A DNA stretch of 64,000 bases, taken from assembly GCA_025465475.1 (NCBI GenBank), contig JAODMR010000108.1, forward strand, positions 1 through 64,000, in the 5' to 3' direction. The notes beneath the pieces were generated by a model. It worked only from the letters and a program-made list of their open reading frames with translations, was not told the origin of the DNA and did no database searches. The stretch is from Micrococcaceae bacterium. GTDB taxonomy: Bacteria > Actinomycetota > Actinomycetes > Actinomycetales > Micrococcaceae. Position numbers and translations under genes: made by a program. Position 1 is the stretch's first letter. Every line of letters starts with the position of its first letter. This document shows, one piece after another, positions 1 to 64,000 of this stretch.

Positions 1-287
1 GACCATTGCTCCTGACGGTCGGCGAGCGCTTCCCGCCCAGCCCCGGTGATGGCGTAATGCTTGCGCCGGCGCCCGGCCTCGGACGTGCCCCACGAGGAGG
101 AGACGTAGCCGAGGCGTTCCAACCGGTGAAGCAGGGGATATAGCATCCCATCGGTCCACTGCATTCCTCCGCCCGACAGCTCGCCCACCCGCTTGAGAAT
201 CGCGTAGCCGTACAGATCGCCGTCGGACAGGATCCCCAAAACGAGGGGCGTTGCTGACGCGGCGACCAGGTCCTTATCGATGCGCAC
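1..287 (-). CDS. PadR-family transcriptional regulator (3' end cut by window edge)
   Basis: Minus-strand translation from GTG at 287 (RBS GGAGGG) gives MRIDKDLVAASATPLVLGILSDGDLYGYAILKRVGELSGGGMQWTDGMLYPLLHRLERLGYV, a PadR wHTH signature. Confidence 0.88.
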   Translation of the reverse strand, partial: MRIDKDLVAASATPLVLGILSDGDLYGYAILKRVGELSGGGMQWTDGMLYPLLHRLERLGYVSSSWGTSEAGRRRKHYAITGAGREALADRQEQW

Positions 288-296
288 GGCACCCTC

Positions 297-344
297 CTAT
301 ACCTAGATCTGTAAGGTATCTAACCATAGGGGTTCTAGGTATAG
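297..344. promoter_or_regulatory. Candidate PadR autoregulatory operator
   Basis: Perfect 11-bp inverted repeat ctatacctaga (297-307) / tctaggtatag (334-344) directly upstream of the PadR gene; an additional aaggtat half-site lies between. Confidence 0.6.
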
Positions 345-357
345 CAACGGCGGGCAG

Positions 358-389
358 GACGCTCCCGCTTACTTCTCAGCGGGAGCGTC
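358..389. terminator. Strong stem-loop (terminator-like or operator)
   Basis: gacgctcccgct / agcgggagcgtc, 12-bp perfect stem with 8-nt loop. Confidence 0.5.
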
Positions 390-565
390 AATGTCCTCCG
401 GGAGAAAGACTCATAAACCCGGGCCGGAAGTCGAGGTGATAGGCGTGGGAGACCGCGCGGTCGCGATTGCTCCGGTCTTTGCTGTCAAGTCTGCTTGTCA
501 TGCGTTCAGGACGCCGTCAACCGGATTCCGTGTCAGGGGCGCTTGTCACCCAGGAGTTCGGCGGC

Positions 566-1480
566 CTACGGTCGGGCGCTCTGCGTCGCCCGCAATTGGA
601 TGAGTGCGAGGTCCAGGATGGGAGTGTCCACGGACAAGCGGCTCGCCTGTGCGGCGAAGTTTCCTATCAGGTGTTCCGTTTCACCGGCACGTCCAGCAGT
701 CACATCGCGGTAGAGGGATGAGGTGAAGACGGAGCCCGGTTCAGTGAGCATGGCGATGATGGCCCGGTGCTCAGCTTCAGGGAGAGGGAAGCCCGCCGCG
801 GCAGCGACTGCTTCGCATTCGTCAATGATCCGCAGTACGGCGGCCTTCCCGCCGGGAGTGGCCATGATCCCGCCCACGGTGCTGCGGAACAGGCAGGTTG
901 CCACACCGGAGGCCACGATGAAGACCCACTTGTGCCACATGGACGCCACGATGTCGTCCGAGAGCGTGGTGTCGATGCCCGGTACCGTGAGCTCCTTCAG
1001 GGCCGCGTTGACCCGCGTGGTCCGCTCCTTCGACAGCTCGCCGAGGGTGAGGCTTGCGACAGGCTTGAACTGCACGATTCTGCCCTGCTCGTCCACGGTC
1101 GTCATCACCTTGACCAGTCCGCCAAGCACCTGTCCGGGAAATCTCCCCTCGAGCTCGTCCAGATGGGACATGCCGTTGAGGAAGGGAAGCAGGACTGTTT
1201 CGCTTGAAACTGCCGCCTCGATTCCCTGCAGGGCCGCGGTCAACGCCGGGGCTTTGACCGCCACCAGGACGAGGTCGTAGGGCGCATCCACCTGCTCCGC
1301 GGTGAGGACCGGTGGATGCAGGGTGACGGTCCCCTTCACGCCGACGACGGTCAGCCCCTGTTCCCGCAGCTGGGCGGCGCGGGCAGGACGGGCCAGAAAC
1401 GTCACCTCCCGGCCGGCCTCAGCGAGGCGGGCACCAAAGTAGCCTCCGGTGGCGCCCGGACCGATAACGAGGATGCGCAT
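566..1480 (-). CDS. 2-dehydropantoate 2-reductase (ketopantoate reductase, PanE/ApbA family)
   Basis: N-terminal MRILVIGPGATGGYFGARLAEAG Rossmann motif; internal M chosen as start within the 337-aa ORF. Confidence 0.85.
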   Translation of the reverse strand: MRILVIGPGATGGYFGARLAEAGREVTFLARPARAAQLREQGLTVVGVKGTVTLHPPVLTAEQVDAPYDLVLVAVKAPALTAALQGIEAAVSSETVLLPFLNGMSHLDELEGRFPGQVLGGLVKVMTTVDEQGRIVQFKPVASLTLGELSKERTTRVNAALKELTVPGIDTTLSDDIVASMWHKWVFIVASGVATCLFRSTVGGIMATPGGKAAVLRIIDECEAVAAAAGFPLPEAEHRAIIAMLTEPGSVFTSSLYRDVTAGRAGETEHLIGNFAAQASRLSVDTPILDLALIQLRATQSARP

Positions 1481-1490
1481 GAACCTGTCC

Positions 1491-2378
1491 TTATTTTTCG
1501 TTGGTTTGGTGGCCGGGCGTGCTCCGCAGCAGCCGGGCGAGTTCTTGGGCATGGGTTGCGGGCCACCAGTGTCCGCCATCCACCCGGGTCACGGTCAGGT
1601 CCATCACCCAGGACTCCAGTCCGTCCACCAGGTGTGGCGACAGGAAGGGGTCCAGCACCGGCACCACGACCTGCACCGGCACCACGACCCGCGCCGGCTC
1701 GGTGACCCGAACTGTCCCCGTCCGCTTGGGTTGGGAGAGGCGGCGGACGTTGGTCCGGTAGAGCGCCAGCCCGCGGATCGGGTTGTCCCCCACCGGACGG
1801 CGTGCCTTTTTCTCATAGGAGCGGGCCAGGAAGAGCCGCCAGGCGGCTTCGGGGAGGACCGGGATGAGGAACGCCGGCACGTACAGGCTCCGCAGGAGTT
1901 GCCCCACCAGTTGTGGCCACCGCTTGGGGTCGCCGGCGCTCGCCCGCAGCCATCGGGAGAAGTGGTTCAGGTCCGGGCCGGAGATGCTGGTGTAGGAACT
2001 GATGCGTCCCACCGCCCGCGGATCCTGTACCGCAGCCCAGCCCTGGATGGACCCCCAGTCGTGGCCCACGAGCTGTACGCCGGTTGCCTCGGTGGCGTTC
2101 AGGACGGCAAACAGGTCATTTACCAGGGCGCTCAGGGTGAAGTTCGCCGGCCTCCGGGTCACCAAGGACGAACCTGCGTTGCGGGTGTCGTAGGCGATCA
2201 CGCGATGCGTGGCGGACAGTTCCCGAATGACGGGAAGGAACAGGCGGTGGTCGTCCGGGTAACCGTGTACCAGCACGAGCGTCGGCACCCGGGGCCCCGG
2301 GATCCGGCCGTACTCAAAGACCGCCAGCTCGGCACCACCCGAGGCAACAGTCCGCCGTCGCTCGTGTAGGACGTCCAC
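1491..2378 (-). CDS. alpha/beta hydrolase (epoxide hydrolase-like)
   Basis: LVLVHGYPDDHRLF...VGHDWGS nucleophile elbow...DGGHWW catalytic His region. Confidence 0.85.
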   Translation of the reverse strand: MDVLHERRRTVASGGAELAVFEYGRIPGPRVPTLVLVHGYPDDHRLFLPVIRELSATHRVIAYDTRNAGSSLVTRRPANFTLSALVNDLFAVLNATEATGVQLVGHDWGSIQGWAAVQDPRAVGRISSYTSISGPDLNHFSRWLRASAGDPKRWPQLVGQLLRSLYVPAFLIPVLPEAAWRLFLARSYEKKARRPVGDNPIRGLALYRTNVRRLSQPKRTGTVRVTEPARVVVPVQVVVPVLDPFLSPHLVDGLESWVMDLTVTRVDGGHWWPATHAQELARLLRSTPGHQTNEK

Positions 2379-2404
2379 CAGCCCAACCTACATCCTTGCC
2401 GGTT

Positions 2405-3259
2405 CTAGGCGACGTTCATGGTGTTCGGGTGGGACCCGATCCGTCCACCGTTGTCCAGGCCGGTGATGGTGCCCAACTCTGCCTCGTTGAGTTCGAAGTC
2501 GAAGACGTCGATGTTGGCGGCGATGCGCTCCGGCGTGACGGACTTGGGGATCACGATGTTCCCGATCTGCAGGTGCCAGCGCAGGATTACCTGGGCGGGG
2601 GACTTGCCGTGCGCCTCGGTAATGGCCGTGAGGGCGGGGTGGGACAGGAGGTTGCCCTGAGCCAGGGGGCTCCAGGCTTCGGTGTGGATGCCGTTGGCCA
2701 GGTGGAAGGCGCGCAGTGCCTGCTGCTGCAGGTTGGGGTGCAGTTCAATCTGGTTGACGGCCGGCACGGTGCCGCCCAAATCGAGGATGCGCTGCAGGTG
2801 CTCGGGCTCGAAGTTGGAGACTCCGATGGCCTTGGCGCGACCGGAGGCGTAGATCTCCTCGAAGGCCCGCCACGTGTCGAGGTAGAGGTTCCGCGCCGGG
2901 GTTGACCAGTGGATCAGGTACAGGTCAACGTAGTCCAGCCCCAGCTTGCGCAGGCTCTCGTCAAAGGCTGCCAAGGTTCTTTCGTAGCCCTGGTCGGAGT
3001 TCCAGAGCTTGGTGGTAACGAACAGCTCGGAACGCTTCGTGCCCGTCCGGTCCAGGAACCCGGCGATGGCCCGACCCACACCCTCCTCGTTGCCGTAAAT
3101 GGCGGCGGTGTCGATGCTGCGGTAGCCGGCTTCGAGGGCGCTCGTCACTGCCGCAGCCGACTCATCGTTGGGCACCTGCCAGACGCCGAAGCCCAGCTGG
3201 GGCATGGGTGCGCCGGTGTTGAGGGTGACGTTCGGGACCTTGATGGTGGTGGTGGTCAT
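2405..3259 (-). CDS. aldo/keto reductase
   Basis: GFGVWQVPNDESAAAVTSALEAGYRSIDTAAIYGNEEGVG; IGVSNF; IPKSVTPERIAAN: typical AKR motifs. Confidence 0.93.
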   Translation of the reverse strand: MTTTTIKVPNVTLNTGAPMPQLGFGVWQVPNDESAAAVTSALEAGYRSIDTAAIYGNEEGVGRAIAGFLDRTGTKRSELFVTTKLWNSDQGYERTLAAFDESLRKLGLDYVDLYLIHWSTPARNLYLDTWRAFEEIYASGRAKAIGVSNFEPEHLQRILDLGGTVPAVNQIELHPNLQQQALRAFHLANGIHTEAWSPLAQGNLLSHPALTAITEAHGKSPAQVILRWHLQIGNIVIPKSVTPERIAANIDVFDFELNEAELGTITGLDNGGRIGSHPNTMNVA

Positions 3260-3380
3260 GAAACAGCTCCTGGGCTCGGAAATGGTGTTCCTTGGCAGGA
3301 ACTGGGCGGTGGCGAAGGATATTCCCGGCCGTGGCGCCCCCGGCTCCGCGCTCCAGGCCAGGGGTACCCGGCCGCTCTAG

Positions 3381-4298
3381 CTAGGCCAGGGGTGCGCTGG
3401 TGCGCATGGTCAAAACGGTGGTGCCGCCGTCCTCCGTGGCGCTGAAGGACACCTCGACGGCCGCCAGTTCCGCCAGCGTCGTCACGTGCGTACCGCCGCA
3501 CGGGATGGCCGCTTCCCCCTCCGGCAGGCTGCAGACCCAGGAGCGGCGGTCGGTCAGGGCGTCCCCTTCGCAGGTGATCCGCACAGCGGCACCGGAAGCG
3601 ACCCAAGCTGCCAGGATGCCGTTGATTCGTGCGCCAAGATTGGGCAGCTCATCGACAAGCCCGTCGAAGAGGAAGCCCTTCCGGCGCAGGGACTTGTTAA
3701 GGCGAAACACGTCGACGGAACCGCAGGCAGTGATTGTGGAGGACGCGATAGCTGCCGCATCAAAGTCGGGTACGCCCAGGGCGTCATTCCGGGTCGGCTT
3801 GCTCCACCGGTCGGCGAAGGCGGCGTTGAGGGCCAGGGAGGCCAGGTGGCAGCCCGTGTGGCCCGCGCTCAGGGCACGGCGATGGCCCTGGTCAACGGTG
3901 ACCCGAACCGTGGCACCCTCGGTCAGGTCGGCGTCGGCGGACAGTACGTGGGCGATGACGAAGGCCCAGCCCTCGGTGCCCTTCCGGACCGGAATGTCGG
4001 CACCGAGATGCAGGGCGGACCCGTCCGTGGCGGCGACGACGGCGTCCAGGACCGGCACCAGCCTTCCGCCGCCGCCGTCGTCGTTGTCCTTGTCGTTGTC
4101 CTGTCCGGACGTGAGGCTCAGGTAGCCCCGATCCGGCCCTTGGTCAGGCCAGCCGGCATCCACCGGGTGGAAGGGGGTCGCGTCGAGCAGGAGGGCCTGG
4201 CGGCCATCGGCCAGAGGTTCGACGTGGAGCACTCTGGCTTCCGCCTGGACGGCGCCGGCGGGGTAGGAGACGAGGGTGGGGGTGCTGGGAAATGTCAC
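3381..4298 (-). CDS. alanyl-tRNA editing protein (AlaX-like)
   Basis: LLDATPFHPVDAGWPDQG; GHTGCHLASLALNAAF; CGGTHVTTLAEL resemble the AlaRS editing domain. GTG start proposed at 4298. Confidence 0.8.
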   Translation of the reverse strand: MTFPSTPTLVSYPAGAVQAEARVLHVEPLADGRQALLLDATPFHPVDAGWPDQGPDRGYLSLTSGQDNDKDNDDGGGGRLVPVLDAVVAATDGSALHLGADIPVRKGTEGWAFVIAHVLSADADLTEGATVRVTVDQGHRRALSAGHTGCHLASLALNAAFADRWSKPTRNDALGVPDFDAAAIASSTITACGSVDVFRLNKSLRRKGFLFDGLVDELPNLGARINGILAAWVASGAAVRITCEGDALTDRRSWVCSLPEGEAAIPCGGTHVTTLAELAAVEVSFSATEDGGTTVLTMRTSAPLA

Positions 4299-4333
4299 GG
4301 CGTCAACGCTACCTGCCGGACCCGGACGTGGCG

Positions 4334-5329
4334 CTACAGCCAGCCGCGACGTTTGAAGAGCAGGAACATGACACCACAAAGAACCAACATCAGGGCCAAT
4401 GCGAACGGGTAGCCAAAGGTCCAGTCCAACTCCGGCATGAACCGGAAGTTCATGCCGTACAGCGAGGCCACGAAGGACGGCGCGAAGAAGATGGCAGCCC
4501 AGGACGAGATCTTTTTTATTTCCTCGTTTTGCGCCGCGCTTGCCTCGTTCTGCCGGTTGGTGGTCAAGGTGCCGTCCACGGTGAGCGCGTTCTGCAACAA
4601 CTGCCGGAACGAATCGACCCTGGTGGTGATCCGCTGCACGTGGTCCTGGACATCGCGCAGGTTGTGTTGCAGCTCAATGTTCACCCCGTACTTCTCGAAA
4701 CCTTCCTCCAGGGCGGACAACATTCCTGTGAGCGGGTGGATGGCCCGTTGGAATTGGATGACCTCCCGGGAGAGCTGGTAGATGCGCCGGGACACGTTGG
4801 GGTCGCCGGCAAACAACTGGTCCTCGATCTCGTCGATGTCGTTTTCCAGGCCGGCCACCACCGGTCCATAATCGTCCACCACCTGATCCAGCAAGGCGTA
4901 CAGCACTGCCTCGGGACCGCAGGCGAGCAGCCCGGGATTCTTCTCCAGGCGTTTGCGCACCTGGGCCACGCCAGGGGTTTCCGCGTGCCGGATGGTCAGG
5001 ACAAAATCCTCGCCGGTGAAAACGTGCAGCTCTCCAAACTCCACTGTCTCCTCGGCGTCGAGGTAGCGTGCGGGCCGCAGAACGGTGAAGAGGTTCTTGC
5101 CATAGCGCTCCAGTTTGGGCCGCTGGTGGGCACTGACGGCATCCTCCACCGCCAGTTTGTGCAGGCCGAATTCGCTCGCGATGGAGGACATCTCTTCGCT
5201 GGTGGGGCGGTACATGCCGATCCAGGCCATCCCGCCCACCGTGGCCAGGGTTTCATACGTCTGCTCCAGGCTGGCTGGCGCAGCAGTCCTGACGCCATTG
5301 ACGTACACGGCGTTGTCGATAATAGTCAC
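4334..5329 (-). CDS. corA: magnesium/cobalt transporter CorA family
   Basis: C-terminal YGMNF motif followed by second TM helix and a basic tail. Confidence 0.92.
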   Translation of the reverse strand: MTIIDNAVYVNGVRTAAPASLEQTYETLATVGGMAWIGMYRPTSEEMSSIASEFGLHKLAVEDAVSAHQRPKLERYGKNLFTVLRPARYLDAEETVEFGELHVFTGEDFVLTIRHAETPGVAQVRKRLEKNPGLLACGPEAVLYALLDQVVDDYGPVVAGLENDIDEIEDQLFAGDPNVSRRIYQLSREVIQFQRAIHPLTGMLSALEEGFEKYGVNIELQHNLRDVQDHVQRITTRVDSFRQLLQNALTVDGTLTTNRQNEASAAQNEEIKKISSWAAIFFAPSFVASLYGMNFRFMPELDWTFGYPFALALMLVLCGVMFLLFKRRGWL

Positions 5330-5371
5330 GTCTCCATTATCGGGGGCGCGGCCTTCCGGCGGATCCCTTCC

Positions 5372-5854
5372 TCAATCGCCGGACGAAATGCCTCCCAGCA
5401 GCGGCTGCACCCGGTAGGAAATGTGTTCATGCAGCGCCAGCGATGTCTCTGTCCGGATGACCCCGCGAATCCGCAGCAGGGACCGCAGGGCTGTCTGCAG
5501 GTGTGGCACATCCTGTGCGGCCAGGCGGCACCACACATCGCCCCGCCCCGAAATCTCGTAGACCTCAAGGACCTGCGGCTGTCGGCGGAGGGAGGCGATC
5601 ACCTCGTCCAGCTCCCGGTGCGTCACCTCAATGGTCACGAAGGCGACGACGTCGTAGCCGATGGCGGCCAGGTCCACCTCCCGGCCCCCATTGCGGAGTG
5701 TCCCAGACCGCAACAGGCGCCGGATGCGGGTCTGGACCGTGTTCCGGGCGACGCCGAGGGTTTCGCTCAGCTCTCCGATCTGGGCGCGGGGATCTTCGAG
5801 CAGCTTCAGCAGCAGCTTTACGTCCAGGGCGTCGAGGTTACTCACGGCGATCAC
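5372..5854 (-). CDS. Lrp/AsnC family transcriptional regulator
   Basis: LDALDVKLLLKLLEDPRAQIGELSETLGVARNTVQTRIRRL HTH plus RAM domain. Confidence 0.9.
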   Translation of the reverse strand: MIAVSNLDALDVKLLLKLLEDPRAQIGELSETLGVARNTVQTRIRRLLRSGTLRNGGREVDLAAIGYDVVAFVTIEVTHRELDEVIASLRRQPQVLEVYEISGRGDVWCRLAAQDVPHLQTALRSLLRIRGVIRTETSLALHEHISYRVQPLLGGISSGD

Positions 5855-5998
5855 TCCATCTCAGCACGGAAAGGCAAAAGTAATCATCATGATCAGTTCG
5901 GCGGACTTTTGCGGGTCGAATGGCGCGTTTTACCTCATCCTATAAGGGAAATGGTGCATCTGGCTGAAGGGTCGGTGCCGACGCGGAAGGAAAGGCCC

Positions 5999-7240
5999 AT
6001 GACCGTCTTCGGTGAACTGCGGATGAGTGCTGCGTTGCCCGACGCTGCTTCCCGCCGCGGGTGGGATGCGTCGGTGACCGCCCGGCTGGTCCTTGCCGGC
6101 GTCGTGATCTTCACGCTCCTGGTGGGAGCAAATTTGGCCACGCCACTGTATGCGCTGCTCCAGGCCCAGCTCGGACTGGGCCCACTGGCCATTACCGTGG
6201 CCTTTTCCAGCTATGTACTTGCCCTGATTTCCGGCCTGCTGCTGTTCGGCCATTGGTCCGACCACATTGGCAGGCGCGCGGCCCTGCTGCTCGCCGTGAT
6301 CACCGGTCTTTGCGGGGGCATCGTCTTTGGCACGGCCGACAGCCTGGCGGGTCTCTGCGCGGGCAGGGCCCTCCAGGGGCTGGCCGTGGCACTGGCAACC
6401 GGCGCAAGTTCCGCTGCCCTGCGCGACCTGCTGCCGACGCGCCCGGAATGGGCCTCACGATTCACGCTGTTGTCCTCCGCCGGAGGCGTGGCGGCCGGCC
6501 CGGTGCTGGGCGGGCTGTTGTCCCTGCTGCCCGATCCAACCCGGACCCCCTTCCTGGCCCATACTGCTGTCCTCGCGACGCTGCTGGTGCCGCTGTTCGT
6601 GCTCAAGGCCCGCCCCGCCGTCCGGCCCTCCGTGCCCGGCGCTGCCCTGACCTCCCTGAAGCCGCGCCGCCTGGCCGTCTCCCGCGAGGCCCGGGGGTCG
6701 TTTTGGATGGCGGCTTCCGTGGGCTTCCTCAGCTTTGCGGTTTTTGGTTTCTGCCTCTCCCTGGCACCTGGCTATTTCGCCTCGATTGTGCACGCGAACT
6801 CTCGGCCGCTTGTGGGGCTGCTCGCCGCTCTGACCCTCGCGTCCTCGGCGCTGAGCCAACTGCTGCCGGTGCGTGGGCGCTTCCTGGTTCCAGCGGGTTT
6901 GGCAGTTTTGGGTTGCTCCCTGGTGCTGCTGGCTGTCGCCGGGACCGTGCAGAGCCCTTGGTTGTTGGTGCTGGCATGCCTCACCGCCGGGGCGGGCCAG
7001 GGGGTGGCCTTCCGGGTGGTGTTCAACGAGGTGGCGGGCAAGGTGGAGCCGGCCAAGCATGCCCAGATCATCAGCGCCGTGTACGTCATCACCTACCTTG
7101 GCAGCGCCCTGCCGGTGCTCGGGTTGGGAGCCGCTGCCGGCAGCTTCGGCCTCCCGACGGCGGTGCTGGCCTTCGTCGCCCCGGCCGCTACGGCGTGCCT
7201 GGCCCTGGCGGCTTTGGCGCTACGGCGCGGCCGAGGCTGA
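5999..7240 (+). CDS. MFS transporter
   Basis: MTVFGELRMSAALPDAASRRGWDASVTARLV...GHWSDHIGRRAALL with 12-TM character; start chosen at 5999 in the 982-aa open frame. Confidence 0.88.
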   Translation: MTVFGELRMSAALPDAASRRGWDASVTARLVLAGVVIFTLLVGANLATPLYALLQAQLGLGPLAITVAFSSYVLALISGLLLFGHWSDHIGRRAALLLAVITGLCGGIVFGTADSLAGLCAGRALQGLAVALATGASSAALRDLLPTRPEWASRFTLLSSAGGVAAGPVLGGLLSLLPDPTRTPFLAHTAVLATLLVPLFVLKARPAVRPSVPGAALTSLKPRRLAVSREARGSFWMAASVGFLSFAVFGFCLSLAPGYFASIVHANSRPLVGLLAALTLASSALSQLLPVRGRFLVPAGLAVLGCSLVLLAVAGTVQSPWLLVLACLTAGAGQGVAFRVVFNEVAGKVEPAKHAQIISAVYVITYLGSALPVLGLGAAAGSFGLPTAVLAFVAPAATACLALAALALRRGRG

Positions 7241-7322
7241 ACCGCAGGCACCCCTCGCGGCTTCCCTGCGAGGGCCGAGTGCCCGTCGCCGGGATTGATT
7301 GAAGGCAGCATAAAGCAACAAC

Positions 7323-7398
7323 TTGCAAAGAGACGGCTGCAAAGGAACATTTGCAAAGACGTCTTTGCAAAGGGGTCTTTGCAAGAGTAGTCTGCAAG
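7323..7398. repeat. Six-copy 14-bp-periodic TGCAAAG direct repeat / operator array
   Basis: TGCAA starts at 7324, 7338, 7352, 7366, 7380 and 7393; includes the palindrome CTTTGCAAAG. Confidence 0.85.
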
Positions 7399-7399
7399 T

Positions 7400-8020
7400 A
7401 TGACATCGCAGGATAGTTTCCCCGTACGGACGGTGGACATGGTGGCGTTGAAAGCGCTCGCCCACCCTCTGCGGATCAGCATCCTGGAACTGCTGTCCCG
7501 CCATGGATCCCTGACGGCCGCAGGACTCGCGGAGCTGTTGGATGAATCGACGGGCTCGACCAGCTATCACCTGCGCCAGCTCGCCAAGCACGACTTTGTC
7601 GTGGAGGTCGAGGGAAAAGGCACCGCTCGGGAACGCTGGTGGGAAAGACCCAAGGGTGCGCTGGAAATATCCACCCGCGACCTGGCGGAAAACCCGGCCA
7701 GCCGCGAGGCCGCCCGGATCGTCGCGGCCAGCTTTGAGGAAAGCCGCGCAGCGGCGCTTCACGACTTCCTGCTGCACGGGTACGACGTGTTGCCCGCTGA
7801 GTGGACTGACGCGGCAACCATCAGCACCACCAACGCCCGCCTGACGGCGAACCAGTTGACGTCCTATGTGGAGTCGATGGAGCGCTTCAGTCGCCAGCTT
7901 CTGGAGGAACTGCGCGCCGGCGGCGAACAGGACGGGTCCCGCCCGGTCCAGCTCCACCTGAATGCCTTTCCCCTGATCAGCCCCATCCGTATCGCATCGA
8001 ACGCAAAGGAACGGTCATGA
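7400..8020 (+). CDS. ArsR-like winged-helix transcriptional regulator
   Basis: MVALKALAHPLRISILELLSRHGSLTAAGLAELLDESTGSTSYHLRQLAKHDFV. Confidence 0.9.
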   Translation: MTSQDSFPVRTVDMVALKALAHPLRISILELLSRHGSLTAAGLAELLDESTGSTSYHLRQLAKHDFVVEVEGKGTARERWWERPKGALEISTRDLAENPASREAARIVAASFEESRAAALHDFLLHGYDVLPAEWTDAATISTTNARLTANQLTSYVESMERFSRQLLEELRAGGEQDGSRPVQLHLNAFPLISPIRIASNAKERS

Positions 8021-8211
8021 CCACATCCAACCGCCGGCCCGCACGTCGCCCCGGCATCGCCGCCGCACTGGCTGACACCGCAGGTGCTGCCCTGCAAACC
8101 TGGGCCAGCCGGCGGGAAGCAGCCTCAACGGAAGCCCTGCTGTACCGCGCAGCGCTGGACGAGCGCCGGGAGAGGGAAGGTGCAGCGATGCACGACGGGT
8201 TGTTCCGCTAG
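8017..8211 (+). CDS. small hypothetical protein (64 aa), translationally coupled to the ArsR-like gene
   Basis: ATGA overlap with the upstream stop; ORF MTTSNRRPARRPGIAAALADTAGAALQTWASRREAAS... Confidence 0.6.
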   Translation: MTTSNRRPARRPGIAAALADTAGAALQTWASRREAASTEALLYRAALDERREREGAAMHDGLFR

Positions 8212-8723
8212 GCGGGTAAGGGGCCTGCATTTCCCGGAATGTGGCTGAAGACGAGAGTTGTCTCGGTGTGGCCCACCACCGGATCGGTGGTCAGGTTGTC
8301 CAACACCCAGTCCCGCAACACATCGGTGTTCGGCACGGCGATGTGCAGCAGGTAATCGACAGATCCGGATACGTGAAAGGTGGAAAGCACCTCCGGCAAC
8401 CGCGGGACCGTCGAGGTGAACCGGTCAATCTGGTCCCGGTCGTGAGCCCGCAGCCTCACGGCGATCAGGGCCTGGACGGAGCGGCCAATGGCGCTGAGGT
8501 TGAGCTTTGCCTCAAAGCCTTCGATGGCACCCCGCTCCAACAAGGCCCTGGTCCGCATCAGTGCCGTTGAGGGGGCGATGCCCACCGCGTCCGCCAGATC
8601 GCGATTCGTCATTCGGGCATCCCCAACCAACGCATCAATGATCTGCCGGTCAATGGCGTCCAGGGGTTCCGCGTTCACCGGGGCGGAGGGATCGCGCCGG
8701 ACGTTCCTCAGGGGTGACACCAT
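8208..8723 (-). CDS. Lrp/AsnC family transcriptional regulator
   Basis: LDAIDRQIIDALVGDARMTNRDLADAVGIAPSTALMRTRALLERGAI. Confidence 0.9.
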   Translation of the reverse strand: MVSPLRNVRRDPSAPVNAEPLDAIDRQIIDALVGDARMTNRDLADAVGIAPSTALMRTRALLERGAIEGFEAKLNLSAIGRSVQALIAVRLRAHDRDQIDRFTSTVPRLPEVLSTFHVSGSVDYLLHIAVPNTDVLRDWVLDNLTTDPVVGHTETTLVFSHIPGNAGPLPA

Positions 8724-8851
8724 AGCGGGCTCCGTCGTCGTTCAGGGGGATAACACGTGCACAAAGAGCAGCCACCGCGCGGGTGCTGGCCCCTTTGTTC
8801 GCCATGCTACCAATCAGCCGAACATCTGCACCCTGTTCGGTGCCATCCGTT

Positions 8852-10093
8852 TTATCCGGTCCGGATACCGGCCGACGTTCTGTCGGCCGTCCCCTGCGGC
8901 AGGAGTGCCATCGCCAGGACGGCGGAGACCAAACAGACGACGGCCAGGGCCAAAACCAGCCCGGCCCACGCCGCCTGTTGGAAAACCAGGCCCGCTGCCC
9001 AACCCAGAATGCTGGACCCGGCGTAGTAGCTCAGGTTGTACAGGGACGCGGCCTGCGCCCGCCCCGACACCGCCAGGCTGCCGGTCCAGCCGGAGGCGAT
9101 GCTGTGGGCGCCGAAGAAGCCGGCCGTGAACACGGTCAGGCCCGCCAGGATGACGGGCAGCGCCGGTGCCAGGGTGGCTGCCAGCCCGGCCAACATCAGC
9201 AGGATGGAACCAAGCAGCACCCGCCGCCGGCCCAGTGTTGCACTGAGCCCGGCGGCCGACCGTGAGGAAACCGTGCCTGCCAGGTAAGCCAGGAAGATCA
9301 GGGCGACGGCGGTGGCTGGAAGCAGATAAGGCGGCGCCTCCAACCGGAACCCGAGGTAGTTGTACGCACTGACAAAACTGCCCATCAGCAGGAACGCCTG
9401 CGCGTAGAGGCCCAGCAGGCGGCGGTCCCGCAACTGCGGGAGCAGCCGGGCCAGCAGAAGCGGGAAGTTGCCCGCCCGTACCGGCCGAAAACCGCGCGTT
9501 GGGGGTGCCAACAGCAGGAACCCGGCAGCAGCCACCGCTGCCACAGCGGAGACACTCATCGCCGCCACCCGCCACCCGGCCAAATCCGCCAACGGTCCGG
9601 CAAGCAGGCGGCCCAGCAGGCCGCCCAGGGTGGTCCCGGCCACGTAGGCTCCGGCAGCCACCGCCGCTGACAATCGGGAAATTTCCTCATTGAGGTAGGC
9701 AATGGCGGAGGCCGGGACGCCCGCCAGGGCGATCCCCTCGGCGACGCGAAGGATCAGCAAGGTCGGAAAAGTCGGTGCCAGGGGAGCCGCCAGGCCCAGC
9801 ACCGTTGCCGCAACAATGGCTGCCCCCATGGTCCGTACGCGTCCGTACCGGTCGGCAACGAAGGACCACGGAAGAACCGCCAGGGCCAGGCCGATGGTGG
9901 CAGCGGAAATGGTCAGTCCCGCCTCCGCGGCCGTGATCCGGAGATCGCGGGCCAGCAGCGGAAGAATCCCCTGCACCGAATACAGCTGCGCGAAGGTCGC
10001 GATTCCCGCCAGCAGCAGGGCCAACAGAATCCTGCGGTAACCTGCGCTGCCCTTGCGATGGCCCTGCCAGGGCTGCCGTTCGGTGTTGTCCAC
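8852..10093 (-). CDS. MFS transporter
   Basis: 413-aa polytopic protein with FVADRYGRVRTM MFS loop motif. Confidence 0.88.
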   Translation of the reverse strand: MDNTERQPWQGHRKGSAGYRRILLALLLAGIATFAQLYSVQGILPLLARDLRITAAEAGLTISAATIGLALAVLPWSFVADRYGRVRTMGAAIVAATVLGLAAPLAPTFPTLLILRVAEGIALAGVPASAIAYLNEEISRLSAAVAAGAYVAGTTLGGLLGRLLAGPLADLAGWRVAAMSVSAVAAVAAAGFLLLAPPTRGFRPVRAGNFPLLLARLLPQLRDRRLLGLYAQAFLLMGSFVSAYNYLGFRLEAPPYLLPATAVALIFLAYLAGTVSSRSAAGLSATLGRRRVLLGSILLMLAGLAATLAPALPVILAGLTVFTAGFFGAHSIASGWTGSLAVSGRAQAASLYNLSYYAGSSILGWAAGLVFQQAAWAGLVLALAVVCLVSAVLAMALLPQGTADRTSAGIRTG

Positions 10094-10151
10094 CGTTCCA
10101 CCCTACGGCCGGCCGAAGCCGCGCCGTCTCACGCCCGCCGGTCCCCTCGTA

Positions 10152-11168
10152 CTACAGGCCGCCCAGGAACCCTGCCATCACCTCGGCCACCGGAAGGGCC
10201 TGCGCCTGCCGCCACGCCGTTCCCGCCCACAGGTTCAGGCCATCGGCGTCACCGCGCTGGGCGGCCGCCGCGCGTATCGGCGTCGTGAGGTGGTGGATTG
10301 CCGGATACCCGTCGGGGGCGGCGTCATGGTGATCCTGGACAAACCGGTTGACCAGTGCCCGGGCAGGCTTGCCAGTGAACGCCCGGGTTAGCAGCGTCTC
10401 GGTGAAGCGGGGGTCTGCCAGCGCGTCCTTGTGCGCCTGCCGTGCGCCACTTTCGTTGGTGCGCAGAAAGGCGGTGCCCAACTGAACCGCGTCCGCGCCG
10501 TTGGCGAGGACGTTGCGGACGGCCTTGCCACTACCCAGGCCGCCCGCGCCCACCAGCGGAAGGGGAACAGCCTCCCGCACCATGGAGACCAGGTCCGCGG
10601 CGTCAACCGCCGCCGATTGCGGAAACGAGGTCAGGAAGGCAGCAGTGTGGGACCCGGCGGAAGCATGCTGCACAACAAGCGCATCCACGCCCGTCGCGGC
10701 GGCAACCTTGGCCTCGTCAACGCTGGTAACGCTGGCCAGCACCGTGCTTCCTGCCCGCTGCAGCCGCGCGACCGCCGTCGCCGGGGCCAGTCCGAAGGTG
10801 AAACTCACGAACGGCACCGGGTCGCTCAGCAGCAGGTCCAGCTTTTCTTCCCAGGCGTCGTCGCCGGCGAGAATGGGATCATCCAACGGCGGCAGGGACA
10901 CGCCGTACCGGTCAGCCTCCGCCTGCAGCACGTTTCGGTACTGCCGCAGGTCGTCCGGGTCCGGCGGGATGCTGCCGGGCACCATCACGTTGACGCCGAA
11001 ATCTACGCCAGCCGATCGCACGGCTGCGATGTGCGCCGCCAGCGCCGCCGGGGTGAGATAGCCGCCGGCCAGGAAGCCCAGCCCCCCGGAACGCGCGGCT
11101 GCCACCACCAGTTCCGGGGTGCTGGTACCGCCGGCCATGGGCGCAACGATGATGGGAGCAGCAAACAC
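10152..11168 (-). CDS. nitronate monooxygenase / 2-nitropropane dioxygenase family
   Basis: PIIVAPMAGGTSTPELVVAAARSGGLGFLAGGYLTP; VGAGGLGSGKAVRNVLANGADAVQLGTAFLRTNES. Confidence 0.9.
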   Translation of the reverse strand: MFAAPIIVAPMAGGTSTPELVVAAARSGGLGFLAGGYLTPAALAAHIAAVRSAGVDFGVNVMVPGSIPPDPDDLRQYRNVLQAEADRYGVSLPPLDDPILAGDDAWEEKLDLLLSDPVPFVSFTFGLAPATAVARLQRAGSTVLASVTSVDEAKVAAATGVDALVVQHASAGSHTAAFLTSFPQSAAVDAADLVSMVREAVPLPLVGAGGLGSGKAVRNVLANGADAVQLGTAFLRTNESGARQAHKDALADPRFTETLLTRAFTGKPARALVNRFVQDHHDAAPDGYPAIHHLTTPIRAAAAQRGDADGLNLWAGTAWRQAQALPVAEVMAGFLGGL

Positions 11169-11232
11169 TCGGACTCCTGAAGGTCGAAAGCAGCGGCGGG
11201 GCGGCTTGCACGGGCAGGGGAGTGGCTAGTCT

Positions 11233-12153
11233 ATGGGAGTGAATAATCCACTAACCAGCCCTTCTCCGGATCCCGGGACGTCCCCAAACGCCATTATCGG
11301 CCTCGACATTGGCGGTTCCAAGACCCGTGGCATCAGGTGGCAGGATGGCGCGGTGCAGGTGGACGCCGCTGTCGGAAGCGCGAACGTGCAGAACGTCAGC
11401 CGGCAGGAAGCGGCTGCCAACCTCGCTGAGCTGTTCGGCATTCTTGGTGGCAGCGGTGTGGCGCAGGTCTTCGCCGGCTCCGGCGGCATTGATACCCCCG
11501 AGGACGCCGAAGCGCTGGCGGCCCTGATTACCCCTCACGTTCCGGGGGCCAGGGTCACCGTCGTGCATGACACCCGCCTGCTGCTGGCTGCCGGAGGCGC
11601 CCGGACAGGTGTTGCAGTGATCGCGGGAACGGGGTCGGCGGCCTGGGGCAGGAACGCCGACGACGCCGAAGCCCGGGCCGGCGGTTGGGGATACCTGTTG
11701 GGCGATGAGGGCAGTGGCTACTGGTTGGGCCGGGAAGCGGTCCGTCACAGCCTGCGGCGGATGAACCAGGGCCTGGCACCTGACATGTTGACCGACGCCC
11801 TGCTCACTGAGTGCGGGCTCGCCGAACCCAGCGAACTGATCGCGCATTTCCACGGAAATACGGGTCGCCGCTACTGGGCAGCCATGTCACCGCTGGTGTT
11901 CCGGGCCGCGGCCAAGGGCCACCCGGAGAGCCTGACCATGATCGACACGGCAGCCCGGGACCTGGCTGAGCTGGCGGTGACCTGCGCGCGACAGCTGCGG
12001 CTGTCAGGACCGATCGTGCTGGGCAGCGGGCTGGGACAGAACCAGCCGCCACTGCAGGAAGCCTTCCGCAGGCACGTCGCCAAGGCCGGGCTGACCGACG
12101 TGCGGGTGTTGCACCAGGATCCCATTTTTGGTGTCCTGACGTTGGCGTCTTGA
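11233..12153 (+). CDS. BadF/BadG-type ATPase, N-acetylglucosamine kinase-like
   Basis: IIGLDIGGSKTRGIRW; VIAGTGSAAWGR; GWGYLLGDEGSGYWLGREAV. Confidence 0.85.
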   Translation: MGVNNPLTSPSPDPGTSPNAIIGLDIGGSKTRGIRWQDGAVQVDAAVGSANVQNVSRQEAAANLAELFGILGGSGVAQVFAGSGGIDTPEDAEALAALITPHVPGARVTVVHDTRLLLAAGGARTGVAVIAGTGSAAWGRNADDAEARAGGWGYLLGDEGSGYWLGREAVRHSLRRMNQGLAPDMLTDALLTECGLAEPSELIAHFHGNTGRRYWAAMSPLVFRAAAKGHPESLTMIDTAARDLAELAVTCARQLRLSGPIVLGSGLGQNQPPLQEAFRRHVAKAGLTDVRVLHQDPIFGVLTLAS

Positions 12154-12261
12154 GGAAAAGCCCCCGGGCCCGGCTTTACAGCCAAAATCAGCCTGCTTAT
12201 GATCGGGTAGCACGGGGAGGAATCTTCGCGTCGATTGCCGCCGACAGTGAGGGAAACCGCC

Positions 12262-13413
12262 ATGGCAGCTTCACAATCCCCAGCGACAGCGCCCACAACC
12301 ATCCGGCAGGCGGATTCCACCGCTCCGGCCGGTGGGATGATTCAGTTCTCCGACGTCACCAAGCGTTACGCAGGAAACACTCCTGCCGTTGACGGATTGA
12401 CCATGGCGATCGACAAAGGAGCCATCACCGTCTTCGTCGGGCCCTCGGGCTGCGGCAAGACGACTTCCCTTCGCATGATCAACCGCATGGTTGAGCCCAC
12501 CAGCGGCACCATCACGGTGGACGGGCAGGACATTTCAGGAATCCCGGCCCCGGCGCTGCGACGCTCGATGGGCTACGTCATGCAGTCGGCTGGGCTGCTG
12601 CCGCACCGCACCGTCGCCGACAACGTCGCCACCGTGCTGCGGCTGAACAAGGTGCCCAGGGCCCGCGCCCGGAAGCGGGCCGCGGAACTGCTCGACGTCG
12701 TCGGCCTCTCCGCTGCGATGGGCAGCAGATACCCCTCCCAACTTTCCGGCGGCCAACAGCAGCGGGTGGGGGTCGCCAGGGCCCTGGCCGCCGACCCTCC
12801 GGTGCTGCTGATGGATGAACCCTTCAGCGCTGTCGACCCCGTCGTCCGCGCCGAACTGCAGGACGAACTGTTGCGGCTCCAGCGCGAACTGGCCAAAACG
12901 ATCGTGTTCGTCACGCACGACATTGATGAGGCGACGCTGCTGGGGGACAAGGTCGCCGTCTTCGCCGTCGGCGGCCGCCTGGCCCAGTACGCCGCTCCCG
13001 AAGAGATCCTCCGCGCACCGGCGGACGACTTCGTGGCTGCCTTCGTCGGCCGGGATCGAGGCTTCCGCCACCTGTCCTTCGCCCAGGCCCAGTCGGTGCC
13101 CGTGCACCCCGTCGCCACCCGCAGCATCGACACAGGTCCTGCAGGGGCACCTGTACAGGAGTGGACGCTCGTCGTTGACGGCATGGACCGGCCATTGGGC
13201 TGGCTGGCTCCCGGCGGTGCCAACCTGATTCCCGGCGGCTCACTCTTTCGCCTCGGGGACAGCCTGCGGCGGGCTCTGGACGCGTCGCTAAGCTCACCGG
13301 CCGGGCTCGGTGTGGCAATCGATGACGACGGGCGGGCAGCGGGAGTGGTGCTCGGTCCGGAGATCCTGGCTGCCATCGACCAGGCCCGCCGGGCCCAGCA
13401 CGGCGGTTCCTGA
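12262..13413 (+). CDS. quaternary-amine/osmoprotectant ABC transporter ATP-binding protein
   Basis: GPSGCGKTTSLRMINRM Walker [16 protein letters not shown] signature; followed by coupled permease and SBP genes in OpuC order. Confidence 0.9.
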   Translation: MAASQSPATAPTTIRQADSTAPAGGMIQFSDVTKRYAGNTPAVDGLTMAIDKGAITVFVGPSGCGKTTSLRMINRMVEPTSGTITVDGQDISGIPAPALRRSMGYVMQSAGLLPHRTVADNVATVLRLNKVPRARARKRAAELLDVVGLSAAMGSRYPSQLSGGQQQRVGVARALAADPPVLLMDEPFSAVDPVVRAELQDELLRLQRELAKTIVFVTHDIDEATLLGDKVAVFAVGGRLAQYAAPEEILRAPADDFVAAFVGRDRGFRHLSFAQAQSVPVHPVATRSIDTGPAGAPVQEWTLVVDGMDRPLGWLAPGGANLIPGGSLFRLGDSLRRALDASLSSPAGLGVAIDDDGRAAGVVLGPEILAAIDQARRAQHGGS

Positions 13414-14168
13414 TGGAATGGTTGGCGGCGAACTTCAGCCAGGTCCTGCACTACTCGGGCCTGCACCTCTATCAGTCCGTCCTGCCAATGGTGTTCGGCG
13501 TGATCATCGCCGTTCCGCTGGCGCAGCTCGGCCGCATTAACCGGACCGTCCGTGCCGTGGTGCTCACCGCAGGTTCGGTGTTGTACACCGTTCCGTCGCT
13601 GGCCATGTTCGTCATCCTTCCGGTGTTGCTGGGCACTCGGATCCTGGACCTGACGAACGTCTTGGTTGCCCTGACGATCTACGCCGTCGCGCTGCTGGTG
13701 CGTTCCACCCTTGATGCCTTGAATTCCGTTGACGACGGCATCCGGCAGGCTGCCGTCGCCATGGGGTACCAGCCCGTGCGCCGGTTCCTGACCGTGGACC
13801 TGCCCCTTGCCCTGCCGGTGCTTTTTGCCGGGCTGCGGGTTATCTCAGTCAGCAACATTTCCCTGGTTAGCGTGGGCGCCGTCATTGGCATTCCCAACCT
13901 TGGCTACTACTTCACTGACGGGCTGCGCCGCGATTTCCTGACCGAAATCGGCGTCGGAATCGGCGCGACCCTGGTCCTGGCCCTCCTTATGGACGCGCTG
14001 CTTGTGCTGCTGCAGCGCCTGCTGACCCCCTGGCAGCGGGCCACGCCGGGCGCCGGAACGTCCAAACGCAAAGACACCTCATTGGCCGGCCCCGTCGGTT
14101 CGCCTGATCCGGTTCCTACGGCCGCGGTGGTGCGCGGGACCCTTCCGGTGCGCGGAGGTGCCTCGTGA
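13413..14168 (+). CDS. osmoprotectant-type ABC transporter permease
   Basis: PMVFGVIIAVPLAQLGRIN...AAVAMGYQPVRRFLTVDLPLALPVLFAG EAA loop. Confidence 0.88.
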   Translation: MEWLAANFSQVLHYSGLHLYQSVLPMVFGVIIAVPLAQLGRINRTVRAVVLTAGSVLYTVPSLAMFVILPVLLGTRILDLTNVLVALTIYAVALLVRSTLDALNSVDDGIRQAAVAMGYQPVRRFLTVDLPLALPVLFAGLRVISVSNISLVSVGAVIGIPNLGYYFTDGLRRDFLTEIGVGIGATLVLALLMDALLVLLQRLLTPWQRATPGAGTSKRKDTSLAGPVGSPDPVPTAAVVRGTLPVRGGAS

Positions 14169-14935
14169 GGCACACGGCTGGTCCCGGCAGCTACTCCAGC
14201 GACAGCCCGTTGATCCAGGGGTATGAGTGGCTGAGCGACCCGACGCACTGGATGGGCCCGGCAGGCATTCCCACCCGGATCGTGGAACATCTCGGATACA
14301 GCGCGTTGACCCTGTTGATCGCCGCGCTAATCGCGGTGCCGGTCGGCCTGTTCGTCGGGCATACCGGCAGGGGCCGGGTTGCGGTGATCGCCCTTGCCGG
14401 AGTTCTTCGGGCCCTGCCCACCCTTGGGGTGCTGACCCTGTTCGTGCTGGCGGCCGGTCTGGGCCTGATGCCACCAATCTGGGCCCTGGTGTTGCTGGCG
14501 GTTCCCCCCATCCTCGCCGGCACGTACGCCGGCATCAGCTCCGTCAGCCGGGACACGGTCGACGCCGCGCGCAGCATGGGAATGACGGAGCTGCAGATCC
14601 TGTTTCGGGTGGAACTACCCAATGGACTGTTCGTGCTGCTCGGCGGCTTGCGGACCGCCGTCCTGCAGGTCATCGCGACGGTCGCCGTCGTGGCTTATAT
14701 CAACTTGGGCGGTCTTGGCCGCTTCCTTATTGACGGGGTGGCGGTCAGCGACTTCGGCCGCGTCCTCGGTGGCGCCGTTGTCATCGCGGTGCTCGCGATC
14801 GCCGTGGATTTGCTGCTCGCCGCGATTCAGCGGGCCGTCGTCTCACCAGGCCTGAAAGCGAACCGGCAAACGCCGGTCGCTTCACCGACCGGCAGGAAAA
14901 CAGTTCCCGCCGGCGTAGAAGGAGGAAACACATGA
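14165..14935 (+). CDS. osmoprotectant-type ABC transporter permease
   Basis: ARSMGMTELQILFRVELPNGLFVLLGGLRTAVLQ EAA loop; 4-bp overlaps with neighbours. Confidence 0.88.
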   Translation: MRHTAGPGSYSSDSPLIQGYEWLSDPTHWMGPAGIPTRIVEHLGYSALTLLIAALIAVPVGLFVGHTGRGRVAVIALAGVLRALPTLGVLTLFVLAAGLGLMPPIWALVLLAVPPILAGTYAGISSVSRDTVDAARSMGMTELQILFRVELPNGLFVLLGGLRTAVLQVIATVAVVAYINLGGLGRFLIDGVAVSDFGRVLGGAVVIAVLAIAVDLLLAAIQRAVVSPGLKANRQTPVASPTGRKTVPAGVEGGNT

Positions 14936-15891
14936 CCCACTTCATGCGCACGACCCCGGGCCGTCGCGCCGTCCTGGGCCTCGCCGCCGGATTCGCCGCC
15001 GTGGCCGCCCTGACCGGCTGCGGCGGAGGCGGCAACCCGTTGAGCAGTGAGACCACCGCAGCAGCAGCCAGCGGCAGCGCCGGGGGATCGGTCGTCGTCG
15101 GCAGTGCCGATTTCCCCGAAAGCGCGACCGTGGCGGAAATTTACGCCGGCGCGTTGAACGCGGCCGGTGTGACGGCCACCACCAAGCTGAACATCGGCGC
15201 GCGGGAGATCTACGTCAAAGCCGTCCAGGACGGCTCCATTGACCTCGTTCCCGACTACAGCGGCAACCTGCTCGGCTACCTCGATCCCGCCAACACGGTC
15301 TCGGATGCCGCTGGCGTTATGAAGGCGCTGCCCGCCAAACTGCCCTCCGGGCTCAGCGTGCTGGAGGCGGCCCCGGCTGAGGACAAGGACGCAATGGTCG
15401 TCACCAAAGCCACCGCAGAGAAGTACAGCCTCAAGACCATCGAGGACCTGGCCAAGGTGTGCGACCAACTGACCTTGGGCGCGCCGCCGGAGTTCCAGGA
15501 ACGTCCTTACGGCCTGCCGGGGCTGAAGGCCAAGTACAACTGTGTCCCCAAATTCACCCCCATCGGTGACAGCGGTGGACCGCTGACGCTGAAGGCCCTG
15601 CTGAACGATGAGGTCCAGGTCGCCGACATTTACACCACGACACCGTCCATCGAGGACAACGACCTGGTGGTCCTGAACGACACCAAAAACAACTGGGCGG
15701 CCCAGCAGGTGGTCCCGCTGGTGAAGACTGACAAGGTCTCAGACGCCGCCAAGACGGCCCTGAACAACGTCTCGAAGCAGCTGACCACTGAGGACCTGAT
15801 CAACCTCAACCGGATGGTCAGCGGCAACCAGAAAATGAACCCCTCCGACGCCGCAGCCCAGTGGCTGAAGGACAAGGGCATCACCAAGTAG
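14932..15891 (+). CDS. glycine betaine/osmoprotectant-type ABC substrate-binding lipoprotein
   Basis: Lipobox ALTGCGGGG; ADFPESATVAEIYAGALNAAGV; IDLVPDYSGNLLGYLDP. Confidence 0.9.
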   Translation: MTHFMRTTPGRRAVLGLAAGFAAVAALTGCGGGGNPLSSETTAAAASGSAGGSVVVGSADFPESATVAEIYAGALNAAGVTATTKLNIGAREIYVKAVQDGSIDLVPDYSGNLLGYLDPANTVSDAAGVMKALPAKLPSGLSVLEAAPAEDKDAMVVTKATAEKYSLKTIEDLAKVCDQLTLGAPPEFQERPYGLPGLKAKYNCVPKFTPIGDSGGPLTLKALLNDEVQVADIYTTTPSIEDNDLVVLNDTKNNWAAQQVVPLVKTDKVSDAAKTALNNVSKQLTTEDLINLNRMVSGNQKMNPSDAAAQWLKDKGITK

Positions 15892-16108
15892 GCCCCGGCG
15901 AATAGGTCCAGGCGAACCCTGCGACGAACGAGGGGGCGGCCGGCAGCGGAATCTTCACCTGCCGACCGTTCCCTCTTTCGCTCCCTTTTTGCTGCACGCG
16001 CTTTCCGGTGCACGCAGCAGTTGGGCGCGGGCCACTTTCTGGGCATTGGACCCGTCCACGGTTCGATGCAATGAACGGATCGGGATAGCGCCTGTGCAAA
16101 CATGAAGC

Positions 16109-17326
16109 ATGGCCGAATTCAAGCAGTCCACCAAGCTCCACAACGTCCTCTATGACATCCGTGGACCGCTGCTGGAGCATGCCACCAAGATGGAGGCCGA
16201 AGGCCATCGCATCCTGAAACTCAACATCGGCAACCCGGCGCCCTTCGGCTTTGAGGCGCCCGACGCGATCCTGGTGGACATGATCCGTCACCTGCCGCAC
16301 GCCCAGGGCTACAGCGACTCGCGGGGCATCTTCTCGGCCCGGACCGCCGTCGTGCAGTACTACCAGACTCGCGGAATCCACAACATCCACGTCGATGATG
16401 TGTACCTGGGTAACGGGGTCAGCGAACTCATCACGCTGTCCCTGATGGCCCTGCTCAACAATGGCGATGAGGTGCTGGTCCCCACTCCCGACTATCCGCT
16501 GTGGACGGCCTCCGTCAGCCTGGCCGGTGGCCGGCCGGTGCATTACCTCTGCGATGAGGAAAACGGCTGGCAGCCCGACCTTGAGGACATCGCGGCGAAG
16601 ATCACGCCCAACACCAAGGGCCTGGTGTTGATCAATCCCAACAACCCCACCGGCGCCGTCTACCCGAAGCACATTATCGAGGGCATGGTGGATCTGGCGG
16701 AAAAGCACGGACTGGTGCTGTTCTCGGACGAGATCTACGAAAAGATTCTCTACGAGGACGCCGTGCATGTGAACACGGCTGCCGTGGCGGGGGAACGGGC
16801 GCTGTGCCTGACGTTCAGCGGACTGTCGAAGGCCTACCGGATCTGCGGGTACCGCTCGGGATGGCTGGCGATCTCCGGACCCAAGCACCAGGCCTCGGAC
16901 TACCTGGAAGGCATCAACCTGCTGGCCAACATGCGCCTCTGCGCCAACGTGCCTGGCCAGCACGCCATCCAGACCGCGTTGGGCGGCTACCAAAGCATCA
17001 ACGACCTGATCCTGCCCGGTGGCCGGCTGCGGGAGCAGCGGGACCTCGCCTACCGGATGCTCAACGACATGCCGGGTGTCAGCGTGCAGCAGGCGCAGGG
17101 AGCCCTCTACCTGTTTCCGAAACTTGATCCTGAGGTGTATCCGATTGAGAGCGACGAGAAGTTCGCGCTCGACCTGCTCAAGCAGCAGCGCATCCTGATC
17201 TCCCACGGCACCGCCTTCAACTGGATCCGGCCCGACCACTTCCGCCTGGTTACGCTGCCCAACGTCCGTGACCTGGAAGAGGCACTGGGACGCATCGGCG
17301 AGTTTTTGGCCTCCTACAAGCCCTGA
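16109..17326 (+). CDS. pyridoxal phosphate-dependent aminotransferase (AlaA-like)
   Basis: LNIGNPAPFGFEAPDAI; INPNNPTGAVYP; SGLSKAYRICGYRSGW. Confidence 0.92.
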   Translation: MAEFKQSTKLHNVLYDIRGPLLEHATKMEAEGHRILKLNIGNPAPFGFEAPDAILVDMIRHLPHAQGYSDSRGIFSARTAVVQYYQTRGIHNIHVDDVYLGNGVSELITLSLMALLNNGDEVLVPTPDYPLWTASVSLAGGRPVHYLCDEENGWQPDLEDIAAKITPNTKGLVLINPNNPTGAVYPKHIIEGMVDLAEKHGLVLFSDEIYEKILYEDAVHVNTAAVAGERALCLTFSGLSKAYRICGYRSGWLAISGPKHQASDYLEGINLLANMRLCANVPGQHAIQTALGGYQSINDLILPGGRLREQRDLAYRMLNDMPGVSVQQAQGALYLFPKLDPEVYPIESDEKFALDLLKQQRILISHGTAFNWIRPDHFRLVTLPNVRDLEEALGRIGEFLASYKP

Positions 17327-17407
17327 CCCGGATCCGCTCCGATACGGTGAAAGCCTCGCCCCTTCCTGCCGGAGGGGCAGGTAGGGGTGCTGGCGAAAGG
17401 ACGCGCG

Positions 17408-18259
17408 GTGGCGAACAAGGACAGACATACTTTTCCTGCCGACCTGCTCAAGGTCGGTACCGGCTTCCGGCTGGCGGACGTCGACGCCGCAGGAAAGCCG
17501 GGCTTTGCCGGCGGGAAGCGGCAGGGCAAGGCTGTGCTCCACCGGCGGGCGGAGGTCCTGGCGGGACTGCAGGAAAAGCTCTACGCCAGTGGCCGCAGCG
17601 GAGGGGACCGGTCGCTCCTGCTGGTGCTGCAGGCGATGGACACGGCAGGCAAGGGCGGCATGATCAGCCACGTCGTGGGCAGCGTCGATCCCCAGGGCGT
17701 GCAGTTGTCAGCGTTCAAGGCGCCGACGGCGGAGGAGAAGTCCCACGATTTTCTGTGGCGCATCCGGCGCGCTGTCCCCGCACCGGGGATGCTCGGCGTT
17801 TTTGACCGCTCCCACTACGAGGACGTTCTCATCCACCGGGTGCACGGCTGGGCAAACGCAGCCGAACTCGAGCGGCGCTACGAAGCCATCCGCGGCTTCG
17901 AAGCCGACCTCGCAGCCTCCGGAACGACCATCCTCAAGGTCATGCTGCACATCAGCCCGGAGGAACAAAAGGCGCGGCTGCTGGCCCGCCTGGCCGATCC
18001 GGCGAAACACTGGAAGTACAGTACGGGCGACCTCACCGAACGGCTGCTCTGGCCGCAGTACATGGACGCTTTCCAGGCGGCCTTCGAGCAGACCTCCGCG
18101 GAAGCGGCGCCGTGGTTCGTTGTCCCGGCGAATCGGAAGTGGTATGCCCGGCTGGCCGTGCAGGAGCTCGTGATCCGCGCCTTGGCGGACATGGACCTGG
18201 GCTGGCCCGCAGCAGATTTCGACGTCGAAGCGGAGACCCGCCGGATCCGGGAGTCCTAG
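17408..18259 (+). CDS. polyphosphate kinase 2 family (PPK2) phosphotransferase
   Basis: LLLVLQAMDTAGKGGMISHV Walker A; GVFDRSHYEDVLIHRVHGW; GTG start at 17408. Confidence 0.88.
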   Translation: MANKDRHTFPADLLKVGTGFRLADVDAAGKPGFAGGKRQGKAVLHRRAEVLAGLQEKLYASGRSGGDRSLLLVLQAMDTAGKGGMISHVVGSVDPQGVQLSAFKAPTAEEKSHDFLWRIRRAVPAPGMLGVFDRSHYEDVLIHRVHGWANAAELERRYEAIRGFEADLAASGTTILKVMLHISPEEQKARLLARLADPAKHWKYSTGDLTERLLWPQYMDAFQAAFEQTSAEAAPWFVVPANRKWYARLAVQELVIRALADMDLGWPAADFDVEAETRRIRES

Positions 18260-18287
18260 CCCTGGGGACCGCGAAGCCAGTGCATCC

Positions 18288-18527
18288 CTAGTGGTTAGCC
18301 TGGTCGTTGGCGGCATCGGCACGCGCCGACGCCAGCCTCGCCCTGGCACCTTCCAGCCATTCCTCGCAGCGCTTGGCCAGCGCCTCGCCGCGCTCCCATA
18401 ACGCCAGCGATTCCTCCAACGTGGCCCCGCCGGCCTCCAGGCGGGATACGACGCTCACCAGTTCCTCCCGGGCGTGTTCGTAGCTCAGGGCAGAGACGTC
18501 GGTTCCTGCCGGCGGGGTGTTACTCAT
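18288..18527 (-). CDS. xseB: exodeoxyribonuclease VII small subunit
   Basis: [52 protein letters not shown]. Confidence 0.95.
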
Positions 18528-19954
18528 GAAGTTCTCCTGTCGTCGTTGCTCGCAACGGAGTCGGCGGTGTCGTCAGTGTCGTCGTGCGGGGCGTCGTGGT
18601 GCGGGGCAGCGTCAGCGTCAGCGTCAGCGTCGTCGTCGTGCGGGTCACCGGTGCCCGAGGCGTCGTCACTTCGACCTCGGTCGCTGCCGGTGGACCGGCC
18701 ACCGAAGCTGCCTTCGGCAACCCGGATCCGCAGTGTCGTTCCCATGGGCGCCTGTTCCGGTGTCCGGACAACGTCCCCATCCAAAAGCTGCACGACGGCG
18801 TAACCCCGATCGAGCGTGTTCTGTGGGGACAGTGAGCGGACCTGCGCGCGCAGGTGCGAGACCCGGTCCGCACCCCGCGCTACGGCCGCGGAGGCTGCGG
18901 CGAGTGAGCGGCGGCGCAGCCTGGCGACCTCATCGCCCCGCACGCTCACCATGCCTCCCGGATCCGCCAGCACCGGCCTGGTGCGCAGCTGCTCCAGCCG
19001 CTCCGTTTCCCGCTCCACCAAGGTACGCACGCGACGGTTCAGGAGTTCCCGGGCCTGCCGAACCCGTAACAGTTCCTCCGCCACATCGGGAACCACCCGT
19101 TTCGCGGCGTCGGTCGGGGTGGAGGCCCGCAGATCAGCCACCTCGTCCAGCAGGGGCCGGTCAGCCTCATGCCCGATGGCGCTGACCACCGGAGTTTTCG
19201 CAGCGGACACGGCGCGGATCAGCTTTTCCTGGCTGAAGGGCAGGAGATCCTCCAGGGAACCCCCACCCCTGGCAATGATGATGACGTCGACTTCCGGGTC
19301 CGCGTCCAGCTCGGCCAATGCCGCGCAGACCTGGCTGACGGCATTGACACCCTGCACAGCCACCTCCCGGACCGCGAACTGGACGGCCGGCCAGCGTAGC
19401 GACGCGTTGCGCAACACGTCCTTCTCCGCATCCGAGTTGCGGCCCGTGATCAGCCCGATTCGATGCGGCAGGAGGGGCAGCTTCTTCTTGCGGGACCCGG
19501 CAAAGAGCCCTTCAGCGGCCAGCGCCTGCCGCAGGTGCTCGATCCGGGCCAACAGATCACCCAGGCCGACGGGGCGGATGGCGTTGCCCTGCATGGACAG
19601 GCGTCCGGTCTTCAACCAAAAGTCCGGCCGCAGCTGTGCCACCACACGGGAACCGCGTTCCAAGGGGGCGGAGAGGGTGCTGAGTACGCCGCTGCGAAGG
19701 GTCACGGACAGGGACACTTCTGCATCAACGTCCCGCAGTGTGAGGTAGCAGACGCTCGCCCGTTGCGTCAGCTCAATGATCTGGCCCTCAACCCAGGCGG
19801 CTGGAGCCCGCTCAATGTGCATCTTCAGCTTCTCGCTGAGCAGGTGCAGGGGCCAGGGATGCTCCGGGGAGGTCTGCGCCGCCGTCGGTGGCAGGAGTGT
19901 CCGACGGGAACCATCCTGGTTTTCGGCGCTGGAGCCCGCTGCGGCGACGGGCAC
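18524..19954 (-). CDS. xseA: exodeoxyribonuclease VII large subunit with Asp/His-rich C-terminal tail
   Basis: [29 protein letters not shown] fold; [25 protein letters not shown]; start approximate (GTG at 19954). Confidence 0.93.
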
Positions 19955-20145
19955 TTCCTCCAACAACGTGGACCTCCGGAACAGGATGACGGGTGACTGC
20001 CGGCGGGGGATCGGCCGGCCGTCCGCGGACGGACGATTTCCTACTCTCCATTCTGGACCATGCCCCTGACAGATCGGTCCAGCTGGGGAAGAGCCGGACC
20101 CACCGGATACAGTAAAGGCCGAAACCAAATCCTGCCTGGAGAAAA

Positions 20146-20970
20146 ATGCGCACCCTTTTTGCTGCCCTGGCAGCGCTGCTTGCCGTGCTGTTGACGGCGG
20201 TCGCAGTCCCGGCCATCTGGCTGGACCGCAACGTCGTCTCATCGTCCGGATTTGTGGCTTTGGCCTCTCCTCTTGGCACCGGGAACGACTTCCGTACGGC
20301 GCTCGCCGACACGACGGCCAAGGCGGTCACCGCCAACCTGAATGTTCCTCCCATCCTGCTCGCCGTCGTGCAACCGGTCATCGCGTCGTCAACCAAGGCA
20401 CTGACCGAGGACCCTGCCTACCCCGCTGCCTGGCAGGACGTGCTCCGGCGCAGCCACGAGCTGACGGTTGAAAGGGCTGGCGACTCCGATGACGGCAGCG
20501 CGCTGATCCTGGACGTCGCGCCCATGCTGAACCTGGTGGTCGACAAGGTGGCCGCCGGGCTCGGCCAGCAGGTGTCGATGCCCCAGGAGGTCCTCATCAC
20601 TCTTGGCGGTTCTGGCCAGCGGGAAACCATCGCGCAGGTGGTTCGGTTCGCCCCGCTCTTTTATTGGCTCGGGGCAGCAGCGGTGCTGTCGTTTGTGCTG
20701 GCCCTGCTGATCGCCCGTCGCCGCTCGACGACGGCGGCTTTGCTGGGCATAGGGCTGGCGGCGGTCGCGGTGGTCTGGAAACTCACCATGGATCAGGTGG
20801 TCACGCGCGTGGTGGCCAAGTCCACAGGTAACGCTGTGGCCGAGATTTTTAAGAACAACCTGGTCACTGCCGCCGGCGCTGCCTTTGAGCCCTGGATCAT
20901 CACTACGCTCGTTTTTGCCGCAGTGCTGGCCATCGCAGGAACCCTGGGCCGAATCTTCGCCCGTAGCTGA
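20146..20970 (+). CDS. hypothetical membrane protein
   Basis: N-terminal TM/signal segment and further C-terminal TM helices; no specific family recognised. Confidence 0.75.
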   Translation: MRTLFAALAALLAVLLTAVAVPAIWLDRNVVSSSGFVALASPLGTGNDFRTALADTTAKAVTANLNVPPILLAVVQPVIASSTKALTEDPAYPAAWQDVLRRSHELTVERAGDSDDGSALILDVAPMLNLVVDKVAAGLGQQVSMPQEVLITLGGSGQRETIAQVVRFAPLFYWLGAAAVLSFVLALLIARRRSTTAALLGIGLAAVAVVWKLTMDQVVTRVVAKSTGNAVAEIFKNNLVTAAGAAFEPWIITTLVFAAVLAIAGTLGRIFARS

Positions 20971-21031
20971 AGCAGGGTCCGGAGCCGGGTTACCCGCAAG
21001 GCGGAATTACTTCGGCACGTAGACTGGGTGC

Positions 21032-22120
21032 ATGACCACAGCCGCTGTTTCCGTTCCCATGCCTGCCGTTCCACGCCGTCGGCGTGCGCCGGCAGACGTA
21101 ACGGCCGCGGCCCCTGTGATTGGCACCAAAAAGGTTTTGCTGGCCGCCCCGCGCGGTTATTGTGCTGGCGTTGACCGTGCCGTCGTGGCCGTCGAAAAGG
21201 CCCTGGAGCATTACGGGCCGCCCGTCTATGTGCGCAAGCAAATCGTGCACAATGTCCACGTGGTCTCTTCCCTGGAGGCGAAGGGCGCCGTTTTCGTCGA
21301 TGAGACCGATGAGGTGCCGGAGGGCGCGCTGGTGATCTTTTCGGCCCACGGTGTCTCTCCCGCGGTCATTTCCACCGCCGCTGACCGTGGCCTGCGGACC
21401 ATTGACGCCACCTGCCCGCTGGTCACCAAGGTGCACCGTGAGGCCGTGCGATTCGCCCGGGATGACTTCGACATCCTCCTCATTGGCCACGAAGGCCATG
21501 AAGAAGTTGAAGGCACCGCCGGTGAAGCGCCCGAACACATCCAGATCGTGAACGGTCCCCAGGACGTGGACGCCGTACAGGTTCGGGATCCGGAAAAGGT
21601 CATCTGGCTGTCGCAGACGACCCTCAGCGTTGACGAGACCATGGAAACGGTGCGCCTGCTCAAGGACCGGTTTCCCACCCTGCAGGATCCCCCCAGCGAC
21701 GACATCTGCTACGCGACCACCAACCGCCAGGTCGCGATCAAGAAGATCGCACCGGCAGCCGACCTGGTGATCGTGGTGGGGTCAGCCAACTCCTCCAACT
21801 CGGTGCGGCTGGTCGAAGTGGCGCTGGAGTACGGAGCCAAGGCCTCCTACCGGGTGGACTTCGCAAACGAGGTCGACGAATCCTGGTTCGAAGGTGTGGC
21901 AACCGTCGGCGTCACCAGCGGTGCGTCGGTTCCAGAGGTCCTGGTGCAGGACGTGTTGCGTCTGCTGGCGGACTACGGCTACCAGGATGTGCAGGAAGTG
22001 GTCACCGCCGAGGAGGACCTGTTGTTCTCCCTGCCCAAGGAACTGCGCGCCACCCTGAAGCAGGCGGGCGATGCCAGCCGTGCCCTGGGCGGTCGGGGCC
22101 AGCGCCCCGTCTCCAGCTGA
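21032..22120 (+). CDS. ispH: 4-hydroxy-3-methylbut-2-enyl diphosphate reductase
   Basis: [47 protein letters not shown]. Confidence 0.97.
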
Positions 22121-22175
22121 GCCCCGTCTCCAACTGGCCCCGTCTCCAACTGGCCAGGATTAGGGTGCCCTGCGG

Positions 22176-23381
22176 TCAGCCTGCTGCGCGAACGGCGCGC
22201 AGGTCATGCCCCTCGGTGAGCTCCGGAGCGGTCAGGCCCCGCGGCGCTGACTCCACCGTGGACGGCGAGACCAGCCCCTCCGGGTCCAGGACATTGAGCT
22301 TGCGCGCCGTCGGCAGTACCCGTGCTTCCAGCGTGCCTACCAGCGAGTTGTAACGGTCCACCGAGGATTTCAGCGAGGACCCGAGCTTGCCGACGTTATC
22401 GCCCAGGGTGCCCAGCCGGACGTAAAGCTGGTTCGCCAGCTCAAAGAGTTCCTTCGCGTTCTCCGTCAACACGTCCTGGCGCCAGCTGAACGCCACCGCC
22501 TTGAGGACGGCGAGCAGGCTGACGGGGGAGGCGAGCACCACATTGCGGCTTATCGCGTAATCCAACAGGCCGGGATCAGCCAGCAGCGCCGAGGACAGGA
22601 TCGACTCGGCGGGGACAAAGCAGATCACCAGCTCGGGCGAATTGCCTGCCCCCTCCCAGTACTTTTTGGCGGCCAGCACGTCCACGTGGGACTTGAGGGC
22701 CTTGGCGTGCTGCGCTAGCAAGGATTCCGCCGCGCCGGCACCGGCCCCTGACTGCTCATGCGCGCGCAGATAAGCGGACAGGGGGACCTTGGCGTCCAGC
22801 ACCAGTTCCTTGCCGCCGGGAAGCCGCACCACCATGTCCGGGCGGCTGGTTCCCTCGGCAGTTGCCACATGCACCTGCTCGGCGAAATCCACGTGCGCCA
22901 GCATGCCCGCGGCCTCCACCACCCGGCGCAGTTGAACCTCGCCCCACTGGCCCCTGGCGCTGTTGGACCGCAGGGCCGACTCCAGGGACTGCGTGGTCAG
23001 CAGCAACCGGGCATCCGCTTCCTTTGCGTCCCGAAGCTGCTCCGCCAGCTGCCCGTACTGCTCCACCCGGTCCCGTTCCAACAGGGACACCTGCCGCTGC
23101 ACGGCCGACAACCGTTCGGCCACCGGGCCCAGCGCCTGCAGTACTGACGCTTCCCCGCCTTGCTTGTCCGTCAGCTGGCGGTTCTGCGCGGACAAGAGGC
23201 GCCGCTCCGCGTCCGCAGCGGCGTAGTCGGCCCGCAACTCCCCGAGCCGTGCCGTGGCTTCATCAAAGTCCTGCTCCAGGGCCCCGAGCCGGCGCCGCAA
23301 CACCAGCCAGGCTGCTGCTGCGCCCACGACCAGGCCCAGCAGCAGCAGAAGTATCGGCATCAATCCGGCAGGTTCAGTCAT
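22176..23381 (-). CDS. rmuC: DNA recombination protein RmuC
   Basis: RGQWGEVQLRRVVEAAGM; RPDMVVRLPGGKELVLDAKVPLSAYL. Confidence 0.93.
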   Translation of the reverse strand: MTEPAGLMPILLLLLGLVVGAAAAWLVLRRRLGALEQDFDEATARLGELRADYAAADAERRLLSAQNRQLTDKQGGEASVLQALGPVAERLSAVQRQVSLLERDRVEQYGQLAEQLRDAKEADARLLLTTQSLESALRSNSARGQWGEVQLRRVVEAAGMLAHVDFAEQVHVATAEGTSRPDMVVRLPGGKELVLDAKVPLSAYLRAHEQSGAGAGAAESLLAQHAKALKSHVDVLAAKKYWEGAGNSPELVICFVPAESILSSALLADPGLLDYAISRNVVLASPVSLLAVLKAVAFSWRQDVLTENAKELFELANQLYVRLGTLGDNVGKLGSSLKSSVDRYNSLVGTLEARVLPTARKLNVLDPEGLVSPSTVESAPRGLTAPELTEGHDLRAVRAAG

Positions 23382-23432
23382 GCCTCCAGCGTTGCACGCG
23401 GCACCGACAAAACCTCTCCTCCAGTAAGCTTG

Positions 23433-24524
23433 ATGACCGTGGCTCTTACTATCGGCATCGTCGGACTGCCCAACGTCGGCAAATCAACCCTCTTCAACGC
23501 GCTGACCCGCAACAACGTGCTCGCGGCGAACTATCCGTTCGCCACCATCGAGCCGAACGTCGGCGTAGTGAGCCTGCCTGACCCGCGGCTGGAAAGCCTG
23601 GCGAAGGTCTTCGGTTCGGCTCGCCTGATGCCCGCCACGGTCTCCTTCGTCGACATCGCCGGTATCGTCAAGGGCGCCTCCGAAGGTGAGGGTCTGGGCA
23701 ACCAGTTCCTGGCCAACATCCGCGAGGCCGAGGCCATCGCCCAGGTCATCCGCGTCTTCGACGATCCCGACGTCGTGCACGTGGACGGCAAGGTTGACCC
23801 GCGCTCGGACATGGAGACCATCAATACGGAACTGATCCTGGCCGACCTGCAGACCATTGAGAAGGCGCTGCCGCGGATCGAGAAAGCCGTCAAGCTCAAG
23901 CAGCGGGAGGCGGCGGAGCTCGCAGCCATCCAGAAAGCGCAGGCGGTGCTGGAGCGCGGCGACACCATCTTCTCCTCGGTTGCCAGCGACAAGCTGGAGA
24001 TGGAATACCTGCGCGAGCTCAGCCTGCTCACGGCCAAGCCTTTCATCTACGTCTTCAACGTCGACGACGCCGTCCTGGGCAGCGCCGAGCGGCAGCAGGA
24101 GCTGCGCGACCTGGTCGCCCCGGCCGACTCGATTTTCCTGGACGCCAAGCTCGAAGCCGACCTCGTGGAGCTCGACCCCGAGGAAGCCCGCGAGATGCTG
24201 GAAATGAACGGCCAGGACGAGTCCGGGCTGGATCAGCTCGCCCGCGTCGGATTCCACACCCTGGGCCTGCAGACCTACCTGACCGCCGGTCCGAAGGAAA
24301 CCCGTGCCTGGACAATCCGCCAGGGCGACACGGCACCCCAGGCAGCCGGCGTCATCCACTCCGACTTCCAGCGTGGCTTCATCAAGGCCGAAGTGGTCAG
24401 CTTCGACGACCTCATCGCGGCCGGGTCCATGGCGGAGGCGAAGTCCCGCGGTAAGGTCCGGATCGAAGGCAAGGACTACGTCATGGCCGACGGCGACGTG
24501 GTGGAGTTCCGGTTTAACGTCTAG
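23433..24524 (+). CDS. ychF: redox-regulated ATPase YchF
   Basis: [48 protein letters not shown]-terminal TGS domain. Confidence 0.96.
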
Positions 24525-24573
24525 CAGCGGTTCTCCCGGAACGCTGGTGACGTACCGGGTTCGCTGAGCGAAA

Positions 24574-24645
24574 AAGAAGACCTCCGGGTGGGGTGGATGG
24601 ATCTTGTCCAAAGGATCCATCGACTGAACCCCGAGGTCTTCTTCA
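24574..24645. terminator. Two-tier hairpin between convergent genes (bidirectional terminator candidate)
   Basis: aagaagacctc...gaggtcttctt outer stem and gatggatc...gatccatc inner stem. Confidence 0.6.
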
Positions 24646-25740
24646 TATCCCTGGCCGTTGCTGATTAATCCGCTCAAGACCACCCGTGGCCGATTCCTCA
24701 ACCCCTGCCGGAGCCCATCCCAGGGCGGGACCCAACTCGGTGGCCATGTCGGTAAGGATCTGGATGTAGTCCTCTTGGTCGAAGCTGAAGGGCAACGCGA
24801 ACGCCACTTCGTCGACCTCCTGGAACCCCGCGTGGGAGTGCAACTGTTCCGCAATCTGATCGCTGGTGCCAATGAGATCGGGGGCGAACAGCATCCCTCG
24901 TGGCCCCTGCGGCTCCCGGGTGCGGGGCGTGCGTTGATCGACGTATCGCTGGTACTTTTCCCGCTGTTTGGCTGACGCCGAGTCGGTCGGGATGACCACC
25001 AGGCCTTGCGAGACCCGGGCTGGTTGGTGTGATTGGCCTGATGTCGCTGCTGCTTCACGGTAGGCGCGAATCTGTGATTGCTGGATCTGGGCAAATGCCG
25101 GTTCCTCATTGGTTTCGGGGAAGATCACACTGCTCGAGAGCAGATTGAATCCGTTCGCCCCGGCCCAGATGGCCGATTTCCGGCTTGCCGCCCCATACCA
25201 AAGACGTTTACGCAGCCCGGCGGAGTGCGGCTCAACGCGGTTGGAGAATTCCTCGACAACCCCCTGCTTGCCGGAAAACTCCCGGACCCGTTCTCCCGCA
25301 ATCAGACGTGCAAGCCGATCCACGCGTGCGTAGCCGAAGTCCTCCAGTTCGGCGGAATCCGGGTACAACGCGTGCTTCACGGTGTCGTAGTGCATTGGTT
25401 CCCCCACACTCAGGCCCGGATTTATTCGCCCGCCGGCGAGCAGATCCACGGTGGCCAGGTCCTCGGCCAGGCGCAGGGGGTTTTCCCAGCCCATTGGGGT
25501 CACGGCGGTTCCAAGCTCGATCCGTGAGGTGCGCTGGCTGGCCGCGGCCATGATCGCAATGGGGGAGGAGATCCCGAACTGCAGATGGCGATGGCGCAGC
25601 CATGCGCTGTCGAATCCAAGCCGCTCACCCAATTCGATGACCTGCAACGTCGACTCATGCCCCGCCGCTGGATCCGCCGGGTTGAACAGGCCAATAGTGA
25701 GGAATCCAAGCTTGCGTAACGGTCGTGAGGAGTCGGGCAT
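24643..25740 (-). CDS. LLM class flavin-dependent oxidoreductase
   Basis: LGERLGFDSAWLRHRHLQFGISSPIAIMAAASQRTSRIELGTAVTPMGWENPLRLAEDLATVDLLAGGR. Confidence 0.9.
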   Translation of the reverse strand: MPDSSRPLRKLGFLTIGLFNPADPAAGHESTLQVIELGERLGFDSAWLRHRHLQFGISSPIAIMAAASQRTSRIELGTAVTPMGWENPLRLAEDLATVDLLAGGRINPGLSVGEPMHYDTVKHALYPDSAELEDFGYARVDRLARLIAGERVREFSGKQGVVEEFSNRVEPHSAGLRKRLWYGAASRKSAIWAGANGFNLLSSSVIFPETNEEPAFAQIQQSQIRAYREAAATSGQSHQPARVSQGLVVIPTDSASAKQREKYQRYVDQRTPRTREPQGPRGMLFAPDLIGTSDQIAEQLHSHAGFQEVDEVAFALPFSFDQEDYIQILTDMATELGPALGWAPAGVEESATGGLERINQQRPGI

Positions 25741-26180
25741 GGGCTTCCTTCAGGGATCGGCATACAGCTGATCCTCATGATATGCGGGGCGGGACTTCCG
25801 CAGCTCCCAGCGGACGGCGCTGCCGAGCATGGAAGGTGTGATGTCTGGCTGGTCCATCAGGCTCCCATCCAACGGTTATCCACAGTCAGCACGCCTCAGG
25901 CCCAGCGCTATGCATCGGCGGCCGGACGGCCGATTCGTCATTTGTGCGAACTTCTGAGTGACAGCATCCCGCTCTGTGTCTCAGCTGAACGTTTCCCGGG
26001 CGATTCAGGTTGCATCTCGATAACGACCCCCCGCGCACCGCAACCTTTTTTACGCGCCAGTAACAAATTGGGTCTAGGCTTCTGTGCATGTGAGACAAGC
26101 CACTAGTCGGACCGATTAGGGTTGTCGGGCCAGGGTGAGAGCATCCTGGTTTACACACACTCAGATACCAAGGAGGCGGA

Positions 26181-27980
26181 ATGCGTTTCGGACGTATTTC
26201 CAAAGCAGTCGGAGTGGCGGCGGTCGCCGCGCTCGCGCTGAGTGCCTGTGCCAGCAACTCGAGCAGCAGCGGAAGCAGCAGCTCCAGCGCTGAGGGCGGC
26301 AAAAAGGGTGGCTCCGCCACGGTTGTGGAAGTGAATGGGTTCAGCTCCTTCAACTCCTCCACCGCAACGGGCAACTCCGACATCAACGGCAAGATTGCCT
26401 ACGCAACTCACTCGGACTTTTACTACATCGACAACAACCTGAACATCGTCCGTAACGACAAGTTCGGTACGTATGAAAAGGTTTCCGATGATCCGTTGAC
26501 GGTTAAATACACCATCAACGACGGCGTCAAGTGGTCCGACGGTGCACCTGTCGACGCCAACGACATGATCCTTCAGTGGGCAATCACCTCCGGGTATTAC
26601 AACGATGCCAAGACCGACGCTGACGGCAACGTCACCGCCGGCACCTCCTACTTCGAATATGCCGGTGACACCACCGGTCTTGGACTGACCAGCTTCCCGG
26701 AGATCGGTGCTGACGGACGGTCCATCACCCTGAAGTACTCAAAGCCCTTCGCGGACTGGGAGATCGCTTTCGGCCTGGGCAACAACAACGCGGCCGTGCC
26801 CGCCCACGTGGTGGCGCAGAAGGCCGGCCTGGCCGACGCCAAGGCGTTGACTGACCTGCTCAAGGGCCTGCCCAAGGGCAATCCCGAGGCTCCCGCTGCG
26901 CCGAACCCGCAGCTGAAGGCCGTTGCCGACTTCTGGAACACCGGCTTCGACACCAAGACCATGCCGGATCCCTCCCTGGCCTTGTCCATGGGCCCGTACG
27001 TTGCCAAGAGCATCGTTCCGGACCAGTCCATGACGCTGACCCGCAACCCGGACTACACCTGGGGCCCGCAGGCCAACCTGGATGAAATCACCGTCCGCTA
27101 CATCTCCAGCGCTCCTGCAGCAATCCAGGCGCTGAAGAACGGCGAAGCTGACATCATCGCGCCCCAGCCCTCCGCCGACACCGTTGACCAGCTCAAGGCC
27201 CTCGAAAGCCAGGGCGTCACCGTCGACCAGGGTGCGCAGCTGGCCTACGACCACCTGGACCTGAACTTCAACGGTGTCTTCGCCGACAGCAAGGTCCGCG
27301 AAGCCTTCATGAAGACGGTTCCCCGCAAGGACATCGTCGACAAGATCGTCAAGAAGCTGGACCCGAACGCCAAGCCGCTCGACTCCCAGATCTTCGTTCC
27401 CGCGCAGGCCAAGTACGCCGAATCGGTCAAGGACAACGGCTCCGCGAACTTCCAGGATGTCGACATTGAGGGTGCCAAGAAGCTCCTCAACGGCGCCACT
27501 CCCGAAGTCCGGATCATGTACAACAAGGACAACCCCAACCGGTTGGACGCCTACACGCTGATCGCTGAGTCCGCCGCGAAGGCCGGGTTCAAGGTTGTCG
27601 ACGGCGGCCTGGGCAAGTCCGAGTGGAGCCCGGCGCTGGGCAACGGCACCTACGATGCGACGATCTTCGGCTGGACCAGCCCGGGTGTCGGCGTGTCCAA
27701 CGTTCCGCAGCTGTTCAAGAGCGGTGGCTCGTCGAACTTCAGCAAGTTCTCCGATCCTGAGGCCGACAAGCTGATGGACGAGCTGATTGTCACCACCGAC
27801 AAGAACAAGCAGGACGACCTGAGCGCGCAGATCGATAAGAAGATCTGGGCCTCAAATTACGGTTTGCCGCTGTTCCAGTCGGTCGGCGTGGACGCCTACA
27901 GCGACCGCATCACCGGCGTGAAGTACATGCCGAACCAGACAGGCGTCTGGTGGAACTTCTGGGAGTGGGCACAGAAGTAG
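26181..27980 (+). CDS. ABC transporter family 5 (oligopeptide/dipeptide) substrate-binding lipoprotein
   Basis: Lipobox ALSACASN; SBP_bac_5-type sequence KYTINDGVKWSDGAPVDANDMILQWAI. Confidence 0.93.
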   Translation: MRFGRISKAVGVAAVAALALSACASNSSSSGSSSSSAEGGKKGGSATVVEVNGFSSFNSSTATGNSDINGKIAYATHSDFYYIDNNLNIVRNDKFGTYEKVSDDPLTVKYTINDGVKWSDGAPVDANDMILQWAITSGYYNDAKTDADGNVTAGTSYFEYAGDTTGLGLTSFPEIGADGRSITLKYSKPFADWEIAFGLGNNNAAVPAHVVAQKAGLADAKALTDLLKGLPKGNPEAPAAPNPQLKAVADFWNTGFDTKTMPDPSLALSMGPYVAKSIVPDQSMTLTRNPDYTWGPQANLDEITVRYISSAPAAIQALKNGEADIIAPQPSADTVDQLKALESQGVTVDQGAQLAYDHLDLNFNGVFADSKVREAFMKTVPRKDIVDKIVKKLDPNAKPLDSQIFVPAQAKYAESVKDNGSANFQDVDIEGAKKLLNGATPEVRIMYNKDNPNRLDAYTLIAESAAKAGFKVVDGGLGKSEWSPALGNGTYDATIFGWTSPGVGVSNVPQLFKSGGSSNFSKFSDPEADKLMDELIVTTDKNKQDDLSAQIDKKIWASNYGLPLFQSVGVDAYSDRITGVKYMPNQTGVWWNFWEWAQK

Positions 27981-28009
27981 CTCGGCCGAAGTTCGAAGCA
28001 TAAAGAGAT

Positions 28010-28042
28010 GGCGCTGGGACCGTGCACCGTGGTCCCAGCGCC
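28010..28042 (+). terminator. Intercistronic hairpin between SBP and permease genes (attenuator candidate)
   Basis: ggcgctgggacc / ggtcccagcgcc perfect 12-bp stem followed by gttt. Confidence 0.7.
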
Positions 28043-28193
28043 GTTTCCATGACCACGACGGGCAGCCCTTGCTCACCAGCGGGCTGTCCGGACGCAGCGG
28101 GCGAATGCTGCCCCTCCGCGGGCAGTCCAGTGCCGTAGAATGCTGCAACAGCACCGGGGGATCCCCGGCAAATGACAATCGAGGTTGTAATAC

Positions 28194-29735
28194 ATGGTGA
28201 CGTATATCGTCCGGCGGTTGGTTACAGCCGTCCTGATCCTGTTGGGTGCCTCCTTCCTGGTCTACCTCCTGACAGCGGCGTCCGGAGACCCCCTTGAAGA
28301 GCTCCGCACCAACCCCGCACCCAACAAGGCCCAACTCATCCAGCAGCGCACCGACCTGCTGAACCTGAACGTTCCGGCGCCCCTGCGGTACTTCATCTGG
28401 CTACGCGGTGCGGCCGGCTGCCTGGTCCCGTTCGCCAACACCTGCGACCTGGGCAAGAACCTGGCCGGCCAACCGGTCACCGAGGCTCTGGGCCAGGCCA
28501 TTGTGCAGACCCTCTCCCTGGTGACTGCCGCGACGTTCCTCGCCATCCTGATCGGCGTGTCCCTCGGCATTGTCACGGCCCTGCGCCAGTACAGTTCCCT
28601 GGACTACGGCGTGACCTTCATGGCCTTCCTGTTCTTCTCGCTTCCGATCTTCTGGGCGGCGGTGCTGCTCAAGGAATACGGCGCCATCCAGTTCAACAAC
28701 TTCCTGAAAAACCCTGACATCCCGCTTGGAGTCGTGGCCCTGATCGGCGTCATCGTCGGGCTGATCGCCGTATCCGTTGCCGGGGGCAGCTGGAAACGCC
28801 GCGGCATCGCCTTCGGTTCGGCCTTCGTGGCCACCGCAGCCGTCCTGCTGTACGTCTCCCTGACCGGATGGTTCCGCACTCCCGGCCTGGGTCCGGTCGT
28901 CATCGCCCTGTCCGGCGTCGGCATCGCGTTCGGCATCACGACCCTGACGGCCGGCCTGAAGAACCGCAAGGCCCTGTACTCCTCTCTCATCGCCGTCGGC
29001 GTGGGAGTGGTCGCCTACTTCGCCATCCAGCCGCTGCTGGACTCGGCCACCTTCCTGATGATCGTGCTGCTCGCCGTTGCCACCGTCCTGGTCGGCATGG
29101 CCATCGGGTACTTCATGGGCGGATACGACCGGGGCCAGAGCATGCGTGCCGCCGCGCTGACCTCCCTCCTGGTCGGGGCCCTCATCTTCCTGGACCGGTT
29201 CATGCAGTCCTGGCCGGAGTACTTCAACAACAGCCGCGTCCGTGGCCGGCCCATTGCCACCATCGGTGCAGGCACTCCGGGCATCGAGGGTGACTTCTGG
29301 ACGCTGGGCCTGGACCGGGTCACCCACCTGATCCTGCCCACAGCAGCGCTGATCCTGATCTCCATCGCCTCCTACACGCGGTACTCACGCTCCTCGATGC
29401 TGGAAATCATGAACATGGATTACGTGCGCACCGCACGGGCCAAGGGCCTGTCGGAGCGCACGGTAGTGATGCGCCACGCTTTCCGGAACGCCCTGATTCC
29501 GCTGGCCACCATCGTCGCGTTCGACGTCGGCGGCCTGATCGGTGGCGCGGTGATCACCGAGAGCGTCTTTTCCTTCAGCGGCATGGGTTCGCTGTTTGTC
29601 AACGGCCTGCGCGGACCGGACCCCAACCCGGTGATGGGATTCTTCCTCGTCGTGGGCATCACGGCCATGGTCTTCAACCTGCTGGCCGACCTTGTCTACT
29701 CCGCTCTTGATCCGCGCGTGAAGGTGAAGTCATGA
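28194..29735 (+). CDS. oligopeptide ABC transporter permease (OppB/DppB-like) with large membrane insertion
   Basis: MVTYIVRRLVTAVLILLGASFLVYLL; C-terminal MDYVRTARAKGLSERTVVMRHAFRNALIPLATI EAA loop; 513 aa. Confidence 0.92.
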   Translation: MVTYIVRRLVTAVLILLGASFLVYLLTAASGDPLEELRTNPAPNKAQLIQQRTDLLNLNVPAPLRYFIWLRGAAGCLVPFANTCDLGKNLAGQPVTEALGQAIVQTLSLVTAATFLAILIGVSLGIVTALRQYSSLDYGVTFMAFLFFSLPIFWAAVLLKEYGAIQFNNFLKNPDIPLGVVALIGVIVGLIAVSVAGGSWKRRGIAFGSAFVATAAVLLYVSLTGWFRTPGLGPVVIALSGVGIAFGITTLTAGLKNRKALYSSLIAVGVGVVAYFAIQPLLDSATFLMIVLLAVATVLVGMAIGYFMGGYDRGQSMRAAALTSLLVGALIFLDRFMQSWPEYFNNSRVRGRPIATIGAGTPGIEGDFWTLGLDRVTHLILPTAALILISIASYTRYSRSSMLEIMNMDYVRTARAKGLSERTVVMRHAFRNALIPLATIVAFDVGGLIGGAVITESVFSFSGMGSLFVNGLRGPDPNPVMGFFLVVGITAMVFNLLADLVYSALDPRVKVKS

Positions 29736-30841
29736 CCACTGTCGTATCTCCCGAAACCACGCCGCACGAGCCGGAAGCCAACGCGGCCCAGCTCGCGGCA
29801 GAAGAAACCAGGGGCCTGAGCCAGGGTCAGATCATCCGGAAGCGGTTCTTTGGCCACACCGGCGCGATGATTGGCCTGATCGTTTTCGCCCTGGTGGTGC
29901 TGCTCGTCTTCAGCTCCTCGGGCATCAAGCTTTGGGGCTGGATCAACATTCCCGGTTGGTGGCACTACAGCTATGACCAGGTGACCCCCATCGTCAACGA
30001 TGGGGTGCCCACCTACAGCGCTCCCTTCGACTTCGGCGACCACCCCTTCGGGCAGGACCGCGTGGGCCGCGACATGTTCGCCATGACCATGCGCGGCGCC
30101 CAGCTGTCCATCATTGTGATGTTCACGATCGGCATCATCGGCAGCGCGGTCGGTGTGCTGGTCGGCGCCCTGTCTGGTTACTTCCGGGGCATCACCGAAG
30201 CCATCCTGATGCGCTTCACGGACATGATCATCATCATTCCCTCCATCGTCATCGCGGCTGTGCTCGGTGTGGCCGTCGGACGCGGAGGCTCCGGCACCAC
30301 CGTGGTTGACGCGGCAGGGAACGTCTCGGTCAGCAAGACGTGGCTGGACAACGTGTTCGGCTGGATGCAGCAGAACTTCGGCGTCGTGCTGCTCGGTGTC
30401 TTCCTCGGATTGGTCGTCTGGACCGGGCTCGCCCGCCTGGTGCGCGGTGAGTTCCTCACCCTGCGTGAGCGCGAGTTCGTTGATGCTGCCCGTATCGCCG
30501 GTGCCTCCAACGCGCGGATCATCTTCAAGCACATCCTGCCGAACGCCGTCGGCGTCATCATCGTCAACTCGACCCTGTTGATGTCCTCCGCGATCCTCCT
30601 TGAAGCCGGCCTGAGCTACCTCGGGTTCGGCGTGAAGGCTCCGGATACGTCGCTTGGCCTGTTGGTGGTGCAGAACCAGGAAGCGTTCTCGACGCGCCCG
30701 TGGCTGTTCTGGTGGCCGGGCCTGTTCATCGTGGTGATCTGCCTGTGCATCAACTTCATTGGTGATGGCCTCCGCGATGCCTTTGACCCGCGGCAGAAGA
30801 AGTTCAACTCCAAGAAAGCCCAGTCCGCGGCCGATGCCTAA
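29732..30841 (+). CDS. oligopeptide ABC transporter permease (OppC/DppC-like)
   Basis: EFVDAARIAGASNARIIFKHILPNAVGVIIVNSTLLMSSAILLEAGLSYLGFGV. Confidence 0.93.
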   Translation: MTTVVSPETTPHEPEANAAQLAAEETRGLSQGQIIRKRFFGHTGAMIGLIVFALVVLLVFSSSGIKLWGWINIPGWWHYSYDQVTPIVNDGVPTYSAPFDFGDHPFGQDRVGRDMFAMTMRGAQLSIIVMFTIGIIGSAVGVLVGALSGYFRGITEAILMRFTDMIIIIPSIVIAAVLGVAVGRGGSGTTVVDAAGNVSVSKTWLDNVFGWMQQNFGVVLLGVFLGLVVWTGLARLVRGEFLTLREREFVDAARIAGASNARIIFKHILPNAVGVIIVNSTLLMSSAILLEAGLSYLGFGVKAPDTSLGLLVVQNQEAFSTRPWLFWWPGLFIVVICLCINFIGDGLRDAFDPRQKKFNSKKAQSAADA

Positions 30842-30868
30842 GACTCCAGCGGGCAGTCATGACCCGAT

Positions 30869-30904
30869 CCGGCAGGGAACCGGACACCTCCGGTTTCCTG
30901 CCGG
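30869..30904. terminator. Terminator-like hairpin between convergent genes
   Basis: ccggcagggaaccgg / ccggtttcctgccgg, 15-bp arms with a single mismatch. Confidence 0.6.
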
Positions 30905-30911
30905 CCCGCGA

Positions 30912-31577
30912 TCAGCCCAGGTTCACAAGCACCAGTACGACGGCGATGGCCGCAACGGCCGCGCCGACGAGCTGGGGAACGTTCCAGCGCACAGCGGCAC
31001 GACTGGTTTCCGTCTGATCCACATCCAGCCGGCCGGACTCCGCGAGAGCCGCCCAACGGGTGCGCACCAGGAACGCAGCAGCACCGGAGTCGGAGTTGCG
31101 CAGGTCGCCGGGCCGCATGGACCCGCCCGCGCCGAAACTGGTGCCCGGAAGGTTTTGCACATGCTCCGGCTTGGCGCGGTACGCTCCGGTGACACCGGGG
31201 GCCGGTGCCGCCCAGGCGGTGTACGCGCCATGCGGGGTACGCAGCTTCAGGGCGAACTTCGTGTCGACGGCGATCAGCGCCACCCAAGGCACCGTGACGG
31301 TGCGGGCAGGGTTGACCAGCGTTACGCCGGACTCACTGAGCCGCACCACCGGAAACCAGAACAGCCAATAGCCAACAAAGGCGACGGCAAGGGCCAACGG
31401 AAGTCCCGGCAGGCCGGGCACACCGGCAAGTGCCGACGTCGTACTCATCACGAGGGCCAGGCCCCACAGCAGAAAGGACAGGATCTTGCTGGTCCGCGGG
31501 CGGAACTGCTCGACGGACGCGGGATTCGGATCCTGGGCATGCGTGGGAATCATGGCTTCATCGTTGCAGGACTCCAA
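30912..31577 (-). CDS. small membrane protein, PH-like domain (DUF)
   Basis: Two TM segments then FPVVRLSESGVTLVNPARTVTVPWVALIAVDTKFALKLRTPHG (bacterial PH-like). Start may be 31553. Confidence 0.65.
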   Translation of the reverse strand: MESCNDEAMIPTHAQDPNPASVEQFRPRTSKILSFLLWGLALVMSTTSALAGVPGLPGLPLALAVAFVGYWLFWFPVVRLSESGVTLVNPARTVTVPWVALIAVDTKFALKLRTPHGAYTAWAAPAPGVTGAYRAKPEHVQNLPGTSFGAGGSMRPGDLRNSDSGAAAFLVRTRWAALAESGRLDVDQTETSRAAVRWNVPQLVGAAVAAIAVVLVLVNLG

Positions 31578-31630
31578 GTCAGTTCACTAATTCCTGTCAG
31601 TGCGCTGACTGTGGTGAAAGGAAGTAACCA

Positions 31631-33520
31631 ATGACCGAGAACATCACCCCCAACCAGGGCGCGGAAGCCGGAAGCGGCTCCCACGCCCTGGACGTCGATC
31701 CGGCCACCGGACTGCCCGTACCCGAGGCGCTGTCGGACCAGCCACGTTCCGGGGGCAAGCCGGTCCTTGAGGTCCGGAACCTATCCGTGGATTTCGGCGT
31801 CGAAAAGAAATGGGTCCCCGCGGCCATCGACCTGAACTACGAGGTCCGTGCCGGCGAGGTCCTGGCCATTGTGGGCGAGTCGGGGTCCGGCAAGAGTGCC
31901 AGCTCCATGGCCATCCTGGGGCTGCTGCCCTCCAACAGCAGGGTCACCGGCAGTGTCCGGCTCAACGGCCAGGAAATCCTGAACCAGGGCGCATCCAAAC
32001 TGCGTTCGATCCGCGGCAAGGACGTCGCCGTGATCTTCCAGGAACCAATGACCGCGCTGAACCCTGTGTACACCGTCGGGTTCCAGATCGTCGAAACGCT
32101 GCGGCTGCACAACGCCATCTCCCCGGACGAGGCGAAAGCCCGTGCCCTGCGGATGCTGGAACTCGTCGAACTGCCTGACCCGGAGAAGGCCTTCAAGTCC
32201 TATCCCCACCAGCTCTCCGGAGGTCAGCGCCAGCGCGCCATGATCGCCCAGTCGCTCTCCTGCGACCCGAAGCTGTTGATTGCCGATGAACCGACCACGG
32301 CGCTTGATGTGACCGTGCAGGCGGAAATCCTTGACCTGATGAGGAACCTGCGCAATAAGCTGGACGCCGCGATCGTGTTGATCACCCACGACATGGGCGT
32401 CGTCGCCGACCTGTCGGACCGGATCGCCGTGATGCGCAAGGGCCGCATCGTGGAGACCGGTACAGCGGAGGACATCTTCCACAATCCCCAGCACGAGTAC
32501 ACCCAGGCGCTGCTGGCTGCGGTGCCGCACCTCGGCCAGGGCGCCGGGAGCGAGGTTGACGTCACCGCAGCCCTGGCAGCAGCGACCCACACGGAGCTGG
32601 TCGGTGTCGACGACGCGGAACTGACCCGGCGGGAAGCGGAGAACCGGGAAGCCCTGGCAGCGGCCCGCACCGCCGACACCGCAAACCTCGGACAGCCAGT
32701 GCTTGAGCTGCTGGACGTAGCCATCGAGTACCCGAAACAAGGACGGGTCGCCGCTTTCCGTGCCGTGGAAGGGGCGTCCCTGTCCATTTACCCCGGCCAG
32801 GTCGTCGGCCTTGTCGGTGAGTCCGGTTCCGGCAAGACGACCGTGGGCCGGGCCGCCGTCGGGCTGCTGCCCGTGGCTGCAGGAACCCTGCAGGTGGTCG
32901 GCCAGGACATCACCCGTGCCAAGGCCAAGGACCTGCACGGCCTGCGCCGCAAGGTCGGCATGGTGTTCCAGGACCCGTCGTCGTCGCTGAATCCGCGGCT
33001 GCCCATCGGTGAAAGCATCGGCGAGCCCATGCTGTTGGCCAAGGTGGCCAAGGGCGGTGCCCTGCAAAAGCGGATCGAGGACCTGCTGGACCAGGTTGAG
33101 CTGCCCCGCTCCTACCGCAACCGGTATCCGCACGAGCTCTCGGGCGGACAGAAGCAGCGCGTGGGCATCGCCCGGGCGCTGTCACTGAAACCGCAGCTGC
33201 TGGTGGCCGATGAGCCCACCTCGGCGCTGGATGTCTCGGTGCAGGCCAAGGTGCTCGACCTGCTGCAGAACCTCCAAAAGGAACTCCAGTTCGCGTGCCT
33301 GTTCGTCACCCACGACCTCGCCGTGGTCGACTACCTCTCGGACCGCATCGTCGTAATGCAGCGCGGCAGGATTGTGGAGCAAGGCACGCGGGATGAGATC
33401 CTGCGCAACCCCCAGGAGGCCTACACCCAGCGCCTGCTGGCAGCCGTCCCCCTGCCGGACCCGGGGCTGCAGCGGGAACGCCGCGAACTGCGGGCCCAAC
33501 TGCTCGCCGTCGGAGACTAG
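31631..33520 (+). CDS. dual-ATPase oligopeptide ABC transporter ATP-binding protein (OppD-OppF fusion type)
   Basis: Two complete ATPase domains: GESGSGKSASSMAIL...LSGGQRQRAMIAQSL and GESGSGKTTVGRAAV...LSGGQKQRVGIARAL. Confidence 0.95.
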   Translation: MTENITPNQGAEAGSGSHALDVDPATGLPVPEALSDQPRSGGKPVLEVRNLSVDFGVEKKWVPAAIDLNYEVRAGEVLAIVGESGSGKSASSMAILGLLPSNSRVTGSVRLNGQEILNQGASKLRSIRGKDVAVIFQEPMTALNPVYTVGFQIVETLRLHNAISPDEAKARALRMLELVELPDPEKAFKSYPHQLSGGQRQRAMIAQSLSCDPKLLIADEPTTALDVTVQAEILDLMRNLRNKLDAAIVLITHDMGVVADLSDRIAVMRKGRIVETGTAEDIFHNPQHEYTQALLAAVPHLGQGAGSEVDVTAALAAATHTELVGVDDAELTRREAENREALAAARTADTANLGQPVLELLDVAIEYPKQGRVAAFRAVEGASLSIYPGQVVGLVGESGSGKTTVGRAAVGLLPVAAGTLQVVGQDITRAKAKDLHGLRRKVGMVFQDPSSSLNPRLPIGESIGEPMLLAKVAKGGALQKRIEDLLDQVELPRSYRNRYPHELSGGQKQRVGIARALSLKPQLLVADEPTSALDVSVQAKVLDLLQNLQKELQFACLFVTHDLAVVDYLSDRIVVMQRGRIVEQGTRDEILRNPQEAYTQRLLAAVPLPDPGLQRERRELRAQLLAVGD

Positions 33521-33795
33521 GACACCTGGCGGGCGCCTGGGTCGGCGCCCGTCGCGGTGCGGAAACGGCACGTCATGGGCGGCGGGTGAGTTCCGCGTGT
33601 CGCGTATCTCAGGCGCGCTCCCGGCCCGATATGTGCCTTTGGTTGGCCAAGCGGGTAGAATGGTGTTATCTGCCCATTCTCCGGGCCACACATCATGGTG
33701 AAAAACCACCTGAAATTACACCTGAAATACTGCGATGGACTGCGCGTAAGCTTGCGGCCTCGTCGCCGGGATCTTACTGAAACGAGCCTTAACGC

Positions 33796-35712
33796 ATGAC
33801 TGAAACCACCACCCATACAGCAACGCGGCATGACCTGCGGAACGTTGCCATTGTGGCTCACGTTGACCACGGCAAGACCACCCTGGTGGATGCCATGCTC
33901 AAGCAGACCCACTCCTTTGCCGAACACGGCGTGGTGGCGGACCGGGTGATGGACTCCGGTGACCTGGAGCGCGAAAAGGGCATCACCATCCTGGCGAAGA
34001 ACACCACCGTCGCCTACAACGGGCCGTCCTCCAACGGCGAGACCATCACCATCAACGTGATCGACACCCCCGGCCACGCCGACTTCGGTGGCGAGGTGGA
34101 GCGCGGCCTGTCCATGGTCGACGGCGTCGTCCTGCTCGTGGACGCGTCAGAGGGTCCGCTGCCGCAGACCCGTTTCGTGCTGCGTAAGGCGCTGGCGGCC
34201 AAGCTGCCCGTCATCCTCCTGGTCAACAAGACCGACCGCCCCGACGCCCGCATCGACGAGGTTGTGCACGAGTCCATGGACCTGCTCCTGGGCCTCGCTT
34301 CCGACCTGGCCGACGAGGTTCCGGACCTGGACCTGGACGCCGTGCTCAACGTACCCGTCGTCTACGCCGCAGCCCGGGTCGGAGCCGCTTCCCTGGAGCA
34401 GCCCGAGAACGGATCAGCGCCCTCGAACGAGGACCTCGAGCCCCTGTTCAAGGCCATCATCGATCACATCCCCGCCCCGACGTACGACCCGAACGGCGTG
34501 CTGCAGGCCCACGTGACCAACCTGGACGCCTCCCCGTTCCTCGGCCGCCTGGCGCTGCTGCGCATCTTCAACGGCACCCTGCGCAAGGGGCAGACCGTCG
34601 CCTGGGCCCGTCACGACGGCACCCTGAAGTCGGTCAAGATCACCGAACTGCTGGCCACCAAGGCCCTGGAGCGCGTTCCGGCCGAGTCCGCCGGACCGGG
34701 TGAAATTGTCGCCGTCGCCGGTATCGAAGACATCACCATCGGTGAAACCCTGACCGACATCGACAACCCGCAGCCCCTGCCGCTGATCACCGTTGATGAC
34801 CCGGCCATCTCCATGACCATCGGTATCAACACCTCCCCGCTGGCCGGCCGCGTCAAGGGCGCCAAGGTCACCGCCCGCCAGGTCAAGGACCGGCTGGACA
34901 AGGAACTGATCGGTAACGTGTCCCTGCGCGTGCTGCCGACCGAGCGTCCGGACGCCTGGGAAGTCCAGGGCCGTGGCGAACTGGCGCTGGCCATCCTGGT
35001 CGAGCAGATGCGCCGTGAAGGCTTCGAACTGACCGTCGGCAAGCCGCAGGTGGTCACCAAGACCATCGACGGCAAGGTGCACGAGCCGATGGAGCACATG
35101 ACCATCGACGTTCCCGAGGAATACCTCGGCGCGGTCACCCAGCTGATGGCAGCCCGCAAGGGCCGGATGACCAACATGGCCAACCACGGCACCGGCTGGG
35201 TCCGGATGGAATTCATCGTTCCCGCCCGTGGCCTGATCGGCTTCCGCACCCGGTTCCTCACCGACACCCGCGGTGCCGGCATTGCTGCGTCCATCGCCGA
35301 AGGCTACGAGCCGTGGGCCGGACCCATCGAGTACCGGACCAACGGCTCCATGGTCGCTGACCGTTCCGGTGTCGTCACTCCGTTCGCGATGATCAACCTG
35401 CAGGAACGCGGCTCCTTCTTTGTCCAGCCCACCTCCGAGGTGTACGAGGGCATGATCGTCGGCGAGAACTCCCGCGCCGATGACATGGACGTCAACATCA
35501 CCAAGGAAAAGAAGCTCACCAACATGCGCGCAGCCTCCTCGGACACCTTCGAGAACCTGACCCCGCCGCGCCAGCTCACGCTGGAGGAATCACTGGAATT
35601 CGCCCGTGAGGACGAGTGTGTTGAGGTCACTCCGGAGTCCATCCGCATCCGCAAGCTCATCCTGGACGCCAGCGAGCGTGCCAAGGCGTACCGCGCCCGC
35701 GCCAAGTCCTGA
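33796..35712 (+). CDS. typA: translational GTPase TypA/BipA
   Basis: LRNVAIVAHVDHGKTTLVDAMLKQ; DTPGHADFGGEVER; NKTDRPDAR; C-terminal RGLIGFRTRFLTDTRG. Confidence 0.97.
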   Translation: MTETTTHTATRHDLRNVAIVAHVDHGKTTLVDAMLKQTHSFAEHGVVADRVMDSGDLEREKGITILAKNTTVAYNGPSSNGETITINVIDTPGHADFGGEVERGLSMVDGVVLLVDASEGPLPQTRFVLRKALAAKLPVILLVNKTDRPDARIDEVVHESMDLLLGLASDLADEVPDLDLDAVLNVPVVYAAARVGAASLEQPENGSAPSNEDLEPLFKAIIDHIPAPTYDPNGVLQAHVTNLDASPFLGRLALLRIFNGTLRKGQTVAWARHDGTLKSVKITELLATKALERVPAESAGPGEIVAVAGIEDITIGETLTDIDNPQPLPLITVDDPAISMTIGINTSPLAGRVKGAKVTARQVKDRLDKELIGNVSLRVLPTERPDAWEVQGRGELALAILVEQMRREGFELTVGKPQVVTKTIDGKVHEPMEHMTIDVPEEYLGAVTQLMAARKGRMTNMANHGTGWVRMEFIVPARGLIGFRTRFLTDTRGAGIAASIAEGYEPWAGPIEYRTNGSMVADRSGVVTPFAMINLQERGSFFVQPTSEVYEGMIVGENSRADDMDVNITKEKKLTNMRAASSDTFENLTPPRQLTLEESLEFAREDECVEVTPESIRIRKLILDASERAKAYRARAKS

Positions 35713-35751
35713 TCCGCGCTGCCCGGCCATGCGGTCAGGCAGAATGGAAGC

Positions 35752-36639
35752 ATGAACCAGCAACCCGCCCTTCCTGTCCCGAAGGGCGGGTTGCTGCCGT
35801 TAACGGCAGCCTCGCCCGACGGCCGTGCCCGGCTGCTCTTCCTGCACGCCCACCCCGACGACGAGAGCATCACCACTGGCGCAACGATGGCGGCCTTCGC
35901 CCGCTCGGGAGCGCTGGTGTACCTCCTGACCAGCACCCGCGGTGAACTCGGTGAAGTGATTCCACCGGAACTGCGGCACCTTGAGGTGGGGCAGCCCGGC
36001 AACGCCGACGACGGATCCGGACTCGCTGCCGTGCGCGAGCAGGAACTGGCGGACGCCGTTGCCGCCCTGGGCATTGCGGACGCCTTCTGGCTAGGCTCCG
36101 GTGCGGCCAAGGCAGGCACTGGTCCGGATGTCATCTACCGCGATTCCGGCATGTCGTGGGGACCGGACGGGCGTGCCCAGCCGGCAGCGACGGTACTCCC
36201 GGGGTCGTTTTCCCTGGCTCCGCTCGAGGAAACGGCCGCGCACGCCGCCGCCCTGATCCGGCGGCTGAAGCCCGACGTAGTTGTGACCTATGCGGCCGAC
36301 GGCGGCTACGGACACCCCGACCACGTACGCACCGCCGCGATGGCGCTGCAGGCCGTCGAACTCGCCGCCGATATTGCCGTGGGTGCCGGAGCGCTGGACC
36401 CGTGGCGGGTGCCGCTGGCCTACACCATCGTCAGTGACCGTCCGGAGCGGCCGCTGGAACCGGGCGCTGCCGTTATAGACGTCGACGGGGACCTCGCGGC
36501 CAAGACGGCAGCCATGCGGGCACACCGCACGCAGCTCACGGTGCTGCCGGGACAACGATTTGCCCTGTCCGACGGCGTTTCGCGGGAACTGAGCGGGCGA
36601 GAGTCGTTCCAGCCCGTCGACGCGGGCACCGATGCGTGA
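35752..36639 (+). CDS. mshB: N-acetyl-1-D-myo-inositol-2-amino-2-deoxy-alpha-D-glucopyranoside deacetylase (mycothiol biosynthesis)
   Basis: LLFLHAHPDDESITTGATMAAFARSGALVYLLTSTRGELGEV; YGHPDHVRTA. Start codon uncertain (see findings). Confidence 0.93.
   Translation: MNQQPALPVPKGGLLPLTAASPDGRARLLFLHAHPDDESITTGATMAAFARSGALVYLLTSTRGELGEVIPPELRHLEVGQPGNADDGSGLAAVREQELADAVAALGIADAFWLGSGAAKAGTGPDVIYRDSGMSWGPDGRAQPAATVLPGSFSLAPLEETAAHAAALIRRLKPDVVVTYAADGGYGHPDHVRTAAMALQAVELAADIAVGAGALDPWRVPLAYTIVSDRPERPLEPGAAVIDVDGDLAAKTAAMRAHRTQLTVLPGQRFALSDGVSRELSGRESFQPVDAGTDA
35758..35810. repeat. Nested inverted repeats in mshB 5' coding region
   Basis: cagcaacccgcccttc (35758-35773) / gaagggcgggttgctg (35781-35796) perfect 16-bp arms; overlapping 18-bp perfect palindrome gctgccgttaacggcagc (35793-35810). 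Confidence 0.9.
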
Positions 36640-37012
36640 CGCGCCGACCCCACGCCTGCCGGTACGGCTCGTGGTCGCAGCTGCAGCCGGCCTGTTGGTG
36701 GCGCTGCTGGGCACGGCCCTGCACGGGCGCGCCCTCTATCAGGGCAACATGGTGCTGCCCTGGGGGGCGGTGGCGGCCCTGCTGCTGCTGATATCGGCCG
36801 CCGTCTTCGTTGGGCTGTGGGGCAGGGCTGCGTGGCTGTCGGCCGTCACAGGCGGTGTTGCCTATGCCCTTGCCGGTTTGCTTGCCGCACCACGCAACGG
36901 CTACAGCCTGATCATCGCCAACCTGCAGGGTGCGCTCTGGCTTTACGGCAGCGCGCTATGCACCGTGCTGGCGGTCGTGCTCGCCTGGTTCGTCCTCCGC
37001 CGCAATCCCTGA
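36632..37012 (+). CDS. small membrane protein (DUF6113-like position next to mshB)
   Basis: 126-aa polytopic protein overlapping the mshB 3' end by 8 bp. Confidence 0.75.
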   Translation: MRDAPTPRLPVRLVVAAAAGLLVALLGTALHGRALYQGNMVLPWGAVAALLLLISAAVFVGLWGRAAWLSAVTGGVAYALAGLLAAPRNGYSLIIANLQGALWLYGSALCTVLAVVLAWFVLRRNP

Positions 37013-37591
37013 CACAGGCTGCTGCTCCGGATGGGCTGCCAGGAACAGCGAGAACGGGGTGCCATCCGGATCGGCCGGAAGGGCTGCGTACTCCTGGGCA
37101 ATGTCGTTCAACCGCTCCAGCAACTCCTGCCGGTGGGCGTCGTTCAGTTTAACGCCGAGGCGCCAGATCCGAAGCTGTTCTTCGGGGACCGTCCGGATCT
37201 CCTGCAGCAGCGTTTCGATCAGGACCGGCCCGGCCCCGTTTACGGGTGTCCGCCAGGACAGGCGGCTGGCAAGGTAGGGAATTTCACGGGCACCGCGCTT
37301 GCCGGTACGTGCCTGCTGCGGGACCAGGAACCCGGTGCGGACCAGCGTCCGTACATGGTGCAGCACCGTCGCCGGTTGCAGGCCGAGCAGGGCCGCCAAC
37401 TCCTTGTTGGTTTGAGGTTCATGCAGGCACAGGCGGAGGATCCGCAAGCGCAAGGGGGAACTCAACGCACGGGACCGCTCCTGGCCCGCTGCATCCGGTA
37501 CAGCGGGCCGACTGCTTTCCGCCGTTCCCTCCGCGGCGGGAGGATTTTCGCCCCGGCCCGTTTCCGGCTTCCGGTCCTGGCTTCTGTCCAT
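36956..37591 (-). CDS. ArsR-like winged-helix transcriptional regulator
   Basis: SSPLRLRILRLCLHEPQTNKELAALLGLQPATVLHHVRTLVRTGFL. Confidence 0.88.
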   Translation of the reverse strand: MDRSQDRKPETGRGENPPAAEGTAESSRPAVPDAAGQERSRALSSPLRLRILRLCLHEPQTNKELAALLGLQPATVLHHVRTLVRTGFLVPQQARTGKRGAREIPYLASRLSWRTPVNGAGPVLIETLLQEIRTVPEEQLRIWRLGVKLNDAHRQELLERLNDIAQEYAALPADPDGTPFSLFLAAHPEQQPVSGIAAEDEPGEHDRQHGA

Positions 37592-37618
37592 GAACCCAGC
37601 CTAGGCCAACCCGGTAGG

Positions 37619-37642
37619 ACTGATTGACATATGCCAATCAGT
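37619..37642. promoter_or_regulatory. Operator dyad in the divergent ArsR/MFS promoter
   Basis: ACTGATTG-a-CATATG-c-CAATCAGT: 24-bp palindrome with one mismatched pair. Confidence 0.75.
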
Positions 37643-37658
37643 CGCCGACACTGAAGGC

Positions 37659-38978
37659 GTGACCGACAGCGTCCCCGAGGTCCCGCCGCCTCCAACTGCA
37701 GCCTTCACGTCCCTGTCGCGGAATGGCAGCTTCCTGAGGCTGTGGTCCGGACAGACCCTCAGCGTCCTGGGCACACAACTGGGACAGGTGGCCATCCCGG
37801 TGCTCGCCGTGCTGCTTCTGGGGGCCTCCACTGTGGAGGTTGGGACGTTGACCGCTTCCTCCACGATCGCCTTCCTCATCCTCGGCCTGCCTGCAGGAGC
37901 CTGGGTGGACCGCTGGCGGAAACGCCGGGTGATGATCCTGGCCGACCTGCTCCGCGCGGCCGCGATGCTGTCCATTCCGCTGCTGTGGTGGTGGCACGTG
38001 CTGGAGATCTGGCAGCTTTACCTGGTGGCGGCGGTGGTGGGTGCGGCGACCGTCTTCTTCGACGTCGCGTACCAAAGTTTCCTGCCCGTGCTCCTTCCGG
38101 GGCGCCAAATCGCCGGAGCCAACGCCAGGTTGGAGGCCACCGCCCAGATTTCCCGCATCGGCGGACCCGCCCTGGGTGGCGGCCTGCTGGCCGTGATCAG
38201 CGCACCAGTGCTGTTCCTGGGCGAGGCGGTTGGCTATTTGGCCTCGGCGCTGCTGCTGACCGGCGCCAAGGACACCGAGCAGCCCCGGTCCGCCGCGGAT
38301 AGGCGTCCTCTCCGGACCGAGATCCGCGAGGGCCTGGAGTTTGTGGCCCACCACAAACTGCTGCGCCGTATTGTGATGTGCACCGCGGGACTGAACCTCT
38401 TTTCGGCCATGATCTTCACCCTGCTGCCAGTCGTGGTCCTGCGCCACCTTAACCTGGGAGCCTCGGGCCTGGGCCTGATCCTTTCGGCGGGTTCGGTGGG
38501 CGGGCTGTTGGGCGCGCTGTGGGCCCCGGCCCTGGCCCGGCGCATAGGGGAAGGCACGCTCATTCCCTTTTCCGCGCTTCTGGCAGCCGTAGCAGTACTG
38601 CTCACTCCGGTTGCTGTGGCCGTGGCAGGACCGGGCTGGCTCTCGATTGGACTGCTGTCTCTCTCACAGGCGCTGATGGACTTTGGTGCCCTCGCCTACA
38701 ACATCCTCCAGGTGAGCATGCGGCAGCGGATCTGCCCGCCGCGGCTGCTGGGGCGGATGAACGCGTCCATCCGCTTCGTCGTGTACGGGGTGATGCCGAT
38801 GGCGGCCCTCCTGGCCGGATTCCTGGCCGGGGTGGTCGGCGAACTGCCCACCCTGTGGCTTGCAGCCATAGCCGGCCTCGCTCCGGTCGCTGCCGTCTGG
38901 TTTTCTCCGCTGCGTCGGCTCAAGGTCCTGCCCGACGCCGTCGCCGACGCAGCTCCCCACGGCGTCCAGGCCGGCTAG
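37659..38978 (+). CDS. MFS transporter (macrolide-efflux-like)
   Basis: NGSFLRLWSGQTLSVLGTQLGQVAIPVLAVLLLGASTVEVG; GLPAGAWVDRWRKRRVMI; GTG start. Confidence 0.88.
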   Translation: MTDSVPEVPPPPTAAFTSLSRNGSFLRLWSGQTLSVLGTQLGQVAIPVLAVLLLGASTVEVGTLTASSTIAFLILGLPAGAWVDRWRKRRVMILADLLRAAAMLSIPLLWWWHVLEIWQLYLVAAVVGAATVFFDVAYQSFLPVLLPGRQIAGANARLEATAQISRIGGPALGGGLLAVISAPVLFLGEAVGYLASALLLTGAKDTEQPRSAADRRPLRTEIREGLEFVAHHKLLRRIVMCTAGLNLFSAMIFTLLPVVVLRHLNLGASGLGLILSAGSVGGLLGALWAPALARRIGEGTLIPFSALLAAVAVLLTPVAVAVAGPGWLSIGLLSLSQALMDFGALAYNILQVSMRQRICPPRLLGRMNASIRFVVYGVMPMAALLAGFLAGVVGELPTLWLAAIAGLAPVAAVWFSPLRRLKVLPDAVADAAPHGVQAG

Positions 38979-39006
38979 CGGACTCCTGGCCATCAGCGTT
39001 CCCTGC

Positions 39007-39060
39007 GGTCCTGGCGGTCCTGGCGGTCCTGGTCTTAGTCCTGGTCTTAGTCCTGGTCCC
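39007..39060. repeat. Short tandem repeats (9-bp x3 then 12-bp x2) at the 3' end of the SH3-like gene
   Basis: ggtcctggc-type 9-mers followed by tggtcttagtcc 12-mers. Confidence 0.8.
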
Positions 39061-39314
39061 CGGGGCCGGGGGCCGGGCCGCGTCGTGCGGGGGCCGGTGG
39101 CACGGGCTTGGCGGCCCGGACGTCCGCCAGCGCCACGGTGACCGGGCCGCGACGGGTCAGGACCGTGCAGCTGCTTGCATCCCGGTCCTGCAGCTCGCCG
39201 AGCACGTCAGTAAGGCCACCGGGAATCCGGTAGCGCACCACGACCCGGGCGCCCAGCGGGATGCGCTGCAGTCGCTCTGCCGGAAGTTCCACCAGTTCAT
39301 AGTAAGTCGCCAAA
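39047..39314 (-). CDS. small SH3-like domain protein (similar to the N-terminal domain of Rv0428c-type acetyltransferases)
   Basis: ATYYELVELPAERLQRIPLGARVVVRYRIPGGLTDVLGELQDRDASSCTVLTRRGPVTVALADVRAAKPVPPAP; non-ATG start assumed inside the 146-aa ORF. Confidence 0.6.
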
Positions 39315-39410
39315 CTGGGCGGCGGCCCGGGCGTGAGGAATAGTGGGGGATAATAAAGGCGAGCACAGGCCCATGAGGGCGCAGCAAAAATTGCTAGGGA
39401 AGGTCGGGAC

Positions 39411-39734
39411 GTGACGTATGTAATCGCGCAGCCGTGCGTTGATGTCAAGGACAAGGCATGCATTGAGGAATGCCCCGTCGACTGCATTTACGAAGGCGAG
39501 CGTTCCCTCTACATCCACCCCGACGAGTGTGTCGACTGCGGAGCCTGCGAGCCCGTGTGCCCCGTGGAAGCCATCTACTACGAAGATGACACTCCGGACG
39601 AGTGGGCCGAATACTACAAGGCGAACGTGGAGTTTTTCGACGAACTCGGTTCCCCCGGCGGTGCCGCCAAAATCGGCAACACCCACCGGGACCACCCCAT
39701 CATCGCCGTCCTGCCGCCGCAGAACCAGGGCTGA
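39411..39734 (+). CDS. fdxA: seven-iron type ferredoxin
   Basis: TYVIAQPCVDVKDKACIEECPVDCIYEGERSLYIHPDECVDCGACEPVCPVEAIYYEDDTPDEW. Confidence 0.96.
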   Translation: MTYVIAQPCVDVKDKACIEECPVDCIYEGERSLYIHPDECVDCGACEPVCPVEAIYYEDDTPDEWAEYYKANVEFFDELGSPGGAAKIGNTHRDHPIIAVLPPQNQG

Positions 39735-39742
39735 CCCGTTCC

Positions 39743-40915
39743 ATGACCACCTCCTCGGCGGCCATCCAACAGGACGCCTCCCGCCCCTTCGGCCTGGCCC
39801 TGCCCGACTATCCGTGGGACGCCATGGCGCCTTACCTGAAGCTCGCCTCGGGACACCCCGACGGAGTCGTGAACCTTTCCATCGGCACCCCCGTGGACGC
39901 CACCCCGGAGGTACTGCGGCAGGCGCTGGCCGGCGCCGCCAACGCTCCGGGGTATCCCACCACGCACGGCACCACAGCCCTGCGGCAAGCCGTCGTCGAC
40001 TGGTTTGAGCGCAGGCGCGGTGTTGCGGGATTGGACCCGCAGGCGGTGCTGCCCACCGTCGGGTCAAAGGAACTGGTGGCCTGGCTGCCCCTTCTGCTGG
40101 GCCTGGGCGCAGGGGATGTGGTGGTTCGTCCCACGGTGGCATACCCCACCTATGACATGGGCGCCGTTATCGCCGGCGCCACCCCCGTTGCCGCCGATTC
40201 CCTGGATGAACTGGATGAGCAAACCCGATCCCGGGTACGGCTGGTGTGGGTGAATTCCCCAGCCAACCCCACCGGGATCGTCCGGAACACCGACCAACTG
40301 CGGATCCTGGTGGATGCCGCCAGGGCGCTGGGCGCCGTCGTGGCTTCGGATGAGTGCTACGCCGAGCTGGGCTGGGGACCGTGGGACCCTGACCGGGGCG
40401 GGCAGCCGGTGCCCAGCGTGCTTGACCCCCAGGTAAGCGGCGGAACCAACGAACTACTGCTGGCGGTGTACTCGCTGAGCAAGCAGTCCAACCTCGCCGG
40501 TTACCGGGCAGCCTTTGCTGCCGGCGACCCGGACCTGATCGCAAACCTGGTCAACAGCCGCAAGCATGCAGGCATGATCGTGCCCTATCCGGTGCAGGAA
40601 GCCATGCGCGTGGCCCTCGGGGAGGACTCACACGTGCGGGCCCAGAAGGACCGTTACCGGGCACGGCGGGAGCTGTTGTTGCCGGCGCTGCGGGCCTTCG
40701 GCCTGGAGGTGCAGCACTCCGAGGCGGGACTGTACCTGTGGTGTACAGCGGGGGAGGACACCTGGGCCACCGTGCAGCGGCTTGCCGAACGGGGCATCCT
40801 GGCCGGTCCCGGCGTGTTCTACGGCGATGCGGGCAATGGGTACGTCCGGGTTGCGCTCACCGGCAGTGACGAGCGCATCGCCGCTGCTGCACACCGCCTG
40901 TCCGCCGGAGTGTGA
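39743..40915 (+). CDS. dapC: succinyldiaminopimelate transaminase
   Basis: Class I aminotransferase MTTSSAAIQQDASRPFGLALPDYPWD...VNLSIGTPVDATPEVL; SLSKQSNLAGYRAAF; directly downstream of fdxA as in other actinobacteria. Confidence 0.92.
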   Translation: MTTSSAAIQQDASRPFGLALPDYPWDAMAPYLKLASGHPDGVVNLSIGTPVDATPEVLRQALAGAANAPGYPTTHGTTALRQAVVDWFERRRGVAGLDPQAVLPTVGSKELVAWLPLLLGLGAGDVVVRPTVAYPTYDMGAVIAGATPVAADSLDELDEQTRSRVRLVWVNSPANPTGIVRNTDQLRILVDAARALGAVVASDECYAELGWGPWDPDRGGQPVPSVLDPQVSGGTNELLLAVYSLSKQSNLAGYRAAFAAGDPDLIANLVNSRKHAGMIVPYPVQEAMRVALGEDSHVRAQKDRYRARRELLLPALRAFGLEVQHSEAGLYLWCTAGEDTWATVQRLAERGILAGPGVFYGDAGNGYVRVALTGSDERIAAAAHRLSAGV

Positions 40916-40985
40916 TGGTCGACACATTCAGACGTTATTCGCCCCCAAATACGGTCGGAAGATTAGTGCTGACGGCATACCGGGC

Positions 40986-41007
40986 GGTAGTTTCTTAAGT
41001 AACTACC
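40986..41007. promoter_or_regulatory. Near-perfect 22-bp palindrome in gltA leader
   Basis: ggtagtttcttaagtaactacc; only one symmetric pair mismatched. Confidence 0.6.
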
Positions 41008-41049
41008 TTGCCCCTGTGCGGGGCGGGTCAACCTTCTGAAGGGGACTCC

Positions 41050-42333
41050 ATGTCTGAATCGACGGGCGCCTCACTGCGCTACGACGGCGGCGAGCTGAAG
41101 CTTCCGCGGATTGAAGCAGTAGAGGGTAACGCCGGCTACGACGTATCCAAACTGCTGAAGCATACCGGTGCGGTCACCTTCGACCCCGGTTTCATGAACA
41201 CCGCCGCAACCACCTCGGCCATCACCTACATTGACGGTGACCAGGGGATTCTGCGTTACCGCGGTTACCCCATTGAGGAACTGGCCCAGCACTCCAACTT
41301 CCTTGAAGTCTCCTACCTGCTGATCTACGGCAACCTGCCGACGGCTGCGGAGCTGAAGGCTTTCGACGAGCGGATCCGTCGCCACACGCTGCTGCACGAG
41401 GACCTGAAGGGTTTCTTTGGCGGTTTCCCGCGCGACGCACACCCGATGCCCGTGCTGTCTTCAGCCGTATCGGCGCTGTCCACGTTCTACCAGGACTCCC
41501 TGGACCCGTTCGACGACGAGCAGGTGGAGCTTTCCACCTACCGGCTGCTGGCGAAGATGCCGGTGATCGCTGCCTACGCACTGAAGAAGTCCATGGGCCA
41601 GCCGATGCTTTACCCGGACAACTCCATGAACCTGGTGGAGAACTTCCTGCGCCTTAGCTTCGGCTTCCCGGCGGAGCCCTACGAGCTGGATCCCACCGTG
41701 GTCAAGGCCCTGGACCTGCTGCTGATCCTGCACGCGGACCATGAGCAAAACTGTTCGACCTCCACCGTCCGCCTGGTAGGCAGCTCGAACGCCAACATGT
41801 TCGCGTCGATCTCCGCGGGCATCAACGCCCTTTTCGGTCCGCTGCACGGCGGCGCCAACGAGGCCGTGCTGAACATGCTGCGCCAGATCCGCGACAGCGG
41901 CGAGCCGGTGGAGAAGTTCGTGGAGCGGGTCAAGAACAAGGAATCCGGGGTCAAGCTGATGGGCTTCGGGCACCGGGTGTACAAGAACTACGACCCGCGG
42001 GCCAAGATCGTGAAGGCCACCGCACACGAGATCCTGGAGAAGCTCGGCGGCAACGATGAGCTCCTGGACATCGCGATGCGCCTTGAGGAAGTGGCCTTGA
42101 CCGACGACTACTTCATCTCCCGCAAGCTGTACCCGAACGTCGACTTCTACACCGGCCTGATCTACAAGGCGATGGGCTTCCCGGAGAAGATGTTCACCGT
42201 GCTGTTCGCCATCGGCCGCCTGCCCGGCTGGATCGCGCAGTGGCGCGAAATGATTAAGGACCCGCAGACCAAGATCGGCCGCCCCCGCCAGCTGTACACG
42301 GGGGAGACCGAGCGGATGTACCCGACCCGCTGA
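41050..42333 (+). CDS. gltA: citrate synthase
   Basis: ITYIDGDQGILRYRGYPIEELA; LHADHEQNCSTSTVRLVGSS; GPLHGGANEAV; MGFGHRVYKNYDPRA. Confidence 0.97.
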   Translation: MSESTGASLRYDGGELKLPRIEAVEGNAGYDVSKLLKHTGAVTFDPGFMNTAATTSAITYIDGDQGILRYRGYPIEELAQHSNFLEVSYLLIYGNLPTAAELKAFDERIRRHTLLHEDLKGFFGGFPRDAHPMPVLSSAVSALSTFYQDSLDPFDDEQVELSTYRLLAKMPVIAAYALKKSMGQPMLYPDNSMNLVENFLRLSFGFPAEPYELDPTVVKALDLLLILHADHEQNCSTSTVRLVGSSNANMFASISAGINALFGPLHGGANEAVLNMLRQIRDSGEPVEKFVERVKNKESGVKLMGFGHRVYKNYDPRAKIVKATAHEILEKLGGNDELLDIAMRLEEVALTDDYFISRKLYPNVDFYTGLIYKAMGFPEKMFTVLFAIGRLPGWIAQWREMIKDPQTKIGRPRQLYTGETERMYPTR

Positions 42334-42384
42334 CCTGCGGCACCCGGACCTGCGTCCAGCAGGTCCGGCCGTAGGAGGAATACG

Positions 42385-42431
42385 ACGACGGCGGCCCGTC
42401 CCCTTTCGGGGAGGCGGGCCGCCGTCGTTGA
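42385..42431. terminator. gltA/galE bidirectional terminator
   Basis: acgacggcggcccg / cgggccgccgtcgt 14-bp perfect stem with TT tail. Confidence 0.8.
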
Positions 42432-42450
42432 TTCCGGTGGCGGGGTCGCG

Positions 42451-43467
42451 CTAGGAGGCCGCGTAACCGTTCGGGTTGTTCTTTTGCCAGCGCCAGTGGT
42501 CCTCGCACATCTGGTCAAGGGTCTTGGTGGTGGACCAGCTGAGATCCGCCAGGGCTGCGGAGGGGTCAGCCCAGAAACCGGGCAGGTCGCCGGCACGGCG
42601 CGGTGCCACCTCGTAGGGCAGCGGATGGCCGACCGCACGTTCAAAGGCATGCAGCACGTCGAAGACTGACGAACCGATGCCGGAGCCCAGGTTCCACCGA
42701 TGTACGCCTGCCGTGGCGGCGACGTAGTCCACCGCCGCCACGTGTCCCTCGGACAGGTCCATGACGTGGATGTAGTCGCGCAGTGCAGTGCCGTCAGGGG
42801 TATCGTAGTCACCGCCGAAGACCATCAGCTTATCCCGCCTGCCCACGGCGACCTGGGCGATGAAGGGCACCAGGTTGTTCGGGATGCCGAGCGGGTCCTC
42901 GCCGATCCGGCCGGATTCGTGGGCGCCCACCGGGTTGAAGTAGCGCAGCAGCGCGACGTGCCAGCGGTCATCGGCCGCGCCGATGTCACTGAGGATGTCC
43001 TCCACCTGCTCCTTGGTCCGCCCATACGGGTTGTTGGCGCCGATGTCCATCTTCTCGATGTATGGCACCGGATTCTTCTCGCCGTACACGGTGGCCGAGG
43101 AGGAGAAGACGATGGTGCGCACGTCAAAGGCGTCCATCACCCGCAGCAGGCTGATCGTGCCGCTGACGTTGTTGTGGTAGTACTGCAGCGGTTTCTGCAC
43201 CGATTCGCCGACCGCCTTGAGGCCGGCGAAATGGATGACCGCATCCACCTCCTCGGTGGCGAACACGCCCGTCAGGGCTGCCTCGTCCAGCAGGTCAACG
43301 TGGTGGAAGCTGATGTCCTGGCCCGTCAGTTCCTGCACCCGCCGGAGGGATTCGGCACTGGAGTTGATCAGGTTGTCCACCACGGCGACCTGATGCCCGG
43401 CTTCCAGCAGGCAGAGGACCGTGTGCGAGCCAATGTAACCGGTACCGCCGGTGACCAAAACTTTCAT
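42451..43467 (-). CDS. galE: UDP-glucose 4-epimerase
   Basis: MKVLVTGGTGYIGSHTVLCLLEAGHQVAVVDNL; YGRTKEQVEDIL; RAGDLPGFWADPS. Confidence 0.96.
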   Translation of the reverse strand: MKVLVTGGTGYIGSHTVLCLLEAGHQVAVVDNLINSSAESLRRVQELTGQDISFHHVDLLDEAALTGVFATEEVDAVIHFAGLKAVGESVQKPLQYYHNNVSGTISLLRVMDAFDVRTIVFSSSATVYGEKNPVPYIEKMDIGANNPYGRTKEQVEDILSDIGAADDRWHVALLRYFNPVGAHESGRIGEDPLGIPNNLVPFIAQVAVGRRDKLMVFGGDYDTPDGTALRDYIHVMDLSEGHVAAVDYVAATAGVHRWNLGSGIGSSVFDVLHAFERAVGHPLPYEVAPRRAGDLPGFWADPSAALADLSWSTTKTLDQMCEDHWRWQKNNPNGYAAS

Positions 43468-43580
43468 GCCCCCAGCCTACCGGCAGCCTCCCGGGCCGGG
43501 CCCTCCACTCAGGGCAGGTCCGGCGGCCACGCTGGCGCGGTTGTGCCAGCAACAAAGTACAGCCGTGCTAAAAAGTAGTT

Positions 43581-44198
43581 ATGCCCAAAATCGTGGACCC
43601 GGACGTGCGCCGCCTGACAGTGGTGGACGCCGTGATGCGGGTGGTCTCCGCGGCTGGACTGGAACAGGCGTCGCTGCGGACTGTGGCAGAGGAAGCGGAC
43701 CTGGCCCTGGGATCGGTGCGGCACTACTTCGATGGCCAGAACGAACTGATGGTTTTCACCTTTGCCACTGCCACCGACCGGATGCGCACGCGCCTGGAAG
43801 AGCGGATGGCAACAGCCCTGGATCGCGACCCCGGCGCGGCGGGGGACGTGGCTGCCCTGGTCGAGGTCTTGGCTGCGCTGCTGCCCGAGGACCAGGAGCG
43901 TCGCAGGGAGGCCAGCGTACGGTTGGCATTCCTGGCAGCCGCCCGCACGAACGCCAGCTACCGGGCCGAGGCGGAACGGAACCACCGCAGCATCGCCGTC
44001 GTCATTGGCCGCATCATCCTGGCCATTTTGGACCACCCAGGAGCGCCCGCAGGAGCCGACCCCGTCATGGAAGCCGAACGCCTGCTCGCCCTGACCGATG
44101 GACTCGCGCTGCACATGCTGCTTCATCCGGACTGGACGTCCTCGGAGACCGCCAGGGGCGTACTGGCCGTCCATCTCGCGTCGCTTGCCGGCCGCTGA
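43581..44198 (+). CDS. TetR family transcriptional regulator
   Basis: RLTVVDAVMRVVSAAGLEQASLRTVAEEADLALGSVRHYFDGQNELMVF. Confidence 0.9.
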   Translation: MPKIVDPDVRRLTVVDAVMRVVSAAGLEQASLRTVAEEADLALGSVRHYFDGQNELMVFTFATATDRMRTRLEERMATALDRDPGAAGDVAALVEVLAALLPEDQERRREASVRLAFLAAARTNASYRAEAERNHRSIAVVIGRIILAILDHPGAPAGADPVMEAERLLALTDGLALHMLLHPDWTSSETARGVLAVHLASLAGR

Positions 44199-44251
44199 TC
44201 AAGTACCCTGACAAAGCGGCGCACCGACGCCCGAGCGCCAAGGAGGCAGCA

Positions 44252-44863
44252 ATGCATCACACCGGTGGTCCCGGCTGGCGCATCACCATGGACACATCCG
44301 GTCCCCTGATGCTTGCCCTCTACCTGCGGGACGTCACGGGACTGGGCGCCGTCGGCTTTCCCGCCGTCGCGCCCGCCCAACCGGCGATCCGCGCCGCGGA
44401 CGCCTCCCAGCTCACCGCCAAAGTCGGCGGAGTGGCGGCGCTGCGCACCGAGTGGGAGCAGTGGTGGGCCGACCTGCTGCAGCACCATCCGCGGATGCGC
44501 CCCGAACTGGCCCCGCCCATGTTCACCGCCTTTTCACACCGGCCAGCCCTGCAACGGGCCTTGCAGGCGCACTTTGGCTCCGCGCTCAGTTGGGCGCGGG
44601 AGCGGCAAAGCGAGTATGCCCGCCTGTCTGCCGAGCGGGAGTCGCTGGGTGCCACCGACATTCTGGCCGAGCTGGTGCAGGATCGGGAGATGGAACTGGG
44701 CCGCAACGCCCGGGATTTCTCGCTGACCATCCTCGAATTGCCGCTGGCAGAACCCCGGGCCTGGCTGATGGAGCCAGACCGGATCCTGATGAGCCAACAT
44801 CTCCTGGATGACCAGCAGAACTTCCGCAGTTACGTCCAACCCGTGGTCGAGCTGCTCGTCTGA
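44252..44863 (+). CDS. hypothetical protein (204 aa)
   Basis: RBS AAGGAGG upstream of ATG 44252; MHHTGGPGWRITMDTSGPLMLALYLRDVTG...; no recognised family. Confidence 0.7.
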   Translation: MHHTGGPGWRITMDTSGPLMLALYLRDVTGLGAVGFPAVAPAQPAIRAADASQLTAKVGGVAALRTEWEQWWADLLQHHPRMRPELAPPMFTAFSHRPALQRALQAHFGSALSWARERQSEYARLSAERESLGATDILAELVQDREMELGRNARDFSLTILELPLAEPRAWLMEPDRILMSQHLLDDQQNFRSYVQPVVELLV

Positions 44864-44949
44864 GCGTCGGCGCCCGACGGCCGGCCCGCGGCAGAACCAG
44901 GGGCGAGGGGCCGTCGTGGCACGCCCGGGACGGGTCGAATGCAACGTTC

Positions 44950-45822
44950 CTATGGCCGTAGCGCGTTCACGGTGATCCGCACCGTATCGGCCGGGGCGGA
45001 TGAGGCCTGCCAGCCGCGATTGTGGCCCTGGTCGTTATCGGTCCTGGTCCAGCGGAATCCGTCGAACGCCACTTCCGTGATGTTGAGGTTTGCCGCGTTG
45101 GCGACCGCCCACTGGGCGTAGCTCCAGCCGGCGGAGCCGGTGGCTGTCAGGGTGACTCCTGTGGCGTCCACGGAAGCAGTGATGGGGCCGAAGCCTTCCT
45201 CCAGTCCGGCAACGACGGCGCTGGGATTCCCGGCGGCAGGAGGGGCCTCCAGCGTGCAGCTGAGCGTCGCCGGGGACAGTCCGGTCAGAGCGGAGGCAAA
45301 GGCCTTGGCCTGGTCCTCCCGCTGCGCATAAGCCTGCGGGTAGGCGGAGCGCTGAACAATCTGGGCTGCGTCGGTGATTGGCAGCGTCTCATAACCCGGC
45401 ACGGTTTCCAGCTCGTCAAAGAACGCGTTGGTTGCGTACACCGGGTCCAGCAGTTGGTTGATCGTGCCCCACCCCTGGGACGGGCGCTGCTGGAACAGTC
45501 CCACCGAATCCAGGTCACCGTGCTGGATGTTGCGCAGCTTGGACTCCTGCAGTGCCACGGCCAAGCCAATGGACGCGGCGCGTGCAGGCAGACCGCGCTG
45601 AACGGACAGGGCCGTGATGAGGGCGGCGTTGGCGGCCTGGTCAGGGGCCAGGCGGTACGTCGTCCCTCCGGCGTCCGCCGTACAGCCGACGGTTAAGGGC
45701 CGCTCGGGCGGCCGGAAGACGTTGACCACCCAGATGCCGCCCGCGACGATCAGGGCCAGCACGACTCCGAGGAACAGCAGCCAAACCAGCAGGGCATGCG
45801 CCCGCCGTCGAGGAGTTCTCAC
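44950..45822 (-). CDS. membrane-anchored protein with lysozyme-like/transglycosylase-like region
   Basis: N-terminal TM; ALITALSVQRGLPARAASIGLAVALQESKLRNIQHGDLDSVGLFQQRPSQGWGT. Confidence 0.7.
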   Translation of the reverse strand: MRTPRRRAHALLVWLLFLGVVLALIVAGGIWVVNVFRPPERPLTVGCTADAGGTTYRLAPDQAANAALITALSVQRGLPARAASIGLAVALQESKLRNIQHGDLDSVGLFQQRPSQGWGTINQLLDPVYATNAFFDELETVPGYETLPITDAAQIVQRSAYPQAYAQREDQAKAFASALTGLSPATLSCTLEAPPAAGNPSAVVAGLEEGFGPITASVDATGVTLTATGSAGWSYAQWAVANAANLNITEVAFDGFRWTRTDNDQGHNRGWQASSAPADTVRITVNALRP

Positions 45823-45853
45823 CTAACTACCTTTGGAATCGCTGCCGCAGGGC

Positions 45854-46876
45854 TCAGTTGCTGTGCAGGGCAGCGTTCAGCTCGACGCTCTGGCCCTTGC
45901 GGGGGAGGACTTCAACTTCGCCGCTGGTCGAGTTGCGGCGGAAGAGCAGATTGGGCACGCCGGAGAGTTCGCTGGCTTTGACGATGCGTGTGGTGTCCTC
46001 GCCGTCAGCGTCCTTGGGTCCAACCAGCCGTACGCGGGTCCCGGCGGTGACATACAGCCCCGCCTCAACCACGGAGTCATCCCCGATGCTGATCCCGACG
46101 CCCGAATTCGCGCCCAGCAGCACCCGCTCGCCGAGGGTGATTTTTTCCTTGCCTCCACCGGAGAGCGTGCCCATGATGGAGGCCCCACCGCCGACGTCGG
46201 TCCCGTTTCCCACGACGACGCCGGCGGAGATCCGGCCCTCGACCATTGAGGTTCCGAGGGTACCTGCGTTGAAATTGACGAAGCCCTCATGCATGACAGT
46301 GGTCCCGGAGGCCAGGTACGCGCCAAGCCGCACGCGGTCGGCGTCGGCGATGCGGACACCGTCGGGCAGTACGTAGTCGACCATTCGGGGGAACTTGTCC
46401 ACGCCGTGCACGGTGACGTGCCCACGCCGACGCAACCGAACACGGGTGACGTCAAACCCGTCGACGGCGGCCGGGCCGAAGTTGGTCCAGACCACGTTGG
46501 GAAGTCTTCCGAAGATGCCGTCCAGGTTGATGCTGTTCGGCGTGACCAGGCGATGCGAAAGCAGGTGCAACCGAAGGTAGGCGTCGACGGTGTCGACCGG
46601 CGGGGCATCCAGGTCGATTTGTGCGAAGACGACTTTTTGCCCGACGCCCCGGTCCGGGTCCGTTCCGGTCTCGGCCAGGGCCAGCAGTTCCGGATCCGCC
46701 TCGGGCGCAGCGCCCAGGCTGCCAACCGTGATTCCCAGTCGGGGCGCGGGGAACCAGGCATCGAGCACGGTGCCGCCGTCGGTGACCGTGGCCAAGCCGA
46801 ACCCGGAGGCGGCACGCCCGGCGTCGGAGGGATCGGGCAGTGGGGCGGAGGCGGTGCCGGGCGCTGTCTCAGTCAT
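45854..46876 (-). CDS. dapD: 2,3,4,5-tetrahydropyridine-2,6-dicarboxylate N-succinyltransferase
   Basis: Left-handed beta-helix region [72 protein letters not shown]; divergent to dapE. Confidence 0.95.
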
Positions 46877-46988
46877 GCATCCATCCTACCGAGGCCGGGC
46901 CGCCGGCCCGGACGAGGCCGGGTTCAACGAACCCCGGCCGCCGGCCCGGACGGAGGCCAGCCCTGGCACCGGTGGCTAAGCTGACAGG

Positions 46989-48068
46989 GTGACTTCTGCT
47001 TTGGACCTGGGCCAGGATGTGGCCCTGTTGACCGCCGCCCTGATTGACTACTCCTCCGTCTCAGGGAGGGAAACGCCGCTGGCCGACGCTGTGGAGGCAG
47101 CGCTGCGCCGGTTGCCGCATCTGGAGGTGCTGCGCGATGGAGATGCCGTGTGCGCCCGCACCCGGCTGGGCCGTTCCGAGCGGGTAATCCTGGCGGGCCA
47201 CCTGGACACCGTGCCCCTGCCCACCACGCCCGGCTCCCGCGGGACTGTTCCGGCCACCTGGGACGGTGAGGTGCTGTACGGCCGCGGCGCTACCGACATG
47301 AAGGGCGGCGTGGCCGTGCAGTTGGCGCTGGCGGCAGCCCTGACGGAACCGACCAAGGACATCACCTTTGTGTTCTACGACCACGAGGAAGTGGAGGCCG
47401 AGAAGAGCGGGCTGGGCCGGCTGGTCCGCAACTTCCCCGAGTGGCTCCGGGCCGACTTTGGCATCCTGCTGGAACCAACGGATGGAACCGTGGAGGGTGG
47501 CTGCAACGGCACCAGCCGCTTCGAAGTTCGCACCACCGGCAAGGCGGCCCACTCCGCCCGGGCCTGGATGGGCGAAAACGCGATTCACGCTGCTGCCGGG
47601 ATCTTGGCACGGTTGCGGGATTACGAGCCGCGGACCGTGGCGGTCGACGGGCTGGATTACCGGGAAAGCCTGAACGCGGTCAAAATCGCCGGCGGAACGG
47701 CCGGCAATGTCATTCCGGACGGCTGCGTGGTCGAGGTGAACTACCGTTTCGCGCCCGACAAGTCCCCGGACCAGGCCGAGGAGCATGTCCGGGAGGTCCT
47801 GGCAGGGTTCGACGTCGTCCGTACCGACGCCGCTGCCGGGGCGCGGCCAGGGCTGAACGCGCCGGCCGCGGCGAGCTTCGTGGCAGCGGTGGGGGCCGAG
47901 CCGAAGCCCAAGTACGGCTGGACCGACGTGGCGCGGCTGAGTGAACTGGGCATTCCGGCCGTGAACTTTGGCCCGGGCGATGCGCTGCTGGCGCACAGCG
48001 ACGACGAACACGTAGAGGCCGGGGACATCCGCGCCTGCCTGGCAGCACTCACGCGCTGGCTCAGCTAG
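46989..48068 (+). CDS. dapE: succinyl-diaminopimelate desuccinylase
   Basis: VILAGHLDTVPLP; YGRGATDMKGGVAVQLALA; FYDHEEVEAEKSGLGRL. Confidence 0.95.
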   Translation: MTSALDLGQDVALLTAALIDYSSVSGRETPLADAVEAALRRLPHLEVLRDGDAVCARTRLGRSERVILAGHLDTVPLPTTPGSRGTVPATWDGEVLYGRGATDMKGGVAVQLALAAALTEPTKDITFVFYDHEEVEAEKSGLGRLVRNFPEWLRADFGILLEPTDGTVEGGCNGTSRFEVRTTGKAAHSARAWMGENAIHAAAGILARLRDYEPRTVAVDGLDYRESLNAVKIAGGTAGNVIPDGCVVEVNYRFAPDKSPDQAEEHVREVLAGFDVVRTDAAAGARPGLNAPAAASFVAAVGAEPKPKYGWTDVARLSELGIPAVNFGPGDALLAHSDDEHVEAGDIRACLAALTRWLS

Positions 48069-48090
48069 CACTGCTTTTGGCGCAATGGTC

Positions 48091-48142
48091 AAAGCCCCGC
48101 CCGGACACTGGAGAACGGCTTCCTGGTCCGGGCGGGGCTTTT
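48091..48142. terminator. dapE/gluD bidirectional terminator
   Basis: aaagccccgcccgga / tccgggcggggcttt 15-bp perfect stem with T tail. Confidence 0.88.
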
Positions 48143-48165
48143 CGCGTGCTGCTGTCGGCCTGGGC

Positions 48166-49014
48166 CTACAGCGTGGTGGACTCGGCCGTGGGCCGGACCG
48201 AGGTTGTTGCCGCGGCCACCCCTCCGGCGGCCTTCTTGGATCCCCGTCGCTCAATCCAGATCGCGATGCGGGAAACCGTCAGATTGATGAGGATGTACAG
48301 CGCGGCACCAACAAAGAACACCGAGAACAGGTACTTGGCGCCATAGAAGTCGCTGAGAATGTTGACCTTTCGCAGCAGTTCCTCATAGGTGACGATGTAC
48401 CCGAGCGAGGTGTCCTTCAGCAGCACCACCAGCTGGGCTACCAGGGACGGCAGCATGCGCCGGACGGCCTGCGGCAATTCGACCAGGACGCGGGTCTTGA
48501 AGCTGGTCAGGCCGATCGCAAGCCCGGCCTCCCGTTGCCCCTTCGGCAGCGATTGGATGCCGGCGCGCAGGATCTCAGCGAAAATGGCTGCGTTGTAGAG
48601 CGCGAGCCCGGCGACGACTGCCACGAAAGCGCTGGATCCGAACACCAGCAGGATGAAGAACATCATCAGCACCACAGGCATGCCGCGCAGGAACTCCAGC
48701 ACCACGGTGGCGGGCACGCGGATCCAGGTCACGTCGGACATGCGCAGCAGCGCGACGCCGAAGGCCAGCACCGCGGCGATCACGGCGGCCAGGGCGGCAG
48801 CGGACAGGGTCGCGCCAATGCCCTGCACCAGGAACTGCCACACGACGGCCTGCGAGAAGATGTCCCACCGGTCGGCATTGAACAGGCCCTGACGGGCCAG
48901 GGTGCTGACTCCCCACGCGGCGCCGGCGAGGATGACCAGCGCTCCAACGATGCTGGCGATACGGGAGTTGCGTCGGGCCTTGGGCCCGGGAACGTCATAA
49001 AGGACTGACGTCAT
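48166..49014 (-). CDS. gluD: glutamate-type amino acid ABC transporter permease
   Basis: MTSVLYDVPGPKARRNSRIASIVGALVILAGAAW; GLTSFKTRVLVELPQAVRRMLPSLVAQLVVLLKDTSLGYIV. Confidence 0.88.
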   Translation of the reverse strand: MTSVLYDVPGPKARRNSRIASIVGALVILAGAAWGVSTLARQGLFNADRWDIFSQAVVWQFLVQGIGATLSAAALAAVIAAVLAFGVALLRMSDVTWIRVPATVVLEFLRGMPVVLMMFFILLVFGSSAFVAVVAGLALYNAAIFAEILRAGIQSLPKGQREAGLAIGLTSFKTRVLVELPQAVRRMLPSLVAQLVVLLKDTSLGYIVTYEELLRKVNILSDFYGAKYLFSVFFVGAALYILINLTVSRIAIWIERRGSKKAAGGVAAATTSVRPTAESTTL

Positions 49015-49661
49015 CGCGCGATCGCCACCTTTCGTTCGACACGGCCGGCCAGGATGCCCAGCGGTACGGTGATGAGCAGATAGAAGATTGCCACACCCAG
49101 CAGTACCCATAGGACGGCGTTGCCGTTGGCGTTCGCCAGTTGCCGGCCGTAGCCGAAGAGTTCCATGACGTAAAAGCCACCGGCGATGGAGCTGTTCTTC
49201 ACCAGCGCGATCAGCAGGTTGATCATGGGCGGAACCACTGTGCGCAGGGCCTGCGGCAGGATGATCAGGGTCAGGGTCTGGCTGAATTTCATGCCGATGC
49301 TGCGGGCGGCCTCGGCCTGGCCGACGTGGACGCTGTTCACGCCGGAACGCACCGCCTCCGCAACGAAGGCGCTGGTATAGGCGCTCAGGGCCAGGATCGC
49401 GGCCGGCTCGAACTGCTGGAACGTCACACCCAGCCGGGGGAGCACGACGGCGCAGAAGAAGAACACGATGGTCAGTGGCGTATTGCGCATGACCTCCACG
49501 TAAAACATGCTGAATCCCCGCAGCGCCGCCACGGGCGAGACCCGGGCCGCGGCGAGGATGGTGCCAACGATCAGGGCCAGGATGCCTGAAACGACTGACA
49601 GGAAGAGGGTGCGGAGGAATCCGTCCCAGTACGCGGGAAGGTTCTCAAGAATGACTTGCAT
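49011..49661 (-). CDS. gluC: glutamate-type amino acid ABC transporter permease
   Basis: ARSIGMKFSQTLTLIILPQALRTVVPPMINLLIALVKNSSIAGGF EAA loop. Confidence 0.88.
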   Translation of the reverse strand: MQVILENLPAYWDGFLRTLFLSVVSGILALIVGTILAAARVSPVAALRGFSMFYVEVMRNTPLTIVFFFCAVVLPRLGVTFQQFEPAAILALSAYTSAFVAEAVRSGVNSVHVGQAEAARSIGMKFSQTLTLIILPQALRTVVPPMINLLIALVKNSSIAGGFYVMELFGYGRQLANANGNAVLWVLLGVAIFYLLITVPLGILAGRVERKVAIAR

Positions 49662-49698
49662 AGGGGTCCTTTGGCGGCGGCAGCAAGCAGGAAATGCC

Positions 49699-49761
49699 GC
49701 GGTGGCTGCCGTCGGGACGGATCCGGGAAAACCGGAACCCGCCGCCGTCGGCAGCCACCGC
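49699..49761 (-). terminator. Intercistronic hairpin between gluB and gluC (attenuator/processing candidate)
   Basis: gcggtggctgccg / cggcagccaccgc 13-bp perfect arms. Confidence 0.5.
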
Positions 49762-49768
49762 AGGAGAA

Positions 49769-50659
49769 TCAGTAACGGTCGAGGGCGGGCAGTTCAGGGG
49801 CGGTCTTGATGACCTTGCCTGCCGTCGCCTCCCAGGCCTTCTTGTAGTCGCCGTCCTTTGACGCGGCTTCCAGCTGGTCATTGATCCAGTTACGGAAGGC
49901 AGTGTCTTCCTTCTTCAGCCCAATGCCGTACGGCTCCTTGGTGAAGGTCTAGTCGGAGGCCAGCTTGAACGCGTCGGGCTCCTTGTCGACAAAGCCGGCC
50001 AGGATGACGTTGTCGGTGGTGACCGCCTCAACCTGCTTGTTGCGCAGCGGCTCCAAGCAGTCGGCGTACTTGGCGACCGGCACCAGCTCGGCACCGTACT
50101 TGTCCACGATGGTGGCGGCCGGCGTCGAACCCGTCACCGAGCACACCTTCTTGCCCTTGACGTCCTCCGGCTTGGTGATGGCCGTGTTGTCCTTGTTGAC
50201 CATCAGGGCCTGGCCGGCCTGGTAGTACGGCCCGGCGAAGGAAACAACTTCCTTGCGCTTGTCGCTGATGGTGTAGGTGGCGACGACCAGGTCAACCTTG
50301 CCCTGCTGGATGAACGGTTCGCGGTTGGCGGAGACTGTCTCCACCCATTCAATCTTGTCGGCGGCGATCCCCAGCTTTGCGGCGATGAGCTTGCCGATCT
50401 CAACGTCGAAGCCGACAGGCTTTCCGTCCGGGCCCTTCTGGCCGAAGAGCGGCTGGTCGAACTTGGTGCCGATGACAATCTTGCCGGCACCGGAGAGCTT
50501 CTCCATGGTGCTCCCGGCGGCGAAGGTCGGCTTTTCAGCGACGGTCGGTTCTGACCCGCCGCCCAGCGTGGCGCCGCCCCCGCAGGCGCTCAACGCGATG
50601 GCCGAGGCCGCCACGACGGCAGCGACTCCCAGCCGTTTCCTGGCAAAAAATGCCTTCAT
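49769..50659 (-). pseudogene. gluB: glutamate-type ABC substrate-binding lipoprotein interrupted by an in-frame TAG
   Basis: MKAFFARKRLGVAAVVAASAIALSACGGG...DAFKLASD-TAG-TFTKEPYGIGLKKEDTAFRNWINDQLEAASKDGDYKKAWEATAGKVIKTAPELPALDRY*; TAG at 49949-49951 (minus), same frame continues 59 aa to TGA. Confidence 0.9.
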
Positions 50660-50736
50660 GGTGTTCCTTTCATAATGGACCGCCGAAGCGGTCCGGTGCG
50701 AGGTCAACGTGCCGGGCGGAATGAGCCCGCCGGCAG

Positions 50737-51492
50737 CTAGTGCGTGAGGATCTTGGAGAGGAAGTCTTTGGCGCGCTCGCTCTTCGGCGCGGTGAAGAAC
50801 TCCTCCGGGGTGTCGTCTTCGACGATCTGGCCGTCAGCCATGAACACCACCCGGTCAGCGGCCTTGCGCGCAAAGCCCATCTAGTGGGTGACCACGATCA
50901 TGTTCTTGCCGTACTTGGCCAGGCCGACCATGACATCCAGAACCTCATTGATCATCTCGGGGTCAAGGGCGGAGGTGGGCTCGTCGAAGAGCATGACCTT
51001 CGGCTTCATCGCCAGGGCGCGGGCAATCGCGACGCGCTGCTGCTGTCCACCGGACAGCTGGGCGGGCAGCTTGCTGGCCTGCTGGCCCACCCCCACGCGC
51101 TCCAGCAGGGCCATGGCTTCCTTGTCCGCGTCGGCCTTGGACAGGCCCTTGACCTTGATCGGTCCCAGCGTGACGTTCTCCAGGATCGTCTTATGGGCGA
51201 ACAGGTTGAACGACTGGAACACCATGCCGACGTCGGCACGCAGCCGCGCCAGTTCCTTGCCTTCGGCAGGGAGCTTCTTTCCATCGATGCGGATCTCACC
51301 GTCGTCGATGGTTTCCAACCGGTTGATGGCCCGGCACAGGGTCGACTTTCCGGATCCCGAGGGACCGATAACGACCACCACTTCGCCCTTTTTCACCTGC
51401 AGGTTGATGTCCTTGAGGACGTGCAGCGCGCCAAAATGCTTGTTTACGGCGGTAAGGTCCACGAGGGCAGGGGCCACTGCTTGACTTGTCAT
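50737..51492 (-). pseudogene. gluA: glutamate-type ABC ATP-binding protein interrupted by an in-frame TAG
   Basis: [92 protein letters not shown] at 50881-50883 replaces the Glu of the conserved VTHEMGFA motif. Confidence 0.95.
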
Positions 51493-51530
51493 AGGGAAAA
51501 TCTACCTAATGTTCAGGTACCTACAACGAC

Positions 51531-51594
51531 TCACGGAATAAATGGGCACATCGTAACGACATAGATACATGCGATTTACCCATGTGATCCGTGA
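51531..51594. promoter_or_regulatory. 64-bp symmetric multipartite dyad in the gluA/LOG divergent promoter region
   Basis: tcacgga-N4-atggg-N3-atcg-N18-cgat-N3-cccat-N4-tccgtga. Confidence 0.75.
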
Positions 51595-51608
51595 CATAAC
51601 CTTGGGGA

Positions 51609-52376
51609 ATGAGCGTTCCCACTGAACCCGATAACCAGACCCCCGCGCGCCGCAGGGGTCCCGTCGAACTGCGCCGGGACCAGGCAAAAGGGTCAACCTC
51701 CGATGCCAGGCTGCTCGATACCCGTGCCGGAGGTGAGTTCACCAGCACCGACCCCTGGCGGGTCCTGCGCATCCAAAGCGAATTCGTTGAAGGATTCGGC
51801 GCGTTGGCCAACATCGGTCCCGCGGTCAGTGTGTTCGGATCGGCCCGCACCCGGCCAGGCACCGCCCATTACGAGACCGGCGTGGAGGTTGGCCGGCTGC
51901 TGGCTGAAGCGAACGTCGCCGTGATCACCGGTGGCGGCCCGGGGTCCATGGAAGCGGCCAACAAGGGAGCGTGCGAGGCCGGGGGGCTTTCGATCGGGCT
52001 CGGCATTGAACTTCCCTTTGAGCAGGGCATGAATAAGTGGGTCGACCTGGGCGTCAATTTCCGCTACTTTTTCGCCCGCAAAACAATGTTCGTGAAGTAT
52101 GCCCAGGGCTTTGTCGTGCTGCCGGGCGGGTTGGGCACCCTGGACGAGCTGTTTGAGGCCATGGTGCTGGTGCAGACCCAAAAAGTGACGTCCTTTCCCA
52201 TCGTGTTGATCGGTGTCGATTTTTGGACCCCCCTGATGGAGTGGATTCGCTCAACGCTGGTCTCGCACGGGCTGGTCTCGGCGCCGGACCTGGACATCGT
52301 CCAGCTTGCCGACTCGGCGCAGGAGGCCGTGGACCTGGTGCTCCGCGGAACGGTCGAGCGGCGGCGCCCGGCCTGA
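51609..52376 (+). CDS. LOG family protein (TIGR00730-type Rossmann fold, cytokinin-activating phosphoribohydrolase-like)
   Basis: VSVFGSARTRPG; VITGGGPGSMEAANKGACEAGG; GFVVLPGGLGTLDELFEA. Confidence 0.94.
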   Translation: MSVPTEPDNQTPARRRGPVELRRDQAKGSTSDARLLDTRAGGEFTSTDPWRVLRIQSEFVEGFGALANIGPAVSVFGSARTRPGTAHYETGVEVGRLLAEANVAVITGGGPGSMEAANKGACEAGGLSIGLGIELPFEQGMNKWVDLGVNFRYFFARKTMFVKYAQGFVVLPGGLGTLDELFEAMVLVQTQKVTSFPIVLIGVDFWTPLMEWIRSTLVSHGLVSAPDLDIVQLADSAQEAVDLVLRGTVERRRPA

Positions 52377-52401
52377 GCAAGGCATCTGGCACCATGGAGC
52401 G

Positions 52402-52776
52402 GTGAGCTTTTTTCTGATCTTCCTGGCCATCGCGCTGGCCGGAGCCGTGATGCTGTACGTGCTCCGGCTGCGGGAACCGGCCGGCCAGGCAGATCACGCT
52501 GTCCTGCACGATGGGCTGCACGACCCGGTGGCCAATCTGCCCCCGGTGCTGCTGCCCGCCGACCCGGAACCGGCGGACGTGGACCGGTTGCGGTTTTCGC
52601 TGGGACTACGGGGTTACCGGATGGACCAGGTGGATGAGGCGCTCGACGTGCTCCGCGACCAACTCGCCGTCCGGAACCGCCGAATAGCCGAGCTTGAACA
52701 GCAGCTCGCCGGCGGCGCCGCCACGCCGGAGCTGCGGGGCGGCGCCGCTCCGGACCTGCAGGATCGGCAGGAATGA
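52402..52776 (+). CDS. DivIVA-domain-like membrane protein
   Basis: GTG start; one TM helix then LRFSLGLRGYRMDQVDEALDVLRDQLAVRNRRIAELEQQL. Confidence 0.85.
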   Translation: MSFFLIFLAIALAGAVMLYVLRLREPAGQADHAVLHDGLHDPVANLPPVLLPADPEPADVDRLRFSLGLRGYRMDQVDEALDVLRDQLAVRNRRIAELEQQLAGGAATPELRGGAAPDLQDRQE

Positions 52777-53366
52777 GCGCCGTCGTCGTCGGCGCCGACG
52801 GAAAGGCCCGGTGCGGCTGGGCCGGCATGGCCGCCAGCGCGGAGTACGAGCGCTACCACGACCTGGAATGGGGCCGGCCAGTCAGCGGCGAGCGGGACCT
52901 CTTTGAACGGCTCAGCCTGGAGGCGTTCCAGTCGGGGCTGAGCTGGCTCACGATCCTGCGCAAGCGGGAGGCTTTCCGTGCCGCGTTCTGCAATTTTGAG
53001 GCCGCCCGGGTGGCCGCGTTCGGCCCGGCCGACGTGGAACGCCTGATGGGGGACAGCGGCATTGTCCGCAACCTGGCCAAGATCACCGCCACCATCCAGA
53101 ACGCACGCGCCGTGCTCGCCTTGCCGGAGGGCACGACCCTGCCCGACATCGTGCAGTCCTACCGTCCCGCCAGCCCCAGGACGACGGCGGAGATTCCCTC
53201 GTCGACACCTGAGTCAACCGCGTTGGCCAAGGACCTGAAGGCCAGGGGATTTCGCTTCGTCGGGCCGACCACCGCCTATGCCATGATGCAGGCGATCGGC
53301 TTGGTGAACGACCACATGGTTGGCTGCTGGGTTTACGATGTGCTGGCCGGGGCACCGGATGCCTGA
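52773..53366 (+). CDS. tag: DNA-3-methyladenine glycosylase I
   Basis: RCGWAGMAASAEYERYHDLEWGRPVSGERDLFERLSLEAFQSGLSWLTILRKREAFR. Confidence 0.95.
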   Translation: MSAVVVGADGKARCGWAGMAASAEYERYHDLEWGRPVSGERDLFERLSLEAFQSGLSWLTILRKREAFRAAFCNFEAARVAAFGPADVERLMGDSGIVRNLAKITATIQNARAVLALPEGTTLPDIVQSYRPASPRTTAEIPSSTPESTALAKDLKARGFRFVGPTTAYAMMQAIGLVNDHMVGCWVYDVLAGAPDA

Positions 53367-54648
53367 ACCGGTGGACGCCATTCGGCCGCGCCCGCTGCTT
53401 GGGGCACCCGCGGGGCCGCTTCCTGCGGTGGAACTGCGGGGCGTCAACGGCAGGATGTGGCACTGGTGCCAGCTCGTCGGCGGCACAGTGGCCCGGTGGC
53501 CACGCTGGTTGCAGGTGACCTTGGTCTGGCTAGCTGCCCGGTTGGTCTCTTTCGCCATCTTCGCCGCGGTCGCGCTGCACCAGGGCACCAGTCCGTGGGG
53601 ACCGGCCAAACCCGACTACCTGCACTTCATCGCCATCTGGGACAGCACCTGGTACCGCAGCATCGCCGACGGTGGGTACCCGGCCGTGCTGCCCCGCGAC
53701 GCGAACGGCGTCGTCGAGCAGAACCAGTGGGCGTTCTACCCGCTCTATCCCTTGCTGGTGAGGGGGATCTCCACGGTCACAGGGGCGGACTGGCTGCACG
53801 TTGCTCCGGTCGTGTCACTGCTCGCCGGTTTGGCGGCGGTGCTGGTGATGGACCGCCTGTTCCGACTGTTCGCCCAACCGGGCACAGCCCTCTGGGGCAT
53901 CATCTTCTTTGCCACCTTTCCGGTCTCAGCGGTGCTGCAGGTCCCCTATGCGGAGTCCCTGAACACCCTGCTGCTGGCCGGGTCCCTGTACCTGCTGGTG
54001 CGCCAACGCTATCTGGCCGCCATTCCGGTGGTCCTGCTGCTGGGCTTGTCCCGCCCGGCCGGGGTTCCCTTCGCCGCCTTGGTCCTGGCCCATCTGGCGC
54101 TGCGCCTGTGGCGCGACCGCCGGTTCCGACGGGATGGCGCCGCACTTGCCAGGGCAACCGGCCTGGCGCTGGCCAGCGTGGCAGCAGCCGCCGCCTGGCC
54201 GGTGATCGCCTGGGCCGGAACCGGCACCGCTGGTGCGTACACGGACACTGAGACCGCGTGGCGGGGCGAAAGCCTTACCCTGTTCCAACCCTGGTTTGAT
54301 ACCGGGCGGATGCTTTTCGGACCCGTGCTGGGGATCCTGGCGCCGGTGCTGCTGCTGTTACTGGCATTGCTGTATGTGAACTCCCGATCGGTGCGTTCCC
54401 TGGGGGCTGACCTGCAGTTGTGGTGCCTGGCTTACTTCGGTTACCTGCTGGCTGTGCTGCATCCCCAAACCAGTACCTTCCGGCTGTTGCTGCCACTGTT
54501 CCCGCTGGCGTTGGCAGCGGCTGCCATCTCCCGGTCGCGGGCCTACCGCGGTGCGGTCCTGGTGCTGTTCCTGCTGTTGCAGATCGTTTGGGTGGCCTGG
54601 CTTTGGGCCTGGACTCAACTGCCCGGCGGAGGCGACTACCCGCCCTGA
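53359..54648 (+). CDS. polytopic glycosyltransferase / mannosyltransferase (PIG-V-like)
   Basis: IWDSTWYRSIADGGYP...NQWAFYPLYPLLVRG; multiple TM segments. Confidence 0.8.
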   Translation: MPEPVDAIRPRPLLGAPAGPLPAVELRGVNGRMWHWCQLVGGTVARWPRWLQVTLVWLAARLVSFAIFAAVALHQGTSPWGPAKPDYLHFIAIWDSTWYRSIADGGYPAVLPRDANGVVEQNQWAFYPLYPLLVRGISTVTGADWLHVAPVVSLLAGLAAVLVMDRLFRLFAQPGTALWGIIFFATFPVSAVLQVPYAESLNTLLLAGSLYLLVRQRYLAAIPVVLLLGLSRPAGVPFAALVLAHLALRLWRDRRFRRDGAALARATGLALASVAAAAAWPVIAWAGTGTAGAYTDTETAWRGESLTLFQPWFDTGRMLFGPVLGILAPVLLLLLALLYVNSRSVRSLGADLQLWCLAYFGYLLAVLHPQTSTFRLLLPLFPLALAAAAISRSRAYRGAVLVLFLLLQIVWVAWLWAWTQLPGGGDYPP

Positions 54649-54859
54649 GGCCACGACGGGCGGGAAGCGCATTCCCACCAGGTGGCGCGATTGGCTCCCG
54701 ACCTCGTTCTGCACGATAATGGTGTGAGCGAGAGAACATGGGCAAAAAATGAGCCCCAGTTGCCGCCGGCGCAGGACGTGCCGGCCGGAGCTGACGTTGC
54801 GACGCGGACGGGGGACCGGCAACGGGCTTCCGTCTGCATACTGTAAAGGGGAATTCCTA

Positions 54860-55027
54860 ATGGCTGCGATGAAACCCAGAACCGGTGACGGACCGATGGA
54901 AGTCACAAAGGAAGGGCGCAGCCTGATCATGCGCGTGCCGCTGGAAGGCGGTGGGCGCCTGGTCGTTGAACTGAACGCCGCCGAGGCAACAAACCTCAAG
55001 GAGTGCCTGGTCGGCGTCGTCGGCTAA
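54860..55027 (+). CDS. DUF3117 domain-containing protein
   Basis: MAAMKPRTGDGPMEVTKEGRSLIMRVPLEGGGRLVVELNAAEATNLKECLVGVVG. Confidence 0.95.
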   Translation: MAAMKPRTGDGPMEVTKEGRSLIMRVPLEGGGRLVVELNAAEATNLKECLVGVVG

Positions 55028-55043
55028 CCCACCGGGGGGCCCG

Positions 55044-56651
55044 TTACGCCGCCTTGGGCTTGAGCATGGCCAGGAGCCCCTTTCCGTCCGGCACGCCCAG
55101 ACCGGTGCACGGGTCCCACCCGGTGCCGGCCTGGAACGCGCCGTTGTTGCCCTGGGTGATATCCCGGAAGCCGCTCGTCGACGACGCCGCCGCCGCGCTG
55201 GGATAAATCACGCGCTGTATCAGTCCGAGTGGCTGCCCGGTCGCCTGCACAAGGCGGGCCACGAGCGCCGCCCACAGGGGCGAGACAGCACTGGTGCCGC
55301 CGATAACGGTGTCCTGCCCATCAACCCGCACCCGGTAGCCGGTCTGCGGGTCAGCCACTGCCGCCACGTCCGGCACGCCCCGCCCGCCGTGACCGTTCGG
55401 GGAAGGCACCGTCACTTCCGACTGCCAGGCGGGCAGCGGGAACGCCGTACTCACTCCGCCCCCGGTGGCGCCGGCTCCTCTGCCGTTATTCCAGACCGTT
55501 TCGGACCGAACGGTACCCGTGCGTGGGTCCGCGTCCAGCCGTGTTCCGCCACAGCCGAGCGCGTGCGGGCTTGAGGCCGGGAAGTCAACGTGCGCCAGTC
55601 CGTCGGCCGCCCGGTCGCTGCTGCCGTCGTCACCAGCCGCAGCGGTCACTGTGACCCCCATCAGGACGGCGTCCTGCAGGGCCTGGTCGAAGGCTGTGCG
55701 GGCCTGCTCGGTCCACCCTTCCTCCACCTGGCCCCAACTGATGCTGATGGCGGCGGGGGTCGGGCTGGCATGAGCGGCCTGGGTAACGGCGTCGATGAAG
55801 CCTGCGTCCGTGTTCGGCGCAAAATAAACCAGGAGAGTTGCTCCGGGAGCCAAGGCACCCGCCACCTCAATGTCCAGCATGACTTCCCCGTCCGCGCCGT
55901 TCGGGTCGTTCCCCGGCAGGTTGGCCCCGCCATCGACGCCAACGGCGGAAATGTCCGGGGTCGACAAGCCCAGCTGGCCAAAATAGGCGTCCAAATCCGC
56001 CTGCACGTAGCCGCCGCCCAGCTCAATGATTGCGATCGTCTGACCCGCCCCGTCATAACCCTCCGGAAAGCCGTACACCGCGCCAAGCTCCACAGGCGTA
56101 TAGGAGGTGACCGGTGCCGCTGCGGAAGCGGTCCGGAACAGGGCCCTGGACTGGGGCCGGTCATCAAGGCCCAGCACTGCCGTGACGACACCGTCCAGTT
56201 CTGCGGGGACGCTCAGCGGCCCGCTGCGGTGTCGTTGGTTTGTGGGGTGCCCATCCCGGCTCCGGACCTCAAATTCCTGCAGGTCGGTGCCGAAAATGCG
56301 GGCCATGACGGCTGCCGAACCGGCCACGCGGACCCGGCGGCTCGCCTGATCAGCGGAAATGATGGTGGCCCCAAGCCGGGTCAGGGTGGTTCGCACGGAG
56401 TCCAGGTCCTCGGGGGCGGCACCAAACTCTTCCGCCAGTTGCTCGGGAGTCAGGCGGCGCGCGTAGGCGTCCTCACCCGGCTCCGCCCGACGGCGCAGGA
56501 TCACCGTCGCCTCCACCGGTGCCGCTGCCAGCAGGGGCCGGGCGGCTGCGGTGACGAACCCGGCCAGGGGTGGGCGTTCGCTGCCGGGAAGGGGCCGCAA
56601 TTCCAAGCCGGCCAGCTGGGACAGGTCCGGAACCGGATCTTCGTTTCTCAT
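55044..56651 (-). CDS. S53 family peptidase (sedolisin/kumamolisin-like) with activation domain
   Basis: DGEVMLDIEVAGALAPGA; AISISWGQVEEGWT; TAAAGDDGSSD; GGTSAVSPLWAAL; GFRDITQGNNGAFQAGTGWDPCTGLGVPDG. Confidence 0.93.
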   Translation of the reverse strand: MRNEDPVPDLSQLAGLELRPLPGSERPPLAGFVTAAARPLLAAAPVEATVILRRRAEPGEDAYARRLTPEQLAEEFGAAPEDLDSVRTTLTRLGATIISADQASRRVRVAGSAAVMARIFGTDLQEFEVRSRDGHPTNQRHRSGPLSVPAELDGVVTAVLGLDDRPQSRALFRTASAAAPVTSYTPVELGAVYGFPEGYDGAGQTIAIIELGGGYVQADLDAYFGQLGLSTPDISAVGVDGGANLPGNDPNGADGEVMLDIEVAGALAPGATLLVYFAPNTDAGFIDAVTQAAHASPTPAAISISWGQVEEGWTEQARTAFDQALQDAVLMGVTVTAAAGDDGSSDRAADGLAHVDFPASSPHALGCGGTRLDADPRTGTVRSETVWNNGRGAGATGGGVSTAFPLPAWQSEVTVPSPNGHGGRGVPDVAAVADPQTGYRVRVDGQDTVIGGTSAVSPLWAALVARLVQATGQPLGLIQRVIYPSAAAASSTSGFRDITQGNNGAFQAGTGWDPCTGLGVPDGKGLLAMLKPKAA

Positions 56652-56756
56652 GGCAACGGTTTACCACCGTGCACCGACACAATGTAAGAGCGGTCGGCCT
56701 GCACTCAGCGGCCGGCCGGCGCTGGAATGGTCAGGCTCGGCGCGTGTGGGTCAGGT

Positions 56757-57398
56757 TCAGCGCTTGACGGCCAACAGCAGTCCGTCTCCCGTGGGGAGCA
56801 GCGCGGACATCAGCTGGTCATTGTCCCGGATCCATTTGCCGACCTGGCGCAGCACCACGGTCCCGGCTTCACGGCTGGCCGGGTCTGACACCCGGTCTTT
56901 GTCCAGGGCGTCGTTGACGATCAGCAGTCCGCCGGATTTGAGCAGACGGACGGCCTGCTCAACGTAACCGGGATACGACGGCTTGTCCGCGTCCAGGAAG
57001 ACCAGGTCATAGGCGGCGTCGGTGAGCCGAGGCAGGACATCAGCGGCACGGCCGGAAATGGTCCTGGTGCGGTTGGCGGGCGAGCCGGATTCCTGGAAAG
57101 CCTCCCGTGCGGCCTTCAGGTGGTCCACGTCGACGTCGATGGTGGTCAGGACCGACTGAGGTCCCAACCCCCGCAGCAGTGCGACACCGGAAACCCCGGC
57201 ACCGGTCCCAATTTCCACTGCCGTTTGTGCCTTGGAAGCCGCTGCGAGCACCGTCAGGGCTGCGGCGGTGCCGGCGCTGACGGGGGATACACCCAGCTCG
57301 TGAGAGCGTTCTCGGGCGCGCAGCAGGACCTCGTCCTCGGCTGGCAGTCCCTCGGTGTAGGACCAGCTGGTGGTCTTGTCGGCGCTCATGCGGTTCAC
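56757..57398 (-). CDS. O-methyltransferase (class I SAM, family 3)
   Basis: [79 protein letters not shown]. Confidence 0.92.
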
Positions 57399-57665
57399 TT
57401 TCCTGACGGCGGGCAGATGGCTTCCAGCCTACTGCCTCGCCGCACCGGCTGCGCCCAGCGCGAAATCCCCACCGGAGTCAGCAAACATCCAGCTTTCTCT
57501 GGGACGATTAAGTCTCCTTGGACCAACGAAGTCGTTCCGAAAAAGTGCAGTGGACGGGCAATCCAATCCGGCCGTCGCTACGAATCGCTGATGTCGCCGG
57601 CAGGAATGCCGACGGACCGGCATCAGCCGGGACATACCGGAGGTCAGGAACCGAGAGAAGAGGCC

Positions 57666-58313
57666 ATGGATACAGCAGTATCGGCTCCGGAAATCAACGG
57701 GGCGAATGTGGGGTCGGAGGGCGTTCCGGCGGACTGGACCCCGCCCAGCTGGGAGGAGGTGGTCACGAACCACTCCGCCAAGGTGTTCCGTCTCGCTTAC
57801 CGCCTCACCGGTAACAAGTACGACGCCGAGGACCTCACACAGGAAGTCTTTGTCCGGGTCTTCCGTTCGCTCGCCAACTTCAAGCCCGGAACCCTGGACG
57901 GTTGGCTGCACCGGATCACCACCAACCTGTTCCTCGATCAGGCACGCCGCAAGACGCGGATCCGTTTTGATGCCCTGGCCGAGGACGCCGAGTCGCGCCT
58001 GGCGGGCCGGGACCCGGGGCCGGAGCGGAGCTTCGAGTTCAACAATCTGGATATCGATATCCAGGCCGCCCTTGAAGCCCTACCGCCCGACTTCCGGGCT
58101 GCCGTGGTGCTGTGCGACCTGGAGGGGCTCTCCTACGACGAGGTGGCCTTGGCGCTGGACGTCAAACTGGGAACGGTTCGTTCACGGATCCACCGGGGCC
58201 GGACCATGCTCCGGGAATCTTTGGCGCATCGGGCACCGCAACGCGCCAGCCTTGAAACGCCGACCAAAGCCAAATCCCGCATCCAGTTGCCCCGTGTTCT
58301 GGGAGTCCGCTAG
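57666..58313 (+). CDS. sigE: ECF RNA polymerase sigma factor SigE
   Basis: [56 protein letters not shown]; region 4 [35 protein letters not shown]. Confidence 0.95.
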
Positions 58314-58321
58314 AGGTTCAC

Positions 58322-58867
58322 ATGCCCCATCTTGGATCCGCTGCAGAGGACTACCTCACCGGGCACGGGACCACCGAAGGTCGCCGCCGCCAGGAGGAAC
58401 ACCTGCAGGTGTGCCCGTCCTGCCGCTTGCTGGTCGCCCGTGAGCGGCAACGACTGCACCTGCTGACCGCTGCCCCATGCCCGCCGCCTGCGAACGATCT
58501 GGCTGCCCGCATCCTTTCCAGGACCAGGGAACTTGACACGTCCGGCACCGACGAATTGCGGCTGCCCTACCGGGGACGCCGGGCCACCCGCCGGGTGGTG
58601 TTGACGGCCGCCGCCCTGGCGGTGGCCGGAACGCTCGGTGGCACCGCGTACCTGGCCGGTGCCACCCCGTCGACCAGCGCCGCGACGCACCTCGCCGGCG
58701 CTGCCTCGACGGCCGGCTTCGCCCCACTGCCCACCCGGAACGGTTTGGCCCGAGGAGTCGCCTCCCGGCAGCAGGGAACGCCCGCAACGGCCCCAAAAGC
58801 ACCCACCGCGCAGGATCCGTGCTCGCGCATCCTGCGCGGCCTGGCCCGCATCATTCGGCTCAGTTGA
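58322..58867 (+). CDS. zinc-finger-type anti-sigma factor
   Basis: EEHLQVCPSCRLLV (HxxxCxxC) and one TM region; adjacent to sigE. Confidence 0.8.
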   Translation: MPHLGSAAEDYLTGHGTTEGRRRQEEHLQVCPSCRLLVARERQRLHLLTAAPCPPPANDLAARILSRTRELDTSGTDELRLPYRGRRATRRVVLTAAALAVAGTLGGTAYLAGATPSTSAATHLAGAASTAGFAPLPTRNGLARGVASRQQGTPATAPKAPTAQDPCSRILRGLARIIRLS

Positions 58868-58948
58868 CTAGCCCCGTAGGGCCCGCCTTCCGGGAAACCG
58901 CTTTCGCAAACTCGTTGCATTCGATCGGCTAAGGGTAATCTTCGTTAC

Positions 58949-59353
58949 GTGCTAGGTATCAACGCTCCCGAGCTGCTCATCATCGCCGTCGTGGCGGTCC
59001 TGGTGATCGGTCCTGCGCGCCTGCCGGAATATGCGGAAAAACTGCGGAACCTGATTCGGGAGCTGCGCCGGATGGCCAGCGGCGCCCGGGACACGATCAA
59101 GGAAGAAGCCGGCGTCGACCTGGACGATATCGACTGGAAGAAGCTGGACCCCCGGCAGTATGACCCCCGGCGCATCATCCGCGACGCCTTGATGGACGAC
59201 GACATGCCGGCGTCCCCCAACAGGCCTATCGGCACGGCTGCTCCGGCCGCCGTGGCCGCCATTACCGGGGCGGCAGCCGAAACGGCCGCCCACCGACCGG
59301 TGCAGCGGCTTGCGCCAGGTCAGGCAGCACCCTTCGACGTCGAAGCCACGTAG
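58949..59353 (+). CDS. tatB: Sec-independent protein translocase TatB
   Basis: MLGINAPELLIIAVVAVLVIGPARLPEYAEKLRNLIRELRRMA. Confidence 0.9.
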   Translation: MLGINAPELLIIAVVAVLVIGPARLPEYAEKLRNLIRELRRMASGARDTIKEEAGVDLDDIDWKKLDPRQYDPRRIIRDALMDDDMPASPNRPIGTAAPAAVAAITGAAAETAAHRPVQRLAPGQAAPFDVEAT

Positions 59354-59394
59354 CCCCCGCGGCTTGGCTGGAGCCATGCGGCTTACGGCCTGCA

Positions 59395-60522
59395 TCAGGC
59401 GGGAGAGACGCCCAGCCGCAGGCCCGATAATCCACGCGGACGGGTGGCCAACTGGTCCGCCACGGACTGCAGGGCGACGGCGCCGGGCGATGACGGTGCC
59501 GACAACACAATGGGCGAGCCCCGGTCGCCGCCCTCCCGCAACGCGATATCCAGCGGTATCCGGCCCATCAGCGGCACGTCCCGCTGCACCGTCTGGCTAA
59601 GCCGCGCGGCGAGCTTCGCCCCGCCGCCGGAGCCGAACAGCTCCAAGGTGCTGCCATCGGGCAGGACCATGCCGGACATGTTCTCCACCACCCCGGCCAC
59701 GGTCTGCCCGGTCTGCAGGGCGATTGCCCCGGCCCGCTCGGCAACATCGGCTGCGGCGTCCTGGGGCGTGGTCACCACCAGGATCTCCGCCTTGGGCAGC
59801 AGCTGTGCCACCGAGATGGCCACGTCACCGGTGCCCGGCGGCAGGTCCAGGAACAGCGCGTCCAGGTCCCCGAAGTACACATCCGTCAGGAACTGTTCCA
59901 GCGCGCGGTGCAGCATCGGTCCCCGCCACGCCACCGGCTGGTTTCCGGCAACGAACATGCCGATGGAAATAACCTTCACGCCGTACGCCACCGGGGGCAG
60001 GATCATTTCGTCGACGCGGGTAGGCTGCTGCGTGATCCCCATCAGCCCCGGCACTGAGAAACCGTAGATGTCTGCGTCAACGATGCCCACGCGTTGGCCC
60101 CGGGCGGCCAGGGCTGTTGCCAGGTTAACGGTGACGCTCGATTTGCCGACGCCGCCTTTACCACTGGCCACGGCGTAGACCCTGGTCAGCGACCCCGGCT
60201 CGTTGAAGGGAATGCCGCGTTGGGTTCCGGTGCCCTTCAGCTGATCCTTCAGGGCCTGCCGCTGTTCCGGGCTCATGACGGTTAGTTCGACGTCGACCCC
60301 GGTCACGCCGGGCAGCGCGCTCAAGGCCCGGGTCGCGTCAGCGGTGATGGTTTCCCGCAGGGGACATCCGGCTACTGTCAGCCGCACCAGGGCAGCCACC
60401 CGGCCGGTGTCGGTCATCCGCACGTCAGCGACCATGCCCAGGTCGGTGATGGGACGCCGCAATTCGGGATCCAGCACGGTGGACAGGGCCGCGAACAGCT
60501 GGTCATTCGAGGGCAGGGGCAC
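59395..60522 (-). CDS. mrp: Mrp/NBP35 family P-loop ATPase
   Basis: VYAVASGKGGVGKSSVTVNLATALAARGQRVGIVDADIYGFSVPGLMG; N-terminal DUF59-like domain. Confidence 0.95.
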   Translation of the reverse strand: MPLPSNDQLFAALSTVLDPELRRPITDLGMVADVRMTDTGRVAALVRLTVAGCPLRETITADATRALSALPGVTGVDVELTVMSPEQRQALKDQLKGTGTQRGIPFNEPGSLTRVYAVASGKGGVGKSSVTVNLATALAARGQRVGIVDADIYGFSVPGLMGITQQPTRVDEMILPPVAYGVKVISIGMFVAGNQPVAWRGPMLHRALEQFLTDVYFGDLDALFLDLPPGTGDVAISVAQLLPKAEILVVTTPQDAAADVAERAGAIALQTGQTVAGVVENMSGMVLPDGSTLELFGSGGGAKLAARLSQTVQRDVPLMGRIPLDIALREGGDRGSPIVLSAPSSPGAVALQSVADQLATRPRGLSGLRLGVSPA

Positions 60523-60524
60523 TG

Positions 60525-61265
60525 TCAGCTACCTGAACCTGACCGTGTCCGGCGGTACGGGCTGTTTCCGGCTGCACCGGTCCCCGCGGAGCCAGGGCCG
60601 GCGCTGCCGCCGGAAGCCGGGGCAGTGTTTGCGGAGCCGGCGGGAGCGGGCGAACCGCTGCCTGAAGCAATATGGCGGGCAGAACGGATCTTCGGCAGGG
60701 CCTGGGTCCGCGGAGCGCCCCTGCTGTCCCTGGACCTGTCGCCGCGCCTGTCCGCTGCCTCCTCGTCGTCGCCCTCCTGGGTGTTCACCAGCTCCTCCAG
60801 CAGGGACCGCAGTTCGGAACGGACAAAGTCGCGGGTGGCCACGTCCCGCAGTGAGATCCGCAGGGCGGCGACCTCCCGGGTCAGGTACTCGGTGTCCGCA
60901 AGGTTGCGTTCATCCCTGGCCCGGTCCTGTTCAATGGTCACCCGGTCGCGATCGTCCTGCCGGTTCTGGGCGAGCAGAATCAGGGGTGCCGCGTAGGAGG
61001 CCTGGGTGGAGAAGAAAAGGTTGAGCAGGATGAACGGGTAGGGGTCCCATTGCAGGCCGAACAGGCCGATGACGTTGATGGCCACCCAGACGATCACAAA
61101 GATGGTCATGTAGAACAGGAAGTTCGCCGTGCCCATGTAGCGGGCAAAGCGCTCCGCGAACCGGCCAAAGGCGTCGGGGTCCGCGCCAAAGTTCGGCAGC
61201 ATCCGGGACCGCAGCTCCCGCGGAGTGTCCAGTCCTGCCGTGTTGTAGGTGCGCTTCTCAGCCAA
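60525..61265 (-). CDS. DUF1003 membrane protein
   Basis: FLFYMTIFVIVWVAINVIGLFGLQWDPYPFILLNLFFSTQASYAAPLILLAQNRQDDRDR. Confidence 0.93.
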   Translation of the reverse strand: MAEKRTYNTAGLDTPRELRSRMLPNFGADPDAFGRFAERFARYMGTANFLFYMTIFVIVWVAINVIGLFGLQWDPYPFILLNLFFSTQASYAAPLILLAQNRQDDRDRVTIEQDRARDERNLADTEYLTREVAALRISLRDVATRDFVRSELRSLLEELVNTQEGDDEEAADRRGDRSRDSRGAPRTQALPKIRSARHIASGSGSPAPAGSANTAPASGGSAGPGSAGTGAAGNSPYRRTRSGSGS

Positions 61266-62541
61266 TCCGGCCTCCTAGCCTGCGCAGCGGGGCGCCGTCG
61301 TCGTGGGTGCGCCAGTCATCGGGCAGAAGGTGGTCCAGGAGGTCATCAACAGTCACCGCCCCCACCAGGCGGCCGGCGTCATTGACCACCGGCAGCGAAT
61401 TCAGGTTGTAGGAGGCCATGGTGTGGCTGACCTCGCTGATGTTGGCGAGGTCGGACACCGGTTCCAGATTCTTGTCCACGAGCGTGCCCAGTTGTTCCGG
61501 CGGGGCGCTGCGCAGCAGTTGCTGGATGTGGACGACGCCCAGGAACCGCCCCGTGGGGGTTTCCAGCGGGGGGCGGCAAATGAAGATGGCCGATGCGAGG
61601 GCGGGGGAGAGGTCCTCGCTGCGGACATGGGCCAGCGCTTCGGCAACCGTCGCTTCGGGTGGCAGGATCACCGGCACCGGGGTCATCAGGGCCCCGGCGG
61701 TGTCATCCTCGTACTGCAGCAGGCGCCGCACGTCCTCTGCCTCGTCCGGGTCCATCAACAGCAGCAGTTCCTCTGCCTTCGCGCTTGGCAGGTCCGCCAG
61801 CAGGTCGGCAGCGTCGTCGGGATCCATTTCCTCCAGCACGTCAGCGGCGCGCTCATTATCCAGCGCGGAGAGCAGGGTGACCTGGTCCTCCTCCGGCAGT
61901 TCCTGCAGCACGTCCGCGAGCCGCTCGTCCTGCAGTTCGCTGGCGACTTCGATCCGTCGCTTATCGCTCATCTCCTGCAGCGCGTCGGCAAAGTCCGCGG
62001 GTTTCAGGTCCTCGTGGGTGGCGACGAACTGGCTGGCACCCTGCGGTTCGGTGTCGGCGCCCTGCAGCGCGTCGGCCCAGTCGATCAGGAGCGTGTGTCC
62101 GCGCCGCAGCCCGCGCAGCCGGGACGTGGAGCTGCCGCGACGGACGAACAGTTTGGAGACCAGCCAGTCCCCGTTGCGCTGCTGGTCCAGGGCCATGTCC
62201 TCAATGATGGCCTCACCGCTGCCATCCTTCAGGGTGACCTTGCGGTCAAAGAGTTCGGCGACGACCAACTGCTCGGCACCACGCTGTTCAAAGCGGCGCA
62301 GGTTCACCAGCCCGGTGCAGATGATCTGGCCCTGATCCATCGACGTCAACCGGGTCATCGGCACGAAGACGCGCTTCTTGCCGGGGACTTCAACCACGAT
62401 GCCGACCGCGTGCGGAGCTCCGCGGAGGCCGCGGGAGAGCACGACGACGTCCCGCAACCGGCCCAGCCGGTCGCCGAGAGGGTCGAAGACATCCAGTCCT
62501 AGCAGCCGCGCGACAAACACGCGTGAGGGAGTTGTGCTCAC
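61258..62541 (-). CDS. MgtE N-terminal / CBS-domain protein
   Basis: LQELPEEDQVTLLSALDNERAADVLEEMDPDDAADLLADLPSAKAEELLLLMDPDEAEDVRRLLQYEDDTAGALM plus paired CBS domains; no TM domain. Confidence 0.92.
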   Translation of the reverse strand: MSTTPSRVFVARLLGLDVFDPLGDRLGRLRDVVVLSRGLRGAPHAVGIVVEVPGKKRVFVPMTRLTSMDQGQIICTGLVNLRRFEQRGAEQLVVAELFDRKVTLKDGSGEAIIEDMALDQQRNGDWLVSKLFVRRGSSTSRLRGLRRGHTLLIDWADALQGADTEPQGASQFVATHEDLKPADFADALQEMSDKRRIEVASELQDERLADVLQELPEEDQVTLLSALDNERAADVLEEMDPDDAADLLADLPSAKAEELLLLMDPDEAEDVRRLLQYEDDTAGALMTPVPVILPPEATVAEALAHVRSEDLSPALASAIFICRPPLETPTGRFLGVVHIQQLLRSAPPEQLGTLVDKNLEPVSDLANISEVSHTMASYNLNSLPVVNDAGRLVGAVTVDDLLDHLLPDDWRTHDDGAPLRRLGGRIG

Positions 62542-62660
62542 AGTTACAGGCTACGTCGAAGCGGCTCGAACGCAGCAATTCCGCTGGGGCATCTTACGCC
62601 CGGCGTTCACTTCGAGCGATAATCCTGCTGCCTTCCAGCTGGATGGGGAACAATGAGGAC

Positions 62661-63584
62661 ATGGCTAACCTCTTTGGACGAACCCGGTCTCTGGACGAAT
62701 CCCGCAGCGTGCCGACCGGTGACACGGTCGGCTCATACACGTCCTACCTGGACGCGCAGAAGGCTGTGGACTACCTGGCGGACCAGCAGTTCCCGGTCCA
62801 GCTGGTGTCCATCGTCGGCAACGACCTGAAGATGGTGGAGCGCGTGACCGGGCGGCTGACCTACCCGCGGGTTGCGCTGTCCGGCGCGCTGACCGGAGCG
62901 TGGTTCGGCCTGTTCGTTGGGGTGCTGTTAAGCCTCTTCGGTCCCTCGGCGAACGGCGAGGGCTATTTCTCCATCCTGACCTCCATCCTCATGGGTGCAG
63001 CGTTCTGGATGCTTTTTGGCGTCTTCACGTATGCGATGCAACGGGGTAAGCGCGACTTCACCTCCACCAGCCAGGTGCTGGCCTCCGGCTACGACGTGAT
63101 CGTCGCCGTGGAGGCCTCACAGGAGGCGCGCCGGTTGCTGGCCCAGCTGCCGATGCGCAACTCCGCGGGACCGGCCACCGCTGCTTCCGCCCGCCCCGCT
63201 CATGCCCCCCAGCCGCAGCAGCCGCCCGTGGGTGCTGCGCCGCGTCGTCCGCAGGGATGGACCGACCCGTACGGCGAGGCTGCGCCGGAACCTGCCCCGG
63301 CGCAGGAACCCGCAGTGCAGGGCGCTGTTCCCGTCCCGGCAGGCAGGACTCCCGGAACTTTCCCGGATCTTCCCGACGGCAGGCCGCAGTACGGTGTCCG
63401 GGTGCGGCCGGAGGCAGGGCAGGAGCCGGAGGCCGGCAACGGTGGCGGCAGCCACGCGGGCACCGAGGCCGTGCCGGCAGGGACCGTACCAACCGGAACG
63501 GTGCCTGTGGGAACAACTGACGAGCAGCGGCCGGCGCCCCGGCAGGGCGCGCACCCGGCCGGGCAGGATGACCGGGAGCCCTGA
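62661..63584 (+). CDS. general stress protein 17M-like N-terminal domain protein with low-complexity Pro/Gly/Thr-rich tail
   Basis: VGSYTSYLDAQKAVDYLADQQFPVQLVSIVGNDLKMVERVTGRLTYPRVALSGALTGAWFGLFVG. Confidence 0.85.
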   Translation: MANLFGRTRSLDESRSVPTGDTVGSYTSYLDAQKAVDYLADQQFPVQLVSIVGNDLKMVERVTGRLTYPRVALSGALTGAWFGLFVGVLLSLFGPSANGEGYFSILTSILMGAAFWMLFGVFTYAMQRGKRDFTSTSQVLASGYDVIVAVEASQEARRLLAQLPMRNSAGPATAASARPAHAPQPQQPPVGAAPRRPQGWTDPYGEAAPEPAPAQEPAVQGAVPVPAGRTPGTFPDLPDGRPQYGVRVRPEAGQEPEAGNGGGSHAGTEAVPAGTVPTGTVPVGTTDEQRPAPRQGAHPAGQDDREP

Positions 63585-63599
63585 CCGGTTTCGCCAGCA

Positions 63600-63643
63600 C
63601 GACGACGGCGACCCGCACCTTCCGGGGCGGGTCGCCGTCGTTG
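63600..63643. terminator. Bidirectional terminator
   Basis: acgacggcgacccgc / gcgggtcgccgtcgt stem between convergent genes, followed by T-rich sequence. Confidence 0.85.
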
Positions 63644-63654
63644 TTTGCCGTCGT

Positions 63655-64000
63655 TTAGGGCGCCTGGCGCGCGGCTTCCTGCGCACCGTAGATGCCTGCC
63701 ATCCACGATTCCACCTCATCCGGGGTGCGGGGCAGGGCGGCACTGAGGTTGACCGGACCGTCAGCGGTGATCAGCACGTCGTCCTCGATCCTCACGCCGA
63801 TGCCGCGGTACTCCTCGGGGATGGCCAGGTCCTCGTCCTTGAAGTAGAGCCCCGGCTCAATGGTGAACACCATGCCTTCGCGGATTTCCCCATCCAGGTA
63901 CAGCTCCCGGCGGGCCTGCGCGCAGTCGTGCACATCCAGGCCCAGGTGGTGGCTGGTGCCGTGCGGCATCCATCGGCGGTGCTGCTGGCCTTCGGGGGAG
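63655..64000 (-). CDS. aminopeptidase P family (Xaa-Pro) metallopeptidase, C-terminal part only
   Basis: SHHLGLDVHDCA; EGMVFTIEPGLYF; RGIGVRIEDDVLIT; frame open to the window edge. Confidence 0.92.
   Translation of the reverse strand, partial: SPEGQQHRRWMPHGTSHHLGLDVHDCAQARRELYLDGEIREGMVFTIEPGLYFKDEDLAIPEEYRGIGVRIEDDVLITADGPVNLSAALPRTPDEVESWMAGIYGAQEAARQAP

Follow-up and report, generated by a model that had tools for sequence, protein, structure and literature searches.

In the window analysed here, a 64-kb stretch of DNA (64,000 nucleotides) from a Micrococcaceae bacterium, the regulator gene at 7400-8020 is preceded by an array of short repeated cores. We read this array, with a probability of roughly 0.85, as the operator of that regulator, fused to the promoter from which the regulator and a small ORF would be expressed as one operon, and likely to mediate cooperative autorepression. 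This reading was built from sequence comparison and combines several computed features: the array itself, its conserved pitch and register, the promoter-like spacing, the covariation of core and recognition helix, the co-occurrence of array and gene, and the way in which the array tracks the start of the operon.

The TGCAA cores before the ATG at 7400 start at 7324, 7338, 7352, 7366, 7380 and 7393 (n = 6; spacing 14, 14, 14, 14 and 13), exactly where a first-pass annotation of this DNA had placed them. The same annotation had described all six as TGCAAAG; on the + strand this full form is present in four of the six copies, and the last two read TGCAAG. The inverted symmetry that it had noticed was borne out by a perfect 20-bp palindrome, TTGCAAAGACGTCTTTGCAA, at 7351-7370, which is the sole perfect dyad in the local array. 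We found TTTGCAAAG three times in the 64 kb when both strands were counted, each time inside the array, against an expectation of 0.16. Moreover, six TGCAA follow each other at steps of 13-15 bp in the window, whereas the longest such chain had 2 members when the full window was dinucleotide-shuffled 100 times and 3 members when the local 106 bp were shuffled 5000 times. The array is real and far beyond chance. The top-scoring array of the window is a different one, a 16-bp tandem repeat of 3.2 copies (GCCCCGTCTCCAACTG) at 22104-22155. A summary of all features of the locus can be found in Table 1.

Table 1. Features of the array locus in the 64-kb window; offsets are relative to the ATG at 7400.
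Feature	Position	Strand	Remarks
Neighbouring MFS_1 transporter gene	5999..7240	+	Upstream of array; syntenic in Arthrobacter; outside array unit
Operator core copy 1 (TTGCAAAG)	7323..7330	+	-77
Operator core copy 2 (CTGCAAAG)	7337..7344	+	-63
Operator core copy 3 (TTGCAAAG)	7351..7358	+	-49; left arm of perfect palindrome 7351-7370
Operator core copy 4 (TTGCAAAG)	7365..7372	+	-35; TTGCAA at 7365-7370 also fits a promoter -35 box
Operator core copy 5 (TTGCAA, then G)	7379..7384	+	-21; within promoter spacer
Predicted -10 box TAGTCT	7388..7393	+	17 bp past -35 TTGCAA; 6 bp before ATG
Degenerate core copy 6 (CTGCAA, then G)	7392..7397	+	-8; overlaps -10 box
Regulator, 206 aa, winged helix HTH_20/HTH_5	7400..8020	+	Predicted recognition helix at about residues 51-63; no cysteine
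Small ORF, 64 aa	8017..8211	+	Overlaps regulator stop by 4 bases (ATGA); position conserved; no Pfam family

The regulated unit consists of a 206-aa, cysteine-free winged-helix protein together with a coupled small protein that is unclassified and has 64 aa in the window. The former passed the cut-offs for two winged-helix models, Pfam HTH_20 (PF12840; 43.1 bits, gathering cut-off 27) and the ArsR-type HTH_5 (29.6 bits, cut-off 22). The initial label of an ArsR-like regulator holds for the DNA-binding domain and not for the protein as a whole, which is about twice the usual size, stays below the cut-off of the NCBIfam metalloregulator model HTH_metalloreg (42.7 bits against 55) and has no cysteine metal-binding motif, there being zero cysteines in the 206-aa translation (only cysteine sites were looked for). 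In the AlphaFold2 model (pLDDT 85) the winged helix is joined by long C-terminal helices at residues 99-130 and 150-173. In fold, most of the chain was matched best by Kfla_6221 (PDB 4g6q) and PH1932 (PDB 1uly, 2cwe), with TM-scores of ~0.5 or lower and ~20% identity, and CadC and SmtB were found as further fold matches; the sequence search returned only Escherichia coli YgaV, over the HTH. The small ORF is arginine-rich and translationally coupled to the regulator, whose stop it overlaps by four bases in most orthologues, with a length of 64-88 aa. A Pfam search with it gave nothing above chance. Among 31 Microbacterium sequences, its rate of change was 0.48 at third codon positions, 0.25 at first and 0.22 at second positions, and this roughly two-fold higher variation at third positions indicates that the small ORF is coding.

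With the core closest to -35 as the anchor of the alignment, the loci gave the consensus TTGCAA-N17-TATCTT, followed by ~6-7 bp to the start codon. The T and A of the -10 box (TANNNT) were nearly invariant across the aligned loci, with TATCTT as the Microbacterium consensus. In the window, a -35 box at 7365-7370, a spacer at 7371-7387, the -10 box TAGTCT at 7388-7393 and the ATG at 7400 follow each other in this order. The promoter predicted from consensus and conservation is that of the operon to which the regulator belongs, and the operator overlaps it. No Shine-Dalgarno-like stretch was visible before the ATG at 7400, so the regulator mRNA is probably leaderless. In Isoptericola, a small ORF stands ahead of the regulator gene, and the array lies in front of this ORF, 350-450 bp upstream of the regulator ATG; this location at the operon start, away from the regulator ATG, argues that the array belongs to the operon promoter.

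We collected 80 relatives of the regulator from a scan of genome contigs, to which whole-genome searches added orthologues and paralogues. The same array was present upstream of nearly every orthologue. At first pass, homologous loci devoid of repeats had been named as evidence against a link with the regulator; with nearly all orthologues carrying them, the view of a multi-site operator of the adjoining winged-helix regulator, probably a cooperative one, is supported. At ~86 related loci (in Arthrobacter, Microbacterium, Humibacter and others), TTGCAAAG cores recurred every 14 bp in a fixed register to the start codon. Their positions were -77, -63, -49, -35, -21 and often -7 (or one base off) in Micrococcaceae, and -50, -36, -22 and -8 in most Microbacterium, with TTGCAT at -8. 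Column conservation was highest for the cores at -49, -35 and -21, where inward-facing AGAAA and TTTCT arms form a rough dyad centred on the -35 box. Base self-match in 86 upstream regions was 0.48 at lag 14 and 0.41 at lag 28 versus ~0.25 at most lags, and a coding-sequence control was flat, with no peak at lag 14. Even among relatives without a TTGCAA-type helix, an octamer was repeated at lag 14 in 18 of 35, and at any other lag in at most 7. The 14-bp pitch is not universal, since the subclass with a PSAMSYHL recognition helix (17 loci) gave no lag-14 repeat signal. One relative has TTGCAA cores 14 bp apart in an operator that is built as an extended inverted repeat (ATGCAAAGAACCCGTTGCAA...TTGCAACGGGTTCTTTGCAT).

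The array was also closely tied to the regulator gene. In its own genome the pattern occurred only at this locus, bar one weak site with two mismatches; because this was the only other site, no regulon of the motif is visible in that genome beyond the local operon, and we rejected a widespread regulon. Across 58 related genomes, almost all pattern matches (at most one mismatch) lay before the orthologue, the exceptions being ~5 single one-mismatch sites, and congeners without the regulator were also without the array. Four other species of the genus have the MFS gene but no regulator. In two of these the MFS gene is followed by the second AsnC-type gene, and regulator, small ORF and array leave no trace. 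Because congeners can thus retain the MFS gene when both regulator and array are missing, we rejected it as an obligate partner. Even so, the regulator and small ORF are followed by an MFS_3 gene in some Microbacterium loci, and in a few other loci the gene immediately after the regulator is transporter-like. Of note, the whole unit (7241-8211 in the window) is either present or absent within the genus, and two congeners without the block keep both flanking genes. Between 4334 and 10093 the unit is flanked by CorA, two AsnC-type regulators and two MFS genes, in an order common to many Arthrobacter. A DNA search of plasmids gave two short, partial matches only.

Distant relatives in the Actinomycetota combine other recognition helices with other cores (TTGCAA, TTGCGCAA, TTTCGAAAG) while keeping the 14-bp pitch. 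We examined this covariation in 65 representatives, obtained by dereplicating the proteins at 70%, among which some relatedness remains. The TTGCAA core went with [ST]G-x-TSYHL-type helices in 19 of 31 versus 0 of 34 representatives (p = 1e-8), p-values here being optimistic and indicative because the loci tested were also those from which the core groups had first been defined. Likewise, the TTGCGCAA core was associated with PSLVSYHL- and PANSVSFHL-like helices (5/8 versus 2/57), and the TTTCGA core with P-x-x-CS[YF]HL helices (6/14 versus 2/51). That the core changes together with the recognition helix is evidence for recognition of the array by its own regulator.

From these features we infer direct binding, repression rather than activation, cooperativity, a leaderless start and a release signal. 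In the mechanism that we propose, the regulator would use its recognition helix to bind the TTGCAAAG sites, which are 14 bp apart, and the bound protein would cover the -35 box (site 7365-7370), the 17-bp spacer (site 7379) and the -10/start region (last site). Since the sites coincide with these promoter parts, their occupancy would block RNA polymerase. By simple arithmetic, three steps of 14 bp equal four helical turns, which would place successive proteins at a rotation of ~120 degrees. Repression might then be lifted by a ligand or a small partner protein, with the small protein of the operon or a transported compound as candidate signals. Binding for activation, or for activation together with repression, is also conceivable: several copies (-49 to -77) lie upstream of the -35 box, where activators bind, and could recruit RNA polymerase from there. 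However, two of the best-conserved copies (-49, -35 and -21) are inside the promoter, and upstream of it most Microbacterium arrays show no more than one clear copy; we consider activation improbable. It is less credible still that another, unlinked DNA-binding protein targets the array and that the neighbouring regulator is just one regulated gene, given that each genome has essentially one array, which goes with the regulator gene, that its core shifts with the recognition helix of this very regulator, and that genomes without the regulator gene also have no array.

A directly repeated constant unit could, in addition, be the product of recent tandem expansion with varying copy number, as the first-pass annotation had suggested, and such variation would then tune expression. 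The comparison between species contradicts this. Spacers at the same position were more alike across species than were the copies within one array, both in Arthrobacter (0.64 versus 0.48) and in Microbacterium (0.62 versus 0.52). All but one of the 17 Arthrobacter-group loci held 4-6 copies by strict count, and 40 of the 50 Microbacterium loci held four. This position-specific conservation and the stability of copy number within genera, next to the fixed register, argue against recent expansion and leave it with next to no probability. With a layout common to many actinobacteria and cores that differ in differently built relatives, the autorepressive operator looks like an old switch.

If correct, this reading would provide many actinobacterial regulators, a large group that is for the most part uncharacterised, with a compact operator architecture in which the pitch is constant and the core is set by the helix. 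Operators, and hence target genes, could then be predicted from protein sequence, and the arrays offer candidate orthogonal repressor-operator pairs. The locus further draws attention to the conserved small protein encoded in the same operon. More speculatively, and in our view doubtful as yet, there may be a phylum-wide ArsR-like subfamily with cooperative assembly along DNA at a fixed 14-bp pitch whatever the core sequence, interchangeable cores read by a few helix residues, and a co-translated small partner or anti-repressor.

An exact motif and concept search of the open-access literature found no published description of such arrays, which is weak evidence for novelty. The iterons of plasmid origins are direct repeats bound by the product of an adjacent gene, and the array described here likewise consists of direct repeats beside the gene of its putative binding protein. 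In contrast to iterons, it lies in a promoter and in register with a start codon, and no replication initiator gene was found among its neighbours (regulator, small ORF, MFS, AsnC-type regulators and CorA). ArsR/SmtB metalloregulators such as SmtB and CadC usually use one or two dyads. They share the winged-helix fold with our regulator, which differs by its 206 aa, absence of cysteine, extra C-terminal helices and tandem array. Kfla_6221 and PH1932 resemble it in fold over most of the chain despite their low identity, and the papers searched held no description of the operator of either. The nearest studied case that we found is Rv2034 of Mycobacterium tuberculosis, an ArsR-like autorepressor with a site at the start codon and a footprint from -30 to +3 (PMC3338718). 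Its operator is one 20-bp inverted repeat, CCGTAAGT-N4-ACTTACGG, and it binds more strongly to two half-sites than to one (PMC3338718). The ArsR-like winged helix, the site at the start codon and autorepression (which we propose here) are common to both systems, whereas the single 20-bp inverted repeat of Rv2034 contrasts with 4-6 cores at a 14-bp pitch. Altogether, autoregulation over an own promoter is already known, and the array of 4-6 sites with constant pitch and exchangeable core is a variant of it.
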